In this document: in pieces, positions 1-64,000 of the stretch
Numbering within the stretch: the first letter of the stretch is position 1
Layout: every line of letters starts with the position of its first letter
From: Hyphomicrobium sp.
Lineage (GTDB): Bacteria > Pseudomonadota > Alphaproteobacteria > Rhizobiales > Hyphomicrobiaceae
Length of the DNA: 64,000 bases
Assembly (NCBI GenBank): GCA_022843145.1
Contig: JALHOF010000009.1
Location: forward strand, 61,025 to 125,024
Direction: 5' to 3'
Position numbers and translations under genes: made by a program
The notes under the pieces: model-generated
What the model was told of the DNA's origin: nothing
Databases searched by the model: none
The model's input: the letters and a program-made list of their open reading frames with translations, nothing else

Positions 1-87
1 GAACTTTCCATCGGCGGCGTTGGCGGTGACGGCACCCGACGTTGCGATGGCGAGAGCGACGAGGGTGGTTGCGATGATCGACTTCAT
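1..87 (-). CDS. Tiny secreted peptide, array copy 1 (C-terminus cut by window edge)
   Basis: Only the first 29 codons lie in the window. They encode the same N-terminus as copies 2 and 3: MKSII, a hydrophobic stretch, then an ANA signal-peptidase site followed by ADGKF. The start is fixed by an AGGAG ribosome-binding site 7 bases upstream of the ATG, identical in all copies. The start-to-start distance to the next copy is exactly 187 bp, so this is part of a tandem gene array that probably continues beyond the window. The function is not recognised. A sec-type signal peptide is clear by inspection; export to periplasm or outside is inferred. Confidence 0.7.
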   Translation of the reverse strand, partial: MKSIIATTLVALAIATSGAVTANAADGKF

Positions 88-142
88 GGGATGTCTCCTG
101 GGGGTGTGACTGTGTTGTTGCAGTGGGCTAGAGGCGCGGTGA

Positions 143-274
143 TCAGTGACCGTTGAGCTGGATCTGCTGGAAGAACTTCGCAGCGTCGAACTTTCCATCG
201 GCGGCGTTGGCGGTGACGGCACCCGACGTTGCGATGGCGAGAGCGACGAGGGTGGTTGCGATGATCGACTTCAT
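143..274 (-). CDS. Tiny secreted peptide, array copy 2 (43 aa precursor)
   Basis: The precursor has 43 residues: a signal peptide of about 24 residues starting MKSII, ending in an ANA cleavage site, and a predicted mature peptide of only 19 residues, ADGKFDAAKFFQQIQLNGH. The mature part has a spacing of F, FF, I and L that could form a small amphipathic helix, and ends in QLNGH. A longer reading frame runs upstream, but the AGGAG site 7 bases before this ATG and its conservation in all copies fix the start. Gene and flanks form a 187-bp repeat unit almost identical to copy 3, with no terminator between them, so cotranscription is likely. No known family is recognised. Confidence 0.72.
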   Translation of the reverse strand: MKSIIATTLVALAIATSGAVTANAADGKFDAAKFFQQIQLNGH

Positions 275-329
275 GGGATGTCTCCTGGGGGTGTGACTGT
301 GTTGTTTCAGTGGGCTAGAGGCGCGGTGA

Positions 330-461
330 TCAGTGGCCGTTGAGCTGGAGCTGCTGGAAGAACTTCGCAGCGTCGAACTTTCCATCGGCGGCGTTGGCTG
401 TGACGGCACCCGACGTTGCGATGGCGAGAGCGACGAGGGTGGTTGCGATGATCGACTTCAT
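330..461 (-). CDS. Tiny secreted peptide, array copy 3 (43 aa precursor)
   Basis: This is a near-identical paralogue of copy 2. The mature peptide differs by one residue (FFQQLQLNGH instead of FFQQIQLNGH) and the DNA differs at only a few bases per 187 bp, including the intergenic spacer, which points to very recent duplication or gene conversion. The signal peptide, ANA cleavage site and AGGAG ribosome-binding site are conserved. Function unknown. Selection for the protein is suggested because indels between copies are absent or in frame (compare copy 4). Confidence 0.72.
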   Translation of the reverse strand: MKSIIATTLVALAIATSGAVTANAADGKFDAAKFFQQLQLNGH

Positions 462-516
462 GGGATGTCTCCTGGGGGTATGACTGTGTTGTTTCAGTGG
501 GCTAGAGGCGCGGTGA

Positions 517-687
517 TCAGTGGCCGTTGAGCTGGATGTCCTCGAAGAACTTCTCGGGGATAACGCCGCCGTTGCGCTCTTGAAGCTGCTTGAAGAAGTC
601 CTCGGCAAAGGTGGAGGCGTTGGCGTTGACGGCGCCCGCTGTTGCGATGGCGAGGGCGACGAGAGCGGTTGCGACGATCGACTTCAT
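517..687 (-). CDS. Tiny secreted peptide, array copy 4 (56 aa, duplicated mature motif)
   Basis: This is a 56-residue precursor with the same signal peptide type (MKSIVATALVALAIATAG, ending NANA) and the same AGGAG ribosome-binding site. The mature part is about 32 residues, 13 longer than in copies 2 and 3, and holds the motif twice: EDFFKQLQERNG followed by EKFFEDIQLNGH. The array spacing grows by exactly 39 bp (226 against 187), an in-frame change. It is the older, diverged member of the array. Function unknown. Confidence 0.7.
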   Translation of the reverse strand: MKSIVATALVALAIATAGAVNANASTFAEDFFKQLQERNGGVIPEKFFEDIQLNGH

Positions 688-737
688 GGGATGTCTCCTG
701 GGGTGCGGTTGAACTGATGCGAAGGGATTGGTTGGGA

Positions 738-881
738 TCAGCGGGCGTCGAAGATGCCGTGGACGGTGACGATCGACTGGGTGCGGATGAGGTCGGAGGT
801 CACGTTGTCGGCCTTGGCGGACACAGCGCCTGTGGTTGCGATGGCGACGCCCATGATTGCGGCGAGGACGAAGGACTTCAT
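738..881 (-). CDS. Tiny secreted peptide, array copy 5 (47 aa, divergent mature part)
   Basis: This 47-residue precursor is the gene nearest the divergent promoter region. It starts MKSFVLAAIMGVAIATTGAV and has an AKA signal-peptidase site; the upstream AGGAG site has the same layout as the other copies. The mature segment (about 23 residues, beginning DNVTSD and ending VHGIFDAR) has lost the FF..Q.NGH pattern, so the family keeps the export signal while the cargo has diverged. It is shorter than 60 residues and easily missed by gene callers. Function unknown; probably the first gene of the array operon. Confidence 0.62.
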   Translation of the reverse strand: MKSFVLAAIMGVAIATTGAVSAKADNVTSDLIRTQSIVTVHGIFDAR

Positions 882-997
882 GGTTCAGCTCCTGGGGTGA
901 GTTGGCTTCGGTTGAGGTCTTTGGTCTGCTCTTGCGGCTCCGGTTCGTTCGGCGCCGTCTCGATGTCCTGAAGGTAGGCGAAGTTCGGGGCGCCGTA

Positions 998-1021
998 AAT
1001 ATAAAACGATACGTCTCGTAT
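998..1021 (-). promoter_or_regulatory. Probable promoter and operator of the secreted-peptide array
   Basis: Read on the minus strand this is ATACGAGACG, three variable bases, then CGTTTTATATT. It matches, at 20 of 24 positions and in the orientation facing its own gene, the element at 1238-1261 in front of the divergent tetR-like gene. A -10-like TATATT occupies 998-1003; the -35 region (1021-1026) is poor. The centre also reads as the inverted repeat ATACG-N3-CGTAT. The best reading is a binding site for the neighbouring TetR-family protein over the core promoter. Inference only. Confidence 0.55.
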
Positions 1022-1232
1022 TCACTTGAGCGAGAGCGACAGGTGATGTGGGGGGTGGTTGAGACGTCGAAAGAGCCCTGCGGACCACCAAGATGGCCAA
1101 TAAAACGCAGCAAAAACAGTGAACAAGTGCCGATCACACGTCTGTTGAACACGCGTGTGATGTTGGTCTGCAGGATGTCTCCGTGGCCGCCGACCCTCGA
1201 TGAATTTGGGTTTGGAGATGCAAATTCTCATA

Positions 1233-1261
1233 TTTTCATACGAGACGAGCCGTTTTATAAT
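1233..1261 (+). promoter_or_regulatory. Probable promoter and operator of the tetR-like gene
   Basis: A TTTTCA hexamer (1233-1238), a 17-bp spacer and a perfect TATAAT (1256-1261) make a good sigma-70 type promoter 28 bp upstream of the tetR-like ATG. The spacer contains ATACGAGACG, and the region 1238-1261 repeats the element at 998-1021 on the opposite strand with 4 mismatches in 24. Autoregulation together with control of the divergent peptide array is inferred. Confidence 0.58.
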
Positions 1262-1288
1262 GCATCCATTCGGGGTGGAGAAACCGGG

Positions 1289-1921
1289 ATGACGACAACG
1301 ACAATACCGCCGCGGCGTGCGCCGGGCCGGCCGCGCAGCGACGCCACACGGCAGGGCATTCTAGATGCGGCGGTGGATCTGATGGCAACTCAGTCCTATC
1401 GCGACATCACGGTCGAGGGCATCGCGGCGCGAGCCAAGGTCGGCAAGCAATCGATCTACCGGTGGTGGTCGTCCAAGGCCGACCTGGTGCTAGAGGCTTA
1501 TACCGAGCGCTCGCTCTACAGGCTTCCCGCGCACCTGCCGTCGGGCGATGTCTTCGCCGACCTCGAAGGCAACCTCGTGCGCTATTTCATGGTGCTGCAG
1601 CAGGAGATGGTGTCGAAGGGCGTGCGCAGCCTGGTTGCGGAGGCGCAACTCGACGAAACGTTCCGCGCCAAGTTCTACGAAGCCGTGTGGAGGAAGCGGT
1701 GCGAGGCCGTGCACGAGATTCTACGGCACGGCATCACACTCGGGCAGATCCGGCCCGACGTCGACATCGAGACGGTCGCGCACGTCATCCACGGCGCGAG
1801 TTGGTATCGCATGCTGTCGGGGACCTCGCGCCCCTTCGACGACGGCTATGCGCGGCGCGTGGTCGGCTTGCTGCGCGACGGCATCGCATTGCGGACGCCC
1901 GTCGCGCCAGCCGCGACCTGA
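1289..1921 (+). CDS. TetR/AcrR-family transcriptional regulator
   Basis: The protein has 210 residues. The N-terminal part carries the TetR-type DNA-binding domain: GRPRSDATRQGILDAA at about residues 13-28, then the helix-turn-helix ITVEGIAARAKVGKQSIYRW at about 40-59. The remaining 145 residues are the helical ligand-binding and dimerisation part typical of the family; the ligand cannot be read from sequence. The start was chosen at the ATG preceded by GGTGGAG and a good promoter; the frame is open further upstream but without a ribosome-binding site. It is divergent from the secreted-peptide array, and the shared element in both promoters suggests it represses the array and itself. Confidence 0.88.
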   Translation: MTTTTIPPRRAPGRPRSDATRQGILDAAVDLMATQSYRDITVEGIAARAKVGKQSIYRWWSSKADLVLEAYTERSLYRLPAHLPSGDVFADLEGNLVRYFMVLQQEMVSKGVRSLVAEAQLDETFRAKFYEAVWRKRCEAVHEILRHGITLGQIRPDVDIETVAHVIHGASWYRMLSGTSRPFDDGYARRVVGLLRDGIALRTPVAPAAT

Positions 1922-2076
1922 ACGCTGGCCCCGGCAAAACGGCAGCAGTTCAACCGAACCAATTTGTGACGCGTCTTAGGCGGGCATTAACCCGGCCCGT
2001 GCTTCCCTGACGTCAGTTCCGTTGCGGTCAGTGCCCGTTGCGTTCAGTCACAGTTGCGTCGCGTGAAAGGTGTCCC

Positions 2077-2523
2077 ATGTCTTTGTTGCGTTCCGGTCGC
2101 GCCCTCGTGCGCGGATCGGCGATGATCAATTCCGCGCCCTCGCGCGTGAGCCTACTCGCTGCCGCCTTGGCCCTTGCCGGGTGCGCGCAGCACACGTCCC
2201 AGCAAACCGCCGCCTACGATCCGCGCGTCGCCGCGCCGCCCTATCATGTCTCGCCGGATGCCGGACGGAAGCCCGACCTCGAGGATGATGGCCGGGAGGC
2301 GCAATTGCCGCCGATGAAGAAGCCGCGTCAGGAGCCCGACGATCCGCGCGAGCCGTGGAGCCCCAACTACGGCAAGGTGCAACCCCTACAGCGCGCCGAG
2401 GCAGCCTCGCCCGCTCGCGAGCACGTTGCAGCAGGCGGATGGGGACCTGTCGTGCGCGGGCAGGTGCCGGACGATCTCCCGCCGGACTTCCGCCGCAAGC
2501 TCGCCAGCGCCGTCGATGATTGA
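2077..2523 (+). CDS. Small predicted lipoprotein, unknown function
   Basis: The protein has 148 residues. A hydrophobic stretch SLLAAALALAGC ends in a lipobox (L-A-G-C, Cys at residue 36), so the protein is probably lipidated and membrane-anchored. The mature part is proline- and charge-rich, low in order-promoting residues, and ends DLPPDFRRKLASAVDD. A GAAAGG site precedes the chosen ATG; an internal ATG at 2122 would put the lipobox Cys at residue 21, a more usual signal length, and is a real alternative. It is followed by a 560-bp stretch without plus-strand genes. I do not recognise a family. Confidence 0.65.
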   Translation: MSLLRSGRALVRGSAMINSAPSRVSLLAAALALAGCAQHTSQQTAAYDPRVAAPPYHVSPDAGRKPDLEDDGREAQLPPMKKPRQEPDDPREPWSPNYGKVQPLQRAEAASPAREHVAAGGWGPVVRGQVPDDLPPDFRRKLASAVDD

Positions 2524-2581
2524 GAGCGGCCCGGTGCGCGCCGGTTGAGCTGCACCGTCGCAGTCGAACTGGCGCGGCATT

Positions 2582-2617
2582 AAAAAAGGACCGGAACCCC
2601 GAAGGGTGTCCGGTCCT
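2582..2617 (-). terminator. Rho-independent terminator for the 73-aa gene
   Basis: AGGACCGGA and TCCGGTCCT (2587-2595 and 2609-2617) form a 9-bp stem extended by CCC/GGG around a GAA loop. On the minus strand the stem is followed by six T residues (2582-2587). This is a textbook intrinsic terminator downstream of the minus-strand gene at 2688-2909. Confidence 0.85.
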
Positions 2618-2687
2618 GAAGCGTCCGGGAGGGACGTTCGTGTGCGCACGCTCGAAGCCAAACGGTGGTCGGCTCCGGTGCTGCGGA

Positions 2688-2909
2688 TCAGTCGTTCTTC
2701 AGATGGTCGCGGAAGGCGGCCTGGGCGGCATCCGCCGTCGGCATGCCGCGGGCGGTGAGCACCTTGTATTCATGCTGGGCCTTGAGGCCGTCATTGATCG
2801 CCCGCACGAAGGTCTTGAAGGCCGCGATCAGGCCCGAGGGGCGCTGCTTCTCACCGGAATTGGCTTCGGGGAGGAAGTCGAGTGCGCTGTTGTAGGACTG
2901 GGTAGCCAT
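2688..2909 (-). CDS. Small conserved-looking protein of unknown function (73 aa)
   Basis: The 73-residue product starts MATQSYNSALDFLP, has no signal peptide, and is mostly predicted helix, with GLIAAFKTFVRAINDGLKAQ followed by a second helix ending AAFRDHLKND. The start was chosen because AAAGGAAT lies about 10 bases before this ATG; an upstream in-frame ATG at 2933 would add 8 residues. It is a monocistronic unit with its own strong terminator, which supports a real, well-expressed gene. I do not recognise a family. Confidence 0.65.
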   Translation of the reverse strand: MATQSYNSALDFLPEANSGEKQRPSGLIAAFKTFVRAINDGLKAQHEYKVLTARGMPTADAAQAAFRDHLKND

Positions 2910-3304
2910 GTTCGGTATTCCTTTGCTCGTCATCTGCTCGCTCGCCCGCAGCTGGTGTGTTCCGGCTTCCGAGCCCGGCTTTGGCCGGTGTTGTGCGTTG
3001 CAAGAAGGTATATGGCATGCCAGCGATTACGATCAAGGCTTTCGGGCCGGCCGCATGGGTGGTCTGCGGGCCGCGCATGACGTATTTCTAAAGCGTTTAC
3101 TGAGGTAGGGGCACTCCGGAGGATCGTCCTCCGGAACGCTGTCTGTTTTGTGTGCATCTGCGAAATGAACCATGATCACGCACCCAATCTTGGTCCCGAG
3201 ACATATTGTCGAGCCGTGGGATGGCGTGGCGCTCTTGCCGGGCGTGGCGGTACCGGTGCACGGTCTGAAGCCGAGCGCCAGTTCGTCACCCGACCCGGAG
3301 TCGA
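2910..3304. other. Intergenic region upstream of the 73-aa gene
   Basis: About 395 bp with no confident gene. It holds a perfect 9-bp hairpin at 3115-3135 (TCCGGAGGA-TCG-TCCTCCGGA) without a T tract on either side, so its role is unclear. A 49-codon reading frame at 3172-3321 overlaps the start of the next gene, but lacks a ribosome-binding site and is not called. Confidence 0.5.
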
Positions 3305-3904
3305 ATGCCAATGCCCGATGACGACCGGCAGGCTTCAAAGCGCGCCGTCCAAGCCGGCCCGACCATCCACCGCTGGCCCGAGCTTGCCGATCGCGGCCGC
3401 CGCCATGGTGACGTCACGGCGATTTTCTACGAGGCCAGCGCGACGAAGTCGTTCGCGACCGACGACGAGCGAAGCGCGTTCGAGGAGCGGTGGCTCGGTC
3501 GCTATATCACGCACGATCCACGCTGGTTCTACGTCGCGGTGTCCGGACAATCCTCCGCGAGCGAAGGCGTCGTTGCAGGCTATTTGGCGGGTTCGCTGGA
3601 CGACCCCGCGCAATCGGCCCGCTTCGCCGACATCGGCTACTTTCACCAACTCGCGCCGTTGACCGCGCGTTATCCCGCCCATTTGCACATCAATCTCGCA
3701 CCTCAGTTCCGCAGCCGAGGCTGGGGTGAACAGCTGATCGCGGCGTTCGCGGCCGATGCACATGCGGCCGGTGCGCCTGGCATGCATGTCGTCACGGGGC
3801 GAGGCTTGCGCAACGTCCGCTTCTACACGGCGTGCGGGTTCCGGGAAGTCGGGTCTTTCATGTGGCGCGGTCATGAACTCGTGATGCTCGGTCGCACACT
3901 TTGA
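3305..3904 (+). CDS. GNAT-family N-acetyltransferase
   Basis: The protein has 199 residues. The C-terminal half shows the acetyl-CoA binding pattern of GNAT enzymes: HLHINLAPQFRSRGWGEQLI (the R/Q-x-x-G-x-G/A-like loop, here RSRGWG at about residues 137-142), followed by VVTGRGLRNVRFYTACGFREVG, the usual strand-helix end of the fold. A CGGAG site precedes the ATG; a second ATG lies two codons on. The substrate cannot be assigned. The gene stands alone, upstream of the amino-acid transporter genes. Confidence 0.8.
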   Translation: MPMPDDDRQASKRAVQAGPTIHRWPELADRGRRHGDVTAIFYEASATKSFATDDERSAFEERWLGRYITHDPRWFYVAVSGQSSASEGVVAGYLAGSLDDPAQSARFADIGYFHQLAPLTARYPAHLHINLAPQFRSRGWGEQLIAAFAADAHAAGAPGMHVVTGRGLRNVRFYTACGFREVGSFMWRGHELVMLGRTL

Positions 3905-4067
3905 TCAAATGAGAGGCATCCTGGCTTGCGGCCGCGCCGGACTGCGAAGCCTAAACCCGAGCGGCCGCCGAGATGCGTTGCTCGCGCCCGGCGTCTCGGT
4001 CATACTTCGCGCGTGCGGTGGCGGCGAAGGTGCGATCGCAACAGAGAGAGTGTGGATCGGAGGTTGA

Positions 4068-4844
4068 ATGATCGGTGGTGCCGCGTCCGATGTGAGGCAG
4101 GCGGCGTCCGCCATGGCGATCGAGCTCGTTGGCGTCAACAAGTGGTACGGGGACTTCCACGTCCTGCGCGACATCAAGCTCAAAGTGGCGCGAGGCGAGC
4201 GCATCGTCATCTGCGGCCCATCGGGCTCCGGCAAATCGACGCTGATCCGCTGCATCAACCGTCTCGAAGAACATCAGAGCGGCCGTATCGTGGTCGATGG
4301 CCACGAGTTGACGAGCGACATCCGCCAGATCGACCGCATCCGATCCGAAGTCGGCATGGTGTTCCAAAACTTCAATCTGTTTCCGCATCTGACCGTGCTC
4401 GAAAATCTCTGCCTCGCGCCGATGTGGGTGAGGCGGGTGCCGCGCGTGGATGCCGAGCGCACGGCCATGAAATATCTGGAGCGGGTCAAGATTCCCGAGC
4501 AGGCGGCGAAGTATCCCGGGCAACTATCCGGAGGCCAGCAGCAGCGCGTCGCAATCGCGCGTGCCCTGTGCATGAACCCGCGCATCATGCTGTTCGACGA
4601 GCCGACCTCGGCGCTCGACCCGGAAATGGTGAAAGAGGTGCTCGACACCATGTCCGAGCTTGCCCGGCAGGGCATGACCATGCTGTGCGTCACCCATGAA
4701 ATGGGCTTCGCGCGCGCCGTTGCGGATCGCATGATCTTCATGGATCGCGGCGAGATCGTCGAGGATGCGCCGCCGCGCGAATTTTTCGAGAACCCTCGGT
4801 CGGAGCGGACCCGCGCGTTCCTGTCGCAAATTCTCGATCACTGA
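4068..4844 (+). CDS. aapP: Amino-acid ABC transporter ATP-binding protein (AapP-like)
   Basis: This 258-residue protein is the ATPase of a polar amino-acid importer. Walker A is GPSGSGKST (residues 50-58), Q-loop [10 protein letters not shown], signature LSGGQQQR (153-160), Walker [13 protein letters not shown] (173-184), and a switch His in VTHEMGF. Sequence and length fit the GlnQ/AapP class. The start with GGAGG is chosen; an internal ATG at 4113 would remove a short non-conserved extension. In the classical aap operon the ATPase gene comes last (JQMP); here it is first, followed by binding protein and two permeases. Substrate range (general L-amino acids) is inferred from the family. Confidence 0.92.
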
Positions 4845-4915
4845 AACGAAACGTTGATGACGAAGGCCGAGGACACCCCGTTCCGCAGGCCCGTTGTTCG
4901 AAAAGGAGTGAGTTC

Positions 4916-5950
4916 ATGGACGCAGGCATCCGCAACCGCCGCATCGCAATCACCACCGCAGCCCTCCTCGCGGTGGCAGCGGGCCCGGCGATGGCCCAGA
5001 CCAAGACGCTCGACACCGTGAAGGCGCGCGGCACCCTCAATTGCGGCGTCAACACGGGTCTTGCGGGTTTCTCGATGCCCGACGACAAGGGCCAATGGAC
5101 GGGGCTCGACGTCGATTTATGCCGTGCCGTCGCCGCTGCCGTTTTCAAGGACGCAACCAAGGTCAAGTATGTGCCGTTGACCGCCAAGGAACGCTTCACC
5201 GCGCTGCAGTCGGGAGAGGTCGACATGCTCTCGCGCAACACGACGTGGACGATGAGCCGCGACACCTCGGCCGGGCTCAGCTTTGTCGGCGTCAATTACT
5301 TCGACGGCCAGGGCTTCATGGTGAAGAAGTCGCTCGGCCTCAAGAGTGCGAAGGAACTCGACGGCGCGACGATCTGCGTCCAGACCGGCACGACGACCGA
5401 GCTCAACGTCACCGACTTCTTCCGCGCCAACAAATTGAACTACAAACCGGTCGTGTTCGAAAAACTCGATGAGACCGTCGCCGCCTACAACTCAGGTCGC
5501 TGCGATGCTTTCACGTCCGATCACTCACAGCTCTATTCCGAGCGGCTGAAAAGTCCCAAGCCCGACGACAACGTCGTGCTGCCGGACGTGATCTCGAAGG
5601 AGCCCTTGGGTCCGGCCGTGCGCCAGGGTGACAGCGGCTGGGGCAACGTCGTCCGCTGGGCGCACTTCGCCATGGTCAACGCCGAGGAACTTGGCGTGAC
5701 GTCGAAGACTGTCGACGAGATGCAGGCTTCGGCCAACCCCGAGATCAGGCGCCTGCTCGGCAAGGAAGGCGATTTCGGCAAAGGCATGGGCCTCGACAAC
5801 GACTGGGCCTATCAGATCGTCAAGCAGGTTGGAAACTACGGCGAGGCGTTCGACCGCAACGTCGGCGCGGGGTCGCGGCTCAACATCGCGCGCGGTCAGA
5901 ACGCGTTGTGGACCAAGGGCGGCCTGCAGTACGGCATGCCGATCCGCTGA
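4916..5950 (+). CDS. aapJ: Amino-acid ABC transporter substrate-binding protein (AapJ-like)
   Basis: The protein has 344 residues, with a sec signal peptide cleaved at about AMA27/Q28, then the family 3 solute-binding fold beginning KTLDTVKARGTLNCGVNTGLAGFS. The long form of about 340 residues, with a tail such as GDFGKGMGLDNDWAYQIVKQVGNYGEAFDRN, is typical of AapJ/BztA rather than the shorter glutamine- or histidine-binding proteins. It acts in the periplasm and delivers amino acids to the permeases encoded next. AAAAGGAG precedes the start. Confidence 0.93.
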   Translation: MDAGIRNRRIAITTAALLAVAAGPAMAQTKTLDTVKARGTLNCGVNTGLAGFSMPDDKGQWTGLDVDLCRAVAAAVFKDATKVKYVPLTAKERFTALQSGEVDMLSRNTTWTMSRDTSAGLSFVGVNYFDGQGFMVKKSLGLKSAKELDGATICVQTGTTTELNVTDFFRANKLNYKPVVFEKLDETVAAYNSGRCDAFTSDHSQLYSERLKSPKPDDNVVLPDVISKEPLGPAVRQGDSGWGNVVRWAHFAMVNAEELGVTSKTVDEMQASANPEIRRLLGKEGDFGKGMGLDNDWAYQIVKQVGNYGEAFDRNVGAGSRLNIARGQNALWTKGGLQYGMPIR

Positions 5951-5961
5951 GGGCCCGGCCC

Positions 5962-7143
5962 ATGCCGCGCGGGCAACCACCGCTGTCGCTGCCCGCACTC
6001 ATCTACGAGCCGAAGGTGCGTGGCATCATCTTTCAGGTGCTGCTGCTTGCCGCGTTGGTGGTGGCGGCATGGTCGCTCGCGAGCAACGTGGCGGTCAACC
6101 TGCAACGGCAGAACATCGCGTCGGGTTTCGGCTTCCTTGACCGCACCGCCGGCTTCGAGATCTCGCAGCAGCTGATTGACTTCAAGCCGACCGACAACTA
6201 CGGCCGCGCCTTCGTCGTCGGACTGCTCAACACGCTGCTGGTCGCCGGCCTCGGTATCGTGTTTGCGACAATCCTCGGTTTTACGGTCGGCGTCGCGCGG
6301 TTGTCGTCGAATTGGATCGTGTCGCGTCTCGCGCTCGCGTTCGTCGAGGTCGTGCGCAACATGCCGCCGCTGTTGACGCTGTTTCTCGTCTACTTCGCGG
6401 CGATCAAGACACTGCCGGGACCGCGCCAGTCGATCGAGTTGCCGCTCTCGTCGTTCCTCAACGTGCGCGGCCTCTACATGCCGAAGCCGCAGTGGCTCGA
6501 CGGCAGTAGCACGATCGTCGTGGCGTTCATCGCCGGTATCATCGCATCGATGCTGCTCGCGCGCTGGGCACGGCAGCGGCAGGTCGCCACCGGACAGCAA
6601 GTCCCAATCTTCTGGCCGTCACTCGGGCTCGTCCTGGGATTGCCGCTGTTGGCTTTCATGATTGCTGGCCAGCCCGTCGCGTTCGAGTATCCGGCGCTGA
6701 AAGGGTTCAATTTTTCCGGCGGCATGGTCGTGCAGCCGGAGTTCATCGCGCTGTTGTTCGGGCTTACCGTCTACACTGCGGCCTTCATCGCGGAGATCGT
6801 GCGCGCGGGGATATCAGGCGTGCCGAAAGGACAGAAGGAGGCGGCGGCGGCCTTGGGGCTCAGCGCCGGACAATCGATGCGGCTCGTCGTTCTGCCGCAA
6901 GCGATGCGCATCGTGATCCCGCCGTTGACGAACCAGTTTCTCAATCTGACCAAGAACTCGTCGCTCGCCGTGGCCATCGGTTATCCGGATTTGGTGTCGG
7001 TGTTCGCGGGAACCGTGCTCAACAACACCAATCAAGCCATCGAGTGCATCCTCATCACGATGGGCGTCTATCTCGTGCTCAGCATCGTCACGTCGATCGG
7101 CATGAACATGTTCAATGCGCGCATGGCCCTGGTGGAGCGGTAG
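5962..7143 (+). CDS. aapQ: Amino-acid ABC transporter permease (AapQ-like)
   Basis: The 393-residue inner-membrane permease has several hydrophobic segments and the EAA-type loop GVPKGQKEAAAALGLSAGQS followed by VVLPQAMRIVIPPLTNQFLN, the contact site for the ATPase. The large insertion between the first and second membrane blocks (about residues 140-260) is characteristic of AapQ/BztB proteins. The start at ATG 5962 was chosen because it lies after the aapJ stop; an earlier in-frame start would overlap aapJ by 43 bases. It probably pairs with the next gene as a heterodimer. Confidence 0.92.
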   Translation: MPRGQPPLSLPALIYEPKVRGIIFQVLLLAALVVAAWSLASNVAVNLQRQNIASGFGFLDRTAGFEISQQLIDFKPTDNYGRAFVVGLLNTLLVAGLGIVFATILGFTVGVARLSSNWIVSRLALAFVEVVRNMPPLLTLFLVYFAAIKTLPGPRQSIELPLSSFLNVRGLYMPKPQWLDGSSTIVVAFIAGIIASMLLARWARQRQVATGQQVPIFWPSLGLVLGLPLLAFMIAGQPVAFEYPALKGFNFSGGMVVQPEFIALLFGLTVYTAAFIAEIVRAGISGVPKGQKEAAAALGLSAGQSMRLVVLPQAMRIVIPPLTNQFLNLTKNSSLAVAIGYPDLVSVFAGTVLNNTNQAIECILITMGVYLVLSIVTSIGMNMFNARMALVER

Positions 7144-7146
7144 GTC

Positions 7147-8268
7147 ATGACCACGCACGCACCGTCAACCACCACGAAGACCATGCGCCCGCCAGCCGGC
7201 GCTGGCCCCATCGCGTGGATGCGCCAGAACCTGTTCGCGACGCCCGTCGATGCGCTGCTGACGTTCGCCGGGCTCTACATCGTCTATCGCCTGCTCGGCG
7301 GCTTCATCGACTGGGCGCTCGTGAGCGCGACGTGGACCGGCGACGACGGCAAGGCCTGTTCCCGCGACGGCGCGGGCGCGTGCTGGCCGTTCATCTGGCA
7401 TAAGTTCGGGCTGTTCATGTCGGGCCGCTTTCCCGATGCCGAGCGCTGGCGCATCTATCTCACGTACGGGCTGGCGCTCGCCGGACTCGTGCCGCTGATG
7501 ATTCCGGGCGTGCCGGGCAAGCTGTGGCTGTTCATCTACATGCTCGGCGTGTTTCCACTTCTCGCCTTCGTTCTGCTGAGCGGCGGCATGTTCGGCCTAT
7601 CCCACGTGCCGACGGAACTGTGGGGCGGCCTGTTGGTGACGCTGGTCGTCGCCTGCGTCGGCATCGCGGCGTCGTTCCCGCTCGGTATTCTTCTTGCGCT
7701 CGGGCGGCGGTCGGAGCTGCCGATCGTACGCTGGGTGTCGATCGGGTTCATCGAGATCGTGCGCGGCGTGCCGCTGGTCACGATGCTGTTCTTCGCCTCC
7801 GTCATGCTGCCGCTGTTCCTTCCCGAGAACGTCACTTTCGACAAGCTCCTGCGCGCGCTGATCGGCGTCGCGCTGTTCTCGGCGGCCTATCTCGCGGAGG
7901 TGATCCGCGGCGGCTTGCAGGCGATCCCGCGCGGTCAACTCGAGGCTGCGGACGCGCTGGGCTTGAGCTATTGGCAGAAGATGGGGCTCATCGTGCTTCC
8001 GCAGGCGCTGAAGCTCGTCATCCCCGGCATCGTCAACTCGTTCATCGCGCTGTTCAAGGACACGAGCCTCGTCCTGATCATCGGTCTCTTCGACCTTCTT
8101 GGAATAGTTCAGCAGTCGGTGCAGGCCGACGCGAAGTGGTTCTCGCCGTCGACCTCCACGACCGGCTATTTCTTCGCCGGGTTCATCTTCTGGATCTTCT
8201 GCTTCGGCATGAGCCGGTATTCGAGCTTCATCGAGCGCCGCCTCGGCATCGGCGACCGAAAGTCGTAG
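7147..8268 (+). CDS. aapM: Amino-acid ABC transporter permease (AapM-like)
   Basis: The second permease has 373 residues and starts 3 bp after the aapQ stop. It contains the conserved loop AIPRGQLEAADALGLSYWQK followed by LIVLPQALKLVIPGIVNSFI, and the family's C-terminal SRYSSFIERRLGIG. The N-terminal long periplasmic insertion is again typical of AapM/BztC. It ends the transporter operon; the next gene is convergent. Confidence 0.92.
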   Translation: MTTHAPSTTTKTMRPPAGAGPIAWMRQNLFATPVDALLTFAGLYIVYRLLGGFIDWALVSATWTGDDGKACSRDGAGACWPFIWHKFGLFMSGRFPDAERWRIYLTYGLALAGLVPLMIPGVPGKLWLFIYMLGVFPLLAFVLLSGGMFGLSHVPTELWGGLLVTLVVACVGIAASFPLGILLALGRRSELPIVRWVSIGFIEIVRGVPLVTMLFFASVMLPLFLPENVTFDKLLRALIGVALFSAAYLAEVIRGGLQAIPRGQLEAADALGLSYWQKMGLIVLPQALKLVIPGIVNSFIALFKDTSLVLIIGLFDLLGIVQQSVQADAKWFSPSTSTTGYFFAGFIFWIFCFGMSRYSSFIERRLGIGDRKS

Positions 8269-8325
8269 CGCCCGGTCGTAGGAGGGGAAGCGGGCACGCT
8301 TTTTCCGCGTCAGTGAATCAGGCAG

Positions 8326-9453
8326 TCAAACCTGCACCAGCATTCCCGCGACCATCTCGCCGATGGCGAGCGACGAGGTGAGCCCGGGGCTTTCGATACC
8401 GTAAAGCGCGATGAGGCGTTCCATGCCGTGCGTCTGCGGTCCGTGGATGGCGAAGTCGGCGGCCGGCTCGCCTGCGCGATAGATCTTCGGACGGATGCCG
8501 GTATAGCCGGGGTGCAGGGCGCCATCCGGCAGCGCAGGCCAGTAGCGGCGGATCTCGCGATAAAACCGCGCCGCGCGCGCGCCGTCCTGGTCCTCGAACT
8601 CATAGTCGATGTCGTCCGTCCACGCGATGTCGGGGCCGAACTTGGCCTGCCCCGCGACGTCCAGCGTCAGATGCACACCGAGCCACGCACCGTCGGGCAT
8701 CGGATAGACGAGGTGGCGGAACGGCGCGCGTCCGGACAATGAGAAATAGTGACCTTTGGCCGTGTATGTCGCGGGCGGCGTGTAGGTGCCGCCGCCACGA
8801 AAGAGCGTGCGTGCCACGTCCGTGCCCCCTAGTCCGGCGGCGATAACGAGGTTCCGCGCGAAAATCGGGGTCGCAACGCCGCCGCTTAACGTTTCGACGA
8901 CGAAATCGCCGTCTGCCTTGCGCGCGATCGCCGTCACCGTGGTCGAGAGCACGACGCTGCCGCCGCGCGATGTCAGATGACCTTCGAGCGCCGCCATCAA
9001 TCCGTGACTGTCGACGACGCCGGTGGACGGAGACAGCAGCGCCGCGACGCACGCGACCTCGGGTTCGAGCGCATGGACGTCGGTCGCCCCGAGGCGGACC
9101 AGATCACCGACGCCATTCTGCGCGGCGGTTTGGGCAATCGCGTCAAGGCGGGGCAACTCGGCCTCCGAGGTGGCAACCAGCAGCTTGCCGCAGCGGCGCG
9201 CGGCAACGCCGTTTTCGTCGCAGAACGCGTACAGCATGGCCTTGCCGCTGACGCAAAGACGCGCGCGCAGACTGCCCTTTGGATAGTAGAGGCCAGCATG
9301 GATGACCTCGCTGTTGCGCGACGAGATTTCGACCCCGATGCGGTCGTTGCGTTCGAGAACCATGACCTCATGACCCCGATCCGCCAGCGACCGCGCGCAG
9401 GCGAGGCCGACCACGCCCGCGCCGACGACGAGGCATTCCACGTCAGCGCTCAT
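8326..9453 (-). CDS. FAD-dependent oxidoreductase, L-2-hydroxyglutarate oxidase-like
   Basis: The protein has 375 residues. The N-terminal dinucleotide-binding motif is VVGAGVVGLACARSL (residues 10-24), then ISSRNSEVIHAGLYYP, a block characteristic of the LhgO/L2HGDH branch of the DAO family, and a C-terminal GIESPGLTSSLAIGEMVA that closes the FAD site. It probably oxidises an L-2-hydroxy acid such as L-2-hydroxyglutarate with transfer of electrons to oxygen or quinone; the exact substrate is not proven by sequence. GGAGG precedes the start. It is convergent with the transporter operon and divergent from sbcD. Confidence 0.85.
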   Translation of the reverse strand: MSADVECLVVGAGVVGLACARSLADRGHEVMVLERNDRIGVEISSRNSEVIHAGLYYPKGSLRARLCVSGKAMLYAFCDENGVAARRCGKLLVATSEAELPRLDAIAQTAAQNGVGDLVRLGATDVHALEPEVACVAALLSPSTGVVDSHGLMAALEGHLTSRGGSVVLSTTVTAIARKADGDFVVETLSGGVATPIFARNLVIAAGLGGTDVARTLFRGGGTYTPPATYTAKGHYFSLSGRAPFRHLVYPMPDGAWLGVHLTLDVAGQAKFGPDIAWTDDIDYEFEDQDGARAARFYREIRRYWPALPDGALHPGYTGIRPKIYRAGEPAADFAIHGPQTHGMERLIALYGIESPGLTSSLAIGEMVAGMLVQV

Positions 9454-9539
9454 CGCGGCCTCCGGCGCGGCCCAGCCGCCTCCCGTCAGCCAGAGTTATC
9501 CACAGGCGTCTCCGCTCTGCGCGGGGGCTCTTGATTGCC

Positions 9540-9554
9540 GAACAAAAAGCGAAC
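9540..9554. promoter_or_regulatory. LexA (SOS) box of the alphaproteobacterial type
   Basis: GAAC-AAAAAGC-GAAC is an exact GAAC-N7-GAAC, the direct-repeat SOS box known for alphaproteobacterial LexA (GTTC-N7-GTTC on the other strand). It ends 12 bp before the ATG of the sbcD-like gene, where LexA would block transcription until DNA damage. Its presence argues against the in-frame TTG start at 9531, which would place the box inside the gene. Confidence 0.72.
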
Positions 9555-9566
9555 ATACACGTCCTC

Positions 9567-10754
9567 ATGAGCTTCTCTTTTATCCATACCGCCGACTGGC
9601 AGATCGGCAAACCGTTCCGCAATTTCCCCGAGCGGGTGGCCGGCCGGCTCGAGGGTGCGCGGCTCGAAGCCATCGACCGGCTGGCGGCTGCGGCGCGGGC
9701 GCGCGGCATGACGCACGTGCTGGTCGCGGGCGACATCTGGGATAGCGACCGGCTACCGTCGCGGGTCGAGCAGCAGCCGTTGAAACGCATGGCGGCCTAC
9801 CCTGAATTACGCTGGGTGCTCATTCCGGGAAATCACGATGCGGCGCGCGCCGGCAGCGTGTGGATGCGGCTTGCCGCGCGTGGAGCGCCGCCGAATGTTG
9901 TCGCGTTGACCGAGCCGCGTCTGTTCGAGGTTGCGCCCGGAGTGATGTTGTTGCCCGCGCCGCTCCTGTCGCGCAGCGCCGGACGTGATCCGACGCTGTG
10001 GATGGACGACGCTGCAACTCCGTCCGGCGTTTTGCGGGTTGGTCTGGCGCACGGCTCGGTGCAGGGCTTCGGTTCCGACGGCGATCCGGACGGTTTGATC
10101 GACGCTGCGCGCGCCAAGCGGGCGGGGCTCGACTATCTGGCGCTGGGCGATTGGCACGGCACCACGCGCATCAACGCCCGCACCTGGTATTCGGGCACGC
10201 CGGAGCCGGAGCGTTTCAAGGACAACGAGCCGGGCGAGGCGCTGGCGGTGACGATCGCGGGCCCGGGCGCCGAACCTACGGTCGAGCGCATCGCGACCGG
10301 GCACTATGTCTGGGTTTCGGCCGCCACCGAAATTTCCGATGCGGCGGATCTCGCGAGGATCGAGCGGGATCTGCGGGCACGGGGCACATTGCTGAACCGT
10401 ATGCTGGTTCGGCTCGTGCTGCGCGGGCATTTGCCGCCGAGCGACCTCTACCGAATCGAAGCGTGGCGCGATGGGCTCGAGGCGGAGGTCGAGCATCTGG
10501 CTTGCGACGCAAGCGCTGTTGGCGTGTCGGGCGGCGACATCGACCTCGAACTGTTCGGCGCCGCGGGGGAACTGCGGCGCAGCGCGGAACTCTTGTGCGC
10601 GCGGGCCGCCGATGCACAGAACCCGCGCGCGTCGGACGCCGCGGAAGGATTGAAACGGCTCGTCGGCATTCTCGCCGAGTTGCGATCGCGCGGCGGCGGT
10701 ACGTCATCCGGCGACGACGACGGACGCCCCGCCGGGCGCGGAGGCGCATCGTGA
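9567..10754 (+). CDS. sbcD: SbcD/Mre11-like DNA repair exonuclease subunit (YhaO type)
   Basis: The protein has 395 residues. It is a calcineurin-like metallophosphoesterase: motif I HTADWQIG (residues 7-14), motif II VAGDIWDS, motif III IPGNHDAA, then GLAHGSV and LALGDWHG. In Mre11/SbcD the first motif normally reads D-x-H; here the His is replaced by Gln (DWQ), while the other metal ligands are present. It should act as the nuclease half of a complex with the next gene's SbcC-like ATPase in processing DNA ends. Its stop overlaps the next gene's GTG start (GTGA), indicating translational coupling. LexA control is predicted from the upstream box. Confidence 0.85.
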   Translation: MSFSFIHTADWQIGKPFRNFPERVAGRLEGARLEAIDRLAAAARARGMTHVLVAGDIWDSDRLPSRVEQQPLKRMAAYPELRWVLIPGNHDAARAGSVWMRLAARGAPPNVVALTEPRLFEVAPGVMLLPAPLLSRSAGRDPTLWMDDAATPSGVLRVGLAHGSVQGFGSDGDPDGLIDAARAKRAGLDYLALGDWHGTTRINARTWYSGTPEPERFKDNEPGEALAVTIAGPGAEPTVERIATGHYVWVSAATEISDAADLARIERDLRARGTLLNRMLVRLVLRGHLPPSDLYRIEAWRDGLEAEVEHLACDASAVGVSGGDIDLELFGAAGELRRSAELLCARAADAQNPRASDAAEGLKRLVGILAELRSRGGGTSSGDDDGRPAGRGGAS

Positions 10755-13423
10755 AGCTCAGCGCAATTCGGGTCCGTAACGTCGAGCGATTTACTGTGCC
10801 GACGGCCGTGGAAAAGCTGTCGGGTGGTCTCGATGTCCTGACCGAAGGCAACGAGTTCGGCAAGTCGACGCTGTTCCGCGCGATCGAAGCCGTGTTCCTG
10901 ACAAAGCATTCCGTTTCGGGCGCGGCGCTGGATCGTATGCGGCCCTACGGCGGGGGCGAGCCGCTGATCGAGGCCGACTTCGAAGCCGGCGGCCGCGCAT
11001 TTCGCATCCGCAAGCAGTTCGGGCGCGGCAAGGGCGCGGAGCTCTACGACCTCGCCACGACCGCCACCCTAGCACGCGGCGTCGAGGCCGAGGACGAACT
11101 CACTCGTCTGATCGGCGCGGGGGACGGCAAATCGAACCGGCTCGGACTATTGTGGGTCGGCCAGCGGCGGTCGCTCGATCCCGCCGACCCCGATCACGGG
11201 AAGGATCGCGGCGAGCGCGGCGCGCTGCAGTCCGCCATCGAACGGGAGATCGAAACCGTCACGTCTGGGGCCGAAGCCGGACTTGTCCGCGCTCGCTTGA
11301 GGGAGCTGCTGGTCCCGCTGACCGGTGGGCGGCAGAAACAGCCAAAGACCGGCAGCGGCTTCGATCTGGCTCTGAGGGACCGCGATCGCATCGCCGCCGA
11401 ACTTGCAGCGGCGCGACTTGCCGAAACAGCGGCATCGGATCGTCTGACGCGGCTCGAACACTTGATCGCCACCCGTGCAGGGGAACATTCCGCGCCTGCT
11501 CTGGCGGTGTTGGCGGACCGTCTCAAGGCGGCGCGCGCGGCGCACGAACAGGCGCGATCGGCGCGGCAGCGGCTCGATCGGGCGTTGGCCGAGCACGAGA
11601 AGGCGGCAGGGATCGATGCAACGAGAGCCCGCGCGCTCGCAGATTTCGATGCCGCCCTGGCGGACTTGGCGCGGATCGACGCTGAAGTGGCTCCCGCCGC
11701 CGAGCAGCGGCGTCATGCAGCGGAGCAGCTCTCCGTGTTGGAGCAGCGCGTTGCCAAAGCGGCGGCCGAAGCCGCAGGGCTCGCAGGAGAAGAGGTGCAC
11801 AATCGCGCAGCGCTAACCGCCCATGACGCGGCGGAGCGCCGGCGCGCAGTGGCCGAGCGTCTGGCGCGGGCGAGCCGCGACCTCGGTGCCGCACGGTCGC
11901 TCGAAGCGGATGTAGCCTCCAGCACCGCACGCCTCGCGGAAAATCCGGCGACTGCGGAGCGGGCGCGCGATATAGAAGCAGCGGCGTGCGAAGCCTCGCG
12001 CTGGGGCGATCGGCTCGCTGCGCATCGGCAGGCATCGGCGCCGCGCATCACTGTGGCACTCGAGCCAGGCGGCGCCGGACGCGTCCGTGCTGGCGAGCAG
12101 GTGCTCGCGACAGGCGACGAACTGCTGGCCGACCGGCCCGTCGAGCTATCCATTGCTGGCGTCGGCGTCATCACCATCGCACCCGCCATATCGGCCGACA
12201 CGGCCGACCTCGCCGTCCGTCACGCTTCAGCCGACCGTGAGCTTCAGGCGGCGCTCGGCCGCGCCGGGGTGGCGACGGTCGCGGATGCGACCGCGAGACG
12301 CGATGCTCGGCTAGCCGACGAGCAGGCGCTCGACGTTGCGCGCCAGACGCTGGCTCGGATTGCCGCAAGTGGATCGGCTGGGCTCGCGCAGGTGGTCGCC
12401 GCGCTTTCATCCGAGCATGCGGCGCTGCCCGAGGGCGCGTTGCTCGCCGACCGGGCCGCGGCTGATGCCACACTCGTCGAACTGTCGCGTCGCCGATCGG
12501 CGGCCGAGACCGCTCGCGAAGCGGTGGGCCGCGACATCGACAAGGTGCGCGCTGCGTTAGCTCGTCTCGACATCGAGCACGAGGGCCGCGAGCGGCGGCG
12601 CGCCGAGATCCGGCAGAAGCTGCCGCCGGACGCCGCGCGAGACGGAGAGCGGGCGCGGTTGCGGCAAGCGGCCGAAGAAAGCTCGTCCTTCGCGCGTGAA
12701 GCGTTGCGTGCGGTGGAGGCACTGCGGGAAGTGGCGCCGGACGAGCAGAGGCTGGCGGACCTTGCGTCGGCTGTCGCGCTGCTCGAAGTCGAGGTCGAAA
12801 GGCGCAACAGGGCGGCCCGTGACCTCGATGTCGAAATCAGCAAGCTCGAAGGTCTGATCGAGCAGGCGGGCGAGGAGGGCGCGACGACCCGCGTGAAGGA
12901 ACTCGAAGGCGCGCTGGAGTTGGCCGAAGACACCGTTGGGCGGTTCGAGACCGAAAAACGCGGATTACTCGAACTCGACGATGTGCTGGCGACTGCCGAA
13001 GCTGAACAGCGCGAACGGTTCCTGTCGCCGGTGACACAACGACTCGCGCCGTATCTCGCGATCGTTTTTCCGGAGTCTGAGTTGAGGTTTGGTGACGGCT
13101 ACCGGGTGACTGATTTCGTGCGCGAAGGACGCGGCGAGGAGGTCGCCGCCTTGAGCGACGGCACGCGCGAGCAATTGGCCGTGCTGGTGCGGTTGGGCTT
13201 CGGGCGGTTGCTCGCGGAGGGTGGACGGCCGGCGCCGCTGATCCTTGACGACGCGTTGGTCTATTCCGACGACGCCCGGATCGGGCGGATGTACGAGGCG
13301 CTGGTCAGCGCGTCAGTACACCACCAGGTGATGGTGCTGACCTGCCGTGTCGGGTTGTTCACCGGACTGCTGCAGCGCCTCGGCGGCCATAAGGTGTCCG
13401 CCGAACGCTGGCTGCTGACCTAG
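10751..13423 (+). CDS. sbcC: SbcC/Rad50-like ATPase without zinc hook (YhaN type)
   Basis: The protein has 890 residues. The N-terminus has the SMC-like Walker A GNEFGKST (33-40); the C-terminus has the signature-like LSDGTREQ (801-808) and Walker B LILDDALVYSDD (about 830-841), where the usual catalytic Glu after the second Asp is an Ala-type position, as in some YhaN relatives. Between them lie long Ala/Arg/Glu-rich coiled coils. No CxxC zinc hook is visible; instead a beta-rich, Gly/Pro-containing insert sits at about residues 430-480 at the tip of the coils. GTG start overlaps the sbcD stop by 4 bases. Role: ATP-driven DNA end processing with the nuclease subunit. Confidence 0.83.
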   Translation: MKLSAIRVRNVERFTVPTAVEKLSGGLDVLTEGNEFGKSTLFRAIEAVFLTKHSVSGAALDRMRPYGGGEPLIEADFEAGGRAFRIRKQFGRGKGAELYDLATTATLARGVEAEDELTRLIGAGDGKSNRLGLLWVGQRRSLDPADPDHGKDRGERGALQSAIEREIETVTSGAEAGLVRARLRELLVPLTGGRQKQPKTGSGFDLALRDRDRIAAELAAARLAETAASDRLTRLEHLIATRAGEHSAPALAVLADRLKAARAAHEQARSARQRLDRALAEHEKAAGIDATRARALADFDAALADLARIDAEVAPAAEQRRHAAEQLSVLEQRVAKAAAEAAGLAGEEVHNRAALTAHDAAERRRAVAERLARASRDLGAARSLEADVASSTARLAENPATAERARDIEAAACEASRWGDRLAAHRQASAPRITVALEPGGAGRVRAGEQVLATGDELLADRPVELSIAGVGVITIAPAISADTADLAVRHASADRELQAALGRAGVATVADATARRDARLADEQALDVARQTLARIAASGSAGLAQVVAALSSEHAALPEGALLADRAAADATLVELSRRRSAAETAREAVGRDIDKVRAALARLDIEHEGRERRRAEIRQKLPPDAARDGERARLRQAAEESSSFAREALRAVEALREVAPDEQRLADLASAVALLEVEVERRNRAARDLDVEISKLEGLIEQAGEEGATTRVKELEGALELAEDTVGRFETEKRGLLELDDVLATAEAEQRERFLSPVTQRLAPYLAIVFPESELRFGDGYRVTDFVREGRGEEVAALSDGTREQLAVLVRLGFGRLLAEGGRPAPLILDDALVYSDDARIGRMYEALVSASVHHQVMVLTCRVGLFTGLLQRLGGHKVSAERWLLT

Positions 13424-13455
13424 CCCGCGATAATCCGCCAGCCGCGCCGCACGGA

Positions 13456-13953
13456 TCAGGCCGCAGGGAACGGCGAGACGATCCCGCTCGTCGACGGAGC
13501 CGGCTCGGGACGCGGTGTATCCATCGTTAGTGGATCGCTGGAGCGTCGCGACTTGCCCTCGAAGAACGCGCCCTGCTCGATGGCGAGCGCTTGATGGAAC
13601 ACGTCACCTTCGACGTGGCAGGACGATTGCAGCATGACGCGCTTGCCGCGTATCGAGCCCATCACGTGTCCGCGCACCACGACTTCGTCGGCGATGATGC
13701 TGCCGGTGATTCGCGCGCGCTCACCGACCACTACGTGCGTGCCGCTGATATCACCCTGCACCTCGCCGTCGATTTGAACCTCGCCCTTGGAAACGAGGTT
13801 GCCGCTGATCAGGAGGTCGGCGGCGATGACGGAGGGTGCGTTCCGCTCGGCGCGCGGTTGCAGCGGCGCGGGCCGGGTGCTGCCGGTCGAGAACGGAGCC
13901 GGCGCGGCGGCTTTTGGCAATTCTGGTTCCGACTTCTTGAAACTCGGCAACAT
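13456..13953 (-). CDS. Bactofilin-family polymer-forming protein
   Basis: The protein has 165 residues. A Pro/Ala-rich, probably disordered N-terminus of about 45 residues is followed by the bactofilin domain of short beta repeats: SVIAADLLISGNLVSKGEVQ, IDGEVQGDIS, VVVGERARITGSIIADEVVV, RGHVMGSIRGKRVML and HVEGDVFHQALAIEQGAFFEG. It ends in a Pro-rich tail. Bactofilins self-assemble into filaments at the membrane and help localise cell-wall or polysaccharide enzymes. The start was moved to the ATG preceded by GGAGG; an ATG 6 codons upstream lacks one. It is convergent with sbcC. Confidence 0.9.
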   Translation of the reverse strand: MLPSFKKSEPELPKAAAPAPFSTGSTRPAPLQPRAERNAPSVIAADLLISGNLVSKGEVQIDGEVQGDISGTHVVVGERARITGSIIADEVVVRGHVMGSIRGKRVMLQSSCHVEGDVFHQALAIEQGAFFEGKSRRSSDPLTMDTPRPEPAPSTSGIVSPFPAA

Positions 13954-14125
13954 GACGCAGCACCTCCACACATTGGACTACGACAACTTCGACTACGACA
14001 ACACACGACAGCGACAGCAAATCCGATTGCCGCATCCGACGAAGTTGCCAACGCCGGATGTCGGCTAGGACGCGGTAGCCGAAGGCGCGGGCCCCAACCC
14101 AAAACAGGTTTTCTTACCATATCCC

Positions 14126-14155
14126 GCGGCCTTGGTCATTCCTGACCGTGGCCGC
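14126..14155. terminator. Hairpin downstream of the peroxiredoxin gene
   Basis: GCGGCC/GGCCGC outer arms and GGTCA/TGACC inner arms form a long imperfect stem between the bcp stop and the bactofilin start. There is no clean T tract, so it may be a factor-assisted terminator or a transcript-stabilising hairpin. Confidence 0.45.
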
Positions 14156-14201
14156 AAGTTGGTCAAAACGCGCGGTTTTCCCCACAACAGTTGCCCGAAT
14201 A

Positions 14202-14669
14202 TCAGTCTTTCAGGGCTTCGACCGCCGCCAAGACTTCTTCGGCATGGCCCGGGACTTTCACCTTCCGCCAGCTGCGCGCGATCTTGCCGGATTTGTCGAT
14301 CAGGAACGTCGACCGCTCGACGCCCATGTATTTCCGGCCGTACATCGATTTTTCGACCCAGACGCCGAACAGTTCTGACACGGTTTTCTCTTCGTCGGAC
14401 GCGAGGCGGACGGTGAGCTCATGCTTGCTGCGAAACTTCTGGTGGCTCTTGGCGCTGTCGGGCGAAACGCCAACGACGACGGCGCCCGCCGCCTCGAACC
14501 GATCGACGAGGCAGGAGAACTCCTTCGCCTCTTGCGTACACCCCGACGTATCGTCTTTCGGATAGAAATAGAGCACCACAGGCTTGCCCTTCAGCTTACG
14601 CAGGCTGATCGACGACCCGTCGTCGGCGGGGAGGGTGAAATCCGGGGCAGGGCTTCCATCGCTGATCAT
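14202..14669 (-). CDS. bcp: Thioredoxin-dependent peroxiredoxin, Bcp/PrxQ type
   Basis: The protein has 155 residues, the usual length for Bcp. The catalytic region is VVLYFYPKDDTSGCTQEAKEF with the peroxidatic Cys at residue 44; the resolving Cys normally five residues on is Lys here, but another Cys sits at residue 53. The later RSTFLIDKSGKI is the conserved arm of the fold. It reduces hydroperoxides with thioredoxin. The start chosen (ATG 14669) has GGAAGG upstream; an in-frame ATG twelve codons upstream would add a basic extension. Confidence 0.88.
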   Translation of the reverse strand: MISDGSPAPDFTLPADDGSSISLRKLKGKPVVLYFYPKDDTSGCTQEAKEFSCLVDRFEAAGAVVVGVSPDSAKSHQKFRSKHELTVRLASDEEKTVSELFGVWVEKSMYGRKYMGVERSTFLIDKSGKIARSWRKVKVPGHAEEVLAAVEALKD

Positions 14670-14911
14670 GTTGGGAGTGCCTTCCTTTCGTCGCTTTTTC
14701 GCCATCCACATCAGGGCATACGCGTCGCATCGGGGACCGGTTCGAACAGTGCGCGCGATAGCTGCCGAAACGCCGGTTGCTCGTGCTAGCGCGGGTCTCG
14801 TCCGGTGTGCAAGGTGCTGCAGCAAATCGTGCCGAGTCGCGACGAGACCGAACGGACGGCCACGGGGCATGGCAAGGCCGGCGGGGACCGGCGGGGGAAG
14901 AAAGAGCCGGC

Positions 14912-17900
14912 GTGCAGACACGGGATCACAGCACCGGACGGCCCGCCGCACGGACCGGCCCCGTGACGCGGGGCCTGCCAGCCGTGCGTGAGGCGGAGGA
15001 CCGCGCCGGTCCCGAGGACGGCGAGGCGTCATCCAGCCTGCTGCGCCGCGCCGGCCGTGTCGGCTGGAACATGCTCGTCATCCTGTTGCCGATCTTCCTG
15101 TTGACCGGCCTGGCGGTGGGTCTCGGCTACGTTCGTCTGATGCACGGCCCGATCTCGCTCAAGCCCCTTGCCGGCCCGATTGCCCGCGCCATCGGGTCGG
15201 AGTTGCCCGGCCTCGACATTCGCATCGAAGACGCGGTGTTGCGCATCGCGCAGGACGGCCGGCTCGAGTTCCGCCTGAAGCACGTGCAACTCTTCGAGCA
15301 GGACGGCGACCTCGTCGCTTCCGCGCCGGAAGCCGCCGCACAGCTGAGTGTCGACGGAGTATGGGCCGGACGCATTGTGCCGTCGCGCGTCGATCTGATC
15401 GAGCCGAAGCTCAATCTCATTGTATCCGACGATGGTTCGGTGGCGTTGAGCTTCACCCCGGTGCCGGTGTCGAAATCAGGGGATGGCGCCGAGCCGGCCC
15501 CGAAGCCGGGCGCGCGGCTCGATGCGTCCGCAACGCCGGGGAAGGACACGCGGGCGGCGGTACCGGCGCCTGCGAATACAACGGCTGGCGCGGCCGAGCC
15601 GCCGTCGCTCAAGCGCATCGATCTTGCGCGCATGCTGACGGACGCCACGCGGCGGGCCCGGCGCGGTCTCGATGCCACCTCGTATCTGCGCGAGGTCGGC
15701 ATGCGGGATGCGACGATCACGCTCGAAAGCCGCCGCAACATCACGAAATGGCTGGTGCCGGAGGTGTCGATCGACCTCGAGCACAAGAAGCGATCGAGTG
15801 TCATTGCCGGTCTGATCAAAGTCGCGTCGTCGGCGGGGCCGTGGTCCATCGCGTTCCGAACCGAGGAAAACGATAAGGCGCGGACGCTCGTCCTCAAGAC
15901 CACGATCCGCGATTTTGTGCCGCGCTCGATCGAGGGTGCGCTGCCGACGTCCGGTCTGTTGCAGTCACTCGATCTCCCGATCGCCAGCGACGCGACGATC
16001 GAATTGTCGAGCGAGGGCGAGATCAAGTCGGGCACGGCGTCGGTCGAACTCGGACGCGGCCGCATCGGTAGCCAGACGCCGCACGCACCGGCGTTCGGCG
16101 TCGACGGCGGTCTGCTGCACATCGACTACGACGCCGCCAACCGCCGCTTCGAGCTGAAGCCTTCGCAGGTGAAATGGGGTGGCAGCCAGCTGACGCTGGC
16201 GGGGACGATGACCGGCGGCGTGACCACCGACGGCCGGCCCGGCTGGGCCTTCCAGATGGCGGGCAGCGATGGCACGTTGCGCGCCGACGATCTCAAACTG
16301 CCGGCGCTCGCGATCGATGGGTTAAGCGCGCGAGGCCACTGGCTGCCCGATCACGGGCGGTTGCAGCTTTCGAGTTTCGACGTGAAGGCCGGCGGGGCGG
16401 CGATCACGGTCAACGGCGAGGTTGACTTGGTTCCGGCGCAGCCGGGCATGCGGTTCGAGGCGCGCGCGAGTGCGATGCCGCTCGACACGTTCAAGACGCT
16501 TTGGCCGCAAGCGGTGTCACCGGGCGCACGCAAGTGGGTCGGTCAGCGACTGCAACAGGCCAAGGTGAAGGGCGGCACGCTGACGTATCTGTCGGGCAGC
16601 CACCTCGCGGGACAGGCTGCGGGCGCAAGCGGACTGGACAGGCTGTCGATGGTCATCGAGGCTGCGGATATCGTCCTGCAGCCGCTGCCGACGATGTCGC
16701 CGATCGAGGCGCCGAAAGCGCTGGTGAACATCGAGAACGCGGCGCTCGAAATCAGCGTTCCCGATGCCGCGGTGGCGATCGGCCCCGGCCGCCGCGTGCC
16801 GCTCAAGTCACTTCGCTTCGCCGTCGCCGATCTCGATCTCAAGATTCCCGAGGGCGAGATCTCGTTCCGCGTGCAAGGAGGTTTGCAGCCGGTGCTCGCG
16901 GTGCTCGACCAGGAGCCGCTGACAATCCTTCAGAAGGCCGGGCACAGTCTCGAAGGCGTCGATGGCAAGGTCGAGGGCCAGATCAAGCTGTTGTTGCCGC
17001 TGGCTCCCGAGATCGCGGCGCGCGACGTCAAAGTGCTGGGCAAGGCGCGCGTGTTCGATGCGCGAGGCACCAAGGCGTTCGGCGGGCACGCCGTCCAAGG
17101 CGCGACGGTGAATTTCGATTTCGCGGAGCAGTCGATCGATGCCAAAGGCGAAATGCTCGTTGGCGGCGTGCTCGCCAAGATTGCCTGGCAGCATATCTAC
17201 GATGCCGACGACGAGCGCCAGCCGCCGCTGCGGCTTTCTGCGATGCTCGATAACTCGGACCGCAATCAGCTCGGACTGGATCTCGGACAGATCCTGCTCG
17301 GGGACGTACCGGTCGATGTGACGGCGACGCGCGTCGCGGGCGCCGAGCCGGTCGTGCGCTTGCGTGCCGACCTGACCAAGGCCGAGATCGTGCTCGACGC
17401 GGTGGCTTGGAAAAAGCCGGCGGGCCGATCGGCCTATGTGCAGTTCGACGTCATCAAGGGCAAGGGCCGCACTGATCTCGCCAACTTCAAGCTCGCCGGC
17501 GACGATGTGGCGATCGAGGGCGCTGCCGTTCTCGGTGCCGACAACAAGCTCCGCGAATTCGCATTCCCCGACTTTACCCTGAACGTCGTGTCGCGGCTCG
17601 ATGTGCGCGGTAAGCTCGGAACAGGTGACGTCTGGGAGATCAAGGCGCGCGGCACCACGTTCGACGGCCGCGACTACTTCCGTTCGCTGTTCTCCGTCGG
17701 TCAAAATGCGGACCGCGCTGCAAAATCGTCGAAGCCGCGCGGCGGCGTCGATCTCGAGGCCGACATCGATACCGTGCTCGGGTTCACCGACGCGTCGATG
17801 AAGGGGTTGCGAGTCAAGCTGTCGCGGCGCATGGACAAGCTCGTCTCGCTCGAAGCAAAGGGCGCGCTGGACAGCGGCAAGCCGCTCGCCGTGGCGCTGC

Positions 17901-18715
17901 GCAACGATGGCAAGGATCAGCGCCGGCTTCTGGCCGACACCACCGACGCCGGGCTCGCCTTCAAGCTGATCGGCTTCTATCCCAACCTGCAGGGTGGACG
18001 CGGCCGTCTCGAGGTCAATCTCGACGGCAAGGGGGCTGCGGAGAAGACCGGCATTCTCTGGGTCGACGACTTCATCGTGCTCGGCGACCCGGTCGTCGCC
18101 GAGGTCGTCGGCAGCGCGGGCGACGATCCCATCGACCGCACCGGCGCGCGCACGAAGCAGCGGATGGTGCGGCAGGCCTTCAACTTCGACCGGATGAAAG
18201 CGCCGTTCTCGGTCGGTCACGGCCAATTCGTGCTTGACGACACCTACGTCAAGGGCCCCATCCTCGGCGCCAACATCCGCGGCAAGGTCGATTTCCAGGC
18301 CCGCACCGTCAACCTCGGCGGCACCTATGTCCCGCTGCAAGGGCTCAACAACGTGCTCGGCGATATTCCGTTGCTCGGCCAGATCCTGTCGGGGCCGCGT
18401 AGCGAGGGCATCTTCGGCATCACCTTCGCGATCCAGGGCGCGATGGCGCAGCCGCAGGTCATCGTCAATCCGCTGTCGCTGTTGACGCCCGGCATCACGC
18501 GCGAGCTGACCCAGATGGCGCCGCTCGATGCCGCGGTGCAGGTCCGTGAAGAGAAGCCCGCACCGGGCAAAGGCGAAGCGCGGACGCGCGCGTCGAGCAC
18601 GCCGGCGTCGGCGCCGCAACGTGCGCCCAACGCCAAGTCCGGAACTTCGGGGCGGGCGACGAACACCATCGACGGCTGGTCGTCGGAAACCAAATCACCG
18701 CCGCAAAAGAAGTAG
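14912..18715 (+). CDS. Large AsmA-like / DUF3971 membrane-anchored protein
   Basis: The protein has about 1267 residues. After a charged N-terminus there is one membrane segment (GWNMLVILLPIFLLTGLAVG), then a very long mostly beta-strand periplasmic body of the AsmA/YhdP kind, with a C-terminal AsmA-like region including FDRMKAPFSVGHGQFVLDDTYVKGPILGANIRGKVDFQ. Family members are thought to form bridge-like grooves carrying phospholipid between inner and outer membranes. The start is uncertain: GTG at 14912 has a GGGGGAAG run upstream, later GTGs at 14963 and 14984 are possible, and the TTG at 14777 would overlap the divergent peroxiredoxin upstream region. Confidence 0.85.
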   Translation: MQTRDHSTGRPAARTGPVTRGLPAVREAEDRAGPEDGEASSSLLRRAGRVGWNMLVILLPIFLLTGLAVGLGYVRLMHGPISLKPLAGPIARAIGSELPGLDIRIEDAVLRIAQDGRLEFRLKHVQLFEQDGDLVASAPEAAAQLSVDGVWAGRIVPSRVDLIEPKLNLIVSDDGSVALSFTPVPVSKSGDGAEPAPKPGARLDASATPGKDTRAAVPAPANTTAGAAEPPSLKRIDLARMLTDATRRARRGLDATSYLREVGMRDATITLESRRNITKWLVPEVSIDLEHKKRSSVIAGLIKVASSAGPWSIAFRTEENDKARTLVLKTTIRDFVPRSIEGALPTSGLLQSLDLPIASDATIELSSEGEIKSGTASVELGRGRIGSQTPHAPAFGVDGGLLHIDYDAANRRFELKPSQVKWGGSQLTLAGTMTGGVTTDGRPGWAFQMAGSDGTLRADDLKLPALAIDGLSARGHWLPDHGRLQLSSFDVKAGGAAITVNGEVDLVPAQPGMRFEARASAMPLDTFKTLWPQAVSPGARKWVGQRLQQAKVKGGTLTYLSGSHLAGQAAGASGLDRLSMVIEAADIVLQPLPTMSPIEAPKALVNIENAALEISVPDAAVAIGPGRRVPLKSLRFAVADLDLKIPEGEISFRVQGGLQPVLAVLDQEPLTILQKAGHSLEGVDGKVEGQIKLLLPLAPEIAARDVKVLGKARVFDARGTKAFGGHAVQGATVNFDFAEQSIDAKGEMLVGGVLAKIAWQHIYDADDERQPPLRLSAMLDNSDRNQLGLDLGQILLGDVPVDVTATRVAGAEPVVRLRADLTKAEIVLDAVAWKKPAGRSAYVQFDVIKGKGRTDLANFKLAGDDVAIEGAAVLGADNKLREFAFPDFTLNVVSRLDVRGKLGTGDVWEIKARGTTFDGRDYFRSLFSVGQNADRAAKSSKPRGGVDLEADIDTVLGFTDASMKGLRVKLSRRMDKLVSLEAKGALDSGKPLAVALRNDGKDQRRLLADTTDAGLAFKLIGFYPNLQGGRGRLEVNLDGKGAAEKTGILWVDDFIVLGDPVVAEVVGSAGDDPIDRTGARTKQRMVRQAFNFDRMKAPFSVGHGQFVLDDTYVKGPILGANIRGKVDFQARTVNLGGTYVPLQGLNNVLGDIPLLGQILSGPRSEGIFGITFAIQGAMAQPQVIVNPLSLLTPGITRELTQMAPLDAAVQVREEKPAPGKGEARTRASSTPASAPQRAPNAKSGTSGRATNTIDGWSSETKSPPQKK

Positions 18716-18742
18716 CACGCACCACTCTCGCGCCCGCTAGGC

Positions 18743-20002
18743 CTACACCGGCCGCAACAGGATGTGCTTCTTCTTGCCGAGCGACAGCTTGATGATGCCG
18801 TCCGCCGTCACGTCCGACAGCCTGAGCTTGGCCTTCTCGTCGGTGACCGCCACGTCGTTGACGCGCAAACCGCCGCCGGCCACGTAGCGCCGTGCTTCGC
18901 TGTTGGTCTTGACCAGCCCCGCCGTGACGAACGCGGCCAGCACGCCGAGTTCGTTGGCGATGTCCGAACGCGGCACTTCGAACGACGGCAGATCGTCGGC
19001 GAGCGTACCCTGCTCGAACGTCTTCTTCGCCGTCTCCGCCGCCGCCTCCGCCTTGCCGCGACCGTGAACGAGTGCGGTCGCCTCGGTGGCCAGCGTCTTC
19101 TTCGCCTCGTTGATCTCCGCGCCCGCAAGTGCCGCGAGCCGATTGACCTCGTCCATCGGCAGCATCGTGAACAGCTTCAGGAACCGGCCGACGTCGGCGT
19201 CCTCGGTGTTGCGCCAGAACTGCCAGTAGTCATAGGCCGACAATTGCGCCTCGTTGAGCCACACCGCACCCGCCGCCGTCTTGCCCATCTTGGCGCCCGA
19301 CGACGTCGTGAGCAGCGGGCACGTCAGCGCCTGCAGCGGCTGCTTGACGCCCATGCGGCGGCCGAGATCGAGCCCCATCACGATGTTGCCCCACTGGTCC
19401 GACCCGCCCATCTGCAGGTTGCAGCCGTAGCGGCGCGCCAGTTCCACGAAATCGTACGACTGCAGCAGCATGTAGTTGAATTCGATGAACGACAGCTCCT
19501 GCTCGCGCTCGAGCCGCAGCTTCGCCGAATCCATCGTCAGCATGCGATTGACCGAGAAGTGCCGCCCGACGTCGCGCAGGAAATCGATGTACACGAGCGG
19601 TGCCAGCCATTCCGCGTTGTCGAGCATCACCGCGTCCGTCTTGCCATCGCCGAACGTCAGGAACTGTTCGAACACGCCCTTCAGCGCCTGCTTGTTGGCT
19701 TCGATCTCCTCGACCGTGCGCAGCACGCGCGTCTCGTCCTTGCCCGACGGATCGCCGACGCGCGTCGTCCCCCCGCCCATCAGCGCAATCGGCTTGCCCG
19801 CGCCGGACTTCTGCAGCCACGACAGCATCATGATCGACAGCAGGTGTCCGACGTGCAGCGATGGCGCGGTGCAGTCATAGCCGACGTACGCCACGATTTC
19901 GCGCTTCTCGGCCAGCGCGTCGAGGCTGTCCAAGTCGGAGCACTGGTGGATGAAACCGCGCTCGGTGAGGATCTGGAGAAATTCGGACTTCGGTTTGGAC
20001 AT
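18743..20002 (-). CDS. tyrS: Tyrosyl-tRNA synthetase
   Basis: The protein has 419 residues and is a class I aminoacyl-tRNA synthetase joining tyrosine to tRNA-Tyr in the cytoplasm. The HIGH motif appears as HVGH (near residue 51), the KMSKS motif as KMGKT (near residue 240), with tyrosine-pocket blocks [23 protein letters not shown] and [16 protein letters not shown]-terminal S4 RNA-binding domain ([20 protein letters not shown]) completes the protein. Full length. It is divergent from anmK with about 140 bp between starts. Confidence 0.97.
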
Positions 20003-20146
20003 GGTTGCTTCTGTTGACTAGGGTCGCGTCTCGACGCTTCGTTCGCGCGGGACCATGCACATCTTGGGGGCTGCGGGCAAGGTGGCGGATCGGGCGGCAC
20101 CCGTCAAACCGCCCATCGAAACGGGCATCCAACCGGGGGAACGCAA

Positions 20147-21277
20147 ATGGGTCGTCTCGTCCGCGCGCTCGGCCTGATGAGCGGGACCTCGCTCGATGGC
20201 ATCGACGTCGCCCTGATCGACACGGACGGCGAGGCGACCGTGCGGCGCGGCCCCGCCATGACCTTCCCCTTCACCGCCGAGATGCGCAGCCGCCTGGTCG
20301 ATGCCCTTGCCGACGCCCGCCTGATCCGCAAGCGCGCCGAACGGCCGGGAATGCTGCCCGTGATCGAGCGCGAATTGACCGAACAGCACGCCGCCGCCGT
20401 CGCCGCCTTCCTGCGCAAACAGAGCATCCCGCGCGGCGCGATTGACGTCATCGGCTTCCACGGCCAGACCGTCGTCCACCGCCCCGAAGCCGGGCTGACG
20501 GTGCAACTCGGCGACGGTGCGCTGCTCTCGGAGCTGACCGGCCGCCGCGTCGTCTACGACCTGCGCGCCGCCGACGTCGCCGCCGGCGGGCAGGGCGCGC
20601 CGCTCGTGCCCGTCTATCACCGCGCCCTCGCCACATCCCTCCCGCAGCGGCCGCTCGCCGTCCTCAATATCGGCGGCGTCGCCAACGTCACCTGGATTGG
20701 GCAGAGCGGCGTCTGGTCGGACGGCTTCGCGGGCGACGGCGGACTCGTTGCATTCGACACCGGACCGGGCAACGCGCTCCTCGACGACTGGATGATGCGC
20801 CACACCGGCACGCCCTGCGACAAGGACGGCGCGACCGCGGCGCGCGGGCGCGTGCACGAGGACGTCGTCAAATTCTACCTCAGCCACTCGTTCTTCAGCC
20901 AACCGTCGCCGAAGTCGCTCGACCGCGGCGCGTTCGCGCGTGAGCTCGTCGACGGATTGTCCGTCGAGGACGGCGCGGCCACGCTGACCGCGTTCACCGT
21001 CGAGGCCATCGCGCGCGGCCGCGAGTTGATGCCCGAGCAGCCGGCGCTGTGGATCGTTTGCGGCGGCGGCCGCCGCAACCGCACACTGATGAGCATGCTC
21101 GCCGGCCGCGTCGAAAACGCCGTCGTGCCCGCCGAGGCCGCCGGCTTCGACGGCGACAGCGTGGAAGCCGAAGCCTGGGCCTATCTCGCCGTCCGCTCCA
21201 CAAAAGGCCTCGACATCACCTTCCCCGGTACCACCGGCGTCCCCAAGGCGATGTCAGGCGGCAAGGTTGTGGGGTAG
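20147..21277 (+). CDS. anmK: Anhydro-N-acetylmuramic acid kinase
   Basis: This 376-residue cytoplasmic enzyme converts anhydro-MurNAc from peptidoglycan turnover to MurNAc-6-phosphate. Family blocks are all present: LGLMSGTSLDGIDVALI near the N-terminus, GFHGQTVVHRPE, VYDLRAADVAAGGQGAPLVP, LNIGGVANVTWI, FDTGPGNALLDDW and CGGGRRNRTLM. The start has GGGGGAA upstream. It is full length. Confidence 0.96.
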   Translation: MGRLVRALGLMSGTSLDGIDVALIDTDGEATVRRGPAMTFPFTAEMRSRLVDALADARLIRKRAERPGMLPVIERELTEQHAAAVAAFLRKQSIPRGAIDVIGFHGQTVVHRPEAGLTVQLGDGALLSELTGRRVVYDLRAADVAAGGQGAPLVPVYHRALATSLPQRPLAVLNIGGVANVTWIGQSGVWSDGFAGDGGLVAFDTGPGNALLDDWMMRHTGTPCDKDGATAARGRVHEDVVKFYLSHSFFSQPSPKSLDRGAFARELVDGLSVEDGAATLTAFTVEAIARGRELMPEQPALWIVCGGGRRNRTLMSMLAGRVENAVVPAEAAGFDGDSVEAEAWAYLAVRSTKGLDITFPGTTGVPKAMSGGKVVG

Positions 21278-21279
21278 GG

Positions 21280-21329
21280 GGCATGCAGGAGCCGTACTGG
21301 GTTACAGCACGTTCGGCTCCTGACATGCC
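21280..21329. terminator. Inverted repeat between convergent anmK and ompA-like genes
   Basis: GGCATG and AGGAGCCG on the left pair with CGGCTCCT and CATGCC on the right, giving an interrupted stem of 14 base pairs around a 19-base loop. It lies between two convergent genes, where a bidirectional terminator is expected. No T tract follows. Confidence 0.5.
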
Positions 21330-21364
21330 AGTCGCCGCTGTCGCCAGCGGGTCAAGTTTCGACG

Positions 21365-22438
21365 TCATTCCGCGTCGAGGGGACGTGAACCCGGACCATC
21401 GGTGCGGCGGAATTCGACGCGGCGATTGATGGCGCGCCCGGCCAACGTATCATTGTCGGCCTTGGCTTGCCGTTCACCGCGTCCTTCCGATCGCAGTCGG
21501 CGCGGCTCGACACCTTCGTTCTCAAGCGATCGCCGCACGGCCTCGGCGCGCTTGTCGGACAGCTCGATGTTGTAGTCTGGCCCGCCGGTCGAATCCGTAT
21601 GGCCGACAATCCGGATCGTCCAATCGGCGTTGCCTCGCGCCGTCAGCATCCGGGCGATCTCGCGCACCAACTGGATTGATTCAGGCCGCAACTCGGCGCT
21701 GTCGAAGTCGAAACGCAGCCCGTAAGCGTCATATTTGCCGATCGTCTTGAGCGATTGCTCCATCTCAGGCGGCAAACCCTGTCTGTCGATGACACGCGTA
21801 ATCCGCTCTGTGCGAGGCCGCTTCTCCCAGCTGAAGTTGATGATGGACTCGATCATCAGCGGCTGATTGAGATCGTTGGCGAAATAGAAGTCGCCAGACG
21901 CGGTGCGTGTGCCTTCGCCGCACTCCGCGCGCGCATGCACGGCAGCAATCTCGACGATCCGATCCTCGACAATGAGGCTCATTCGCTGATTTGCAGACAC
22001 GAGTTCGAGGTTGCACGCGATGCCGGCAAGCTCAGGCGAATAGATGAGCGTCAGGCGCGATCGCCCCCCTGACCGCAGCTCCGACAACACCCGGGAAGAG
22101 ACGCCGAGCGAGGTCGATCCAGGGATCACCGAGGGCATGCCGGCCTCGTAGCCGAGAACGTAGGACGACGCGTCTCGCCGGTCGCGCAAGAGGAGATCGC
22201 GGCGGACGGAGACGCCACGCGAGCTCGTGTAGTCGATGCTGACGGCGTTGTTGTCGACCGCCGTGACCGTCGTGAGCGATTCCGCGTCCTTGCCGAAGTC
22301 GTTGGTGAACGCAGTCGTGAACTCCATGCCCGGTGCTGGGTTGAAAAGTCCGGCGCGTTCCTGTGCCCGTGCGGCGCTGCCCATCGTCATGCCAATGGAT
22401 AGAGTTGCGACCGCAGACATTGCTGGCCAAAAATTCAT
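21365..22438 (-). CDS. OmpA-family outer-membrane/peptidoglycan-binding protein
   Basis: The 357-residue protein has a signal peptide of about 25 residues ending SAARA, and a middle region of about 200 residues of no recognised family. The C-terminal OmpA domain (about 235-345) contains GLRFDFDSAELRPESIQLV, IRIVGHTDSTGGPDYNIELSDKRAEAV (sequence conserved for diaminopimelate binding: D and R residues) and AGRAINRRVEFR. It probably anchors the envelope to peptidoglycan. A possible EcfG-type stress promoter lies upstream at 22507-22531. Confidence 0.87.
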   Translation of the reverse strand: MNFWPAMSAVATLSIGMTMGSAARAQERAGLFNPAPGMEFTTAFTNDFGKDAESLTTVTAVDNNAVSIDYTSSRGVSVRRDLLLRDRRDASSYVLGYEAGMPSVIPGSTSLGVSSRVLSELRSGGRSRLTLIYSPELAGIACNLELVSANQRMSLIVEDRIVEIAAVHARAECGEGTRTASGDFYFANDLNQPLMIESIINFSWEKRPRTERITRVIDRQGLPPEMEQSLKTIGKYDAYGLRFDFDSAELRPESIQLVREIARMLTARGNADWTIRIVGHTDSTGGPDYNIELSDKRAEAVRRSLENEGVEPRRLRSEGRGERQAKADNDTLAGRAINRRVEFRRTDGPGSRPLDAE

Positions 22439-22843
22439 AGCTGCCTCTCTTTGCGATTATTGTTCGCGAGCGAGGCGAGCTGTGTCGCAACGATCCGCAG
22501 GGAGTGAACCTGCAGGCCGGTCGTCCGTTCCGGAGCCGCGTGCAATCGCTGCGTGCGTGTGTCTATCGAGACACCACCTTGAGGATGGTCGTTATCAAGC
22601 GGACCTGCCGCACGGACATAAGGCAGCATTTTTTTGATGAGGCGTGACACTGACCGACGGAGTAAGGTGCGCGTGGTCTTCGTCGTTTGCACCGCGCCGC
22701 CGGCGTTCAGTCGGCACGACGCACAGCATCGTCGGACATAGACACGAGCCGCTGTCGGCCCGGTTTCCAATTTAGATACGACTTCGAGAAGCAGCGCAGT
22801 CTGTGCGCCGCTTGACATGCATTTTCAAAGTTTTGGAGTTTCT
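22439..22843. other. Intergenic region between ompA-like and kinase genes
   Basis: These 405 bp separate divergent genes and contain no convincing gene. They hold the EcfG-like motif noted separately. A perfect TTGACA at 22812-22817 sits too close to the kinase start to make a normal -35 for it. Confidence 0.5.
22507..22531 (-). promoter_or_regulatory. Possible EcfG-type (general stress) promoter
   Basis: On the minus strand GGAAC, 16 bases and GGTT match the alphaproteobacterial EcfG consensus GGAAC-N16/17-cGTT except for one base. It lies about 70 bp upstream of the ompA-family start and points at it. Short motifs arise by chance, so this is a candidate only. Confidence 0.35.
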
Positions 22844-23854
22844 ATGACCGCGACTGCTGCAAATCTGAAACCTCTTCTTTGGGAACCCGCAAATCTGGTT
22901 CGTGCCATCGAAGCCGCCGGGGTGACGCTTTGGTCCTGGAACGTGGATACCGACGCGCTGGCAATGGATGATCGAGCCTATGATTTATGGGGAATACCGC
23001 GCGGCGACGAGATCAAGTTTGAAGACCTCTCGGCACACATTCATCCTGCCGATCGCGATCGAGTTCGGGCGGCCTTTACAGCCACGCGTGCGATTGTCGG
23101 CGCGTATGAAATCGACTTCCGCATCATGATCGGAGACGAGCTCCGCTGGATTTCCGCAAGGGGTCAAGGCGACGACGCTGGGATGGTCCAACGGCTCATG
23201 TTCGGCATTTTCATCGATGTGACGGGCCGAAAGCAGGCGGAAGAAAGCCGCGAACTCCTGGCAGGCGAGATGAGCCATCGGGTCAAAAATTTGCTGGCGA
23301 TAGCGTCCAGCCTCACCACCATTTCGTCGCGCTCGACGACCACGACCAATGACATGGCCCGCGAGCTGACGTTGAGATTGACGGCGTTAGGGCGGGCTCA
23401 CGATCTCGTTCGGCCCGTCCCTGGCCAAACCGAAGCAGCGTCCGCGCTTCTGGGCGACCTCTTGAGCGTGCTCCTTGCGCCATACGATGATCTCGGAGCC
23501 TTTAGCGGCCGCATACGGGTATCGGTACCGAGGATGAGCGTCGGCAAATCGTCCACGACGATCCTTGCGCTCATCATGCATGAACTCGCGACGAACTCCC
23601 TCAAGTACGGAGCCCTGTCGCTCGCCACGGGCACGCTCGACGTGTCATGTTCCGCGCAAGACGAGGCCGTTTCAATTGTTTGGACCGAGAGTGGAGGTCC
23701 GCAAGTCAATGCCCCGACGGGGCCGGGGGGCTACGGAAGTAAACTCGTCGAGCGCAGCGTAACGGGACATTTGCGCGGTACCATCAACTATGAATGGGCT
23801 GAACAAGGGCTCGTGGTCACTTTGAAAGTGAACCCGGAACGCCTTGCCACGTAG
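22844..23854 (+). CDS. PAS-domain HWE-type sensor histidine kinase
   Basis: The 336-residue protein has no membrane segment. Residues about 15-130 form a PAS domain (TLWSWNVDTDALAMDDRAYDLWG ... HPADRDRV ... RWISARGQ) ending VTGRKQAEE. The dimerisation and phosphoacceptor box is EMSHRVKNLLAIASS with His near residue 145; the N box is IMHELATNSLKYGAL and the diagnostic W-x-E of HWE kinases is VWTESGG. The start follows TTTGGAGTTTCT; an ATG nine codons upstream is less likely. HWE and HisKA_2 kinases often feed the PhyR-EcfG general stress response. No response regulator gene is adjacent. Confidence 0.88.
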   Translation: MTATAANLKPLLWEPANLVRAIEAAGVTLWSWNVDTDALAMDDRAYDLWGIPRGDEIKFEDLSAHIHPADRDRVRAAFTATRAIVGAYEIDFRIMIGDELRWISARGQGDDAGMVQRLMFGIFIDVTGRKQAEESRELLAGEMSHRVKNLLAIASSLTTISSRSTTTTNDMARELTLRLTALGRAHDLVRPVPGQTEAASALLGDLLSVLLAPYDDLGAFSGRIRVSVPRMSVGKSSTTILALIMHELATNSLKYGALSLATGTLDVSCSAQDEAVSIVWTESGGPQVNAPTGPGGYGSKLVERSVTGHLRGTINYEWAEQGLVVTLKVNPERLAT

Positions 23855-24027
23855 TGACAGTTCGTGGCACGCACACGCGCAGCGGATTGCGCCGAAATGA
23901 CGCGCCTCACCGAGCCTGCCGCCCATCTGCCGCAGCCCCCCTCCTTCCTTGATGTCCACGGCGATGCTAATGAGCGCCGTCCCGCGCGCCGTGCGCCCGT
24001 CCTCGTCAGAAAAGAACCTCGAGCGTC

Positions 24028-24603
24028 ATGACAAAACCCGCCGGTCGCCAGCACTTGCGTCTCCTCGGCGCTTTGATCTTCGGTTCGCGCTGGCTGCAGG
24101 TTCCGCTCTACCTCGGCCTGATCGTCGCGCAGTGTGTCTACGTGTTCCTGTTCCTCAAGGAGCTCGCCCACCTCATCAGCCATGCCGGCAGCTTCTCCGA
24201 GCAGCAGATCATGCTGATTGTTCTGGCGCTCATCGACGTGGTGATGATCTCCAACCTGCTCGTGATGGTGATCGTCGGCGGCTATGAGACGTTCGTGTCG
24301 CGGCTCGACCTTGAAGGCCATCCCGACCAGCCCGAGTGGCTGAGCCACGTCAATGCCAGCGTACTCAAGATCAAGCTGGCCATGGCGATCATCGGCATTT
24401 CGTCGATCCATCTCCTGAAGACGTTCATCGAGGCCGGCAATCTCGGCACGCAGGGCGCGAAGTTCACCGAGGCGGGCGTGATGTGGCAGACGATCATCCA
24501 CTGCACCTTCATCCTCTCCGCGATGGGCATCGCCTATGTCGATTGGCTCGGCCAGAGTGTGGCGGCGCAGGTGGAGAAGCTGCCGAAAGACGGCAAGCAC
24601 TAG
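24028..24603 (+). CDS. UPF0114 (YqhA) family integral membrane protein
   Basis: The 191-residue protein has about four membrane segments, including WLQVPLYLGLIVAQCVYVFLF, IMLIVLALIDVVMISNLLVMVI and MWQTIIHCTFILSAMGIAYVDW, and the family block IVGGYETFVSRLDLEGHPDQ. Members are widespread inner-membrane proteins of unknown function. Full length. It faces the M28 peptidase gene across a repeat-rich junction. Confidence 0.9.
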   Translation: MTKPAGRQHLRLLGALIFGSRWLQVPLYLGLIVAQCVYVFLFLKELAHLISHAGSFSEQQIMLIVLALIDVVMISNLLVMVIVGGYETFVSRLDLEGHPDQPEWLSHVNASVLKIKLAMAIIGISSIHLLKTFIEAGNLGTQGAKFTEAGVMWQTIIHCTFILSAMGIAYVDWLGQSVAAQVEKLPKDGKH

Positions 24604-24630
24604 CGCCCCCGCACCCACCAACCAGACCGA

Positions 24631-24723
24631 TGTCATCCCGGCATTTTTTTGCCGGGATCCAACTCTCCTCACGACGGGATTCCCGTGGCGGCTTGGATCC
24701 CGGCGACGAGCGCCGGGATGACA
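24631..24723. repeat. Composite palindromic (REP/BIME-like) element
   Basis: The element starts TGTCATCCCGGC (24631-24642) and ends with its inverse GCCGGGATGACA (24712-24723). Inside are two hairpins: ATCCCGGCA/TGCCGGGAT with a T-rich loop (24635-24658) and GGATCCCGGC/GCGCCGGGAT-like arms (24695-24720). Elements with this ATCCCGGC core are common between genes of alphaproteobacteria. The first hairpin may also terminate the UPF0114 transcript. Confidence 0.75.
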
Positions 24724-25013
24724 GTATCGCCCCCTTATCCCCGCCCCCTCTGCCACCCCGCATACTCATGCCGTCCGTCCATGAGGGGCCGTCTTCTAGA
24801 GGCGTCTGCTGACGGGGACGGATGCAGTCTCGCGGGGCGGGAGGGGCGCGTGGCGACGCGCGTCCTGAACGCGGCAGGGGGCCATGGGGCCCTCCGTGCT
24901 TGCTGGCCTACGCAGCCAGCGCCGCGGCCCGGCGCCGACCGGCGGTGCAAGACCGCTCCACAAGAACGGAAAAGCCACAATAGGCGGCGACTTGGGGTCA
25001 GACGGACTGCGAC

Positions 25014-25069
25014 GGGGCGGCGGAGAGCCGCATACTTTCTAACCTACACCCGCGGCTCTCCGCCGCCCC
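25014..25069. repeat. Perfect 18-bp inverted repeat
   Basis: Left arm 25014-25031 (GGGGCGGCGGAGAGCCGC) pairs without mismatch with right arm 25052-25069, leaving a 20-base loop. It lies between two convergent genes. It could end transcription from both sides or be a relic or target of a mobile palindromic element. Confidence 0.8.
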
Positions 25070-25113
25070 GCCCCTCGCTGGTTCAGCCAGCGCCGACGTT
25101 GCCAGCCAACCCC

Positions 25114-25181
25114 GCGTGCTCCGCACGCAGGCTTGATCACGCGTGCTCCGCACGCAGGCTTGATCACGCGTGCTCCGCACG
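25114..25181. repeat. Tandem 27-bp repeat, 2.5 copies, each with a hairpin
   Basis: Two exact 27-bp units (25114-25140 and 25141-25167) and a 14-base partial third unit each begin with GCGTGC-TCC-GCACG(C), a short hairpin, followed by AGGCTTGATCAC. There are no unique spacers, so this is not a CRISPR array. It sits just downstream of the M28 peptidase stop codon on its transcript side. Confidence 0.8.
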
Positions 25182-25201
25182 TTGGGATTTTGGCGCGTGA
25201 T

Positions 25202-26260
25202 CTAAACCACCAACTCCCGCACCAATTGCTCCAGCTCCGACGTGATGCGTGCAAGGCTGGCGTAGTCGACCGTGCCGGGCAGGTCGTTGGTCGCGTGATA
25301 GTAGGGGTTTCGAAAAGGCGCGGTGTCGGTGACCATCAGTGCCGGATAGCCGAACTGGTGATAGGCCCAGTGATCGGACAGATCGATGCCGGGGATGAAG
25401 CCGGGTGCGACGCCGCCGATCGCCGGGAACGACGCGCCGCGGCGGAACGCGCGGGTGACGCGGTGCGTGAAGTCGCGCGACCCCGGCAGCCCGACGAACG
25501 CGATGAAGTTGCCGGTGTCCGGGTAGACGTATCCGAACGGAAACGGGAACTGCTGGCTACCCGGTGTGTCCGAGAAGAAGCCGAGCGTTTCGAGCGCGAT
25601 CATGCCGGTGACGCGCTCGCCGCTGTCGCTGAGGCGCTTGGCGTGACGCCAGCTGCCCATGTCGGGCGTCTTGCCGTAGGGCAGTTCCTCGTTGACCCAG
25701 AACACGATGCGGAGACGGTGCGTGCGCGGCGTGAGGTCCCGGAGAAGCCGCGCGAGTTCCAATGTCGCCGCGACACCTGTGCCGTTGTCGTTGGCGCCGG
25801 GGCTGTCGTCGGGGCTGTCGTAGTGCGCGCCGATGATGATCGTCGGTGTTTCCGCCGTCGCGTCCTCGGGCGCGATCACGATCTCGATGTTGCGCACCGC
25901 AACGCCGTCGGCGACGTAGATCTGCGGCTCCGTGCGATAGCCGAAGCCCGTGAGCGTGGTCTCGATGTGGCGGGCGGCGGCTTCGAGGGCGGCGTAGTGC
26001 GCGATGTTGTGCGGCACGCTGGCGATACCGGTGATGTGCGCGCGTAGACGCTGTGCGAGATCGTCGTGATCGGGCTTCACGGTGGCGTGGCCGGCTGACG
26101 GCGGACGATCCGGCATCAGCGGGAACACGAGCGCGTAGCGGAGCGCGGTATAGATCGCGGCGGCGATCGCGAGGCTCAGTCCGAGAAGGATGGTCGCCAC
26201 TTTTGCGCGCCTTCGGGTCCTGATCACACGCTTTGCCGGGACACCATCGTCGGCGGTCAT
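25202..26260 (-). CDS. M28-family zinc peptidase, membrane-anchored
   Basis: The protein has 352 residues. One N-terminal membrane segment (VATILLGLSLAIAAAIYTALRY) is followed by the M28 catalytic domain with metal ligands in GAHYDSPDDSPGANDNGTG (His and bridging Asp), NEELPYG (Glu, Glu), ALETLGFF (Glu in the position usually held by Asp or Glu) and YYHATND (His). It is probably an aminopeptidase in the periplasm. The ATG at 26260 is chosen; a TTG start at 26323 would add 21 residues. A GC-rich stem (26376-26403) lies upstream. Confidence 0.82.
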   Translation of the reverse strand: MTADDGVPAKRVIRTRRRAKVATILLGLSLAIAAAIYTALRYALVFPLMPDRPPSAGHATVKPDHDDLAQRLRAHITGIASVPHNIAHYAALEAAARHIETTLTGFGYRTEPQIYVADGVAVRNIEIVIAPEDATAETPTIIIGAHYDSPDDSPGANDNGTGVAATLELARLLRDLTPRTHRLRIVFWVNEELPYGKTPDMGSWRHAKRLSDSGERVTGMIALETLGFFSDTPGSQQFPFPFGYVYPDTGNFIAFVGLPGSRDFTHRVTRAFRRGASFPAIGGVAPGFIPGIDLSDHWAYHQFGYPALMVTDTAPFRNPYYHATNDLPGTVDYASLARITSELEQLVRELVV

Positions 26261-26375
26261 GGCGAGATCGTCAGCCCACGGTAGCTCAGCCGATATTGCC
26301 CTGGCGTTAAGCCGGTTCTTCAAATGCCGCTCAACTGCGAATTTCGAGACTTGTGCTCAAATCTTTCTCAAATGC

Positions 26376-26403
26376 CAGCGGCCGCGCAGTTACGCGGCCG
26401 CTG
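26376..26403 (-). terminator. Hairpin after the alpha/beta hydrolase gene
   Basis: CAGCGGCCGCG and CGCGGCCGCTG form a perfect 11-bp stem with a 6-base loop, just downstream of the minus-strand hydrolase stop at 26442. There is no uninterrupted T run, but the position fits a terminator separating it from the peptidase gene. Confidence 0.6.
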
Positions 26404-26441
26404 GTCGTGAGAATGTCGCTGAAAAGGTACTCAGGTCCCGC

Positions 26442-27209
26442 CTATTCGTCGTCGTCGCCGTCGTCGACGACGGCGGCCACCGGTTCCGGTTCCGGCTCCT
26501 TGTCACGTTCGGTGCGCATTCGCTCGCGCTCGCGCTCTTTTTCCTTGCGAGCCTCGCGGTCCTTCGCGTCCTTCGAGATCCGCATGTCGAGATAGCTGCC
26601 GACGACGCCTTCGAGTTCGTCGGTCTTGTTCTCGAAGAAGTGGTTGGCGCCGGGGACGACCTCGTGGTCGATCTTGATGCCGCGCTGGGTCTTGAGCTTG
26701 GCGGAGAGATCGGCGACCGATTGCGTCGGCACCACGCGATCCTTGTCGCCATTGATCATCAGACCCGACGATGGACACGGGGCGAGGAACGAGAAATCGT
26801 AGAGGTTCGACGGCGGCGCGACGCAGATGAAGCCGTCGATCTCCGGCCGCCGCATCAGAAGCTGCATGGCGATCCAGGTGCCGAACGAAACACCGGCAAT
26901 CCAGCAGGTCTTGCTGTCGGGTTTGACGATCTGCAGCCAGTCGAGCGCCGACGCGGCGTCCGCGAGTTCGCCCGGGCCGCCGTCCCAAAAGCCCTGGCTG
27001 CGTCCGACGCCGCGGAAGTTGAACCGCAGCACCGAAAATCCCCGTTTGGCGAACGTATAATAGAGTGAATAGACGACCTGATTGTTCATCGTCCCGCCGA
27101 ACTGCGGGTGCGGATGCAGGATCAACGCGATAGGGCTGTCGGAAGCCCCCTCGTGGTGATAGCGGGCCTCGATGCGGCCGGCCGGGCCATTGATGATCAA
27201 TTCTGGCAT
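26442..27209 (-). CDS. Alpha/beta hydrolase (COG2945-like)
   Basis: The protein has 255 residues. The fold is shown by ALILHPHPQFGGTMNNQVVYSL with the HPHP oxyanion region, FNFRGVGRSQG, the nucleophile elbow AGVSFGTWIA (G-x-S-x-G), GDKDRVVP (acid) and GANHFF (catalytic His). After residue 215 a highly charged tail, rich in Lys/Arg/Glu then Asp/Glu, replaces any folded domain. Close relatives are annotated only as hydrolases; the substrate is unknown. Confidence 0.85.
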   Translation of the reverse strand: MPELIINGPAGRIEARYHHEGASDSPIALILHPHPQFGGTMNNQVVYSLYYTFAKRGFSVLRFNFRGVGRSQGFWDGGPGELADAASALDWLQIVKPDSKTCWIAGVSFGTWIAMQLLMRRPEIDGFICVAPPSNLYDFSFLAPCPSSGLMINGDKDRVVPTQSVADLSAKLKTQRGIKIDHEVVPGANHFFENKTDELEGVVGSYLDMRISKDAKDREARKEKERERERMRTERDKEPEPEPVAAVVDDGDDDE

Positions 27210-27344
27210 GGATGCCTTTATCTATTGGGTCCGATTGAAAGACGACGGGCGGCGGCGAGGCGGCGGGCAGAGGCGCGGCCTGCGGTGAGACGCCTGGGCT
27301 ATCGGTGCGCCATGCGGTCAGAACGCACAGGGCGCGAACGATAC

Positions 27345-27373
27345 TTGACTTGGGGGATCGGAATTTACATATT
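27345..27373 (+). promoter_or_regulatory. Promoter of the suf operon
   Basis: TTGACT (27345-27350), a 17-bp spacer and CATATT (27368-27373) form a sigma-70-like promoter about 240 bp upstream of iscR. The spacer region also has TGGGGGA and TTCCCCA, an inverted repeat that could be an operator. Confidence 0.55.
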
Positions 27374-27385
27374 CCCCAACGTAGA

Positions 27386-27400
27386 TTAGAACCATTCGAA
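27386..27400. promoter_or_regulatory. Irr (iron-control element) box
   Basis: TTAGAA-CCA-TTCGAA differs at one base from the palindromic core TTAGAA-N3-TTCTAA known for Irr boxes of Rhizobiales. It begins 12 bp downstream of the predicted -10, where a repressor would block transcription start. Irr control of suf operons is known in this order, so low iron should lower expression here. Confidence 0.6.
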
Positions 27401-27610
27401 AGAGCAGTTCCAGGCCCAGACCGTCCGCCCGGACGATGATTGCGCTTCTTAACACGACCGGGGTGGTCGGATGCAAGCGTGACATTCGATGCGCGGAATG
27501 TCCGGCGCCGCGCGGAACGTCCGTGCGGTCCCTGGTGCCGAGAAGCGCGGTAAGCTGCCGGCCGCAGTAAGTGTCGGACGAATGGAACTCGTAAGCTCGA
27601 GGAGAGCAAC

Positions 27611-28072
27611 GTGGAACTCAACACCAAGGGCCGCTATGCGGTGATGGCGCTCGCAGATCTCGCGAAGTACGGCAACGGTTCGGCGGTGCCATTGTCGGCG
27701 GTGGCCGATAGGCAGCAACTCTCGCTCGCCTACCTGGAACAGATCTTTCAGCGGTTGCGCAAGGCCGGTCTCGTCGACAGCGCGCGCGGCCGCACCGGCG
27801 GCTATGTGCTGTCGCGCCCTGCGTCCGAGATCCGCGTCGCCGAGATCATGGCGGCGGTTCAGGAAGAAACGCGGATGACGCGCTGCCTCGACGGCGGCGG
27901 CGGCTGCCTCGGCGAGGAGCGCTGCCTTACGCATGGACTTTGGCATGCGCTCGGCGGTCACATCGCGGCATTTCTTTCGAATGTCACACTGCAGGAAGTT
28001 TTGGCCGGCATCCCGCACGAGAAGCTGGCGTCGAAGTCGGAGCAGCCCATCGGATGGCTGGCGGCGGGATGA
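27611..28072 (+). CDS. iscR: Rrf2-family Fe-S regulator IscR/SufR-like
   Basis: The protein has 153 residues. The N-terminal winged helix (KGRYAVMALADLAKYG ... LSLAYLEQIFQRLRKAGLVDSARGRTGGYVLSR) matches Rrf2 proteins. A three-Cys cluster-binding segment is present, RCLDGGGGCLGEERCLTH (C-x6-C-x5-C), with the conserved His after it, so it should bind a [2Fe-2S] cluster and adjust suf transcription to Fe-S status. The start is GTG with GGAGAG upstream. Its stop overlaps the next gene's ATG by four bases. Confidence 0.92.
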   Translation: MELNTKGRYAVMALADLAKYGNGSAVPLSAVADRQQLSLAYLEQIFQRLRKAGLVDSARGRTGGYVLSRPASEIRVAEIMAAVQEETRMTRCLDGGGGCLGEERCLTHGLWHALGGHIAAFLSNVTLQEVLAGIPHEKLASKSEQPIGWLAAG

Positions 28073-29292
28073 GCGGTACGCGCACCTATCTCGATTACAA
28101 CGCGTCGGCGCCGTTGCGGCCTGAAGCGCGTGCGGCTTTTGTCGCAGCACTTGATGTCGCCGGCAATCCTTCGTCGGTTCATGCCGAGGGCCGCGCCGCC
28201 CGCGCTATCGTCGAGGCCGCGCGCGAACAGGTGGCGACACTCGTGGGCGCAAAGCCGTCCGAGGTCGTGTTCACGTCCGGCGCGACCGAGAGCAGCAATT
28301 GGGTTCTCCGCCGTTCTTGGCAGACAGTCTATTACAGTGACGTCGAGCATGCAGCCGTGCGCGCGCCCTGCCTTGCGGCCAGCGGCCGGCTGGTGCGGCT
28401 CGAGGTTTGCGCCGACGGGACGGTCGATGTCGGCGGTTTCGCCGCCGCGCTGGCCGAACGCCCGACGGTGCCGGGTCAAAGTCACGGATTGATCGTCGTG
28501 CAAGCCGCCAACAACGAGACGGGCGTCCTGCAGCCGGTTGCCGCGATCGCGGACTTGGCGCGGGCGCACGGCATCAGCGTGTTCTCCGACGCGGTGCAGG
28601 CGGCGGGCCGGATCCCGCTCGACATGACGGAGTTGGGTTTGGATTTCGTGTCGTTGTCGGCGCACAAGATCGGCGGGCCGAAAGGCATTGGTGCGCTGGT
28701 GATCGGCGACGGGACTTCGGGCGATGCAGTGCTGCCGCCGATGTTGATCGGCGGCGGGCAGGAGCGCCGCCGCCGTGGCGGCACGGAGAACGTCGCCGCC
28801 ATTGCAGGCTTCGGCGCTGCTGCTGCTGCTGCCTTGCGCGACCTCGCCGACATGAAGCGGCTCGCGGCGCTGCGCGACAGGCTCGAGCGCGACGTGCTGC
28901 GGATTGCGCCCGACACTGTCGTGATCGGAGCACGTGCGCCGCGACTGGCCAACACCACCGCGCTGGCGCTGGGCGGCGTGAGCGCCGACCGTCTGGTGAT
29001 CGCGCTTGACCTCGATGGCGTAGCGATAAGTGCAGGGTCCGCCTGCGCGTCCGGCAAGGTCGGCCAGAGCCAGGTGCTCGCCGCGATGGGCGTCGCGGAT
29101 GTCATCGCGAAGAGCGCGATCCGCTTGAGCCTCGGGCACGCGACGACCGAGGCCGACATCGATGCATTTCTCGCAAGCTTCGCCCGCCATGTGGCGCGGC
29201 GGCCGGCTGCGAACAGAAGCGACACGGAACGGACGTCCGATGCAGCGCCGCAGGCGCGCGCGCGGTCGATGACATTGGCAGGAGAACGGTAA
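28069..29292 (+). CDS. Cysteine desulfurase, NifS/IscS class
   Basis: The protein has 407 residues and is a PLP enzyme releasing sulfur from cysteine for cluster assembly. The PLP-binding Lys is in [17 protein letters not shown], and the catalytic Cys loop is [15 protein letters not shown]. Substrate and cofactor blocks [12 protein letters not shown] and [10 protein letters not shown] are intact. It is a different class from the SufS encoded further on, giving the operon two desulfurases, which is usual in Rhizobiales suf operons. The ATG overlaps the iscR stop (ATGA). The C-terminal 30 residues are non-conserved. Confidence 0.9.
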
Positions 29293-29293
29293 G

Positions 29294-30763
29294 ATGGCGG
29301 CAGTCCAGGAGACGATCGAACAGGTCAAGAAGATCGACGTCGACCAGTACAAGTACGGGTTCGAGACGGCGATCGAGAGCGTCAAGGCGCCGAAGGGCCT
29401 CGACGAGTCGACGGTTCGGTACATTTCGGCGCGCAAGAACGAGCCCGAGTGGATGCTCGAGTGGCGGCTAGCGGCGTTCGAGCGCTGGAAGGCGATGGTC
29501 GAGCCGACGTGGGCCAAGGTCTCGTATCCCAAGATCGACTTCCAGGATCTCTACTACTACTCGGCGCCGAAGAGCACCGAGGGTCCGAAGTCGCTCGACG
29601 AGATCGACCCGAAGTTGCTCGAAACCTACAAGAAGCTCGGCATTCCGCTGAAGGAACAGGAGATCCTGGCCGGCGTGCAGAGTTCGCGCGTCGCCGTGGA
29701 CGCCGTGTTCGACAGCGTCTCGGTCGTGACCACGTTCAAGGCGGAACTCAAGAAGGCCGGCGTCATCTTCTGCTCGATCTCGGAGGCGCTGCGCGAGCAC
29801 CCCGAACTCGTGAAGAAGTATCTCGGCTCGGTCGTGCCGCAGTCCGACAACTTCTACGCGGCGCTGAACGCGGCGGTGTTTTCCGACGGCTCGTTCGTCT
29901 ACATCCCGCCGAACACGCGTTGCCCGATGGAGCTGTCGACGTACTTCCGCATCAACGAGAAGAACACCGGCCAGTTCGAGCGCACGCTCATCATCGCCGA
30001 CAAGGGCTCCTACGTCAGCTATCTCGAAGGCTGCACGGCGCCGTCGCGCGACGAGAACCAGCTGCACGCGGCGGTCGTCGAGCTGATCGCGCACGACGAC
30101 GCCGAAATCAAGTATTCGACCGTGCAGAACTGGTACCCGGGCGACAAGGACGGCAAGGGCGGCATCTATAACTTCGTGACCAAGCGCGGCGACTGCCGAG
30201 GCCGCAACTCGAAGATCAGCTGGACCCAGGTCGAGACCGGCTCGGCCATCACCTGGAAGTACCCGAGCTGCATCCTGCGCGGCGACAATTCACGCGGCGA
30301 GTTCTACTCGATTGCGGTGTCGAACGGTCACCAGCAGGTCGACAGCGGAACCAAGATGATCCATCTCGGCAAGAACACGTCGAGCCGCATCATCTCCAAG
30401 GGCATCGCGGCGGGCTTCTCGCAGAACACCTATCGCGGGCTCGTCTCGGCGCATCGCAAGGCGACCGGCGCGCGTAACTTCACCGCGTGCGACTCGCTCC
30501 TCATCGGCGACAAGTGCGGCGCGCACACCGTGCCGTATATCGAAGCCAAGAATTCGTCGGCGCACTTCGAGCACGAGGCCACGACCTCGAAGATCTCCGA
30601 CGACATGCTGTTCTACTGCCGCCAGCGCGGGCTCAGCGAAGAGGAGGCCGTGGCACTCGTCGTCAACGGCTTCGTTCGTGACGTGCTGCAGCAGCTGCCG
30701 ATGGAATTCCTCGCCGAAACGCAGAAGCTGATCGGCATCTCGCTGGAAGGCTCCGTCGGCTGA
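29294..30763 (+). CDS. sufB: Fe-S cluster scaffold subunit SufB
   Basis: The protein has 489 residues. It is the SufBC2D scaffold subunit on which clusters are built. Conserved stretches include [21 protein letters not shown], the core block [25 protein letters not shown], and the C-terminal [19 protein letters not shown]. Only one base separates it from the desulfurase stop, and AGGAG precedes the start. Confidence 0.97.
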
Positions 30764-30794
30764 TCCCATTCAAGAGTTCAAGAAGGTTACGCAC

Positions 30795-31550
30795 ATGCTC
30801 GAGATCAAGAACCTGCACGTCAAGCTCGCCGAAGAGGACAAAGAGATCATCAAGGGTCTCTCGCTCACCGTCCCCAAGGGCGAAGTCCACGCCATCATGG
30901 GCCCGAACGGCTCGGGCAAGTCGACGCTCGCCTACGTTCTCGCCGGCCGTGAGGACTACGTGGTGACGTCCGGCGACATCCTGTGGAACGGCGAAAGCAT
31001 CCTCGAGATGGAGCCCGACGAGCGGGCGGCGAAGGGCGTGTTCCTCGCGTTCCAGTATCCGATGGAAGTGCCGGGCGTGGCCGGGCTCACCTTCCTGCGC
31101 ACGGCGACCAACTCGATTCGCAAGAAGCGCGGCCAGGCGGAACTGACGACGCCGGAGTTCATGAAGGTCGTCAAGGAGCGCGCGTCCAAGCTCAACATCG
31201 ACGTCGAGATGTTGAAGCGCCCGGTCAACGTCGGTTTTTCTGGCGGTGAAAAAAAGCGCTCGGAGATCCTGCAGATGGCGATGCTCGAGCCGACGCTGTG
31301 CGTGCTCGACGAGACCGACTCTGGCCTCGACATCGACGCGCTCAAGATCGTGTCCGAAGGCGTCAACGCGCTGCGCTCGCCCGACCGCGCGATGCTGGTG
31401 ATCACGCATTATCAGCGCCTGCTCGATCACATCGTGCCCGACCGCGTGCACGTGCTCGCGCACGGCATCATCCAGCGTTCGGGCGGCAAGGAGCTGGCGC
31501 TCGAGCTCGAGAAGTCGGGTTATGCCGAGTTCCAGGGCAAGGCGGCGTAA
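30795..31550 (+). CDS. sufC: Fe-S assembly ATPase SufC
   Basis: The protein has 251 residues and is a soluble ABC-type ATPase that drives the SufBCD complex. Walker A is GPNGSGKST (about 36-44), the signature [11 protein letters not shown] replaces the common LSGGQ as in other SufC proteins, and Walker B is [13 protein letters not shown]. Full length. Confidence 0.97.
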
Positions 31551-31661
31551 TGCGGCGGATGCGCAGGACCTTTCCCGCGCTCCGGCCGTTGCCCCGCCGA
31601 CCCTCTCCCCGATGGCCGGCCCTCTCCCCGACGGATTGAAAAAGTTCAAGAGGCGACAACG

Positions 31662-32999
31662 ATGAACGTGGCGATCATGAAGACCAAGGCGGAGCAGGCG
31701 CTCTCGGAGCAGTTTGAGCGCGTGGCCGCGAAGCTTCCGGGCGGTGCGGCCGTCGCGGAAGCGCGGCGGGAGGCGATCGGCAAATTCACCGCACTCGGTC
31801 TGCCGAGCCGGCGCGTCGAGGAGTGGAAGTACACCGACCTGCGCAACGTGCTGAAGGAGCCGCTCGCGGTCGGCGTCGAGGACGAGGCCAAGCTCACGGT
31901 CGCCGATCTCATCGTCGCGCTCGGTCCGCTCGCGCATCTCGACTCGGTCAGGATCACGTTCGTCAACGGCCGCCACCGCCGCGACCTGTCCAACCTCGAC
32001 GGCGCGGAAGGCATCGAGGTTGCGTCCTTGGGCGCGACGTTGACTTCGGCGCAGGACAAGGTCGGTTCGGCGCTGGCCCGCACCACCGGTCCCGAAAATG
32101 ACGCCGTTCTCGCGCTCAACACCGCCTACATGACAGACGGCGCCGTGGTGCGCGTGGGCGATGGCGTGACACTCGGAAAGCCGCTGTTGATCGTCAACCT
32201 TCGAGCGGGAGCCGAAGGCCGGTTCGTCGCGACCCGCAACGTGATCAGCGTCGGGAAGGGCGCGTCGGCAACGATCGTCGAAGCGTACGTGGGCCTTCCC
32301 GGCTCCACGGCCGAAGGTCAGCACAACGCCGCGACCGAGCTCAGCGCCGGCGACAACGCGAAAGTCACACACGTCAAGATCGCCGCCGATTCCGGCAAGG
32401 CGACGCACCTGTCCAACTGGATGGTGGGTCTCGGCGCGGAGACGGACTATCGCGGATTCCAGCTCACGCAGGGCACCGGCCTCGCGCGCAACCAGATCTT
32501 CGCCACCTACCACGGCGAAGGTGCAAAGCTCGATGTGTCCGGGCTCTTCCTCGGCCGCGCCTCCGAGCACATCGACACGACGCTCGTCGTCGATCACGCG
32601 GTGCCGCATTGCCAGAGCCGCGAGCTGTTCAAGGGTGTGCTCGACGGCGAAGCGCGCGGCATTTTCCAGGGCAAGGTCATCGTTCGGCCGGATGCGCAGA
32701 AGTCCGACGGTAAGCAGATGGCGCAGGCCCTGATGCTGTCGCCGGATTGCGAGTTCTCGTCGAAGCCAGAACTCGAGATCTACGCCGACGATGTCGTCTG
32801 CGGCCACGGTTCGACGGCGGCGGAACTCGACAACGATCTACTCTTCTATCTGCGTGCGCGCGGCATTCCGCTGGCGGAGGCGCGGTCGATGCTGATCGAG
32901 AGCTTCGCCGGCGAGGCGCTCGACCGCATCGAGCACGAGGGCGTGCGCGAGGTCGCCGCCGAATTCGCGCGCGGATGGCTGGCGAAGCTCGGGAAATGA
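31662..32999 (+). CDS. sufD: Fe-S cluster assembly protein SufD
   Basis: The protein has 445 residues and is related to SufB in its C-terminal two thirds. Typical blocks are SRRVEEWKYTDLRN near the N-terminus, LDVSGLFLGRASEHIDTTLVVDHAVPHCQSRELFKGVLDGEARGIF in short form, and the C-terminal GSTAAELDNDLLFYLRARGIP. It completes the SufBCD scaffold. A 111-bp gap after sufC holds a repeated CCCTCTCCCCGA sequence. Confidence 0.95.
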   Translation: MNVAIMKTKAEQALSEQFERVAAKLPGGAAVAEARREAIGKFTALGLPSRRVEEWKYTDLRNVLKEPLAVGVEDEAKLTVADLIVALGPLAHLDSVRITFVNGRHRRDLSNLDGAEGIEVASLGATLTSAQDKVGSALARTTGPENDAVLALNTAYMTDGAVVRVGDGVTLGKPLLIVNLRAGAEGRFVATRNVISVGKGASATIVEAYVGLPGSTAEGQHNAATELSAGDNAKVTHVKIAADSGKATHLSNWMVGLGAETDYRGFQLTQGTGLARNQIFATYHGEGAKLDVSGLFLGRASEHIDTTLVVDHAVPHCQSRELFKGVLDGEARGIFQGKVIVRPDAQKSDGKQMAQALMLSPDCEFSSKPELEIYADDVVCGHGSTAAELDNDLLFYLRARGIPLAEARSMLIESFAGEALDRIEHEGVREVAAEFARGWLAKLGK

Positions 33000-33090
33000 C
33001 GAGAGGCCAATTGTTCGCCCTGCGCATATCGAGTTCAGGGCATCTGATGCGGCATTGACTGCCGCGGTGAAGACAACTGCGAAGGCTGAC

Positions 33091-34362
33091 ATGAGCATCG
33101 AAGTTCGCGAGGCACGGAACGGGGCGCACATGGCGCTCGGCGCGGCATACGACGTCGAACGCATTCGCGCCGATTTTCCGATCCTCTTCCGCGAGGTCTA
33201 CGGCAAGCCGCTCGTCTACCTCGACAACGGCGCGTCGGCGCAGAAGCCGCGTCCGGTGCTCGATGCGATGGATCACGCCTATCGCTTCGAATACGCCAAT
33301 GTGCATCGCGGTCTGCACTATCTCGCGAACGCCGCGACGCAGGGCGTCGAGGACGCGCGCGAGACCGCCCGCCGCTTCCTCAACGCGCCATCGACCGCCG
33401 AGGTGATCTTCACCCGCAACGCGACCGACGCGATCAACCTCGTCGCAAGTTCGTTCGGCGGCATGGTGCTCGGCGAGGGCGACGAGGTGGTGCTGTCGAT
33501 CATGGAGCACCACTCCAATATCGTGCCGTGGCATTTCCATCGCGAGCGCAAGGGCGCGGTCATCAAGTGGGCGCCGGTTTCCGACAGCGGCGAGTTCCTG
33601 CTCGACGAGTTCGAACGGCTCTTGACGTCGCGCACCAAGATCGTCGCTCTGACGCAGATGTCGAACGTGCTCGGAACTGTCGTGCCGGTGAAGGAGGTTG
33701 TGCGGATCGCGCATGGCCGCGGCATCCCGGTGCTGATCGACGGCAGCCAGGCCGCGGTTCACATGCCCGTGGATGTTCAGGATCTCGACTGCGATTTCTA
33801 TGTGCTGACGGGACACAAGGTCTACGGTCCGTCCGGCATCGGCGTGCTTTACGGCAAGAAGGAGCATCTCGAAAAGATGCCGCCATATCAGGGTGGCGGC
33901 GAGATGATCGAGACCGTGCACGTCGACCAGATCACCTACAACGTGCCGCCGCACCGGTTCGAGGCGGGCACGCCGGCCATCGTCGAGGCGGTCGGGCTCG
34001 GGGCTGCAATGAATTACATGATGCAGCTCGGCCGCGATCGGATCGCGCGACACGAGGCGGAGATTTCCGCTTACGCCCACGACGTGCTGGGGCAGTTCAA
34101 ATGGCTGAAGATTCACGGCACAGCGGCGGGCAAGGGCGCCATCCTGTCGTTCTCGGTCGAAGGCCTGCATCCGCATGACGTCTCGACCATTATCGACCGC
34201 TCAGGCGTCGCGATCCGCGCCGGTCACCACTGCGCGCAGCCGCTGATGGAGCGGCTCGGGGTGCCGGCGACGTGCCGCGCATCGTTCGCGATGTACAACA
34301 CCAAGGCCGAGGTCGACGTGCTGGCCGCGTCCCTCGTCAAGGCAAAGGAGCTGTTCGCATGA
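33091..34362 (+). CDS. sufS: Cysteine desulfurase SufS
   Basis: The protein has 423 residues. It is the group II desulfurase partner of the Suf system: YLDNGASAQKPRPVLDAM at the start, PLP Lys in YVLTGHKVYGPSGIGVLYG, and the catalytic Cys in the long loop IRAGHHCAQPLMERLG. The start ATG at 33091 has GAAGG upstream; a TTG twelve codons earlier was rejected. It ends with an ATGA overlap with the following gene. Confidence 0.96.
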   Translation: MSIEVREARNGAHMALGAAYDVERIRADFPILFREVYGKPLVYLDNGASAQKPRPVLDAMDHAYRFEYANVHRGLHYLANAATQGVEDARETARRFLNAPSTAEVIFTRNATDAINLVASSFGGMVLGEGDEVVLSIMEHHSNIVPWHFHRERKGAVIKWAPVSDSGEFLLDEFERLLTSRTKIVALTQMSNVLGTVVPVKEVVRIAHGRGIPVLIDGSQAAVHMPVDVQDLDCDFYVLTGHKVYGPSGIGVLYGKKEHLEKMPPYQGGGEMIETVHVDQITYNVPPHRFEAGTPAIVEAVGLGAAMNYMMQLGRDRIARHEAEISAYAHDVLGQFKWLKIHGTAAGKGAILSFSVEGLHPHDVSTIIDRSGVAIRAGHHCAQPLMERLGVPATCRASFAMYNTKAEVDVLAASLVKAKELFA

Positions 34363-34976
34363 TCGAGGATACGAATCTCGCGGCGCGCGCCCGCGCCGAA
34401 GCGATCGCAAAGGCGCAGCGGCACGCGGAGGAGAACGCCGGGCCGTCGCGCGTTCTCGATACATCGTCTCCGTTCGTTGCGGCGCTGGCGTCGCTGTCGA
34501 AGTCCGACAAGGCAGCCGATGGGTCGGGCCACGCTGCCCCCGCGGCGCCGCCGGCTCCCGCACCAGCAGCCACCGCTCCCGCCCCTGTCCCGGTGTCGAC
34601 CGATCCGCGCGCACCATCCGTTGCGGATGGCGGTACACCCGTCGAGGGTTCGGCCCTGTCGGAGGAGGAGCTGACGCAGCTCACCGCCGACATCGTCGCC
34701 GCCTTGAAGTCGGTCTACGACCCCGAAATCCCCTCCGACATTTATGAGCTCGGGTTGATCTACAAGATCGATATTTCCGACAGCCGTTGGGTCGATATCG
34801 ACATGACGCTGACCGCGCCGGGTTGTCCAGTCGCCGGAGAAATGCCGGTATGGGTCGAGAACGCGGTCAACGCCGTGCCGGGCGTCGCGGGCACCACGGT
34901 CAAGATCGTGTTCGATCCGCCGTGGGACCAGAGCCGCATGTCGGACGAGGCGCGGCTGGCCATCGGCATGTTCTGA
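34359..34976 (+). CDS. DUF59/MIP18-family Suf-associated protein (SufT-like)
   Basis: The protein has 205 residues. A low-complexity N-terminal half, rich in Ala/Pro, leads to a C-terminal DUF59 domain (about 105-205): LKSVYDPEIPSDIYELGLIY, DMTLTAPGCPVAGEMP with the conserved Cys, and VFDPPWDQSRMSDEARLAIG. Members help mature or transfer Fe-S clusters. It is translationally coupled to sufS. Confidence 0.9.
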   Translation: MIEDTNLAARARAEAIAKAQRHAEENAGPSRVLDTSSPFVAALASLSKSDKAADGSGHAAPAAPPAPAPAATAPAPVPVSTDPRAPSVADGGTPVEGSALSEEELTQLTADIVAALKSVYDPEIPSDIYELGLIYKIDISDSRWVDIDMTLTAPGCPVAGEMPVWVENAVNAVPGVAGTTVKIVFDPPWDQSRMSDEARLAIGMF

Positions 34977-35097
34977 GCGTCATCCGCGTGTCGCGGCCCG
35001 CCGTGGAAATTCGCGTCGGGGTGGCTTATATGACTTGTCGAATGGAGTTCGCGGCTCAGTTTCCGCAACCTTGGCCTTGAACCAGGATCTGCACCAG

Positions 35098-35520
35098 ATG
35101 ACCACGCCGACCACCACGTCCAGCCCCGCCGCTTCAACGCCCGCCCGCGCGCGTCCGAAGTTGATGTCCGTGACCGACGTCGCCGCCGAGCGCTTGAAGG
35201 CGATCATGGCCGGCAAGCCGGGCGTCGTCGGCCTGCGCCTCGGCATCAAGAAGGGCGGCTGCGCGGGCATGGAGTACACCATGACCTGGGCCGAGACGCA
35301 GGATCGCTTCGACGAGGTGGTCGAGGACAAGGGCGTCAAACTGCTCATCGAACCGACCGCGATCATGTACCTGCTCGGCACCGAGATGGACTACAAGACC
35401 GACAAGCTGTCCTCGCAGTTCGTGTTCAACAACCCGAACCAGAAAAGCGCTTGCGGTTGCGGCGAGAGCGTCAATCTCATTCCCGTCGGCAAGGACGCGC
35501 TCGACGCCATGAAGGGCTGA
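35098..35520 (+). CDS. sufA: A-type Fe-S carrier SufA
   Basis: The protein has 140 residues. The HesB/IscA domain follows a Thr/Pro-rich N-terminus, with the three cluster-binding Cys in KKGGCAGMEY and SACGCGESV. It accepts clusters from SufBCD and passes them to target proteins. ATG at 35098 is preferred (AGGA upstream); a TTG at 35035 would add 21 residues. It is the last gene of the suf operon. Confidence 0.95.
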   Translation: MTTPTTTSSPAASTPARARPKLMSVTDVAAERLKAIMAGKPGVVGLRLGIKKGGCAGMEYTMTWAETQDRFDEVVEDKGVKLLIEPTAIMYLLGTEMDYKTDKLSSQFVFNNPNQKSACGCGESVNLIPVGKDALDAMKG

Positions 35521-35556
35521 GCGCGACGTTGCGTCCGCCCGCGTCCGACGGCGGAT

Positions 35557-35570
35557 TTGATTTCGATCAA
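35557..35570. promoter_or_regulatory. FixK/FNR-type box
   Basis: TTGAT-TTCG-ATCAA is a perfect match to the FNR/FixK consensus TTGAT-N4-ATCAA. It is centred about 61 bp upstream of the cytochrome b561 start codon, so oxygen-responsive control of that gene is likely. Confidence 0.65.
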
Positions 35571-35624
35571 CGCCGATCGCCCCCGCTGAACGGCATCTCT
35601 TCGCGTCGAGCGGAGAGGGCGGGA

Positions 35625-36191
35625 ATGATCTGGAATTCGGCGTACTACTGGGGCATCCCCGCAAAGGTCTTGCATTGGGTCGCGGCGGCGCTCGTGCTCG
35701 TGTTGTTCGTCCATGGCACGATCTGGCTCGACGATTGGGACGAGGCGGGCGAAGCGGGCCGTGGTGCGCTCGCGTGGCACGCCGCGGCCGGGATGTCGCT
35801 TGCTGCCGTCATGATCGCGCGCATGTCGTGGCGGTTCGTCAACCGGACGCCGATGATGCCGGCAGCCACGCCGGATTGGGAGAAGCGCGCGGCTCACTTC
35901 GCCCACGCGGCGCTCTATCTCGTGACGTTCGCCGTGGCCCTTACAGGCTGGCTATCGGCGTCTGCCGTTCAGCCCGCCGTGCCGTCCTATCTCTTCTGGC
36001 TAATCGCCATCCCCGCGCCTGGCGTCGACGGCGGCAGGCTGACCCGGGACGTGCACGAACTCGCGGCCGACATGCTGGTCGCGCTGGCTGCTGCGCACGC
36101 CCTCGCCGCGCTGTGGCATCACTATGTCAAACGGGACAGCGTGCTGCGGCGCATGCTGTTGCGCGGCCAGATGCGGCAGCGTCAACGTTGA
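35625..36191 (+). CDS. Cytochrome b561-family membrane protein
   Basis: The 188-residue protein has four membrane segments. Haem-ligand His candidates are in KVLHWVAAALVL (first segment), LAWHAAAGMSL (second), FAHAALYLVTF (third) and AAAHALAALWHHYV (fourth), the usual pattern of the bacterial b561 family. It would move electrons from quinol, for example to superoxide or to a partner. The start is set by ATG after GAGAGGGCGGGA. A FixK/FNR box precedes it, and it follows sufA by about 100 bp but is probably separately controlled. Confidence 0.9.
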   Translation: MIWNSAYYWGIPAKVLHWVAAALVLVLFVHGTIWLDDWDEAGEAGRGALAWHAAAGMSLAAVMIARMSWRFVNRTPMMPAATPDWEKRAAHFAHAALYLVTFAVALTGWLSASAVQPAVPSYLFWLIAIPAPGVDGGRLTRDVHELAADMLVALAAAHALAALWHHYVKRDSVLRRMLLRGQMRQRQR

Positions 36192-36206
36192 GCGTCTTGG
36201 AGGCGG

Positions 36207-36689
36207 TCAGTCCGGCTTCGCACGAGACGGCACCGCAATGTCGAAGTGGTGGGCGGTTTCCTTGGTGCCGAGTGTGTCGTAAAGCGCGATGGCGGGTGCG
36301 TCGACGAGATCGGCCTGCACGAAGATGACGTAGACGTCGCGCTGATCCGCGATCTCACCGAGTCTTTCAATGAGACGTGTGGCGACGCCGCGGCGGCGGT
36401 GATGTTCGAGCACGGCGAGGTCGTAGATGTAGATCTCGCGCCGGTCCTGCTCGAACTTTTCCAGGACGTACGCCGTCAATCCGCCGATGACGGTCGCGCC
36501 GTCGAGGGCGGCCAGCGCGATGAAATGCTCCTTCGCGAGAAGACGCCGCAGATAGGCGTCGTCCGGCGGCGCGCGATGATAGTTCACGGCGTCGTCGAAG
36601 GCCTCGCCGAACATGTGCAAAAGCCCCCGCATATGAGGCAAGTCAGATGCCTGGAGTTGGAGGATTTGAATGAGCGCCTTGCCAGCCAT
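36207..36689 (-). CDS. AAC(3)-I-like aminoglycoside N-acetyltransferase (GNAT)
   Basis: The 160-residue protein is the length of AAC(3)-I enzymes and shares their signature blocks: FGEAFDDAVNYHRAPPDDAYL, FIALAALDGATVIGGLTAYV, LEKFEQDRREIYIYDLAV, the acetyl-CoA loop HRRRGVATRLIE, YVIFVQADLVDAPAIALY and HFDIAVP. From memory of the family, the KFEQ-R-EIYIYDLAV and QADxxDxPAxALY blocks are close to those of gentamicin 3-N-acetyltransferases. Whether it acts on aminoglycosides here is unknown; it is in a chromosomal context with no integron or mobile element nearby. The ribosome-binding site is weak. Confidence 0.82.
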   Translation of the reverse strand: MAGKALIQILQLQASDLPHMRGLLHMFGEAFDDAVNYHRAPPDDAYLRRLLAKEHFIALAALDGATVIGGLTAYVLEKFEQDRREIYIYDLAVLEHHRRRGVATRLIERLGEIADQRDVYVIFVQADLVDAPAIALYDTLGTKETAHHFDIAVPSRAKPD

Positions 36690-36787
36690 ATGGGTTTTCT
36701 AGCGCAGTTCCGGCAGGCGTGCACGCGGCGCGCCGAGCCGCTGCGTGATGATGGTGAAGTCGTGGCACGTGCGATAGGCTCGACCGC

Positions 36788-37180
36788 ATGAGCGCAAGCA
36801 GCGGCTTCATCGAACTCTTGAAAGATGTCCTCGGTGGCCTCGGTCCCGTTACTGTCAAACGCATGTTCGGCGGCGCCGGCGCTTACGCGGACGGCGTCAT
36901 GTTCGGCCTGATCGAAGGCGACACGCTATATCTCAAGTCCGATGACACAACCCGGGCCGCGTTCGAGGAGGAGGGGCAGACGCCTTTCGTCTTCGACGGC
37001 GCGACCGGGCCCGTGGCGATGAGCTACTGGCGCGTGCCGGACAGGCTCTATGACGACCCAGACGAGATGGCCGAATGGGCGCGGCGTGCACTCGGCGTGG
37101 CGCGCGCGGCAGCGGCCAGGAAGCCGAAGCGGGAAAAGACCGCCCACATAAAACCGAAGCGCAAAACGCCGAAGCCGTGA
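36788..37180 (+). CDS. TfoX/Sxy N-terminal domain protein
   Basis: The 130-residue protein has the TfoX N-domain over about residues 5-100: LLKDVLGGLGPVTVKRMFGGAGAYADGVMFGLI and a later MSYWRVPDRLYDDPDEMAEWA. A short Lys/Arg-rich tail follows. Sxy proteins influence competence gene expression in gammaproteobacteria, but the role of this short form in alphaproteobacteria is unknown. It is divergent from the AAC(3)-I-like gene. Confidence 0.88.
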   Translation: MSASSGFIELLKDVLGGLGPVTVKRMFGGAGAYADGVMFGLIEGDTLYLKSDDTTRAAFEEEGQTPFVFDGATGPVAMSYWRVPDRLYDDPDEMAEWARRALGVARAAAARKPKREKTAHIKPKRKTPKP

Positions 37181-37202
37181 CGGTCCCTCTGACCGGTCAC
37201 GT

Positions 37203-37239
37203 AAAAAGTAAAGGACGGGCCGCCGAAGCGCCCGCCCTT
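37203..37239 (-). terminator. Terminator of the DEAD-box helicase gene
   Basis: AAGG-A-CGGGC and GCCCG-C-CCTT-like arms (37211-37239) fold around a CGAA tetraloop, and the minus strand continues with a T-rich run (37203-37210). It lies between the convergent TfoX-like and helicase genes and could serve both. Confidence 0.65.
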
Positions 37240-37264
37240 CTCGATTTGATCTCGTTGCCGCAGA

Positions 37265-39244
37265 TTACTCGCTGGCGACCTTGGCCGGACGCGTCGGTTT
37301 GCGGAGGAATGCGGGAACGTTGTCGGCGAAGCCGCCAGCGCCGCCGGGTGCGCTGCCAGCTGGCTTGGCACGACCGCCACCGTGCTGCGGCCGGTCACCG
37401 GCTTGCCGCTGAGGCTGCTCGCGCTGCGGACGATCATCACGGTGATCGCGGACCTCGCGTCGCTCGCCGCGCGGCTGCTCGCGGCCTTCCACTCGCTGCT
37501 CGCGAGGTTGCTCACGCGGCGTCTCTCGCTGCACCCGCTGCTCGCGCGGCTGGCGCTCGTCGCGCTGAGGGCGCGGCTCTCGGTTCTCCCGGGGCTCTCG
37601 GTGTTCGCGAGGCTCCCTGCTTTCCCGTGGCTGGCGAGGTTCGCGCGCCTCGCTACCGTTCTCCCTCGGCTGGCGTGCCTCCCGCGGCTGGCGATCGCGA
37701 TTGCGGTCCCGTTGCGGTTGGCGTGCCTCCGAGCGACCCTCTGAGACCCGCTCGCCCGCTTGCTGGAGCGGCATCGGTGTTGCTGCCGGGGTCGTGTCGG
37801 CCTGCGGAGGGCGGTCGAGCAACGGCGCGCCGATCTCCGACCCCTCCGGGCTCAAGTGACGCAAGCCTTCTCCGCGCTCGGAGCGGCCGGGTCGTTCGGA
37901 GCGCTGCGGACGGGGGCCGCGACGGCTCTCGCCTTCGGCACGCTGCGGGCGCGCACCTCGCTCTGCCGCGCGATCACCCGTGCCGCTTTCGCGGCGCGCG
38001 TCTCCACCTGCTGACGGGCCACGGGCTTCGCCGCCGGGACGGCGCGCATCGCCCGCCCGCCCGCCGCGTCCGCGCTTCCGCTTTCCGGCGCTGGCGAAGT
38101 CGTCGGCGGTCGGTTCGTCGCCGAGCCACACGGCCTGCTCGGCGGTGATCTTCTCGATGTCCTTGAGCAGCTTCAGGTCGTCGAACGTGACGAGCGACGC
38201 CGAGTAGCCGAGCTTACCGGCGCGACCGGTACGGCCGATCCGGTGCACGTAGTCGTCGGCTTGCCACGGTAGATCATAATTGAAGATGTGGCTGACGTCG
38301 GGGATGTCGAGGCCGCGGGCCGCGACATCGCTCGCCGCAAGGAAGGTGATCTCGCCCGAGCGGAATTTGTCGAGCGTGGCGGTGCGGGCGGATTGCTCCA
38401 TGTCGCCATGCAGAGCACCCGCATTGAAGCCATGCTTCAACAGCGATTTGAGCAGGATCGCGACGTCGCGCTTGCGATTGCAGAAGATGATCGCGTTGCG
38501 CACATCCTCGACCCGCATCAGCTCGCGCAGAGCTTCGCGCTTGGCATAGTCCTCGCCATCGCGGCAGAGGCGGAAGCGCTGGGTGATGGTCTTCGCGGTG
38601 GTCGCGGGCTTCGCCACTTCCACGCGGACCGGATCCTTGAGGAACTGATCGACGAGGCGGGTGATTTCAGCCGGCATCGTCGCCGAGAAGAATAGCGTCT
38701 GGCGGCGCGGCGGCAGCAGCTTGCAGATCTTCTCGATATCGGGGATGAAGCCCATGTCGAGCATGCGATCGGCTTCATCGATGACGAGGATCTCGACGCC
38801 CATCAGCATAATGCGGCCGCGCCCGAAGTGGTCGAGTAGCCGGCCGGGCGTGGCTATCAAAACGTCGACGCCACGGTCGAGCTTCTTGACCTGCTCGTCC
38901 ATAGAAACGCCGCCGATCAGCAGCGCAACGTCAAGCTTGTGATTGACGCCGTATTTCTCGAACGCCTGCGCCACCTGCGCGGCGAGTTCGCGCGTCGGAG
39001 CGAGGATCAGCGAGCGCGGCATCCGGGCCCGCGCGCGGCCGCTTTCGAGCCGGGTGATCATCGGCAGTGTAAAAGCTGCCGTCTTGCCGGTGCCGGTCTG
39101 AGCGATGCCGAGCACGTCGCGGCCGGAAATCGCGACCGGAATGGCAGCCGATTGGATGGGTGTCGCGATCGTATAGCCGGATGCCTCGACAGCAGCCAGC
39201 ACCTTGGGGCTGAGACCGAGCTCAGCGAAGGCCTTTGTTTCCAA
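37265..39244 (-). CDS. DEAD-box RNA helicase, RhlE-like
   Basis: The protein has about 659 residues. The helicase core carries the Q motif FAELGLSPKVLAAVEASGYTIATPIQ in part, motif I AQTGTGKT, motif II IDEADRMLDMGF (DEAD), motif III SAT and motif VI HRIGRTGRAG. From about residue 400 the protein is a disordered Arg/Glu/Gln/Pro-rich tail with many RE-PRE and REQ repeats, a likely RNA-binding region. It unwinds RNA, for example during ribosome assembly or decay. No ATG fits: TTG at 39244 after GGAGAG is chosen, GTG at 39265 is an alternative; the frame stays open for 280 codons further only by chance. Confidence 0.88.
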   Translation of the reverse strand: METKAFAELGLSPKVLAAVEASGYTIATPIQSAAIPVAISGRDVLGIAQTGTGKTAAFTLPMITRLESGRARARMPRSLILAPTRELAAQVAQAFEKYGVNHKLDVALLIGGVSMDEQVKKLDRGVDVLIATPGRLLDHFGRGRIMLMGVEILVIDEADRMLDMGFIPDIEKICKLLPPRRQTLFFSATMPAEITRLVDQFLKDPVRVEVAKPATTAKTITQRFRLCRDGEDYAKREALRELMRVEDVRNAIIFCNRKRDVAILLKSLLKHGFNAGALHGDMEQSARTATLDKFRSGEITFLAASDVAARGLDIPDVSHIFNYDLPWQADDYVHRIGRTGRAGKLGYSASLVTFDDLKLLKDIEKITAEQAVWLGDEPTADDFASAGKRKRGRGGRAGDARRPGGEARGPSAGGDARRESGTGDRAAERGARPQRAEGESRRGPRPQRSERPGRSERGEGLRHLSPEGSEIGAPLLDRPPQADTTPAATPMPLQQAGERVSEGRSEARQPQRDRNRDRQPREARQPRENGSEAREPRQPRESREPREHREPRENREPRPQRDERQPREQRVQRETPREQPREQRVEGREQPRGERREVRDHRDDRPQREQPQRQAGDRPQHGGGRAKPAGSAPGGAGGFADNVPAFLRKPTRPAKVASE

Positions 39245-39610
39245 AAAACGTCTCTCCAGTTGCACTCTCACGCTCCGGCGCAAACGCGCACACCGCGTCG
39301 AGGCGGGCGCAGCATCGCCGGGTGGAGAGCGCAGGGGAGAACTGACGGCAAAGGGCCAAATGTATCGGGAGCGGTCTCGAAAAGGATCGAATAAATCGAA
39401 TCCCCCTGCGCTCGAGCCAAGAAGCTGCTGACACAACCTGTCCGCAAAGGCAAGGAAAACCGGCCTCGCTGTGACAAAGAGGCTTGGATTATGGTGACTT
39501 GCACGGCCTCGTGCCGGCAACGACAGGATGGCCGTACGCGTTGACCTGATGCGGGATTTCGCGTCCCGTGGCCGTTCCTGCCTGGGCTCGAGACGTAAAG
39601 GAGCATTATC
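39245..39610. other. Intergenic region upstream of helicase and hydrolase
   Basis: The 366 bp separate divergent genes and hold no convincing gene or classified RNA. A long open frame crosses it on the minus strand, but it continues antisense through the hydrolase gene and is not credible. Confidence 0.5.
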
Positions 39611-40318
39611 GTGACCGACCTCATCCGAGAGCCGCTGGTGCTCGTTCCCGGCCTGATGTGCACGGCCGATCTCTACCGGGATCAGATCGCGGCGCTTCAA
39701 TCGGGCCGCGAGGTCATCGTCGCGGATCATACGCGCTCCGACAGCATGGCCGGGATCGCCGATGGCGTGCTCGCCACGGCCCCGCCGATGTTCGCGCTGG
39801 CCGGCCTGTCGATGGGCGGCTACGTCGCGTTCGAGATCCTGCGCCGCGCGCCGCATCGCGTGACGCGCCTCGCGCTCATCGACACCAGCGCTCGCGCCGA
39901 CATGCCAGATCAGTCGGAGCGTCGGCGCGAACTCGTCGAGATCGCCCGCAAGCGCGGCGCGCGGTTTGTCCAGAAAATGCTGCTGCCGATGCTCGTCGCA
40001 CCACGCGTCATCTCGGACGTCCCGCTCGTCGAGCGCATCCTGGTGATGGCGGACGAGACCGGCGTCGACGGTTTCGCGAACCAGCAAGCGGCCATCATCT
40101 CGCGTCCGGACAATCGGCCGCTATTGGGGCAGATCCGCTGTCCGACCCTCGTCATCGTCGGTGCGGAGGATCAGTTGACCCCGCTCAAGCTTGCGGAGGA
40201 AATCCGCGGCGGCATCGCCGGATCGCGCCTCGTCGTCGTCCCCGGGGCCGGACATCTCAGTGCGATGGAAGAGCCCGCCGCCGTAACCGCCGCCCTCAAG
40301 ACGTGGCTCGACGATTGA
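39611..40318 (+). CDS. Alpha/beta-fold hydrolase
   Basis: The protein has 235 residues. The nucleophile elbow is LAGLSMGGYVAFE (G-x-S-x-G), the acid GAEDQLTP and the catalytic His GAGHLS. The N-terminal LVLVPGLMCTADLYRDQ is the oxyanion strand. No lid or extra domain. It resembles general esterase or carboxylesterase-like hydrolases of proteobacteria; the substrate is unknown. The start is GTG with AAAGGAG upstream. Confidence 0.87.
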   Translation: MTDLIREPLVLVPGLMCTADLYRDQIAALQSGREVIVADHTRSDSMAGIADGVLATAPPMFALAGLSMGGYVAFEILRRAPHRVTRLALIDTSARADMPDQSERRRELVEIARKRGARFVQKMLLPMLVAPRVISDVPLVERILVMADETGVDGFANQQAAIISRPDNRPLLGQIRCPTLVIVGAEDQLTPLKLAEEIRGGIAGSRLVVVPGAGHLSAMEEPAAVTAALKTWLDD

Positions 40319-40406
40319 GCGGCGTGGTTCCGGATGGAAAGCCGGAGACCCGGCCGGCCGCTCGCCGCCGGCGAGGGCCGGCTAGGTTCCATCGGCAGAT
40401 CAGGCG

Positions 40407-40547
40407 TCAGCGAGTGTCCTCGTTCAGCCAGCGGCCGAGAATGCCCGCCGCGATGCCGCCGAGCACATGCGCGGCGATGTAGAGCGGTGCCTTCGCGCTA
40501 TCGAAGCGGCCGGCCGCTCTAGGCCGGCCAGAGGTCGAGGCGGATCA
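40407..40547 (-). pseudogene. C-terminal remnant of a small membrane protein (possible)
   Basis: A minus-strand open stretch of 46 codons ends in a stop at 40407-40409 and reads APLYIAAHVLGGIAAGILGR followed by WLNEDTR, a convincing membrane helix with a charged end. No start codon lies in the frame before the preceding stop except a GTG that would give only 19 residues. It looks like the 3' end of a decayed gene. It is flanked by GGCCGGCC palindromes and follows the unknown gene at 40519-40983. Confidence 0.3.
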
Positions 40548-40983
40548 CGTCGGGGCCGCGGGCCGGGCTGTCGTCATATGGATCAATCAACTCCATCCAC
40601 AGGATACGCACGGTCATGCGCGCCGCTTCGACACCGAAGTAGGGCCCCGCGATCCCCGGACGAGCACGCGACGGCGAGGACAAGGCGAAGCGCCGCGACG
40701 GAAGGGCGATCTCTGTTGTTTCCGTTTGTGTCCAGGCACGACCGCTCCGCCACTCGTTGGGATCGAGTGGGGACGCCGCGCTGAACACGCGCACCTCGAT
40801 CAACTGTTGCAAGCAGTCGTTGGTGTAGACGACGAGACCGGACGGCAGCCGGTGCCAGCGCTGGCGCATCATCTGATCAGTGATTTCGACAGGTGCTTCG
40901 AACGTCATGTCGTCAGCGTCGACGATGTAGAATTGCGCGTAGTCCGACTGCCACGAGACCGTTGCACCGCCGAGATACGTCAC
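40519..40983 (-). CDS. Hypothetical protein, possibly ComJ-like
   Basis: The protein has 154 residues, without signal peptide or membrane segment. The pattern is mostly beta strand: VSWQSDYAQFYIVDAD, then PVEITDQMMRQRWHRLPSGLVVYT, VEVRVFSAA-like strands and MTVRILWMELIDPYDD. The order of blocks loosely recalls the ComJ/Nin nuclease-inhibitor family, but I cannot support that without a search. It lies directly downstream of parE on the same strand, with 11 bp between them. Confidence 0.6.
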   Translation of the reverse strand: MTYLGGATVSWQSDYAQFYIVDADDMTFEAPVEITDQMMRQRWHRLPSGLVVYTNDCLQQLIEVRVFSAASPLDPNEWRSGRAWTQTETTEIALPSRRFALSSPSRARPGIAGPYFGVEAARMTVRILWMELIDPYDDSPARGPDVIRLDLWPA

Positions 40984-40994
40984 GCGCCCGCCTC

Positions 40995-43010
<2,016 letters not shown>

Positions 43011-43181
43011 GGCGCGTGGTCCGGTTGAGAGGTTGAACCCCGTTTCGAACACAACGAACATGCGGCGCCGGCCAGGGTTACCCCAGGACACACCAAGGGC
43101 GTCGGCAGTGTCGCGCGCAGACAACCGCCGCGCGGCGCATGCCGACCGCCCAAAGCCGGCCGGTACCAGGTTGAAACCCTG

Positions 43182-43197
43182 AGAATCTGGCGATTCT
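43182..43197. repeat. Short palindrome with two GANTC sites
   Basis: AGAATC-TGGC-GATTCT is a 6-bp inverted repeat between panC and parE, upstream of parE. It contains two GANTC sites, the CcrM methyltransferase target in alphaproteobacteria. Whether it is a hairpin ending the panC transcript or a methylation-sensitive element is open. Confidence 0.4.
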
Positions 43198-43299
43198 TAC
43201 GCTCTGACCGAACAGGTCGCACACCAGCCTGTGGATTGGCAAGTCGCGCCCCTGCGGCCACGTGGCCCGGCGGCTACAGTCCCTGGTGTCTCGGCCGGC

Positions 43300-44169
43300 T
43301 CAAATCTTGACGTTGTCGATGAGCCGGGTTTTACCGAGCCAGGCAGCGGCGAGGACGCGGCCCGGCCGTCCTGTGGCATAGGGTCCGAGCGTCGCGGCAT
43401 CACGGATCGCCACGTAATCGACGGAGGCGAACCCCGCCGCGCCGATTGTTGCGGCTGCTGCTGCTGCGGCACCATCCGGGCGCTGGCCCGATTTCGCGCG
43501 TGCGGCAGCCTCACGTATGGCGCGATTCAAGGTCGGGGCGATTGCCCGCTCGGCGGCCGAGAGATAGGCGTTGCGCGAGGACAGAGCCAATCCGTCCCGC
43601 TCGCGCGTAGTGGGAGCGCCGACGATCGACAGCGGCATGTCGAGATCGCGCACCATTTGGCGGATCACGGCGAGCTGCTGGAAATCCTTCTCGCCGAAGA
43701 TCGCGAAGTCGGGCGTTACTTGATTGAACAGCTTGGCGACGACGGTCGTCACGCCGCCGAAAAAATGCGGTCGGAAATCCGTTTCGAGTCCAAGCGCCGC
43801 CCCCTCGGCGACGATGCGCGTCGCGAACGCGTCGGGATACATGAGCGCGGTGTCGGGCAGCCAGACGAAATCCGCGCCGGCGGTCGCGAGCTTGGCCCGG
43901 TCGCCGGCCTCGTCGCGCGGGTAGCGGCCGAAATCTTCGTGCGGGGCGAACTGCTTCGGATTGACGTAGATCGACACGACAGCGCGATCGGCTTTCGTCT
44001 TGGCCAGCCGCACCAGCGCCAAGTGCCCGTCATGCAGCGCGCCCATGGTCGGCACGAGCGCAATCGTTTCGCCGTCCGACCGGCAGCCGCGGATCGTCTG
44101 GCGAAGTGCCTTCAGCGTTCGAATGGGTTTCGGGGCGTTGCCCGGCGTACGTGACAAGCTGGCGGCCAA
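43300..44169 (-). CDS. panC: Pantothenate synthetase
   Basis: The protein has 289 residues. It joins pantoate and beta-alanine with ATP in coenzyme A biosynthesis. Motifs: LVPTMGALHDGHLALV (HIGH-like), VSIYVNPKQFAPHEDFGRYPR, FFGGVTTVVAKLFNQVTPDFAIFGEKDFQQL and LALSSRNAYL (KMSKS-like). No ATG suits; the TTG at 44169 has AGGAG eight bases upstream and gives a family-typical length. The frame continues open upstream antisense to putA, which is not coding. Confidence 0.95.
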   Translation of the reverse strand: MAASLSRTPGNAPKPIRTLKALRQTIRGCRSDGETIALVPTMGALHDGHLALVRLAKTKADRAVVSIYVNPKQFAPHEDFGRYPRDEAGDRAKLATAGADFVWLPDTALMYPDAFATRIVAEGAALGLETDFRPHFFGGVTTVVAKLFNQVTPDFAIFGEKDFQQLAVIRQMVRDLDMPLSIVGAPTTRERDGLALSSRNAYLSAAERAIAPTLNRAIREAAARAKSGQRPDGAAAAAAATIGAAGFASVDYVAIRDAATLGPYATGRPGRVLAAAWLGKTRLIDNVKI

Positions 44170-44337
44170 AGTCCGCTCTCCTGTGGGTTGCGAGCGAAGG
44201 AGATCGGCCGACGGGATGCCGTTCGTCAAGTGCGCGATCTCGTCCGCACGCCTTCGTCGCGGTTCTGGTAGGATAGCGCATCCGAATCGTATGCGTTCCG
44301 CCCCGCTCCATCCCGTCTGCTTTCGCCCGGAGAACGT

Positions 44338-47300
44338 ATGGTTTTGGCACGCAAGTCGAAATCCACCGGCCGTTCCGATCAGCGGCGCGCCGACACCGAT
44401 GGCGTCATGTCCGGCCTCGGCAACGGCCGCGACGACATTGCCGCCGGACATCTCGTCGACGAGACACGCCTCGTCGGCGGCCTGGTCGAGCGCGCGGTTT
44501 TCACCGAAGACGAACGACGGCGGACATCCGAGATCGCGCGGCGACTCGTGCTGACCGCGCGTGCCAGCACGCAGCAGTTGTCCGGCATCGACGCCTTCAT
44601 GCGCGAGTATGGCCTTTCGAGCGAGGAGGGCGTCATCCTCATGTGCATCGCCGAATCGCTGCTGCGGATACCCGACAGCGAGACGGCGGATCATCTGATT
44701 TCGGAGAAGATGGCGGCGGGCCATTGGGATCGCCATCTCGGGCATTCGGACAGCACGTTCGTCAACGCCTCGACCTGGGGCCTGATGTTGACCGGCCGCA
44801 TCGTCAAGCTCAAGGAGGCGACCGACCAGGGACCGTGGGGCGTGATGAAGCGCCTCGTCGCGCGCTCGGGCGAGCCGGTGATCCGGCAGGCGGTGCGGCA
44901 GGCGGTGAAGGTCATGGGCGACCAGTTCGTCCTTGGCCGCGATATCGGCACGGCAATTGCGCGCGCCGCATCCTACGAGGCGAAGGGGTATCGCTTCTCC
45001 TACGACATGCTGGGCGAATCCGCGCGCACGGACGCCGATGCGGAGCGATATTTCGAGCGATACCACGCAGCCATCGAGGCCATCGGAAAAGCAGCCGGCC
45101 CAGCCAAGTCGGATCACGCCGACGCCTTGCTGACGCGGCCGGGATTGTCGGTGAAGTTGTCGGCCTTGCATCCGCGTTTCGAGCCCGGCAAGGAAGACCG
45201 CCTCGCCGTCGAGATGTTGCCGCGTCTGCTGGCGCTTGGTCGGGCTGCGCGCAGACACGCCATCATGGTGACGATCGACGCGGAGGAGCAGGACAAGCTC
45301 GATTTGACCCTCGGGCTGTTCGAGCGCGCCTACACGCACGCCGATCTCGCGGGGTGGACGGGGCTTGGTCTGGCCGTGCAGGCCTACGGCAAGCGCGCCA
45401 TACCGGTGCTGCGCTGGCTGCGGAGGCTTTCCGAGCGCGGCGGCCGCCGGATACCCGTGCGGTTGGTCAAGGGCGCCTACTGGGACAGCGAGATCAAGAC
45501 GGCGCAGGAGCGGGGTCTGGCCGATTACCCGGTGTTCACGCGCAAACTGCACACCGACGTATCCTACCTCGCCGCGATGCGGCTGATGCTCTCGGACCAG
45601 CAGGCGTTCTATCCGCAGTTCGCGACACACAACGCGCACACGCTTTCGGCGGCCCTCGTTTCGGCTGGCAACGCGCCGTTCGAGTTCCAGCGGCTGCATG
45701 GCATGGGCGCCGCGCTCTACGAAGAAGTCGTAGGCCCGGCAAAGCTCGACCGTCCTTGCCGCATCTATGCGCCGGTCGGCGGGCACGAGGATCTTCTTCC
45801 CTACCTCGTGCGGCGTCTGCTCGAGAACGGCGCCAACACGTCGTTCGTCAATCGCCTCGCGGACGATACGACGCCGGTCGCGATCATCGTGCGCGATCCG
45901 GTGGAGGCGGCGGAGCGCGAGCGCGCCGATGCCGGAGTGGGGCGCGCCGCGAAGGTCGCGCCGCTGCTGCGTCCTCGCGAAATCTATCAGCCGGTGCGCA
46001 AGGCGAGCGCCGGACTGCCGCTTTCGGAACCGGTGGTGCGTGCGGCGCTGACCGCCGAGATGGCAGGGGAACTCGCAACGGAGTTCACTGTCGGCCCGAT
46101 TGTCGGCGGCGAGGTGCGGACGGCGGCGCGTCCGTTCGAGATCGCGCTGTGCCCGCACGATCGCCGTCAGCGCATCGCAACGGTCGTGTCGAGCACACTG
46201 GCCGACGTCGAGGCGGCGCTGACGATCGCCGCGGCGGCAGCACATCGCTGGGAACGCATCACGCCGTCGCGGCGCGCCGAGGTCCTCGATCTCGCTGCGG
46301 ATTTGTTCGAGCGCCATCGGGCCCGCTTCATGGCGGTTCTGGTGCGCGAGGCGGGCAAGACGCTCGACGCGGCGCAGGGCGAGTTGCGCGAGACCGTGGA
46401 TCACCTACGCTACGCGGCGGCCGAGGCGCGGCGCTTGCTGAGCGAGCCCGTGCATCTCGGCGGTCCGACCGGCGAGGCGAATGTTCTCGATTATCGTGCC
46501 CGCGGGCCGGTTGCCTGCATCAGTCCGTGGAATTTTCCGCTTGCGATCTTCGTGGGGCAAATCGCGTCGGCGCTGGCGGCGGGCAACCCCGTCATCGCCA
46601 AGCCGGCGGAGCAAACGCCGGTTTCGGCGTTCCTCGCTGTCAAGCTGCTGCACGAAGCGGGCGTGCCCGCGGATGTGCTGCATGTCGTCCCGGGCGACGG
46701 GCGCATCGGCGCGCTGCTGGTCAAGGATCTGCGCGTCAAGGCTGTCGCGTTCACCGGCTCCAACGAGACCGCGTGGGCCATCCAGCGCGCCCTGTCGGAC
46801 CGGCGCGGCCCGATCGTTCCATTCCTCGCCGAAACCGGAGGCCTCAATGCCATGATCGCCGACTCGTCCGCGCTGCCCGAGCAGATCGTGCGCGATGCGT
46901 TGCGCTCGGCGTTCGACAGCGCCGGGCAGCGCTGCTCAGCGGCGCGCGTGCTGTTCCTACAATCCGAGATCGCCGGCCGTACCATTGCAATGCTCGCGGG
47001 CGCCACATCCGCCCTCGTCGTCGGCGATCCCATGGACTATGCGACCGACATCGGCCCCGTGATCGACGAGGCCGCGCAGGATACGCTCGAGGGTCACAAG
47101 CTCAGGATGCAGCGCGAGGGGACGCAGATCGTCGACGTCACGCTTGCGAAGGCGACGCGCGTCGGCACCTATGTCGGCCCTGCGGCGTTCGAGATAGACC
47201 GCATCGATCGACTTGAGCGGGAGGTCTTCGGCCCCATCCTGCACGTCGTGCGCTGGGAGGGAGGGCATCTCGACAAGGTCGTCGCGGCGATCAACGCCAC

Positions 47301-47577
47301 GGGCTTCGGTCTGACGCTCGGGCTGCACAGCCGGATTGGCGCGGTGGCCGACTACGTCGCCGAACATGCGCGTGTCGGCAACATCTACGTCAACCGCAAT
47401 CAGATCGGCGCGATGGTCGGGATCCAGCCATTCGGCGGCGAAGGCCTGTCGGGGACCGGCCCCAAGATCGGCGGACCGAATTATCTGTTGCGGTTCATGA
47501 CAGAGCGCGTCCGCTCGACCGACATCACCGCCACCGGCGGCGACATCGCACTCCTGGGCCGCGGCGACGGGCTCTGA
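44338..47577 (+). CDS. putA: Bifunctional proline dehydrogenase / P5C dehydrogenase
   Basis: The protein has 1079 residues. The first half is the FAD-dependent proline dehydrogenase (SYDMLGESARTDADAERY, LSVKLSALHPRFE, RLVKGAYWDSEIKTAQE, FATHNAHT, and QRLHGMGAALYEEV). The second half is the P5C dehydrogenase, an aldehyde dehydrogenase with ISPWNFPLAIF, AFTGSNETAW, ETGGLNAMI and the catalytic Cys in AGQRCSAARVL. It oxidises proline to glutamate by channelling. At this length it lacks the N-terminal ribbon-helix-helix DNA-binding domain of E. coli PutA, so it is not a trifunctional repressor. GGAG precedes the ATG; divergent from panC. Confidence 0.96.
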   Translation: MVLARKSKSTGRSDQRRADTDGVMSGLGNGRDDIAAGHLVDETRLVGGLVERAVFTEDERRRTSEIARRLVLTARASTQQLSGIDAFMREYGLSSEEGVILMCIAESLLRIPDSETADHLISEKMAAGHWDRHLGHSDSTFVNASTWGLMLTGRIVKLKEATDQGPWGVMKRLVARSGEPVIRQAVRQAVKVMGDQFVLGRDIGTAIARAASYEAKGYRFSYDMLGESARTDADAERYFERYHAAIEAIGKAAGPAKSDHADALLTRPGLSVKLSALHPRFEPGKEDRLAVEMLPRLLALGRAARRHAIMVTIDAEEQDKLDLTLGLFERAYTHADLAGWTGLGLAVQAYGKRAIPVLRWLRRLSERGGRRIPVRLVKGAYWDSEIKTAQERGLADYPVFTRKLHTDVSYLAAMRLMLSDQQAFYPQFATHNAHTLSAALVSAGNAPFEFQRLHGMGAALYEEVVGPAKLDRPCRIYAPVGGHEDLLPYLVRRLLENGANTSFVNRLADDTTPVAIIVRDPVEAAERERADAGVGRAAKVAPLLRPREIYQPVRKASAGLPLSEPVVRAALTAEMAGELATEFTVGPIVGGEVRTAARPFEIALCPHDRRQRIATVVSSTLADVEAALTIAAAAAHRWERITPSRRAEVLDLAADLFERHRARFMAVLVREAGKTLDAAQGELRETVDHLRYAAAEARRLLSEPVHLGGPTGEANVLDYRARGPVACISPWNFPLAIFVGQIASALAAGNPVIAKPAEQTPVSAFLAVKLLHEAGVPADVLHVVPGDGRIGALLVKDLRVKAVAFTGSNETAWAIQRALSDRRGPIVPFLAETGGLNAMIADSSALPEQIVRDALRSAFDSAGQRCSAARVLFLQSEIAGRTIAMLAGATSALVVGDPMDYATDIGPVIDEAAQDTLEGHKLRMQREGTQIVDVTLAKATRVGTYVGPAAFEIDRIDRLEREVFGPILHVVRWEGGHLDKVVAAINATGFGLTLGLHSRIGAVADYVAEHARVGNIYVNRNQIGAMVGIQPFGGEGLSGTGPKIGGPNYLLRFMTERVRSTDITATGGDIALLGRGDGL

Positions 47578-47633
47578 TAATGGCTGTCGCGGCGCGGCGG
47601 CGCTCAAGCAGCCAAGCCCTACCAGGCCGAACC

Positions 47634-48530
47634 CTACCAGGCGAGTATCGGCATCGCGCCCACGGCCGGCGGGCTGCCGGGCTTGAACAGCGTGGCCAGT
47701 TTCGCGGGATCGAGCATCGCGCCGCTCATGCTGTCGTGGCGGTGAATGCCCGAGCCGATGAAGAGCCCGCTGATTCCGGCCTGTGCCGCACCCGCGAGAT
47801 CGGTGCGCAGGCTGTCGCCGATCGCCAGCACGCGTGAACGGTCGGTGGCAGTGCCGCGAAGTTCGGCGGCGCGGCGGGAGGCGGTGTCGTAGGCCGAGGC
47901 GTGCGGCTTGCCGGCCCAGAACACGTCGCCGCCGAGATCCTCGTACAGCGCGGCGATGGCACCCGCACACAGATAGAGGCGTCCGCCGACGTCGACCACG
48001 AGATCGGGGTTGGCGCAGACGAACGGCAGGCCGCGATCGAGCGCCGCTTCGAGCAGCGGACGGTAGCTCGCGGCGGTCTCGTTGATGTCGTCCTCGAGGC
48101 CCGAGCAGACGATCGCTTCCGCGTCGGCGAGGGGGGCGTGCTTGGCCGTCAGCCGGTCGAACAGCGCTGCGTCACGGTCCCGGGGGCCGATGTTGTGCAC
48201 GCGCGCGAAGCCACGCTCGGCGACATGTTCGAGCGCGATGTCGCCGGACGAGACGATGGCGTCGTAGGCAGCGACCGGAACACGGCGGCTTCGGAGCATG
48301 GCCGCAACCTGGTCGTTGGGAACGGGAGCGTTCGAAACCAGGACGACCGTTCCGCCGCCGGCTCTGAACCGAACGAGGGCGTCGCAAGCGGACGTGTAGG
48401 CGTTGAAGCCGTCATGAATAACCCCCCAGACGTCACAGAAAACGACGTCGAAGCCCGCCAGCAGCGGTCCGGCGGCGTCGAGGATCGGTGGGATCCCGAG
48501 CGTCACGGGAGCGGCGGTCGATCGTGTCAT
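47634..48530 (-). CDS. HAD-superfamily class IIA hydrolase
   Basis: The protein has 298 residues. The nucleophile motif is DVVFCDVWGVIHDG; the later AGKPHASAYD carries the conserved Lys, and IGDSLRTDLAGAAQAGISGLFI the acidic pair, as in NagD-like and TIGR01459-type phosphatases. It probably dephosphorylates a small sugar phosphate or nucleotide. The start at ATG 48530 is preferred over the upstream frame, which overlaps the aceE control region. It is divergent from aceE. Confidence 0.85.
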   Translation of the reverse strand: MTRSTAAPVTLGIPPILDAAGPLLAGFDVVFCDVWGVIHDGFNAYTSACDALVRFRAGGGTVVLVSNAPVPNDQVAAMLRSRRVPVAAYDAIVSSGDIALEHVAERGFARVHNIGPRDRDAALFDRLTAKHAPLADAEAIVCSGLEDDINETAASYRPLLEAALDRGLPFVCANPDLVVDVGGRLYLCAGAIAALYEDLGGDVFWAGKPHASAYDTASRRAAELRGTATDRSRVLAIGDSLRTDLAGAAQAGISGLFIGSGIHRHDSMSGAMLDPAKLATLFKPGSPPAVGAMPILAW

Positions 48531-48788
48531 GAGTGCGTGTACCTGGGGCGGGGCTGGAATTGCTGCAACCGCTAACTGAGTTAAGACCGGGCGGCAACCG
48601 TTGCATGCCAGATGTGCGCGGATGGCCCTACAGTAAGCAGGCATTGGCGTCCGGCGGAATGCCAGTCTATGTTTGTCAATGAGGGGTGCTGTCGCGCGTG
48701 GCTTAGACGCGAAGGCACCCCGGCTGGTCTCGCCGTTCGGCTGGGCCGGTCAGCCGTCCCCCCGATCACACGCGCTCACGAGGTTCAC

Positions 48789-51467
48789 ATGGCCAAGCTC
48801 GACGACGTAGCCGAGCGCAAGGAGTGGAAGGACGCGATCAATTCGGTGATCGCGTTCGAAGGGACAGGGGCGGCCGACGATATTCTGACGGACGTGGTGG
48901 CGACCGCAAGGCGGGCCGGCGCCCGGCTCCCCTTCGCGGCCAACACCGCCTACATCAATACGATCCCGCCCGACCAGCAACCGCCCCATCCCGGCACGCG
49001 CGGAGTGGAGATGACGATCCGGCGGGCCGTGCGCTGGAATGCTGCCGCGATCGTCGTCAAAGCCAACAAGGAAAGCTCCGAACTCGGCGGACACATCGCC
49101 TCGTTCCAGTCGGCGGCCACGCTCTACGACACGGGCTTCATGCATTTCTGGAACGCGCCGCACGAAGGGCACGGCGGCGATCTGGTGTTTGTGCAGGGTC
49201 ACTCCGCGCCGGGCGTGTATGCCCGCGCGTTTCTCGAAGGCCGGCTGAGCGAAGCCCAACTCAAGAACTTCCGTCAGGAGGTCGATGGGAAGGGCATTCC
49301 GTCTTATCCGCATCCGTGGCTGATGCCGGAGTTCTGGCAGTTCCCGACCGTGTCGATGGGCCTCGGCCCGCTGATGGCGATCTATCAGGCGCGCTTCCTC
49401 AAATATCTCGAAGGGCGCGGCCTCGCAAAGACCGACAACCGCCACGTCTGGGTGTTCTGCGGCGACGGCGAGATGGACGAGCCGGAAAGCTTGGGCGCGA
49501 TTGCGCTCGCTGGGCGCGAGAAGCTCGACAACCTCGTGTTCGTCATCAACTGCAACTTGCAGCGGCTGGACGGTCCGGTGCGCGGCAACGGCAAGATCAT
49601 CCAGGAACTGGAAGGCGATTTCCGGGGTGCGGGCTGGAACGTGATCAAGGTGATCTGGGGCTCGCAGTGGGACGAATTGCTCGCCAAGGATACGACGGGC
49701 AGGCTGCGCCAGTTGATGGAGGAGTGCGTCGACGGCGAGTACCAGGATTTCAAGTCGAAGAACGGCGCGTACATCCGCGAGAAGTTCTTCGGCCGCTACC
49801 CCGAGACGGCGGCGATGGTTGCGGGTTGGACGGATGACAAGATCTGGTCGCTGACGCGCGGCGGGCACGATCCGGTCAAGGTCTACTCGGCCTACAAGGC
49901 CGCGGTCGATCACAAGAGCCAGCCCAACGTCATCCTCGCCAAGACCGTCAAGGGTTACGGCATGGGCGAAGCTGGCGAAGGCCAGATGATCACCCATCAG
50001 CAGAAGAAGATGGGCCTCGAAGATCTGAAGAAGTTCCGCGACCGGTTCCAGATTCCCGTCGCCGATGCCGACATCGAGAAGCTGCCGTTCATCAAGCTCG
50101 TCCCGGGTTCGGAAGCGGAGAAGTATCTGCACGACCGCCGCGCATCGCTGGGAGGCTATCTGCCGCAACGCCGGACCACGACCGACGTGAAGCTCGAGGT
50201 GCCGCCGCTGTCCGTTTTTGAATCGCAATTGAAGGCGTCTGGCGAGGGTCGCGAAATCTCGACCACGATGGCGTTCGTGCGCGTGCTCAATACGCTCTTG
50301 CGCGACAAGAGCCTCGGCAAGCGCGTCGTGCCCATCGTCCCCGACGAAAGCCGCACGTTCGGCATGGAAGGCATGTTCAGGCAGTACGGCATCTTCTCGC
50401 AGGTCGGCCAGCTTTACCGGCCGCAGGATGCCGATCAGCTCATGTACTACAAGGAGGACAAGAGCGGGCAGATGCTGCAGGAGGGCATCAACGAGGCCGG
50501 CGCGATGTCGTCGTGGATCGCGGCGGCGACGAGCTACTCGACGTCGAATTGCCCGATGATCCCGTTCTACATCTACTATTCGATGTTCGGATTTCAGCGC
50601 ATCGGCGATTTGGCGTGGGCGGCGGGCGACATGCGCGCGCGCGGCTTCCTGGTCGGTGGCACTTCGGGCCGTACGACGCTGAATGGCGAAGGCCTGCAAC
50701 ACGAGGACGGCCACAGCCATGTCCTGTCGGCGACCATTCCGAACTGCGTCTCCTACGATCCGACCTATGCCTACGAGGTCGCAGTGATCGTGCGCGATGG
50801 TCTCCGCCGTATGCTGCACGAGCAGGAGGACGTCTTCTACTATCTCACCGTGCTCAACGAGAACTACGAGCATCCCGCGATGCCCGAAGGATCGGAAGAC
50901 GGCATCATCAAGGGCATGTACCTGTTGCGTCAGGCCTCGAAGAAAGCGCCGGGAGCGAAGGGTGGGGGCCACAAGGTTCAGCTACTGGGCTCGGGTGCGA
51001 TCCTGCGTGAAGTGATCGCGGGGGCGGACCTGCTGGAGAAGGATTTCGGCATTTCCGCCGATATCTGGAGCGTGACGAGTTTCACCGAACTGGCGCGCGA
51101 GGCGCAGGACGTGGAGCGGTGGAACCTTTTGAACCCCGAGGAGAAGCCGCGCGTGTCGTATGTCTCGGCTGCGTTGGCTGCGCGCGGCGACGGCCCGGTG
51201 ATCGCTTCGACCGACTACATGAAGATGTTCGCCGATCAGATCCGGCCGTTTGTGCCCGCGAAGTACCGCGTGCTTGGAACCGACGGTTTCGGCCGTTCCG
51301 ACTATCGCAAGAAGCTAAGGTCGCACTTCGAGGTCGACCGGCATTTTGTGGCCGTCGCGGCGCTGAAGTCGCTGGCCGATGAGAACAAGGTGCCATCTGC
51401 AAAGGTCGCCGAAGCCATCAAAAAGTATGGCATCGATCCGAACAAGGCCAATCCGGCCCGCGCTTGA
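48789..51467 (+). CDS. aceE: Pyruvate dehydrogenase E1 component, homodimeric
   Basis: The protein has 892 residues and is a thiamine diphosphate enzyme decarboxylating pyruvate. The TPP motif is FCGDGEMDEPESLGAIALAGREKLDNLVFVINCN in part (GDG ... NCN). The C-terminal half keeps GMEGMFRQYGIF, FYIYYSMFGFQRIGDLAWAAGD and the transketolase-like end. Length and sequence are those of the single-chain AceE used by E. coli and betaproteobacteria, not the PdhA/PdhB pair usual in alphaproteobacteria. GAGG precedes the ATG. First gene of an aceE-aceF-lpd operon. Confidence 0.96.
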   Translation: MAKLDDVAERKEWKDAINSVIAFEGTGAADDILTDVVATARRAGARLPFAANTAYINTIPPDQQPPHPGTRGVEMTIRRAVRWNAAAIVVKANKESSELGGHIASFQSAATLYDTGFMHFWNAPHEGHGGDLVFVQGHSAPGVYARAFLEGRLSEAQLKNFRQEVDGKGIPSYPHPWLMPEFWQFPTVSMGLGPLMAIYQARFLKYLEGRGLAKTDNRHVWVFCGDGEMDEPESLGAIALAGREKLDNLVFVINCNLQRLDGPVRGNGKIIQELEGDFRGAGWNVIKVIWGSQWDELLAKDTTGRLRQLMEECVDGEYQDFKSKNGAYIREKFFGRYPETAAMVAGWTDDKIWSLTRGGHDPVKVYSAYKAAVDHKSQPNVILAKTVKGYGMGEAGEGQMITHQQKKMGLEDLKKFRDRFQIPVADADIEKLPFIKLVPGSEAEKYLHDRRASLGGYLPQRRTTTDVKLEVPPLSVFESQLKASGEGREISTTMAFVRVLNTLLRDKSLGKRVVPIVPDESRTFGMEGMFRQYGIFSQVGQLYRPQDADQLMYYKEDKSGQMLQEGINEAGAMSSWIAAATSYSTSNCPMIPFYIYYSMFGFQRIGDLAWAAGDMRARGFLVGGTSGRTTLNGEGLQHEDGHSHVLSATIPNCVSYDPTYAYEVAVIVRDGLRRMLHEQEDVFYYLTVLNENYEHPAMPEGSEDGIIKGMYLLRQASKKAPGAKGGGHKVQLLGSGAILREVIAGADLLEKDFGISADIWSVTSFTELAREAQDVERWNLLNPEEKPRVSYVSAALAARGDGPVIASTDYMKMFADQIRPFVPAKYRVLGTDGFGRSDYRKKLRSHFEVDRHFVAVAALKSLADENKVPSAKVAEAIKKYGIDPNKANPARA

Positions 51468-51545
51468 CGCAAGACCCCAGCGTCCAGCAGCCTCGCCGTT
51501 CTAAGCTGCCCCCTGATCAGCCCTGCCGCCAGGAGTAATTCATCG

Positions 51546-52844
51546 ATGTCCGCGACCGAAGTGAAGGTGCCCGATATCGGCGACTTCAAGAACGTGCCTG
51601 TGATCGAAATCCTGGTGAAGCCGGGCGATACGGTGAAAGCCGACGATCCGCTCGTTGCGCTCGAAAGCGACAAGGCGACGATGGAAGTGCCCGCTCCTTC
51701 GGCCGGCAAAGTCGTGTCGATCCTGGTCAAGATCGGCGACAAGGTGAGCCAGGGCTCGGCGATCGTCACGATGGAGAGCGAGGGCGGCGCGAAGACGCAA
51801 CCGGCGTCGAAGCCGGCTGCAGCCGCGGCACCGGCGCCAGCCACAACGCCGGCTCCAGCACCGGTTGTCGACGCCGAGCCCAGTTCCAAGGCAGGGCAAC
51901 CCGGAACACGACCGTCGATGGGTTTGCCGCCGCCCGGGCCTGAGGACTTCGGCGGCGTCCACGCGAGCCCCGCCGTCCGCCGTCTCGCGCGCGAGCTCGA
52001 AGTCGACCTGCGCAAGGTTCCCGGCACCGGCGAGAAAGGGCGCGTGACCAAGGACGACGTCAAGCGCGCGGTCGCGGGCAAGGCTGCGGCGGCGCCGGCT
52101 GGCGGTTTCGGCATCCCTGAAATTCCCACGCAGGATTTCTCGAAGTTCGGCCCCATCGAAGAAAAGCCGCTGTCGCGCTTGAAGAAGCTGTCGGGGCCGC
52201 ATCTGCATCGGGCGTGGCTCAATATCCCGCACGTCACCCACACCGACGAAGCCGACATCACCGAACTCGAGGACTATCGCAAGTCGCTCGACAAGGGCGC
52301 GAAGGACAAGGGCTATCGCGTCACGCTGTTGTCGTTCCTGCTCAAGGCGTCGGTCGCCTGCCTCAAGGAATTCCCCACCTTCAACGCCTCGCTCGGGCCG
52401 ACGAAGGATACGCTGATCCTCAAGAAATATTACAACATCGGCGTCGCGGTCGACACGCCCGATGGCCTCGTCGTGCCCGTGATCAAAGACGTCAACGCCA
52501 AGGGTATCATCGAGCTGTCGAAGGAGCTCGGTGAGATCTCGCAGAAGATGCGCGACGGCAAGATCACGCCAGCCGACATCTCGGGCGCGACGTTCTCGAT
52601 CTCCTCGCTCGGCGGCATCGGCGGAACGAGCTTCACGCCCATCGTGAACGCGCCCGAAGTAGCGATCCTCGGCGTCGTGCGTTCCGAGATGAAGCCGCGC
52701 TGGGACGGCAAGGACTTCAAGCCGCGCCTGATGCTGCCGCTGTGCGTGTCCTACGATCACCGCATCATCGACGGCGCGCTCGCGGCTCGCTTCACCCGCC
52801 GCATGGCCGACATTCTCGGTGACGTGCGCGAACTGGTGTTGTGA
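51546..52844 (+). CDS. aceF: Pyruvate dehydrogenase E2 component
   Basis: The protein has 432 residues. One lipoyl domain (1-78; the lipoylated Lys in LESDKATMEVP) is followed by an Ala/Pro linker, a peripheral-subunit-binding domain (VHASPAVRRLARELEVDLRK and GRVTKDDVKRAV) and the acetyltransferase domain with the active-site His in VSYDHRIIDGALAARF. It transfers the acetyl group to CoA. GGAG upstream. A single lipoyl domain is fewer than the three of E. coli AceF. Confidence 0.96.
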   Translation: MSATEVKVPDIGDFKNVPVIEILVKPGDTVKADDPLVALESDKATMEVPAPSAGKVVSILVKIGDKVSQGSAIVTMESEGGAKTQPASKPAAAAAPAPATTPAPAPVVDAEPSSKAGQPGTRPSMGLPPPGPEDFGGVHASPAVRRLARELEVDLRKVPGTGEKGRVTKDDVKRAVAGKAAAAPAGGFGIPEIPTQDFSKFGPIEEKPLSRLKKLSGPHLHRAWLNIPHVTHTDEADITELEDYRKSLDKGAKDKGYRVTLLSFLLKASVACLKEFPTFNASLGPTKDTLILKKYYNIGVAVDTPDGLVVPVIKDVNAKGIIELSKELGEISQKMRDGKITPADISGATFSISSLGGIGGTSFTPIVNAPEVAILGVVRSEMKPRWDGKDFKPRLMLPLCVSYDHRIIDGALAARFTRRMADILGDVRELVL

Positions 52845-52919
52845 TCGGCCGGCTGCCCCTGTTTTTTCCACCCCACCCCTGACCCCACCCCATCGAGGGG
52901 AGGGGAATGAGAGCGCACC

Positions 52920-54665
52920 ATGACCACCAAAGAGATCCGCGTTCCCGATATCGGCGACTTCAAAAACATTCCGGTCATCGAAGTGCTGGTGAAGCCGGGC
53001 GACACGGTTGCGCCGGAGGATCCGCTGGTTTCGCTCGAAAGCGATAAGGCGACGATGGAGGTGCCCTCGCCAGCCGCCGGCCGGGTCGTGACGGTGACGG
53101 TCAAGGTCGGCGACAAGGTGTCCGAGGGCTCCGTGCTGCTGACCCTCGAAGACGCGGCCGGAGCCGGCGAGGCAGACGCCGCAGCGCCGGCCGCAGCGGC
53201 ATCGGCACCCGCCGCCGCGCCAGTCGCCGCGAGCTATGCGGGCGGCGCCGACATCACCTGTCAAATCCTGGTGCTCGGTGCTGGACCCGGCGGCTATTCC
53301 GCCGCATTCCGCGCCGCCGATCTCGGCATGACGACGGTCCTCGTCGAGCGCTGGCCCGTTCTAGGTGGCGTATGCCTCAACGTCGGCTGCATTCCCTCGA
53401 AGGCCTTGTTGCACACCGCCGCGATCGTCGACGAAGTTAAGGCGATGGCAAGTCACGGCATCACGTTTGGAGCGCCCCAGATCGATCTGGCCGCGCTGCG
53501 CTCGCACAAAGACAAGGTCATCTCGAAGCTGACGACGGGCCTGACCGGCATGGCCAAGGCGCGCAAGGTGACGGTCGTCACCGGCACCGGCCGCTTCATC
53601 GATCCTAACCACGTCGAGGTTGTGGCGGCCGATGGCTCGTCGAAGACCATACGGTTCGAGAAGGCGATCATCGCCGCCGGCTCTGAGCCGGTGAAACTGC
53701 CGTTCGTTCCAGAGGATCCGCGCATCGCCGATTCAACCGGCGCGCTCGAATTGCGTTCCATCCCGGAGAAGATGCTGGTGATCGGCGGCGGCATCATCGG
53801 TCTCGAGATGGCGACGGTTTACTCGACGCTCGGCACACGCATCGACGTCGTCGAAATGCTCGACGGATTGATGCCCGGCGCGGACCGTGATCTCGTCCGC
53901 GTCTGGAACAAGCACAACGCGCCGCGTTTCGACCGCATCATGTTGAAGACGAAGACCGTCGCCGTCGCGGCGAAGAAGGACGGCATCCACGTCAGCTTCG
54001 AAGGCGAAAAAGCTCCTGACGGACCGCAGCGCTATGACATGGTTCTGGTTGCGGTCGGGCGCACGCCGAACGGCAAGCTCGTCGCCGCCGACAAGGCTGG
54101 CGTCACTGTGTCCGATCGCGGCTTCATCGCGGTCGACAAGCAGATGCGCACCAACGTCGCCCACATCTTCGCCATTGGCGACATCGTCGGACAGCCCATG
54201 CTGGCGCATAAGGCCGTGCACGAGGGTCACGTCGCGGCGGAAGTCGCGGCGGGCGGCAATTCTGCGTTCGACGCGCGGCAGATTCCGTCCGTTGCCTACA
54301 CCGACCCCGAGATCGCATGGGCCGGGTTGACCGAGACGGAGGCTATGGCGAAGGGTATCAAGTTTGGCAAGGCGGTGTTCCCCTGGGCAGCGTCGGGCCG
54401 TGCGATCGCCAATGGCCGCGACGAAGGATTTACCAAGTTGCTCGTCGACGAGGAAACGCACCGCGTCGTGGGTGGCGGCATCGTCGGCACGCACGCCGGC
54501 GATCTCATCGGCGAGATTTGCCTGGCGATCGAGATGGGCGTTGAGCCGGGCGACATTGCGCACACCATCCACCCCCATCCGACGCTGGGTGAATCGATCG
54601 GCATGGTCGCGGAGGTCTTTGAGGGGACCTGCACGGATCTACCTCCCGTCAAGAAGAAGGCGTGA
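52920..54665 (+). CDS. lpdA: Dihydrolipoyl dehydrogenase with N-terminal lipoyl domain
   Basis: The protein has 581 residues, about 110 longer than plain E3. Residues 1-80 form a lipoyl domain highly similar to that of the preceding aceF (IGDFKN-PVIE-LVKPGDTV and LESDKATMEVP). After an Ala-rich linker comes the flavoprotein: FAD site VLGAGPGGYSAAFRAADLG, redox pair GGVCLNVGCIPSKALLH, NAD site VIGGGIIGLEMATVYSTLG, and catalytic HTIHPHPTLGES. It regenerates lipoamide for the complex. Fusions of this kind occur with homodimeric E1 systems. Confidence 0.95.
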   Translation: MTTKEIRVPDIGDFKNIPVIEVLVKPGDTVAPEDPLVSLESDKATMEVPSPAAGRVVTVTVKVGDKVSEGSVLLTLEDAAGAGEADAAAPAAAASAPAAAPVAASYAGGADITCQILVLGAGPGGYSAAFRAADLGMTTVLVERWPVLGGVCLNVGCIPSKALLHTAAIVDEVKAMASHGITFGAPQIDLAALRSHKDKVISKLTTGLTGMAKARKVTVVTGTGRFIDPNHVEVVAADGSSKTIRFEKAIIAAGSEPVKLPFVPEDPRIADSTGALELRSIPEKMLVIGGGIIGLEMATVYSTLGTRIDVVEMLDGLMPGADRDLVRVWNKHNAPRFDRIMLKTKTVAVAAKKDGIHVSFEGEKAPDGPQRYDMVLVAVGRTPNGKLVAADKAGVTVSDRGFIAVDKQMRTNVAHIFAIGDIVGQPMLAHKAVHEGHVAAEVAAGGNSAFDARQIPSVAYTDPEIAWAGLTETEAMAKGIKFGKAVFPWAASGRAIANGRDEGFTKLLVDEETHRVVGGGIVGTHAGDLIGEICLAIEMGVEPGDIAHTIHPHPTLGESIGMVAEVFEGTCTDLPPVKKKA

Positions 54666-55107
54666 TGCGCGGTCTGGATGCAGCTCTGGCGATGGACGCT
54701 GGCTGTCGCTGCAAGTGGCAGGCGGCTTGCATCCTGATTTCCGTCCAAGGTTCCAGAAGGTTCCTATCGATGCGTCGCGACAGCCACCGCAGCACCTATT
54801 CAATGCGTACTGTCAGAACCTCAAACGGATTGGAATGATCGAGTTGATCGACGAGCACCGCCGCCAGGCCGAACAACGGACTTGGCGAGCGTCCCTGGTG
54901 CGGGCGCCGGTCTTGATCTGCGACACGGCCCCGGCTGCGTTTGTCGCCGCTAACTAACCGTCGCGCACGTTCGTCTCAGAATGACGTCGCCTGCGTGCCG
55001 TTCTGCGCCGCCATCGCTTTTCGAAATTTGCCCACCTACGGCCGAACGCCACCCCCTCGCTAACCGCGTAGGTTAACGCCCCGCGCCGGTTATGCTGGCA
55101 TCGCGCC
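54666..55107. other. Intergenic region after lpdA
   Basis: The 442-bp region holds no confident gene. An 80-codon GTG frame at 54715-54957 (ending PVLICDTAPAAFVAAN) has a plausible amino-acid composition but no ribosome-binding site. A TAACC-GCGTA-GGTTA stem lies near 55061-55075. Function unclear. Confidence 0.45.
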
Positions 55108-56607
55108 TCAGTGGCGTGACGCAAGTCGCGGCGGACGGCGGCGCTGCGCGACGGCGCGGTGGGCGCCCGGGAAACCCTTCAGCGCGGGCCGTCCAGCGAG
55201 TTCGCGCACGATCCGCTTCCGGCGCTGCGACGGCGGAATGATCAGAACCCGGCGCAGCAGCACAGGCCGCACGTCGGCCACGATCCGGGGCGCCCGTGCG
55301 ACCGCTTCGCCCGCCGCCATCATGCCCCACAACAGTCCGAGCAGCAGATGCAAGTGCCGCCAATGGTCGATGTCGATGATCGCACCCAATGCGAACAACG
55401 CCGCGACCGAGACGTAGGCGACGAGGAAAAGGGGCTGCGAAGGCGTCCGGCGCAACGCGTGGCGCAGTCCGAGCGTCAATGTCAGCACCACGATGACGAT
55501 GTTGAGTACGCCCGCCAGCCATCCGGCGTTGAGAAACATCGAGATGTAGCTGTTGTGCGGATCGTCGCCGAAGCCGCGGCCGTCGGAATGGTTCGGCATC
55601 ATCATGCCGTTGACGTGGAAGCCGGGCGTGAATTCGAGTGCGCCGATCCCAAAGGGGCTCTCTACGATGACCTCCAGCGCGCGTAACTGCCCGCCGAAGC
55701 GGCCTTCGGCGCCCTCGTCATAGGTTTGGGACAAGGTGGCGCGCTCTGCCAGAAGCTGCGCAACGTTGTCGTTCTCGATCGCCACCATCAGCATGGCGGT
55801 CAGCGCAACGGCTGCAAGCAGGGACAGTCCGACGAGCTGCAACCGATGTTGCGCAGTCCGCGCGGTGGCGAGCGCCAGATAGGCGTAGCCGGCGATGGCC
55901 AACGCGGTGATGGCCCATGCGCCTCGGGAGAAACTCACGAGGATTCCGAGCGCGATGATGCCGCCCGCCAGTCCCATTGGGATGGTGCGGGCCAGCGGCC
56001 GCTCGAGCCATCGGTGGATCGTATAGACCAGCGCCGGGACGAGAAACGCGCCAAACACGTTCGGATCTTTGAACGTGCCACTCGCGCGCGAGTAGCGCGT
56101 AAACAGCTCGGACGTGCCCGGGACGAGATCGAAATATCCTGCGATGCCCGCTACCGCCGCGATCAGCGCGGCGACGAGATATGCGTCGAGAATCAGCCGG
56201 CCATGGGCGGACGGGTTGCGGGCTACGAAACTCCCGAAGACGAAAGCAGAGAGATAGAGATAGAGCGAGATCGCGAAGTGCATCGTCGCGCGCGGGGTGT
56301 CGATCGCCATGATGGCGGCGAGAAATCCCGCCGCGGCGATCAACAGCCACAGGCTCAGATATCCGGCCAGCATGCGCCGCCAGGCGACCAGACCGACCAG
56401 CGGCAGTCCGACGATGAGCGCCATGTTGATCGCGTCAACGGGCGCCGGTTCGGTGAACACGAGGCTGCTCGAGGCGACCGCGATGAAAACCAAAACGAGT
56501 GCCGCGCGGTGGACGAGGCTTTTTGCCGGGGCAGCGCGCCGCCGGAACTGGCCGTCGAGCGGCCCCTGCAGAGGCGGCACGAAAGCGGCGATCGCCGTCG
56601 ACGTCAT
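55108..56607 (-). CDS. O-antigen ligase/Wzy-like membrane protein, copy A
   Basis: The 499-residue protein has about ten to twelve membrane segments. The ligase/polymerase-type large loop lies at about residues 280-380 (TYDEGAEGRFGGQLRALEVIVESPFGIGALEF, then DPHNSYISMFLNAGWLAGVL, of the Wzy_C type). Residues such as GTFKDPNVFGAFLVPALVY and FSRGAW are shared with copy B next door. It probably polymerises or ligates the cluster's polysaccharide. The start ATG overlaps the stop of copy B (TGATG) and has GGAG upstream. The last 50 residues are Arg-rich. Confidence 0.84.
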   Translation of the reverse strand: MTSTAIAAFVPPLQGPLDGQFRRRAAPAKSLVHRAALVLVFIAVASSSLVFTEPAPVDAINMALIVGLPLVGLVAWRRMLAGYLSLWLLIAAAGFLAAIMAIDTPRATMHFAISLYLYLSAFVFGSFVARNPSAHGRLILDAYLVAALIAAVAGIAGYFDLVPGTSELFTRYSRASGTFKDPNVFGAFLVPALVYTIHRWLERPLARTIPMGLAGGIIALGILVSFSRGAWAITALAIAGYAYLALATARTAQHRLQLVGLSLLAAVALTAMLMVAIENDNVAQLLAERATLSQTYDEGAEGRFGGQLRALEVIVESPFGIGALEFTPGFHVNGMMMPNHSDGRGFGDDPHNSYISMFLNAGWLAGVLNIVIVVLTLTLGLRHALRRTPSQPLFLVAYVSVAALFALGAIIDIDHWRHLHLLLGLLWGMMAAGEAVARAPRIVADVRPVLLRRVLIIPPSQRRKRIVRELAGRPALKGFPGAHRAVAQRRRPPRLASRH

Positions 56608-57884
56608 CACGCGCTCCATGAGTGTGCTGTATGCGCGACCGGTGTACTCCGGGCCGCCGTCGCAAGCCCCCACACCAACGCCAGTTCGACGTAGTAGTGT
56701 CGCCAATGATCCGTATCGATGATCACGCCTTCCAGCGCGGTTGCGGCGAAAACAGAGACGGCGACGATCAGAAGCGGACGCAGCGTTGCGTTCGATAGCA
56801 GGGCGTTCGCGCCGACGACGAGCGTCAGGGCGTTGAGGACGACGAACAGCACGCCGCCGATCCAGCCGCCATTCAGCGTCATGCTGAGATAGACGTTGTG
56901 GACTTCCTCGTGGTGATAGGACTGCGTGAAGTCCTGCGCACCGATGCCGAGCGGGTTCTCAGAGACGAGCCGGAGCGCCTTCTCCTGGCCTCCGAAGCGG
57001 CCTTCCGGACCGACGTCATAGCTCTGCGTCAGGGTCGCGCGTTCCGAGAGGAGTTCGGAGACGCGTTCGTTCTGAATTGCCAGAGCCGCGACGATCCCCA
57101 TTGCGATGAGGCCCGCGAGTGCCAGCCCGACGATCCGGGCGCGAGCGCCGGATGACGCCGTGGTCGAGAACGCGAGAAAACCGAACACGAGCACCGCGAT
57201 CGCGAGATTGATCCAGGCGCCGCGCGAGAAGCTGAGCAGAATGCCGAGCGCGATGAAGGCGGCGATGGCCAGCGGCCAAACCGCGCGGCGCAGCGGCCGC
57301 TCGATGGCGAGGTGGAGACAATAGACCGTCGGCAGCACGAGGAACGCGCCGAACACGTTCGGGTCCTTGAATGTGCCGCTGGCGCGGCCGAAGCGGGTGA
57401 ACGTGTCGGCCGCACCGGGCAACAGGTCGAAGTATCCCGCCAGCCCGGCCAGCGTCGCGGTGATCCCCGCCCACACGATACCGCTGAGCACGATGCGGGA
57501 ATGAACCAGAGCGTTGCGCGCGACGAAACCCGCAATCACGAACGATGCGATGGCAAGATAGAGCGTGACGGCGTTGTGGCTCGCGGCGCGTGCGGGTTCG
57601 CCGGCAAAGGGCGCGGCGAGGAATCCCGTGGCGACGATGGCGATCCAGATCACGAGGTAGCCGGCCAGGGCTTGTGACACCACGACCAGCCCGACCAGGG
57701 GCAGAAGCAGCACGAGGCCCATCAGCATCAGATCGACCGGCGCCGGTTCGGCGAACACGATGCCGCTGGTGAAAAATGTCAGCCAGACGATGCCAAGTGT
57801 CGCGGTGTGGATCGAGCCGCGTGCGCCGGTGAGGGCCGGCATGGCCTGCAGGATCGGGTCTGTGCCAAGTGTGTCGGACCGCAT
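56607..57884 (-). CDS. O-antigen ligase/Wzy-like membrane protein, copy B
   Basis: The 425-residue protein is paralogous to copy A over nearly its whole length: FAEPAPVDLMLMGLVLLLPLVGL, ASGTFKDPNVFGAFLVLPTVY, LSFSRGAW, SYDVGPEGRFGGQEKALRLVSENPLGIGAQDF in part, EVHNVYLSMTLNGGWIGG and IIDTDHWRHYY. In copy B the loop H-N-x-Y/S segment is intact. The tail of copy A is absent. GAGGGC precedes ATG 57884, or GTG six bases earlier. The two genes are translationally coupled. Confidence 0.84.
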   Translation of the reverse strand: MRSDTLGTDPILQAMPALTGARGSIHTATLGIVWLTFFTSGIVFAEPAPVDLMLMGLVLLLPLVGLVVVSQALAGYLVIWIAIVATGFLAAPFAGEPARAASHNAVTLYLAIASFVIAGFVARNALVHSRIVLSGIVWAGITATLAGLAGYFDLLPGAADTFTRFGRASGTFKDPNVFGAFLVLPTVYCLHLAIERPLRRAVWPLAIAAFIALGILLSFSRGAWINLAIAVLVFGFLAFSTTASSGARARIVGLALAGLIAMGIVAALAIQNERVSELLSERATLTQSYDVGPEGRFGGQEKALRLVSENPLGIGAQDFTQSYHHEEVHNVYLSMTLNGGWIGGVLFVVLNALTLVVGANALLSNATLRPLLIVAVSVFAATALEGVIIDTDHWRHYYVELALVWGLATAARSTPVAHTAHSWSA

Positions 57885-57982
57885 GTTCACGTAAGCCCTC
57901 GCGCAGATTTCCTTGCGGCATCGCAAGAGGCGTGCCGGGAGCGACGGAGGCCGCCACTGGGCGGCCTGCCGGGTGCGTGGCT

Positions 57983-59500
57983 TCAGTAGGCGTTTTCGGC
58001 GTTCAAGAGCGCGAACGGCGTTTTTACGAGGATGTAGAGATCGAGAAAAATGCTCCAGTTCTCGATGTAGTAAATGTCGTGCTCGACGCGCTTCTTGATC
58101 TTTTCCTCGGTGTCGGTCTCTCCGCGCCACCCGTTGATCTGCGCCCAGCCGGTGATGCCGGGCTTGACCTTGTGGCGGGCGAAGTACCCGTCGACGACGG
58201 CGTCGTAGAGCTGCGTTCCGGCCTTCGCCTGCAAGGCATGGGGGCGTGGTCCGACGAGCGACAGATCGCCGAACAGGACGTTGATGAGTTGCGGCAACTC
58301 GTCGAGACTCGTCTTGCGGATGATGCGCCCGACGCGGGTGACGCGCGGATCGTCCTTGGTCACGAGCCTGCTGGCCGAGGCGTCGCAGCGGTCGGTGAAC
58401 ATCGAGCGGAACTTCAGAACCTCGATCAGGTCGTTGTTGAAGCCGTAGCGCTTCTGCCGGAACAGCACAGGACCTTTGCTTTCGAACTTGATCGCGGCGG
58501 CGATGGCCAGCATGACCGGCGCGAGCAAGACGAGGGCGGCCGCGGCGATGGTCTTGTCGAATAGCCATTTCACGACGTTGCCCCAATCCGCGATCGGCTT
58601 GTCGCTGAGGTCGATCATCGGCACGCTGCCGATGTGCGTATAGACGCTGCGGCTGAAACGCACCGGGCTCGATCTGGCCGGCAGTTTGATGTCCACCGGC
58701 AGCACCGAAAGCGTTCGCAGGACACTGGCCAGACGCTGCTCGGCGTGCATCGGGAGAGCGACGATGATGAGGTCGATGCGCGTTTCTCGCGCGAAGGTCA
58801 GGAGACTGTCGAGGCCGCCGAGGTGTGGATAGCCGGCGACGATGCGCGGGTTGCGCTCGTCGATGCGGTCGTCGAAGATGCCGGAGATGCGGATATCGCT
58901 TCCGGCGTCGGCCTCGAGCTCCGCGATCACTTCGCTCGAAACGTCGTTGGCTCCATACAATACGGCGCGACGATAGAGACGGCCCTCGCGCATCCAGCCG
59001 CGCGTCAGGGTCGAAATGATCAGGCGCTCTCCGATCAGCGCCGTGGCGCCGGCCGTATACCAGATCGCCAGCCACACGCGTGACAGTTCCGCGCCCATCT
59101 TGGTGAAGAACACCGACACGACGAACAAGCCGAACGCGATGGTCCAGCCGAGTACGATGCGTGGCATCTGGCGCAGGATCGAGGTGAACGCGGCGATGGT
59201 GTAAAGGCTCAGCACCTCGAACGCGCCGACGACGAAAAGGCCGGTTGCAGCGATGGCCGTCAGATAGATCGGGCTCGATGCGACCTGCGGTTCGTTGACG
59301 TACAGCAGCGCGATGGCGAGGCCGAGAACGGTCGCGGTCAGGAAATCAGCGGCGCGCGCGGCGCCGCGCACGACTGTCGCCGAGATCAGCTTCGATTTGT
59401 CGTGAATCCGCAGGTCCGCCAAGCGTGGGCGTTTGTGGTCCTCCGATACGGCGGCCTTGATGATCGCGGACGGGGCGACGGACTTGAGCGGGCTCGACAT
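57983..59500 (-). CDS. Undecaprenyl-phosphate sugar transferase (WcaJ/ExoY family)
   Basis: The protein has 505 residues. Four N-terminal membrane segments, a CoA-binding-like central domain ([20 protein letters not shown]), a fifth membrane segment ([18 protein letters not shown]), then the bacterial sugar transferase domain: [48 protein letters not shown] and [18 protein letters not shown]. It primes polysaccharide synthesis by loading a sugar phosphate, usually glucose or galactose, on the lipid carrier. ATG 59500 is chosen; upstream ATGs in frame have no better site. Confidence 0.92.
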
Positions 59501-59622
59501 GCGATTGGTGTGCTCGCCAGTAGGACAACGTGGAACGTGTCCTCCGGTAAGCATCGCTCGTGCCAATTCGAACGTCGGCTGACTTATCGACGGAAAGCTG
59601 GCTTCGGCTGCTTCGGTTAAGG

Positions 59623-60765
59623 TTAGCGCAGGCGCTCGCGATAGAACGCGACAATGGCGCTCGTCATGCCGCTCACCGTGTACCGATCGGCAACGATGGC
59701 CTTGAAACGGCCGGCGCGAGCCTTCATTTCAGCGCCGTTGTCGAGGGCATAGCACATGTGCTCGGCCAGAGCCGCGGCGTCGCCAGCCGGCAGCATGGGT
59801 GTGTCGGATCCGGACAACATTTCCGGAATGCCGCCGACGCCGGTCGTCAACAGCGGCAATTCCGCAGCACCCGCTTCGAGCACGACATAGGGGAAGCTCT
59901 CGGTGCGTGAGGGCACGACGATCGTCCGTCCGAGCGGGAAGGCTTGTTGCGCCGGCATTGCACTCGGGAAGCGCACGAGGGCGCTTAGACCAAGGCTGGT
60001 CGCAAGCTGCCGGAACTTGTCGTCGTCGGGGCCCGAGCCGACGATCACCGCGCGGGTCGGCCGCGTCCGGTTGATCTCGGCCAGCGCGCGCAGGAGGACG
60101 TCGACACCCTTCAGGTCGCGCAGTTCGCCGACGAACAGGAAATCCGCCGCGTCAGTCGTTGGAATGTGCTCGACGAAGTCCGACGGTTGCAATCCGTTCG
60201 GGATGATCCGGGCCAAACCTGCAATCGGCGCCACGCGTTCATCGAAGATCCGAGAGGCGTGCGCGCTTTCGAACACGATGCCGTCCGTGAAGCGCACCAG
60301 CATCTTCTCGATACCGAGAAATACCCGCGCTTCGAGTGTGCCCGGCGCGTAATTGAGGCTGCCGCCATGAGGGGTATAGAAAGCCGCCACGCGCCGGCCG
60401 TTGCCCTTGATCTTGCGCGCGGCGAGGCGCGCATAGGCACCGCCTTTTGCTCCGTGCCCATGCAGGACATCGACGCGGAGGCGTGTCGCGAGATCGGCGG
60501 TGAATCCAACAGCGCGCATGTCGCGCGGGCTCGGATTGCGTGACATCGCGGTGCGCGCGATGCCGAGGGCGAGATCGGGGGCGAGCGCGTCGAGACGGGA
60601 CTCGGTCAGTCTGTCGCCTGTCGTCTCGTCGGCCAGCAGGCCGACGGCGTGGCCGCGCGATGCCTGTTCGCGCGCAAGGTCGAGCACGTGGCGGAACAGA
60701 CCGCCGACCGGCGCGCGCAGACAGTGAAGGATGCGCAGCGGCGGCTCGGCGCCGGGTGGGGTCAC
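59623..60765 (-). CDS. GT4-family glycosyltransferase
   Basis: The protein has 380 residues. GT-B fold: an N-terminal acceptor domain with PPLRILHCLRAPVGGLFRHVLDLA, and a C-terminal nucleotide-sugar domain with FLFVGELRDLKGVDVLLRAL, VGSGPDDDKFRQL and the E-x7-E-like SRTESFPYVVLEAGAAELPLL. It adds a sugar to the lipid-linked repeat unit. GTG at 60765 with AGGAT upstream is favoured; GTG at 60792 is an alternative. It follows the Wza-like gene by 32 bp, forming an operon. Confidence 0.87.
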   Translation of the reverse strand: MTPPGAEPPLRILHCLRAPVGGLFRHVLDLAREQASRGHAVGLLADETTGDRLTESRLDALAPDLALGIARTAMSRNPSPRDMRAVGFTADLATRLRVDVLHGHGAKGGAYARLAARKIKGNGRRVAAFYTPHGGSLNYAPGTLEARVFLGIEKMLVRFTDGIVFESAHASRIFDERVAPIAGLARIIPNGLQPSDFVEHIPTTDAADFLFVGELRDLKGVDVLLRALAEINRTRPTRAVIVGSGPDDDKFRQLATSLGLSALVRFPSAMPAQQAFPLGRTIVVPSRTESFPYVVLEAGAAELPLLTTGVGGIPEMLSGSDTPMLPAGDAAALAEHMCYALDNGAEMKARAGRFKAIVADRYTVSGMTSAIVAFYRERLR

Positions 60766-60797
60766 GTCGGCGATCCTCGTTGGCGCACGCACGATCT

Positions 60798-61517
60798 TCA
60801 GAACATCCGCTCGAAGACGAACACGGTGTCGCCGGGTTTCACCACGTAATCGGAGGGCGCTTCGATCTGTTCGACGAAGCCGTTGATGCGGCGGGTGAGG
60901 CGGAACTGACGGTCGGAGGCGCGCTCGGAGTAGCCGCCGGCGATGGCGACGGCGGTTTCCACGGTCATGCCCGAGACGTAAGGGTATTGTCCGGCGTTGC
61001 GAACCTCGCCGAGGATGAAGAATGGCCGGTTCTGCTGAACATCGACGGTCACCTGCGGATCGCGCACATATTGTGTGCCGAGGGCCGAGCGGATTGCGCC
61101 TTCGAGCGAGGAGGTGCTCAGGCCGCGCGCTTTGACCGATCCGATCAGCGGGACGGTAATCTTGCCGCCGTGGTCGACGGTGTAGAGGCGCGACAGATTG
61201 GGCTGTCCATAGACAAATACGCGCAAACGGTCGCCGGTATCGAGCAGATACGGCCCATCGCTGTCCGCAACGGCTTGCGGGCCGCCGGACAGAGCAGCCG
61301 GGATCACGGTCGGCTCGCCCCAGGCGCGATGCTCGGAGGTCTGGACGGCCGGCCCGACCGGGATGGGGTAGCCGTGCTGGACATGGCCGGATTCGGAGGC
61401 GACGGCGATGCGCGCATCCTCCCCCGCACCGTCGTAGCCGGACCAATCCTGATCGTGAGCGCATCCGGCGCAAGTGACAGCGAGGGTGGCACCGAGAAGG
61501 GCGAGGCGCAGAGACAT
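60798..61517 (-). CDS. Polysaccharide export lipoprotein, Wza/GumB-like
   Basis: The protein has 239 residues. The signal peptide ends LAVTCAGC; the Cys19 region resembles a lipobox, although the -3 residue is Cys instead of Leu. The poly_export domain begins DGPYLLDTGDRLRVFVYGQPNLSR and is followed by SLBB-like strands, FFILGEVRNAGQYPYVSGMT and VVKPGDTVFVFERMF. It forms the outer-membrane export pore in a Wza-type ring. AGGAATTCAGACA precedes the ATG. Confidence 0.9.
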   Translation of the reverse strand: MSLRLALLGATLAVTCAGCAHDQDWSGYDGAGEDARIAVASESGHVQHGYPIPVGPAVQTSEHRAWGEPTVIPAALSGGPQAVADSDGPYLLDTGDRLRVFVYGQPNLSRLYTVDHGGKITVPLIGSVKARGLSTSSLEGAIRSALGTQYVRDPQVTVDVQQNRPFFILGEVRNAGQYPYVSGMTVETAVAIAGGYSERASDRQFRLTRRINGFVEQIEAPSDYVVKPGDTVFVFERMF

Positions 61518-61671
61518 TGTCTGAATTCCTGACGTGGAGCGACTTTCTCGATTTAGCCGCACAGAGGTTAAGAAAAACTCACCCCACGTACAAATTTGAG
61601 ACGATTAAGGGTTCGCTTACCGAACAGGGCTCTAATCTCGATACGGACAACCTTTGATTCGGGCTCAAGCC
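61518..61671. promoter_or_regulatory. Divergent promoter region of the exopolysaccharide genes
   Basis: The 154 bp between the wza-like and gumC-like genes are AT-richer than their surroundings. They contain GTTCG-N5-CGAAC (61611-61625), a short inverted repeat, but no clear consensus promoter could be fixed on either strand. Confidence 0.35.
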
Positions 61672-63909
61672 ATGCGCACGCCGACCCACGCCTCGCCGGA
61701 TGACATCGACATCGGCATCTTGTGGACCTCGTTGAAACGAAGCATTCCGCGCATCCTGATCTTGAGCGTGGTCGCCGGCGCGCTCACCTACATCCTGCTG
61801 TCGCTGATGGCGCCGCGATACACGTCCGAGGCGCAATTGTCGGTCGTCGCAAAGGGTTCGCAGAACCCGTTCGCCGATCCGAAGCGCGAAGGCATGCCGC
61901 CCGATTCGATCACCACGCCCGTAGACAAGGAAGCAATCAACACGCACGTCCGCGCGCTGATGTCGCCGGATCTGGCGCGACGTATCGCCGAGGATATGAA
62001 GCTCAACACGAAGAAGGAATTCAACAGCGCGCTCGGCAGCCTCGATGCCATCGGTGGTCTCATGAGGCTCGCGGGTCTTGCTGGTCCACGTCCTGGCGAG
62101 AGCGAACAGGACCGCGTGCTCGGCTCGTTCTTCAAGGGCCTCGAAGTCTATTCGCCGAAAGAGAGCCGCTTCATCGGCATCCGATACACGTCCGTCGAAC
62201 CGCAGCTCGCCGCCGATATCGCCAACCGTATGGCCGAAACCTACCGTGGTTCGCTGGCTACGCTTCGCGTCGAGGAAACCGACGAGGTGCAGAAGGCGCT
62301 CGAGCCGAAGATCGCCGAGCTGATGAAGGAAGTGTCGGCGGCGGAGTCGGAAGTCGAGAGGTTTCGCGGCCAATCAGACCGCTTCGTCGGCGGCCCGCAA
62401 CGCACGGCGCTGATCGAACAGCAGCTCGGTGAACTCACGGCTGAGTTGACCAAGACGCAAGGTGCGCGCAGCGAGGTCGAGGGCCGTGCCAAGTCGGCGC
62501 GCGAGCTTCTGAAATCCGGTTCCGCCGAAGTTCTTCCAGACGTCCAACGCTCGCCCCTGATCCAGAACCTCGTACAGAGCCGTGTCCGTGCCGAGCGGCA
62601 GATTGCCGAACTGTCCGTATCGCTGTTGCCGGGCCACCCCCGCATGCAGCAGCTCAACGCCGATCTCGCCGGCCTGAAGCGGCAGATCGCAGCCGAGGTC
62701 GGAAAGCTCGTCGAGGGTCTCGAGAAGGAGGCCAAGTCGGCGATCAATCGTGAAGCATCGGTGCAGAAAAGCATCGACACGCTGAAGAGTAAGGTCGTCA
62801 ACACCGGCGGCGACGACGTCAAGCTGCGCAGTCTCGAAGCGGCGGCGAAGTCGAAGCGCGCCGAACTCGATCGGCTGCAGGCGCAGTACGAGTCCAACAA
62901 GGCGCGCGCGACACCGGGCGCGGTGCCGGTCGAGGCTCAGATCATCACGCAGGCCCGCATTTCGAGCGTCCCGACCTTTCCGCGCAAGGGACCGTACTCC
63001 GGCCTGATCGCCGCCGCGATGTTCCTGTTCGGCCTTGCCTGGACGATTTCCAAGGCGCTGTTCGTCGGCGCCCGTTCACAGGGCGGGGCGGCGGTGTCCG
63101 TGCATACGGCTCCGATGTCCACCGCTGTATCTCGCACCGAGCCCGCGCTCGCGATGGGTCAGGTCAGCGCTGCCGGTCATGGCGCCAGTGCCGTGGCGCG
63201 GCCGGCCGCGGCGCCTGCGATCGTCTCGCAGGCTTCGACGTCCGAAGCCGCCGACAAGCTGCCGACCATCTCGGCGATTGCCAGCCGCATTGTCGCCCGT
63301 GCGCCGTCGCAGGGCGGATACCGTGTGCTCGTTGCCGGCGACCACGACGACGTCGATGCCGCGGCGGAGGCCATCGAACTCGCAAAGTCGATCTCGAATA
63401 CGGGCAAACAGGTCATTCTCGTCGACTGGTCGCTCGAAGGCGCCGGCCTGTCGTCAAAGGTCGGCGTGCAGCGTACGCCGGGCCTGACCGATCTGTTGCA
63501 GGGCGCGGCACGGTTCGAGGACGTCATTCGTCGCGAGCCCTCGGGTCAGTTCCACGTCCTGTCGGCGGGGGCCGCGATGGACGAAGCCGACGGGGCCATC
63601 GACGATGACCAGCTCAACCTTGTGCTCGACGCGCTCGACGAAGCCTATGACATGATCGTCGTGACCGGCGGCCACGATCCCGCGCGGCAATTGTTCGAGG
63701 CCATCCAAGGCCGGTTCGATGCAGGCGTGCTCGTCGGCGACGGCAAGAAGCGCGCGAATGCACTGGTCGATCCGCCGGGTACGATGCTGGGCTTCGAGGT
63801 CACTGAAATCGACATCGTGCGGTATGACCGTCCCGCGGCTGCTCCGACCGGGCTGCAGCGGATCATTCGTGGCGGCGCCGGCAACGGCAGCGAGATCCGG
63901 CCTAGCTGA
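61672..63909 (+). CDS. GumC/Wzc-like polysaccharide co-polymerase with degenerate kinase domain
   Basis: The protein has 745 residues. The N-terminal Wzz domain follows a first membrane segment (LILSVVAGALTYILLSLMAPRYTSEAQL), with a long periplasmic coiled-coil region and the second membrane segment near GLIAAAMFLFGLAWTISKAL (about residue 450). The C-terminal domain resembles a BY-kinase or Mrp-type fold, but the P-loop position reads VLVAGDHDDVDAAAEAIELAK with no G-K-S/T, and the second Walker-like stretch reads ILVDWSLEGAGL. The usual Tyr-rich C-terminal tail is absent. It probably controls chain length without kinase activity. ATG at 61672 has weak upstream signals; TTG at 61654 is possible. 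Confidence 0.85.
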   Translation: MRTPTHASPDDIDIGILWTSLKRSIPRILILSVVAGALTYILLSLMAPRYTSEAQLSVVAKGSQNPFADPKREGMPPDSITTPVDKEAINTHVRALMSPDLARRIAEDMKLNTKKEFNSALGSLDAIGGLMRLAGLAGPRPGESEQDRVLGSFFKGLEVYSPKESRFIGIRYTSVEPQLAADIANRMAETYRGSLATLRVEETDEVQKALEPKIAELMKEVSAAESEVERFRGQSDRFVGGPQRTALIEQQLGELTAELTKTQGARSEVEGRAKSARELLKSGSAEVLPDVQRSPLIQNLVQSRVRAERQIAELSVSLLPGHPRMQQLNADLAGLKRQIAAEVGKLVEGLEKEAKSAINREASVQKSIDTLKSKVVNTGGDDVKLRSLEAAAKSKRAELDRLQAQYESNKARATPGAVPVEAQIITQARISSVPTFPRKGPYSGLIAAAMFLFGLAWTISKALFVGARSQGGAAVSVHTAPMSTAVSRTEPALAMGQVSAAGHGASAVARPAAAPAIVSQASTSEAADKLPTISAIASRIVARAPSQGGYRVLVAGDHDDVDAAAEAIELAKSISNTGKQVILVDWSLEGAGLSSKVGVQRTPGLTDLLQGAARFEDVIRREPSGQFHVLSAGAAMDEADGAIDDDQLNLVLDALDEAYDMIVVTGGHDPARQLFEAIQGRFDAGVLVGDGKKRANALVDPPGTMLGFEVTEIDIVRYDRPAAAPTGLQRIIRGGAGNGSEIRPS

Positions 63910-64000
63910 GCCGCGATCGCGGGACAGGGACCCGCGCGCAAGCGTCGTTTCAGTGTCCGGCGCCGAACAACCGGCGGCGCGTCTGCCGCGCTACGGACCA

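Follow-up and report, generated by a model that had tools for sequence, protein, structure and literature searches.

Bacterial regulators of the TetR type are known from the TetR/tetA plan, in which a one-component regulator is encoded divergently from its target operon. Repeated short exported units are known from the yeast alpha-factor, a multicopy peptide precursor, and from the chaplins, a multigene set of exported peptides; HtrA/Deg-type proteases with small exported partners provide a third point of comparison. The window analyzed here, a stretch of 64,000 nucleotides from Hyphomicrobium sp., begins with an array of tiny peptide genes on the minus strand (positions 1–881) that is divergent to a TetR-family gene. 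Divergent order, operators before both promoters (predicted here), and TetR_N and TetR_C_11 domains are shared with the TetR/tetA plan, whereas the target operon encodes tiny peptides of predicted export instead of an efflux pump or enzyme. As in the alpha-factor type of precursor and the chaplins, a short exported unit is present in several copies, either as tandem genes or as repeats within one open reading frame (ORF); the likeness is one of organization, and a relation in sequence is not claimed. Unlike those systems, a form with four repeats per protein is predicted to fold, and no processing gene is common to the arrays. At 15 of the 16 loci examined, the gene for this related four-repeat protein adjoins one for an HtrA-type protease, resembling HtrA/Deg systems with small partners, while the window array has no such neighbor. 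The preferred reading, to which we assign roughly an even chance, is an operon, derepressed through TetR, whose product is a short helical envelope peptide exported in many copies.

The initial annotation described a minus-strand array of tiny genes with sec-type starts, AxA sites, and a common AGGAG ribosome-binding site, and this description held, with four complete genes and one cut gene of 43 to 56 codons. AGGAG precedes the ATG by 7 nt in 5/5 genes, and each gene opens with a signal-peptide-like sequence as read from its letters (basic start, hydrophobic core, AxA). Gene 1 (738–881, 47 residues) ends in GIFDAR and has a divergent mature part, by eye without the FF motif, i.e., the F-D-x-x-x-F-[FWY] unit. 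Gene 2 (517–687, 56 residues) carries the motif twice by eye (FAEDFFKQLQ and IPEKFFEDIQ), gene 3 (330–461, 43 residues) has the predicted mature part ADGKFDAAKFFQQLQLNGH, and gene 4 (143–274, 43 residues) differs from gene 3 by one residue. Gene 5 is represented by its 5′ part (1–87), cut by the window edge with a scaffold gap directly beyond. Predicted mature parts of genes 1 to 4, with cleavage after AxA placed by eye, are 23, 32, 19, and 19 residues long, within the range of 19 to 32 first proposed; the QLNGH ending attributed to most copies is present in the three complete distal genes and absent from gene 1. A tandem repeat at positions 1–553 (TRF: 187-bp unit, 3.0 copies, 97% matches; L003 10026–10578) argues against chance as the source of the array repeat.

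Extension upstream, as the initial annotation had suggested for counting copies, revealed a 10-N scaffold gap directly before position 1 and one more complete peptide gene copy beyond it (L003:9852–9983). The contig ends at this gap overlap exactly by 119 bp, so the copy beyond the gap may be the very gene cut by the window edge; the array thus holds at least five genes, with a copy number that this assembly does not settle, and a count of six was dropped because of the same overlap. Downstream, a strong fold (z −4.39) lies 3′ of the last array copy, and no intrinsic terminator was called 3′ of the array on the array strand. Searches of the window's own genome with two array peptides returned the array only, plus one match at E 0.82, and gene 1 pairs with the other array genes at weak E-values. 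A broader profile recovered one further single gene in this genome (E 1.1e-4; G000:C22, L270:5109–5240; DCFFEDLQKSG). This distant gene has two cysteines in its mature part.

The divergent tetR gene (1289–1921, plus strand) encodes a 210-residue regulator with TetR_N and TetR_C_11 domains, PF00440 and PF16859 scoring above their Pfam cut-offs (49.1 bits with a cut-off of 24 and 73.9 bits with a cut-off of 32); NCBIfam equivalogs match it far below theirs. The unit is larger than initially annotated: the array stands as read, but divergent tetR and two operators belong to it. Of the 103 family genomes, 13 have a TetR orthologue at E 3e-57 or better, in favor of the preferred reading, and nothing else reached 1e-25. 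A scan of public genomes identified 12 close TetR loci (47–78% identity) among the best 80 of 337 relatives, in MAGs named Hyphomicrobium, Hyphomicrobiaceae, Hyphomicrobiales, or Rhizobiales, the next match among those 80 being an actinobacterium at 43%. A plasmid search with TetR gave eight records, the five listed being at 36% identity. When the window and the 12 close public loci were compared, an intact gene for a predicted small exported protein was present near TetR in 11 of the 13 (L003, L050–L056, L058, L059, L097; L051 and L056 are the same records as L039 and L044), which supports the preferred reading. The gene lies 1.6 kb from TetR in L059, and a different 101-residue exported protein in L057 was left out of this count. 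No peptide gene was found near TetR in L060, which speaks against the preferred reading.

Reading frames were conserved in the relatives compared, with no pattern of frameshifts or stops of the kind that the initial annotation had named as counterevidence; the exception is L057:3340–3560, where the peptide gene beside TetR, by eye a relative of a 94-residue type, looks interrupted. Nei-Gojobori dN/dS was below 1 in 19/19 chosen pairs (0 to 0.62; point estimates, several from pairs with few changes). The 94-residue proteins, for instance, gave 0.08, and the same-genus pair G001 and G003 gave 0.40, with three replacement changes in the mature part and nine in the signal-peptide part. These values favor the preferred reading, in which the frames are functional. 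Mature parts beside TetR vary strongly (FDAAKFF type, VHGY..AYG type, the 94-residue protein with internal repeats, QWCPPG type), and their divergence between genera, such that one shared target is not evident, weighs against it. Mature parts that change quickly next to a conserved regulator, together with multiple gene copies, would suit antimicrobial or bacteriocin-like peptides aimed at close relatives. However, dN/dS indicates purifying and not diversifying selection, helix amphipathicity does not exceed that of shuffles, no immunity or exporter gene is shared beside the single-motif arrays, and the peptides were not placed in such a class: no curated Pfam or NCBIfam family reaches its cut-off for them, and PADLOC gave no match at E 0.01. 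We consider a bacteriocin-like role highly improbable. Phage families (PHROGs) matched at E 0.027 or weaker.

Two putative operators lie between the array and tetR: ATACGAGACGTATCGTTTTAT before the array (1001–1021, minus strand) and ATACGAGACGAGCCGTTTTAT before tetR (1238–1258, plus strand). The array starts about 120 nt from an operator that it shares with divergent tetR. Across the 3.93-Mb genome, the operator pattern ATACGAGACGNNNCGTNTTAT is matched perfectly at just two sites, which both lie in the array–tetR interval, and with three mismatches at two more, compared with four matches in all for a backward control pattern; the exclusive position of the perfect pair supports TetR control of the array. 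The operator before tetR overlaps a promoter-like site (TTTTCA-17-TATAAT, 1233–1261, plus strand), the only promoter-like match of that region, which is weak on its own since one was found where shuffles predict 0.6. By eye, the operator before the array has a geometry similar to that of the tetR promoter and operator. When an operator matrix was built for each locus without the locus tested, 10 of 13 loci showed a site in the 1 kb preceding tetR, against two matches in 97,102 other bases of the same loci and none in 325,153 control bases, in further agreement with the preferred reading. One of the two background matches lies about 108 bp before the L059 peptide gene. L054, L059, and L060 had no such upstream site by this matrix, which counts against the preferred reading. 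L044 has its peptide genes upstream of tetR and on its strand, with sites preceding both. In a comparison of G001 with G003, the intergenic stretches that look best conserved by eye are the operators and the peptide leader. Patterns for EcfG, RpoE-like, and strict sigma-70 promoters were each found before 0/30 peptide-gene starts.

A second palindrome, TCACGNNNNCGTGA, was observed with at most one mismatch in 11 of 29 peptide-gene upstream regions (shuffles: mean 0.5, maximum 3), a count that is post hoc because the palindrome was first spotted by eye. The signal is sharp at a spacer of 4, other spacers giving 0 to 3 of 29. It is located at about −105 to −140 in L028, L206, L208, L209, L210, L213, L216, and L245 and at other distances in L035, L276, and L050. 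This palindrome is possibly the switch of arrays that lack a window-type TetR.

Beyond the TetR-linked loci, a profile of single-motif peptides gave matches at E ≤ 0.003 in 32 of the 103 family genomes, some of the weak matches being to the signal peptide only. Rows of two to four single-motif genes are present in L028, L043, L206, L208, L209, L213, L216, and L272 and also in another family (f30; L225, L274). In a second format, four units of about 20 residues lie within one protein of predicted export; such four-repeat proteins were found in 14 of 103 family genomes (20 matches) and in 2 of 397 genomes of an order sample, both from the window's family. The ORF set comprises 19 ORFs from 21 loci (L205 repeats L235), of which 18 have four units and that of L183 has fewer. 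No four-repeat protein was found in the window genome or by plasmid search, and the array, with one or two units per gene, is not a member of the HtrA-associated four-repeat type. A matrix of 64 units from 16 four-repeat proteins ranked window genes 2, 3, and 4 (3/3 tested, gene 1 being outside the test) higher than every one of 2000 shuffles; of 39 single-motif peptides, 23 reached p<0.01 and 16 fell short. The test is not wholly independent, as the four-repeat proteins were first found via a window peptide at weak E-values. Repeat identity in the four-repeat family was 0.547 for the same position between species, 0.502 for different positions, and 0.600 within a protein, values that prove neither fixed repeat positions nor full homogenization. 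Recurrence of the motif in tandem genes and in-ORF repeats is consistent with the preferred reading.

Other repetitive exported genes were also seen. L272:4617–5374 holds two tandem genes for 74-residue exported proteins, each with three internal repeats around FFEQQQLYGEN, and a third gene that is less similar, so that repeated genes and within-gene repeats occur at once. L030:10427–11158 encodes two adjoining exported proteins with TGP(A/R)GN repeats, by eye unrelated to the F-D-x-x-x-F-[FWY] family, and L275:4441–5206, from another family, encodes two His-rich 91-residue exported proteins with identical translations, in tandem and 490 bp apart.

In the same-genus loci G001 and G003, the operators are conserved and the position of the array is taken by a single peptide gene, which favors the preferred reading. 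One ORF, presumably usg, is common to these two loci and the window and is nearby in all three. A single gene at the same place with a shared ORF nearby argues that the array is a lineage-specific expansion. Such an expansion might be a passing tandem duplication without benefit, with the single gene as the functional state, an explanation that concerns copy number and not the genes themselves. It would fit both the single gene of G001 and G003 and the closeness of genes 3 and 4, which differ at 4 of 187 positions (two silent changes and one replacement in the gene, one change in the spacer). Several genera, and two genomes of another family, have independent rows of two to four genes, which runs counter to it and, with in-ORF repetition, argues for a recurrent benefit; we regard passing duplication as unlikely.

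A Trypsin_2+PDZ (HtrA-type) gene is next downstream on the same strand in the 15 HtrA-linked four-repeat loci (L029, L031–L033, L231–L236, L238–L242), L237 being without one, and Pfam confirmed both domains in 7/7 tested neighbors. Eight of the 16 four-repeat loci also hold a LysR-like ORF family, named by eye. A more specific form of the preferred reading would have the F-D-x-x-x-F-F helix serve as activator, decoy substrate, or inhibitor of HtrA/Deg-type periplasmic proteases, with the four-repeat protein as the covalent version and the tandem genes as the free version. The nearly constant HtrA-type neighbor and the fit of the three window peptides to the four-repeat matrix both point this way. 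On the other hand, no HtrA gene is shared beside single-motif arrays, the window genome lacks the four-repeat protein and has only distant HtrA proteins (34–40% identity), and adjacency alone does not show interaction or direction of effect. For a connection to HtrA, the only lead comes from the related four-repeat format, and we consider this form unlikely.

Across 29 single-motif loci, many on short contigs, no ORF family was common to more than five, and no shared exporter, processing peptidase, importer, receptor, immunity, or HtrA gene was found. Most single-motif arrays elsewhere have no window-type TetR adjoining, a further point against the preferred reading. Structure prediction placed a signal helix and one helix at residues 31–42 in the 43-residue precursor, which favors the preferred reading, but at modest confidence (pLDDT 68.9, pTM 0.30). 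The four-repeat protein was modeled as a confident folded repeat domain (pLDDT about 90 over the repeats, pTM 0.62). Compared with PDB folds, this model had no match at E ≤ 0.001 (four listed, best E 7.1). The four-repeat profile matched Toxin A chains (E 3.4e-8 to 3.9e-6, no stretch significant alone) and HUS1 (E 0.03) among PDB sequences, both taken as chance hits to be expected of a repetitive profile; the single-motif profile found no related solved structure there, its two matches being at E 0.46 and 0.53. An amphipathic, membrane-active helix was rejected, hydrophobic moments of 8/8 segments not exceeding those of shuffles (lowest p 0.097), a result that also tells against the preferred reading.

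These models and neighborhoods bear on two further explanations. In one, the array would supply a pheromone precursor in many copies, the four-repeat ORF would encode a polyprotein precursor, and TetR would sense the signal, whether directly or indirectly. Multiple copies of short exported peptides, repeats with similar cores, and variation of mature parts between genera are in keeping with such signaling, but no receptor, importer, or processing peptidase gene is shared beside single-motif arrays, and a confident folded domain with four units in nearly every ORF suits a folded protein over a cleaved precursor, making a pheromone very unlikely. Alternatively, the peptides could be an abundant structural component of envelope, sheath, or matrix, copy number translating into mass. 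Small exported products made in abundance are a typical feature of coats, as in chaplins, and the multicopy and repeat formats would agree with this; yet Pfam and NCBIfam gave no amyloid or surface motif, and a dedicated TetR suggests a conditional product. We find a structural role quite unlikely. For the signal, bacteriocin, and coat explanations alike, the partner genes or motifs needed are absent from what was searched. Regarding the function first annotated, short, exported-type, multicopy genes with selected frames stand, while signal, toxin, and bacteriocin roles stay conjectural; "envelope-active factor" is the most plausible of the options offered.

Under the preferred reading of a TetR-derepressed peptide operon, the locus would be a self-contained regulated unit of a TetR repressor and a divergent operon of at least five Sec-exported peptide genes. 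TetR would bind two near-identical operators, at its own promoter and before the array, and on this proposal would repress both itself and the peptide operon until released by a small ligand. A single transcript would then give many precursor copies, from which signal peptidase would remove about 24 residues; export and cleavage are predicted from sequence features, which tempers this part of the reading. The free peptide of about 19 residues (F-D cap plus one short helix, FDAAKFFQQLQL) would accumulate in the periplasm or outside, where it would bind to a protein of the envelope or cell surface and act in that way. More motif units, and so presumably a higher dose, would come from duplicating the gene in tandem or from repeating the motif within an ORF. 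Of this scheme, the computations establish the genes, selection on their frames, the linkage of TetR and operator, and the recurrence of the motif, whereas repression, ligand, single transcript, export, cleavage, site of action, and dosage are its proposed parts. A wider and improbable proposal is a family of envelope mini-regulators built on one helical unit, F-D-x-x-x-F-F, in two formats: free peptides from arrays, TetR-switched in the window lineage, and a folded protein of four units whose gene accompanies that of an HtrA-type protease. Proteolysis would be tuned by the number of exported units, copy number acting as the dial.

No account of such a peptide family was found in the open PMC literature, and the passages found in PMC10117765 do not deal with one. 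Neither the exported peptide family nor its two formats appear to have been described within what was searched, while the regulatory plan is familiar. The locus thus presents an exported mini-protein family outside the curated libraries searched, whose linked regulator and defined operator give direct access to inducer and target. A motif that occurs either in tandem genes or repeated inside one protein, in the second case with an HtrA-type gene nearby, offers a testable route to function, and the array illustrates how tandem duplication may set gene dosage in small secreted proteins.
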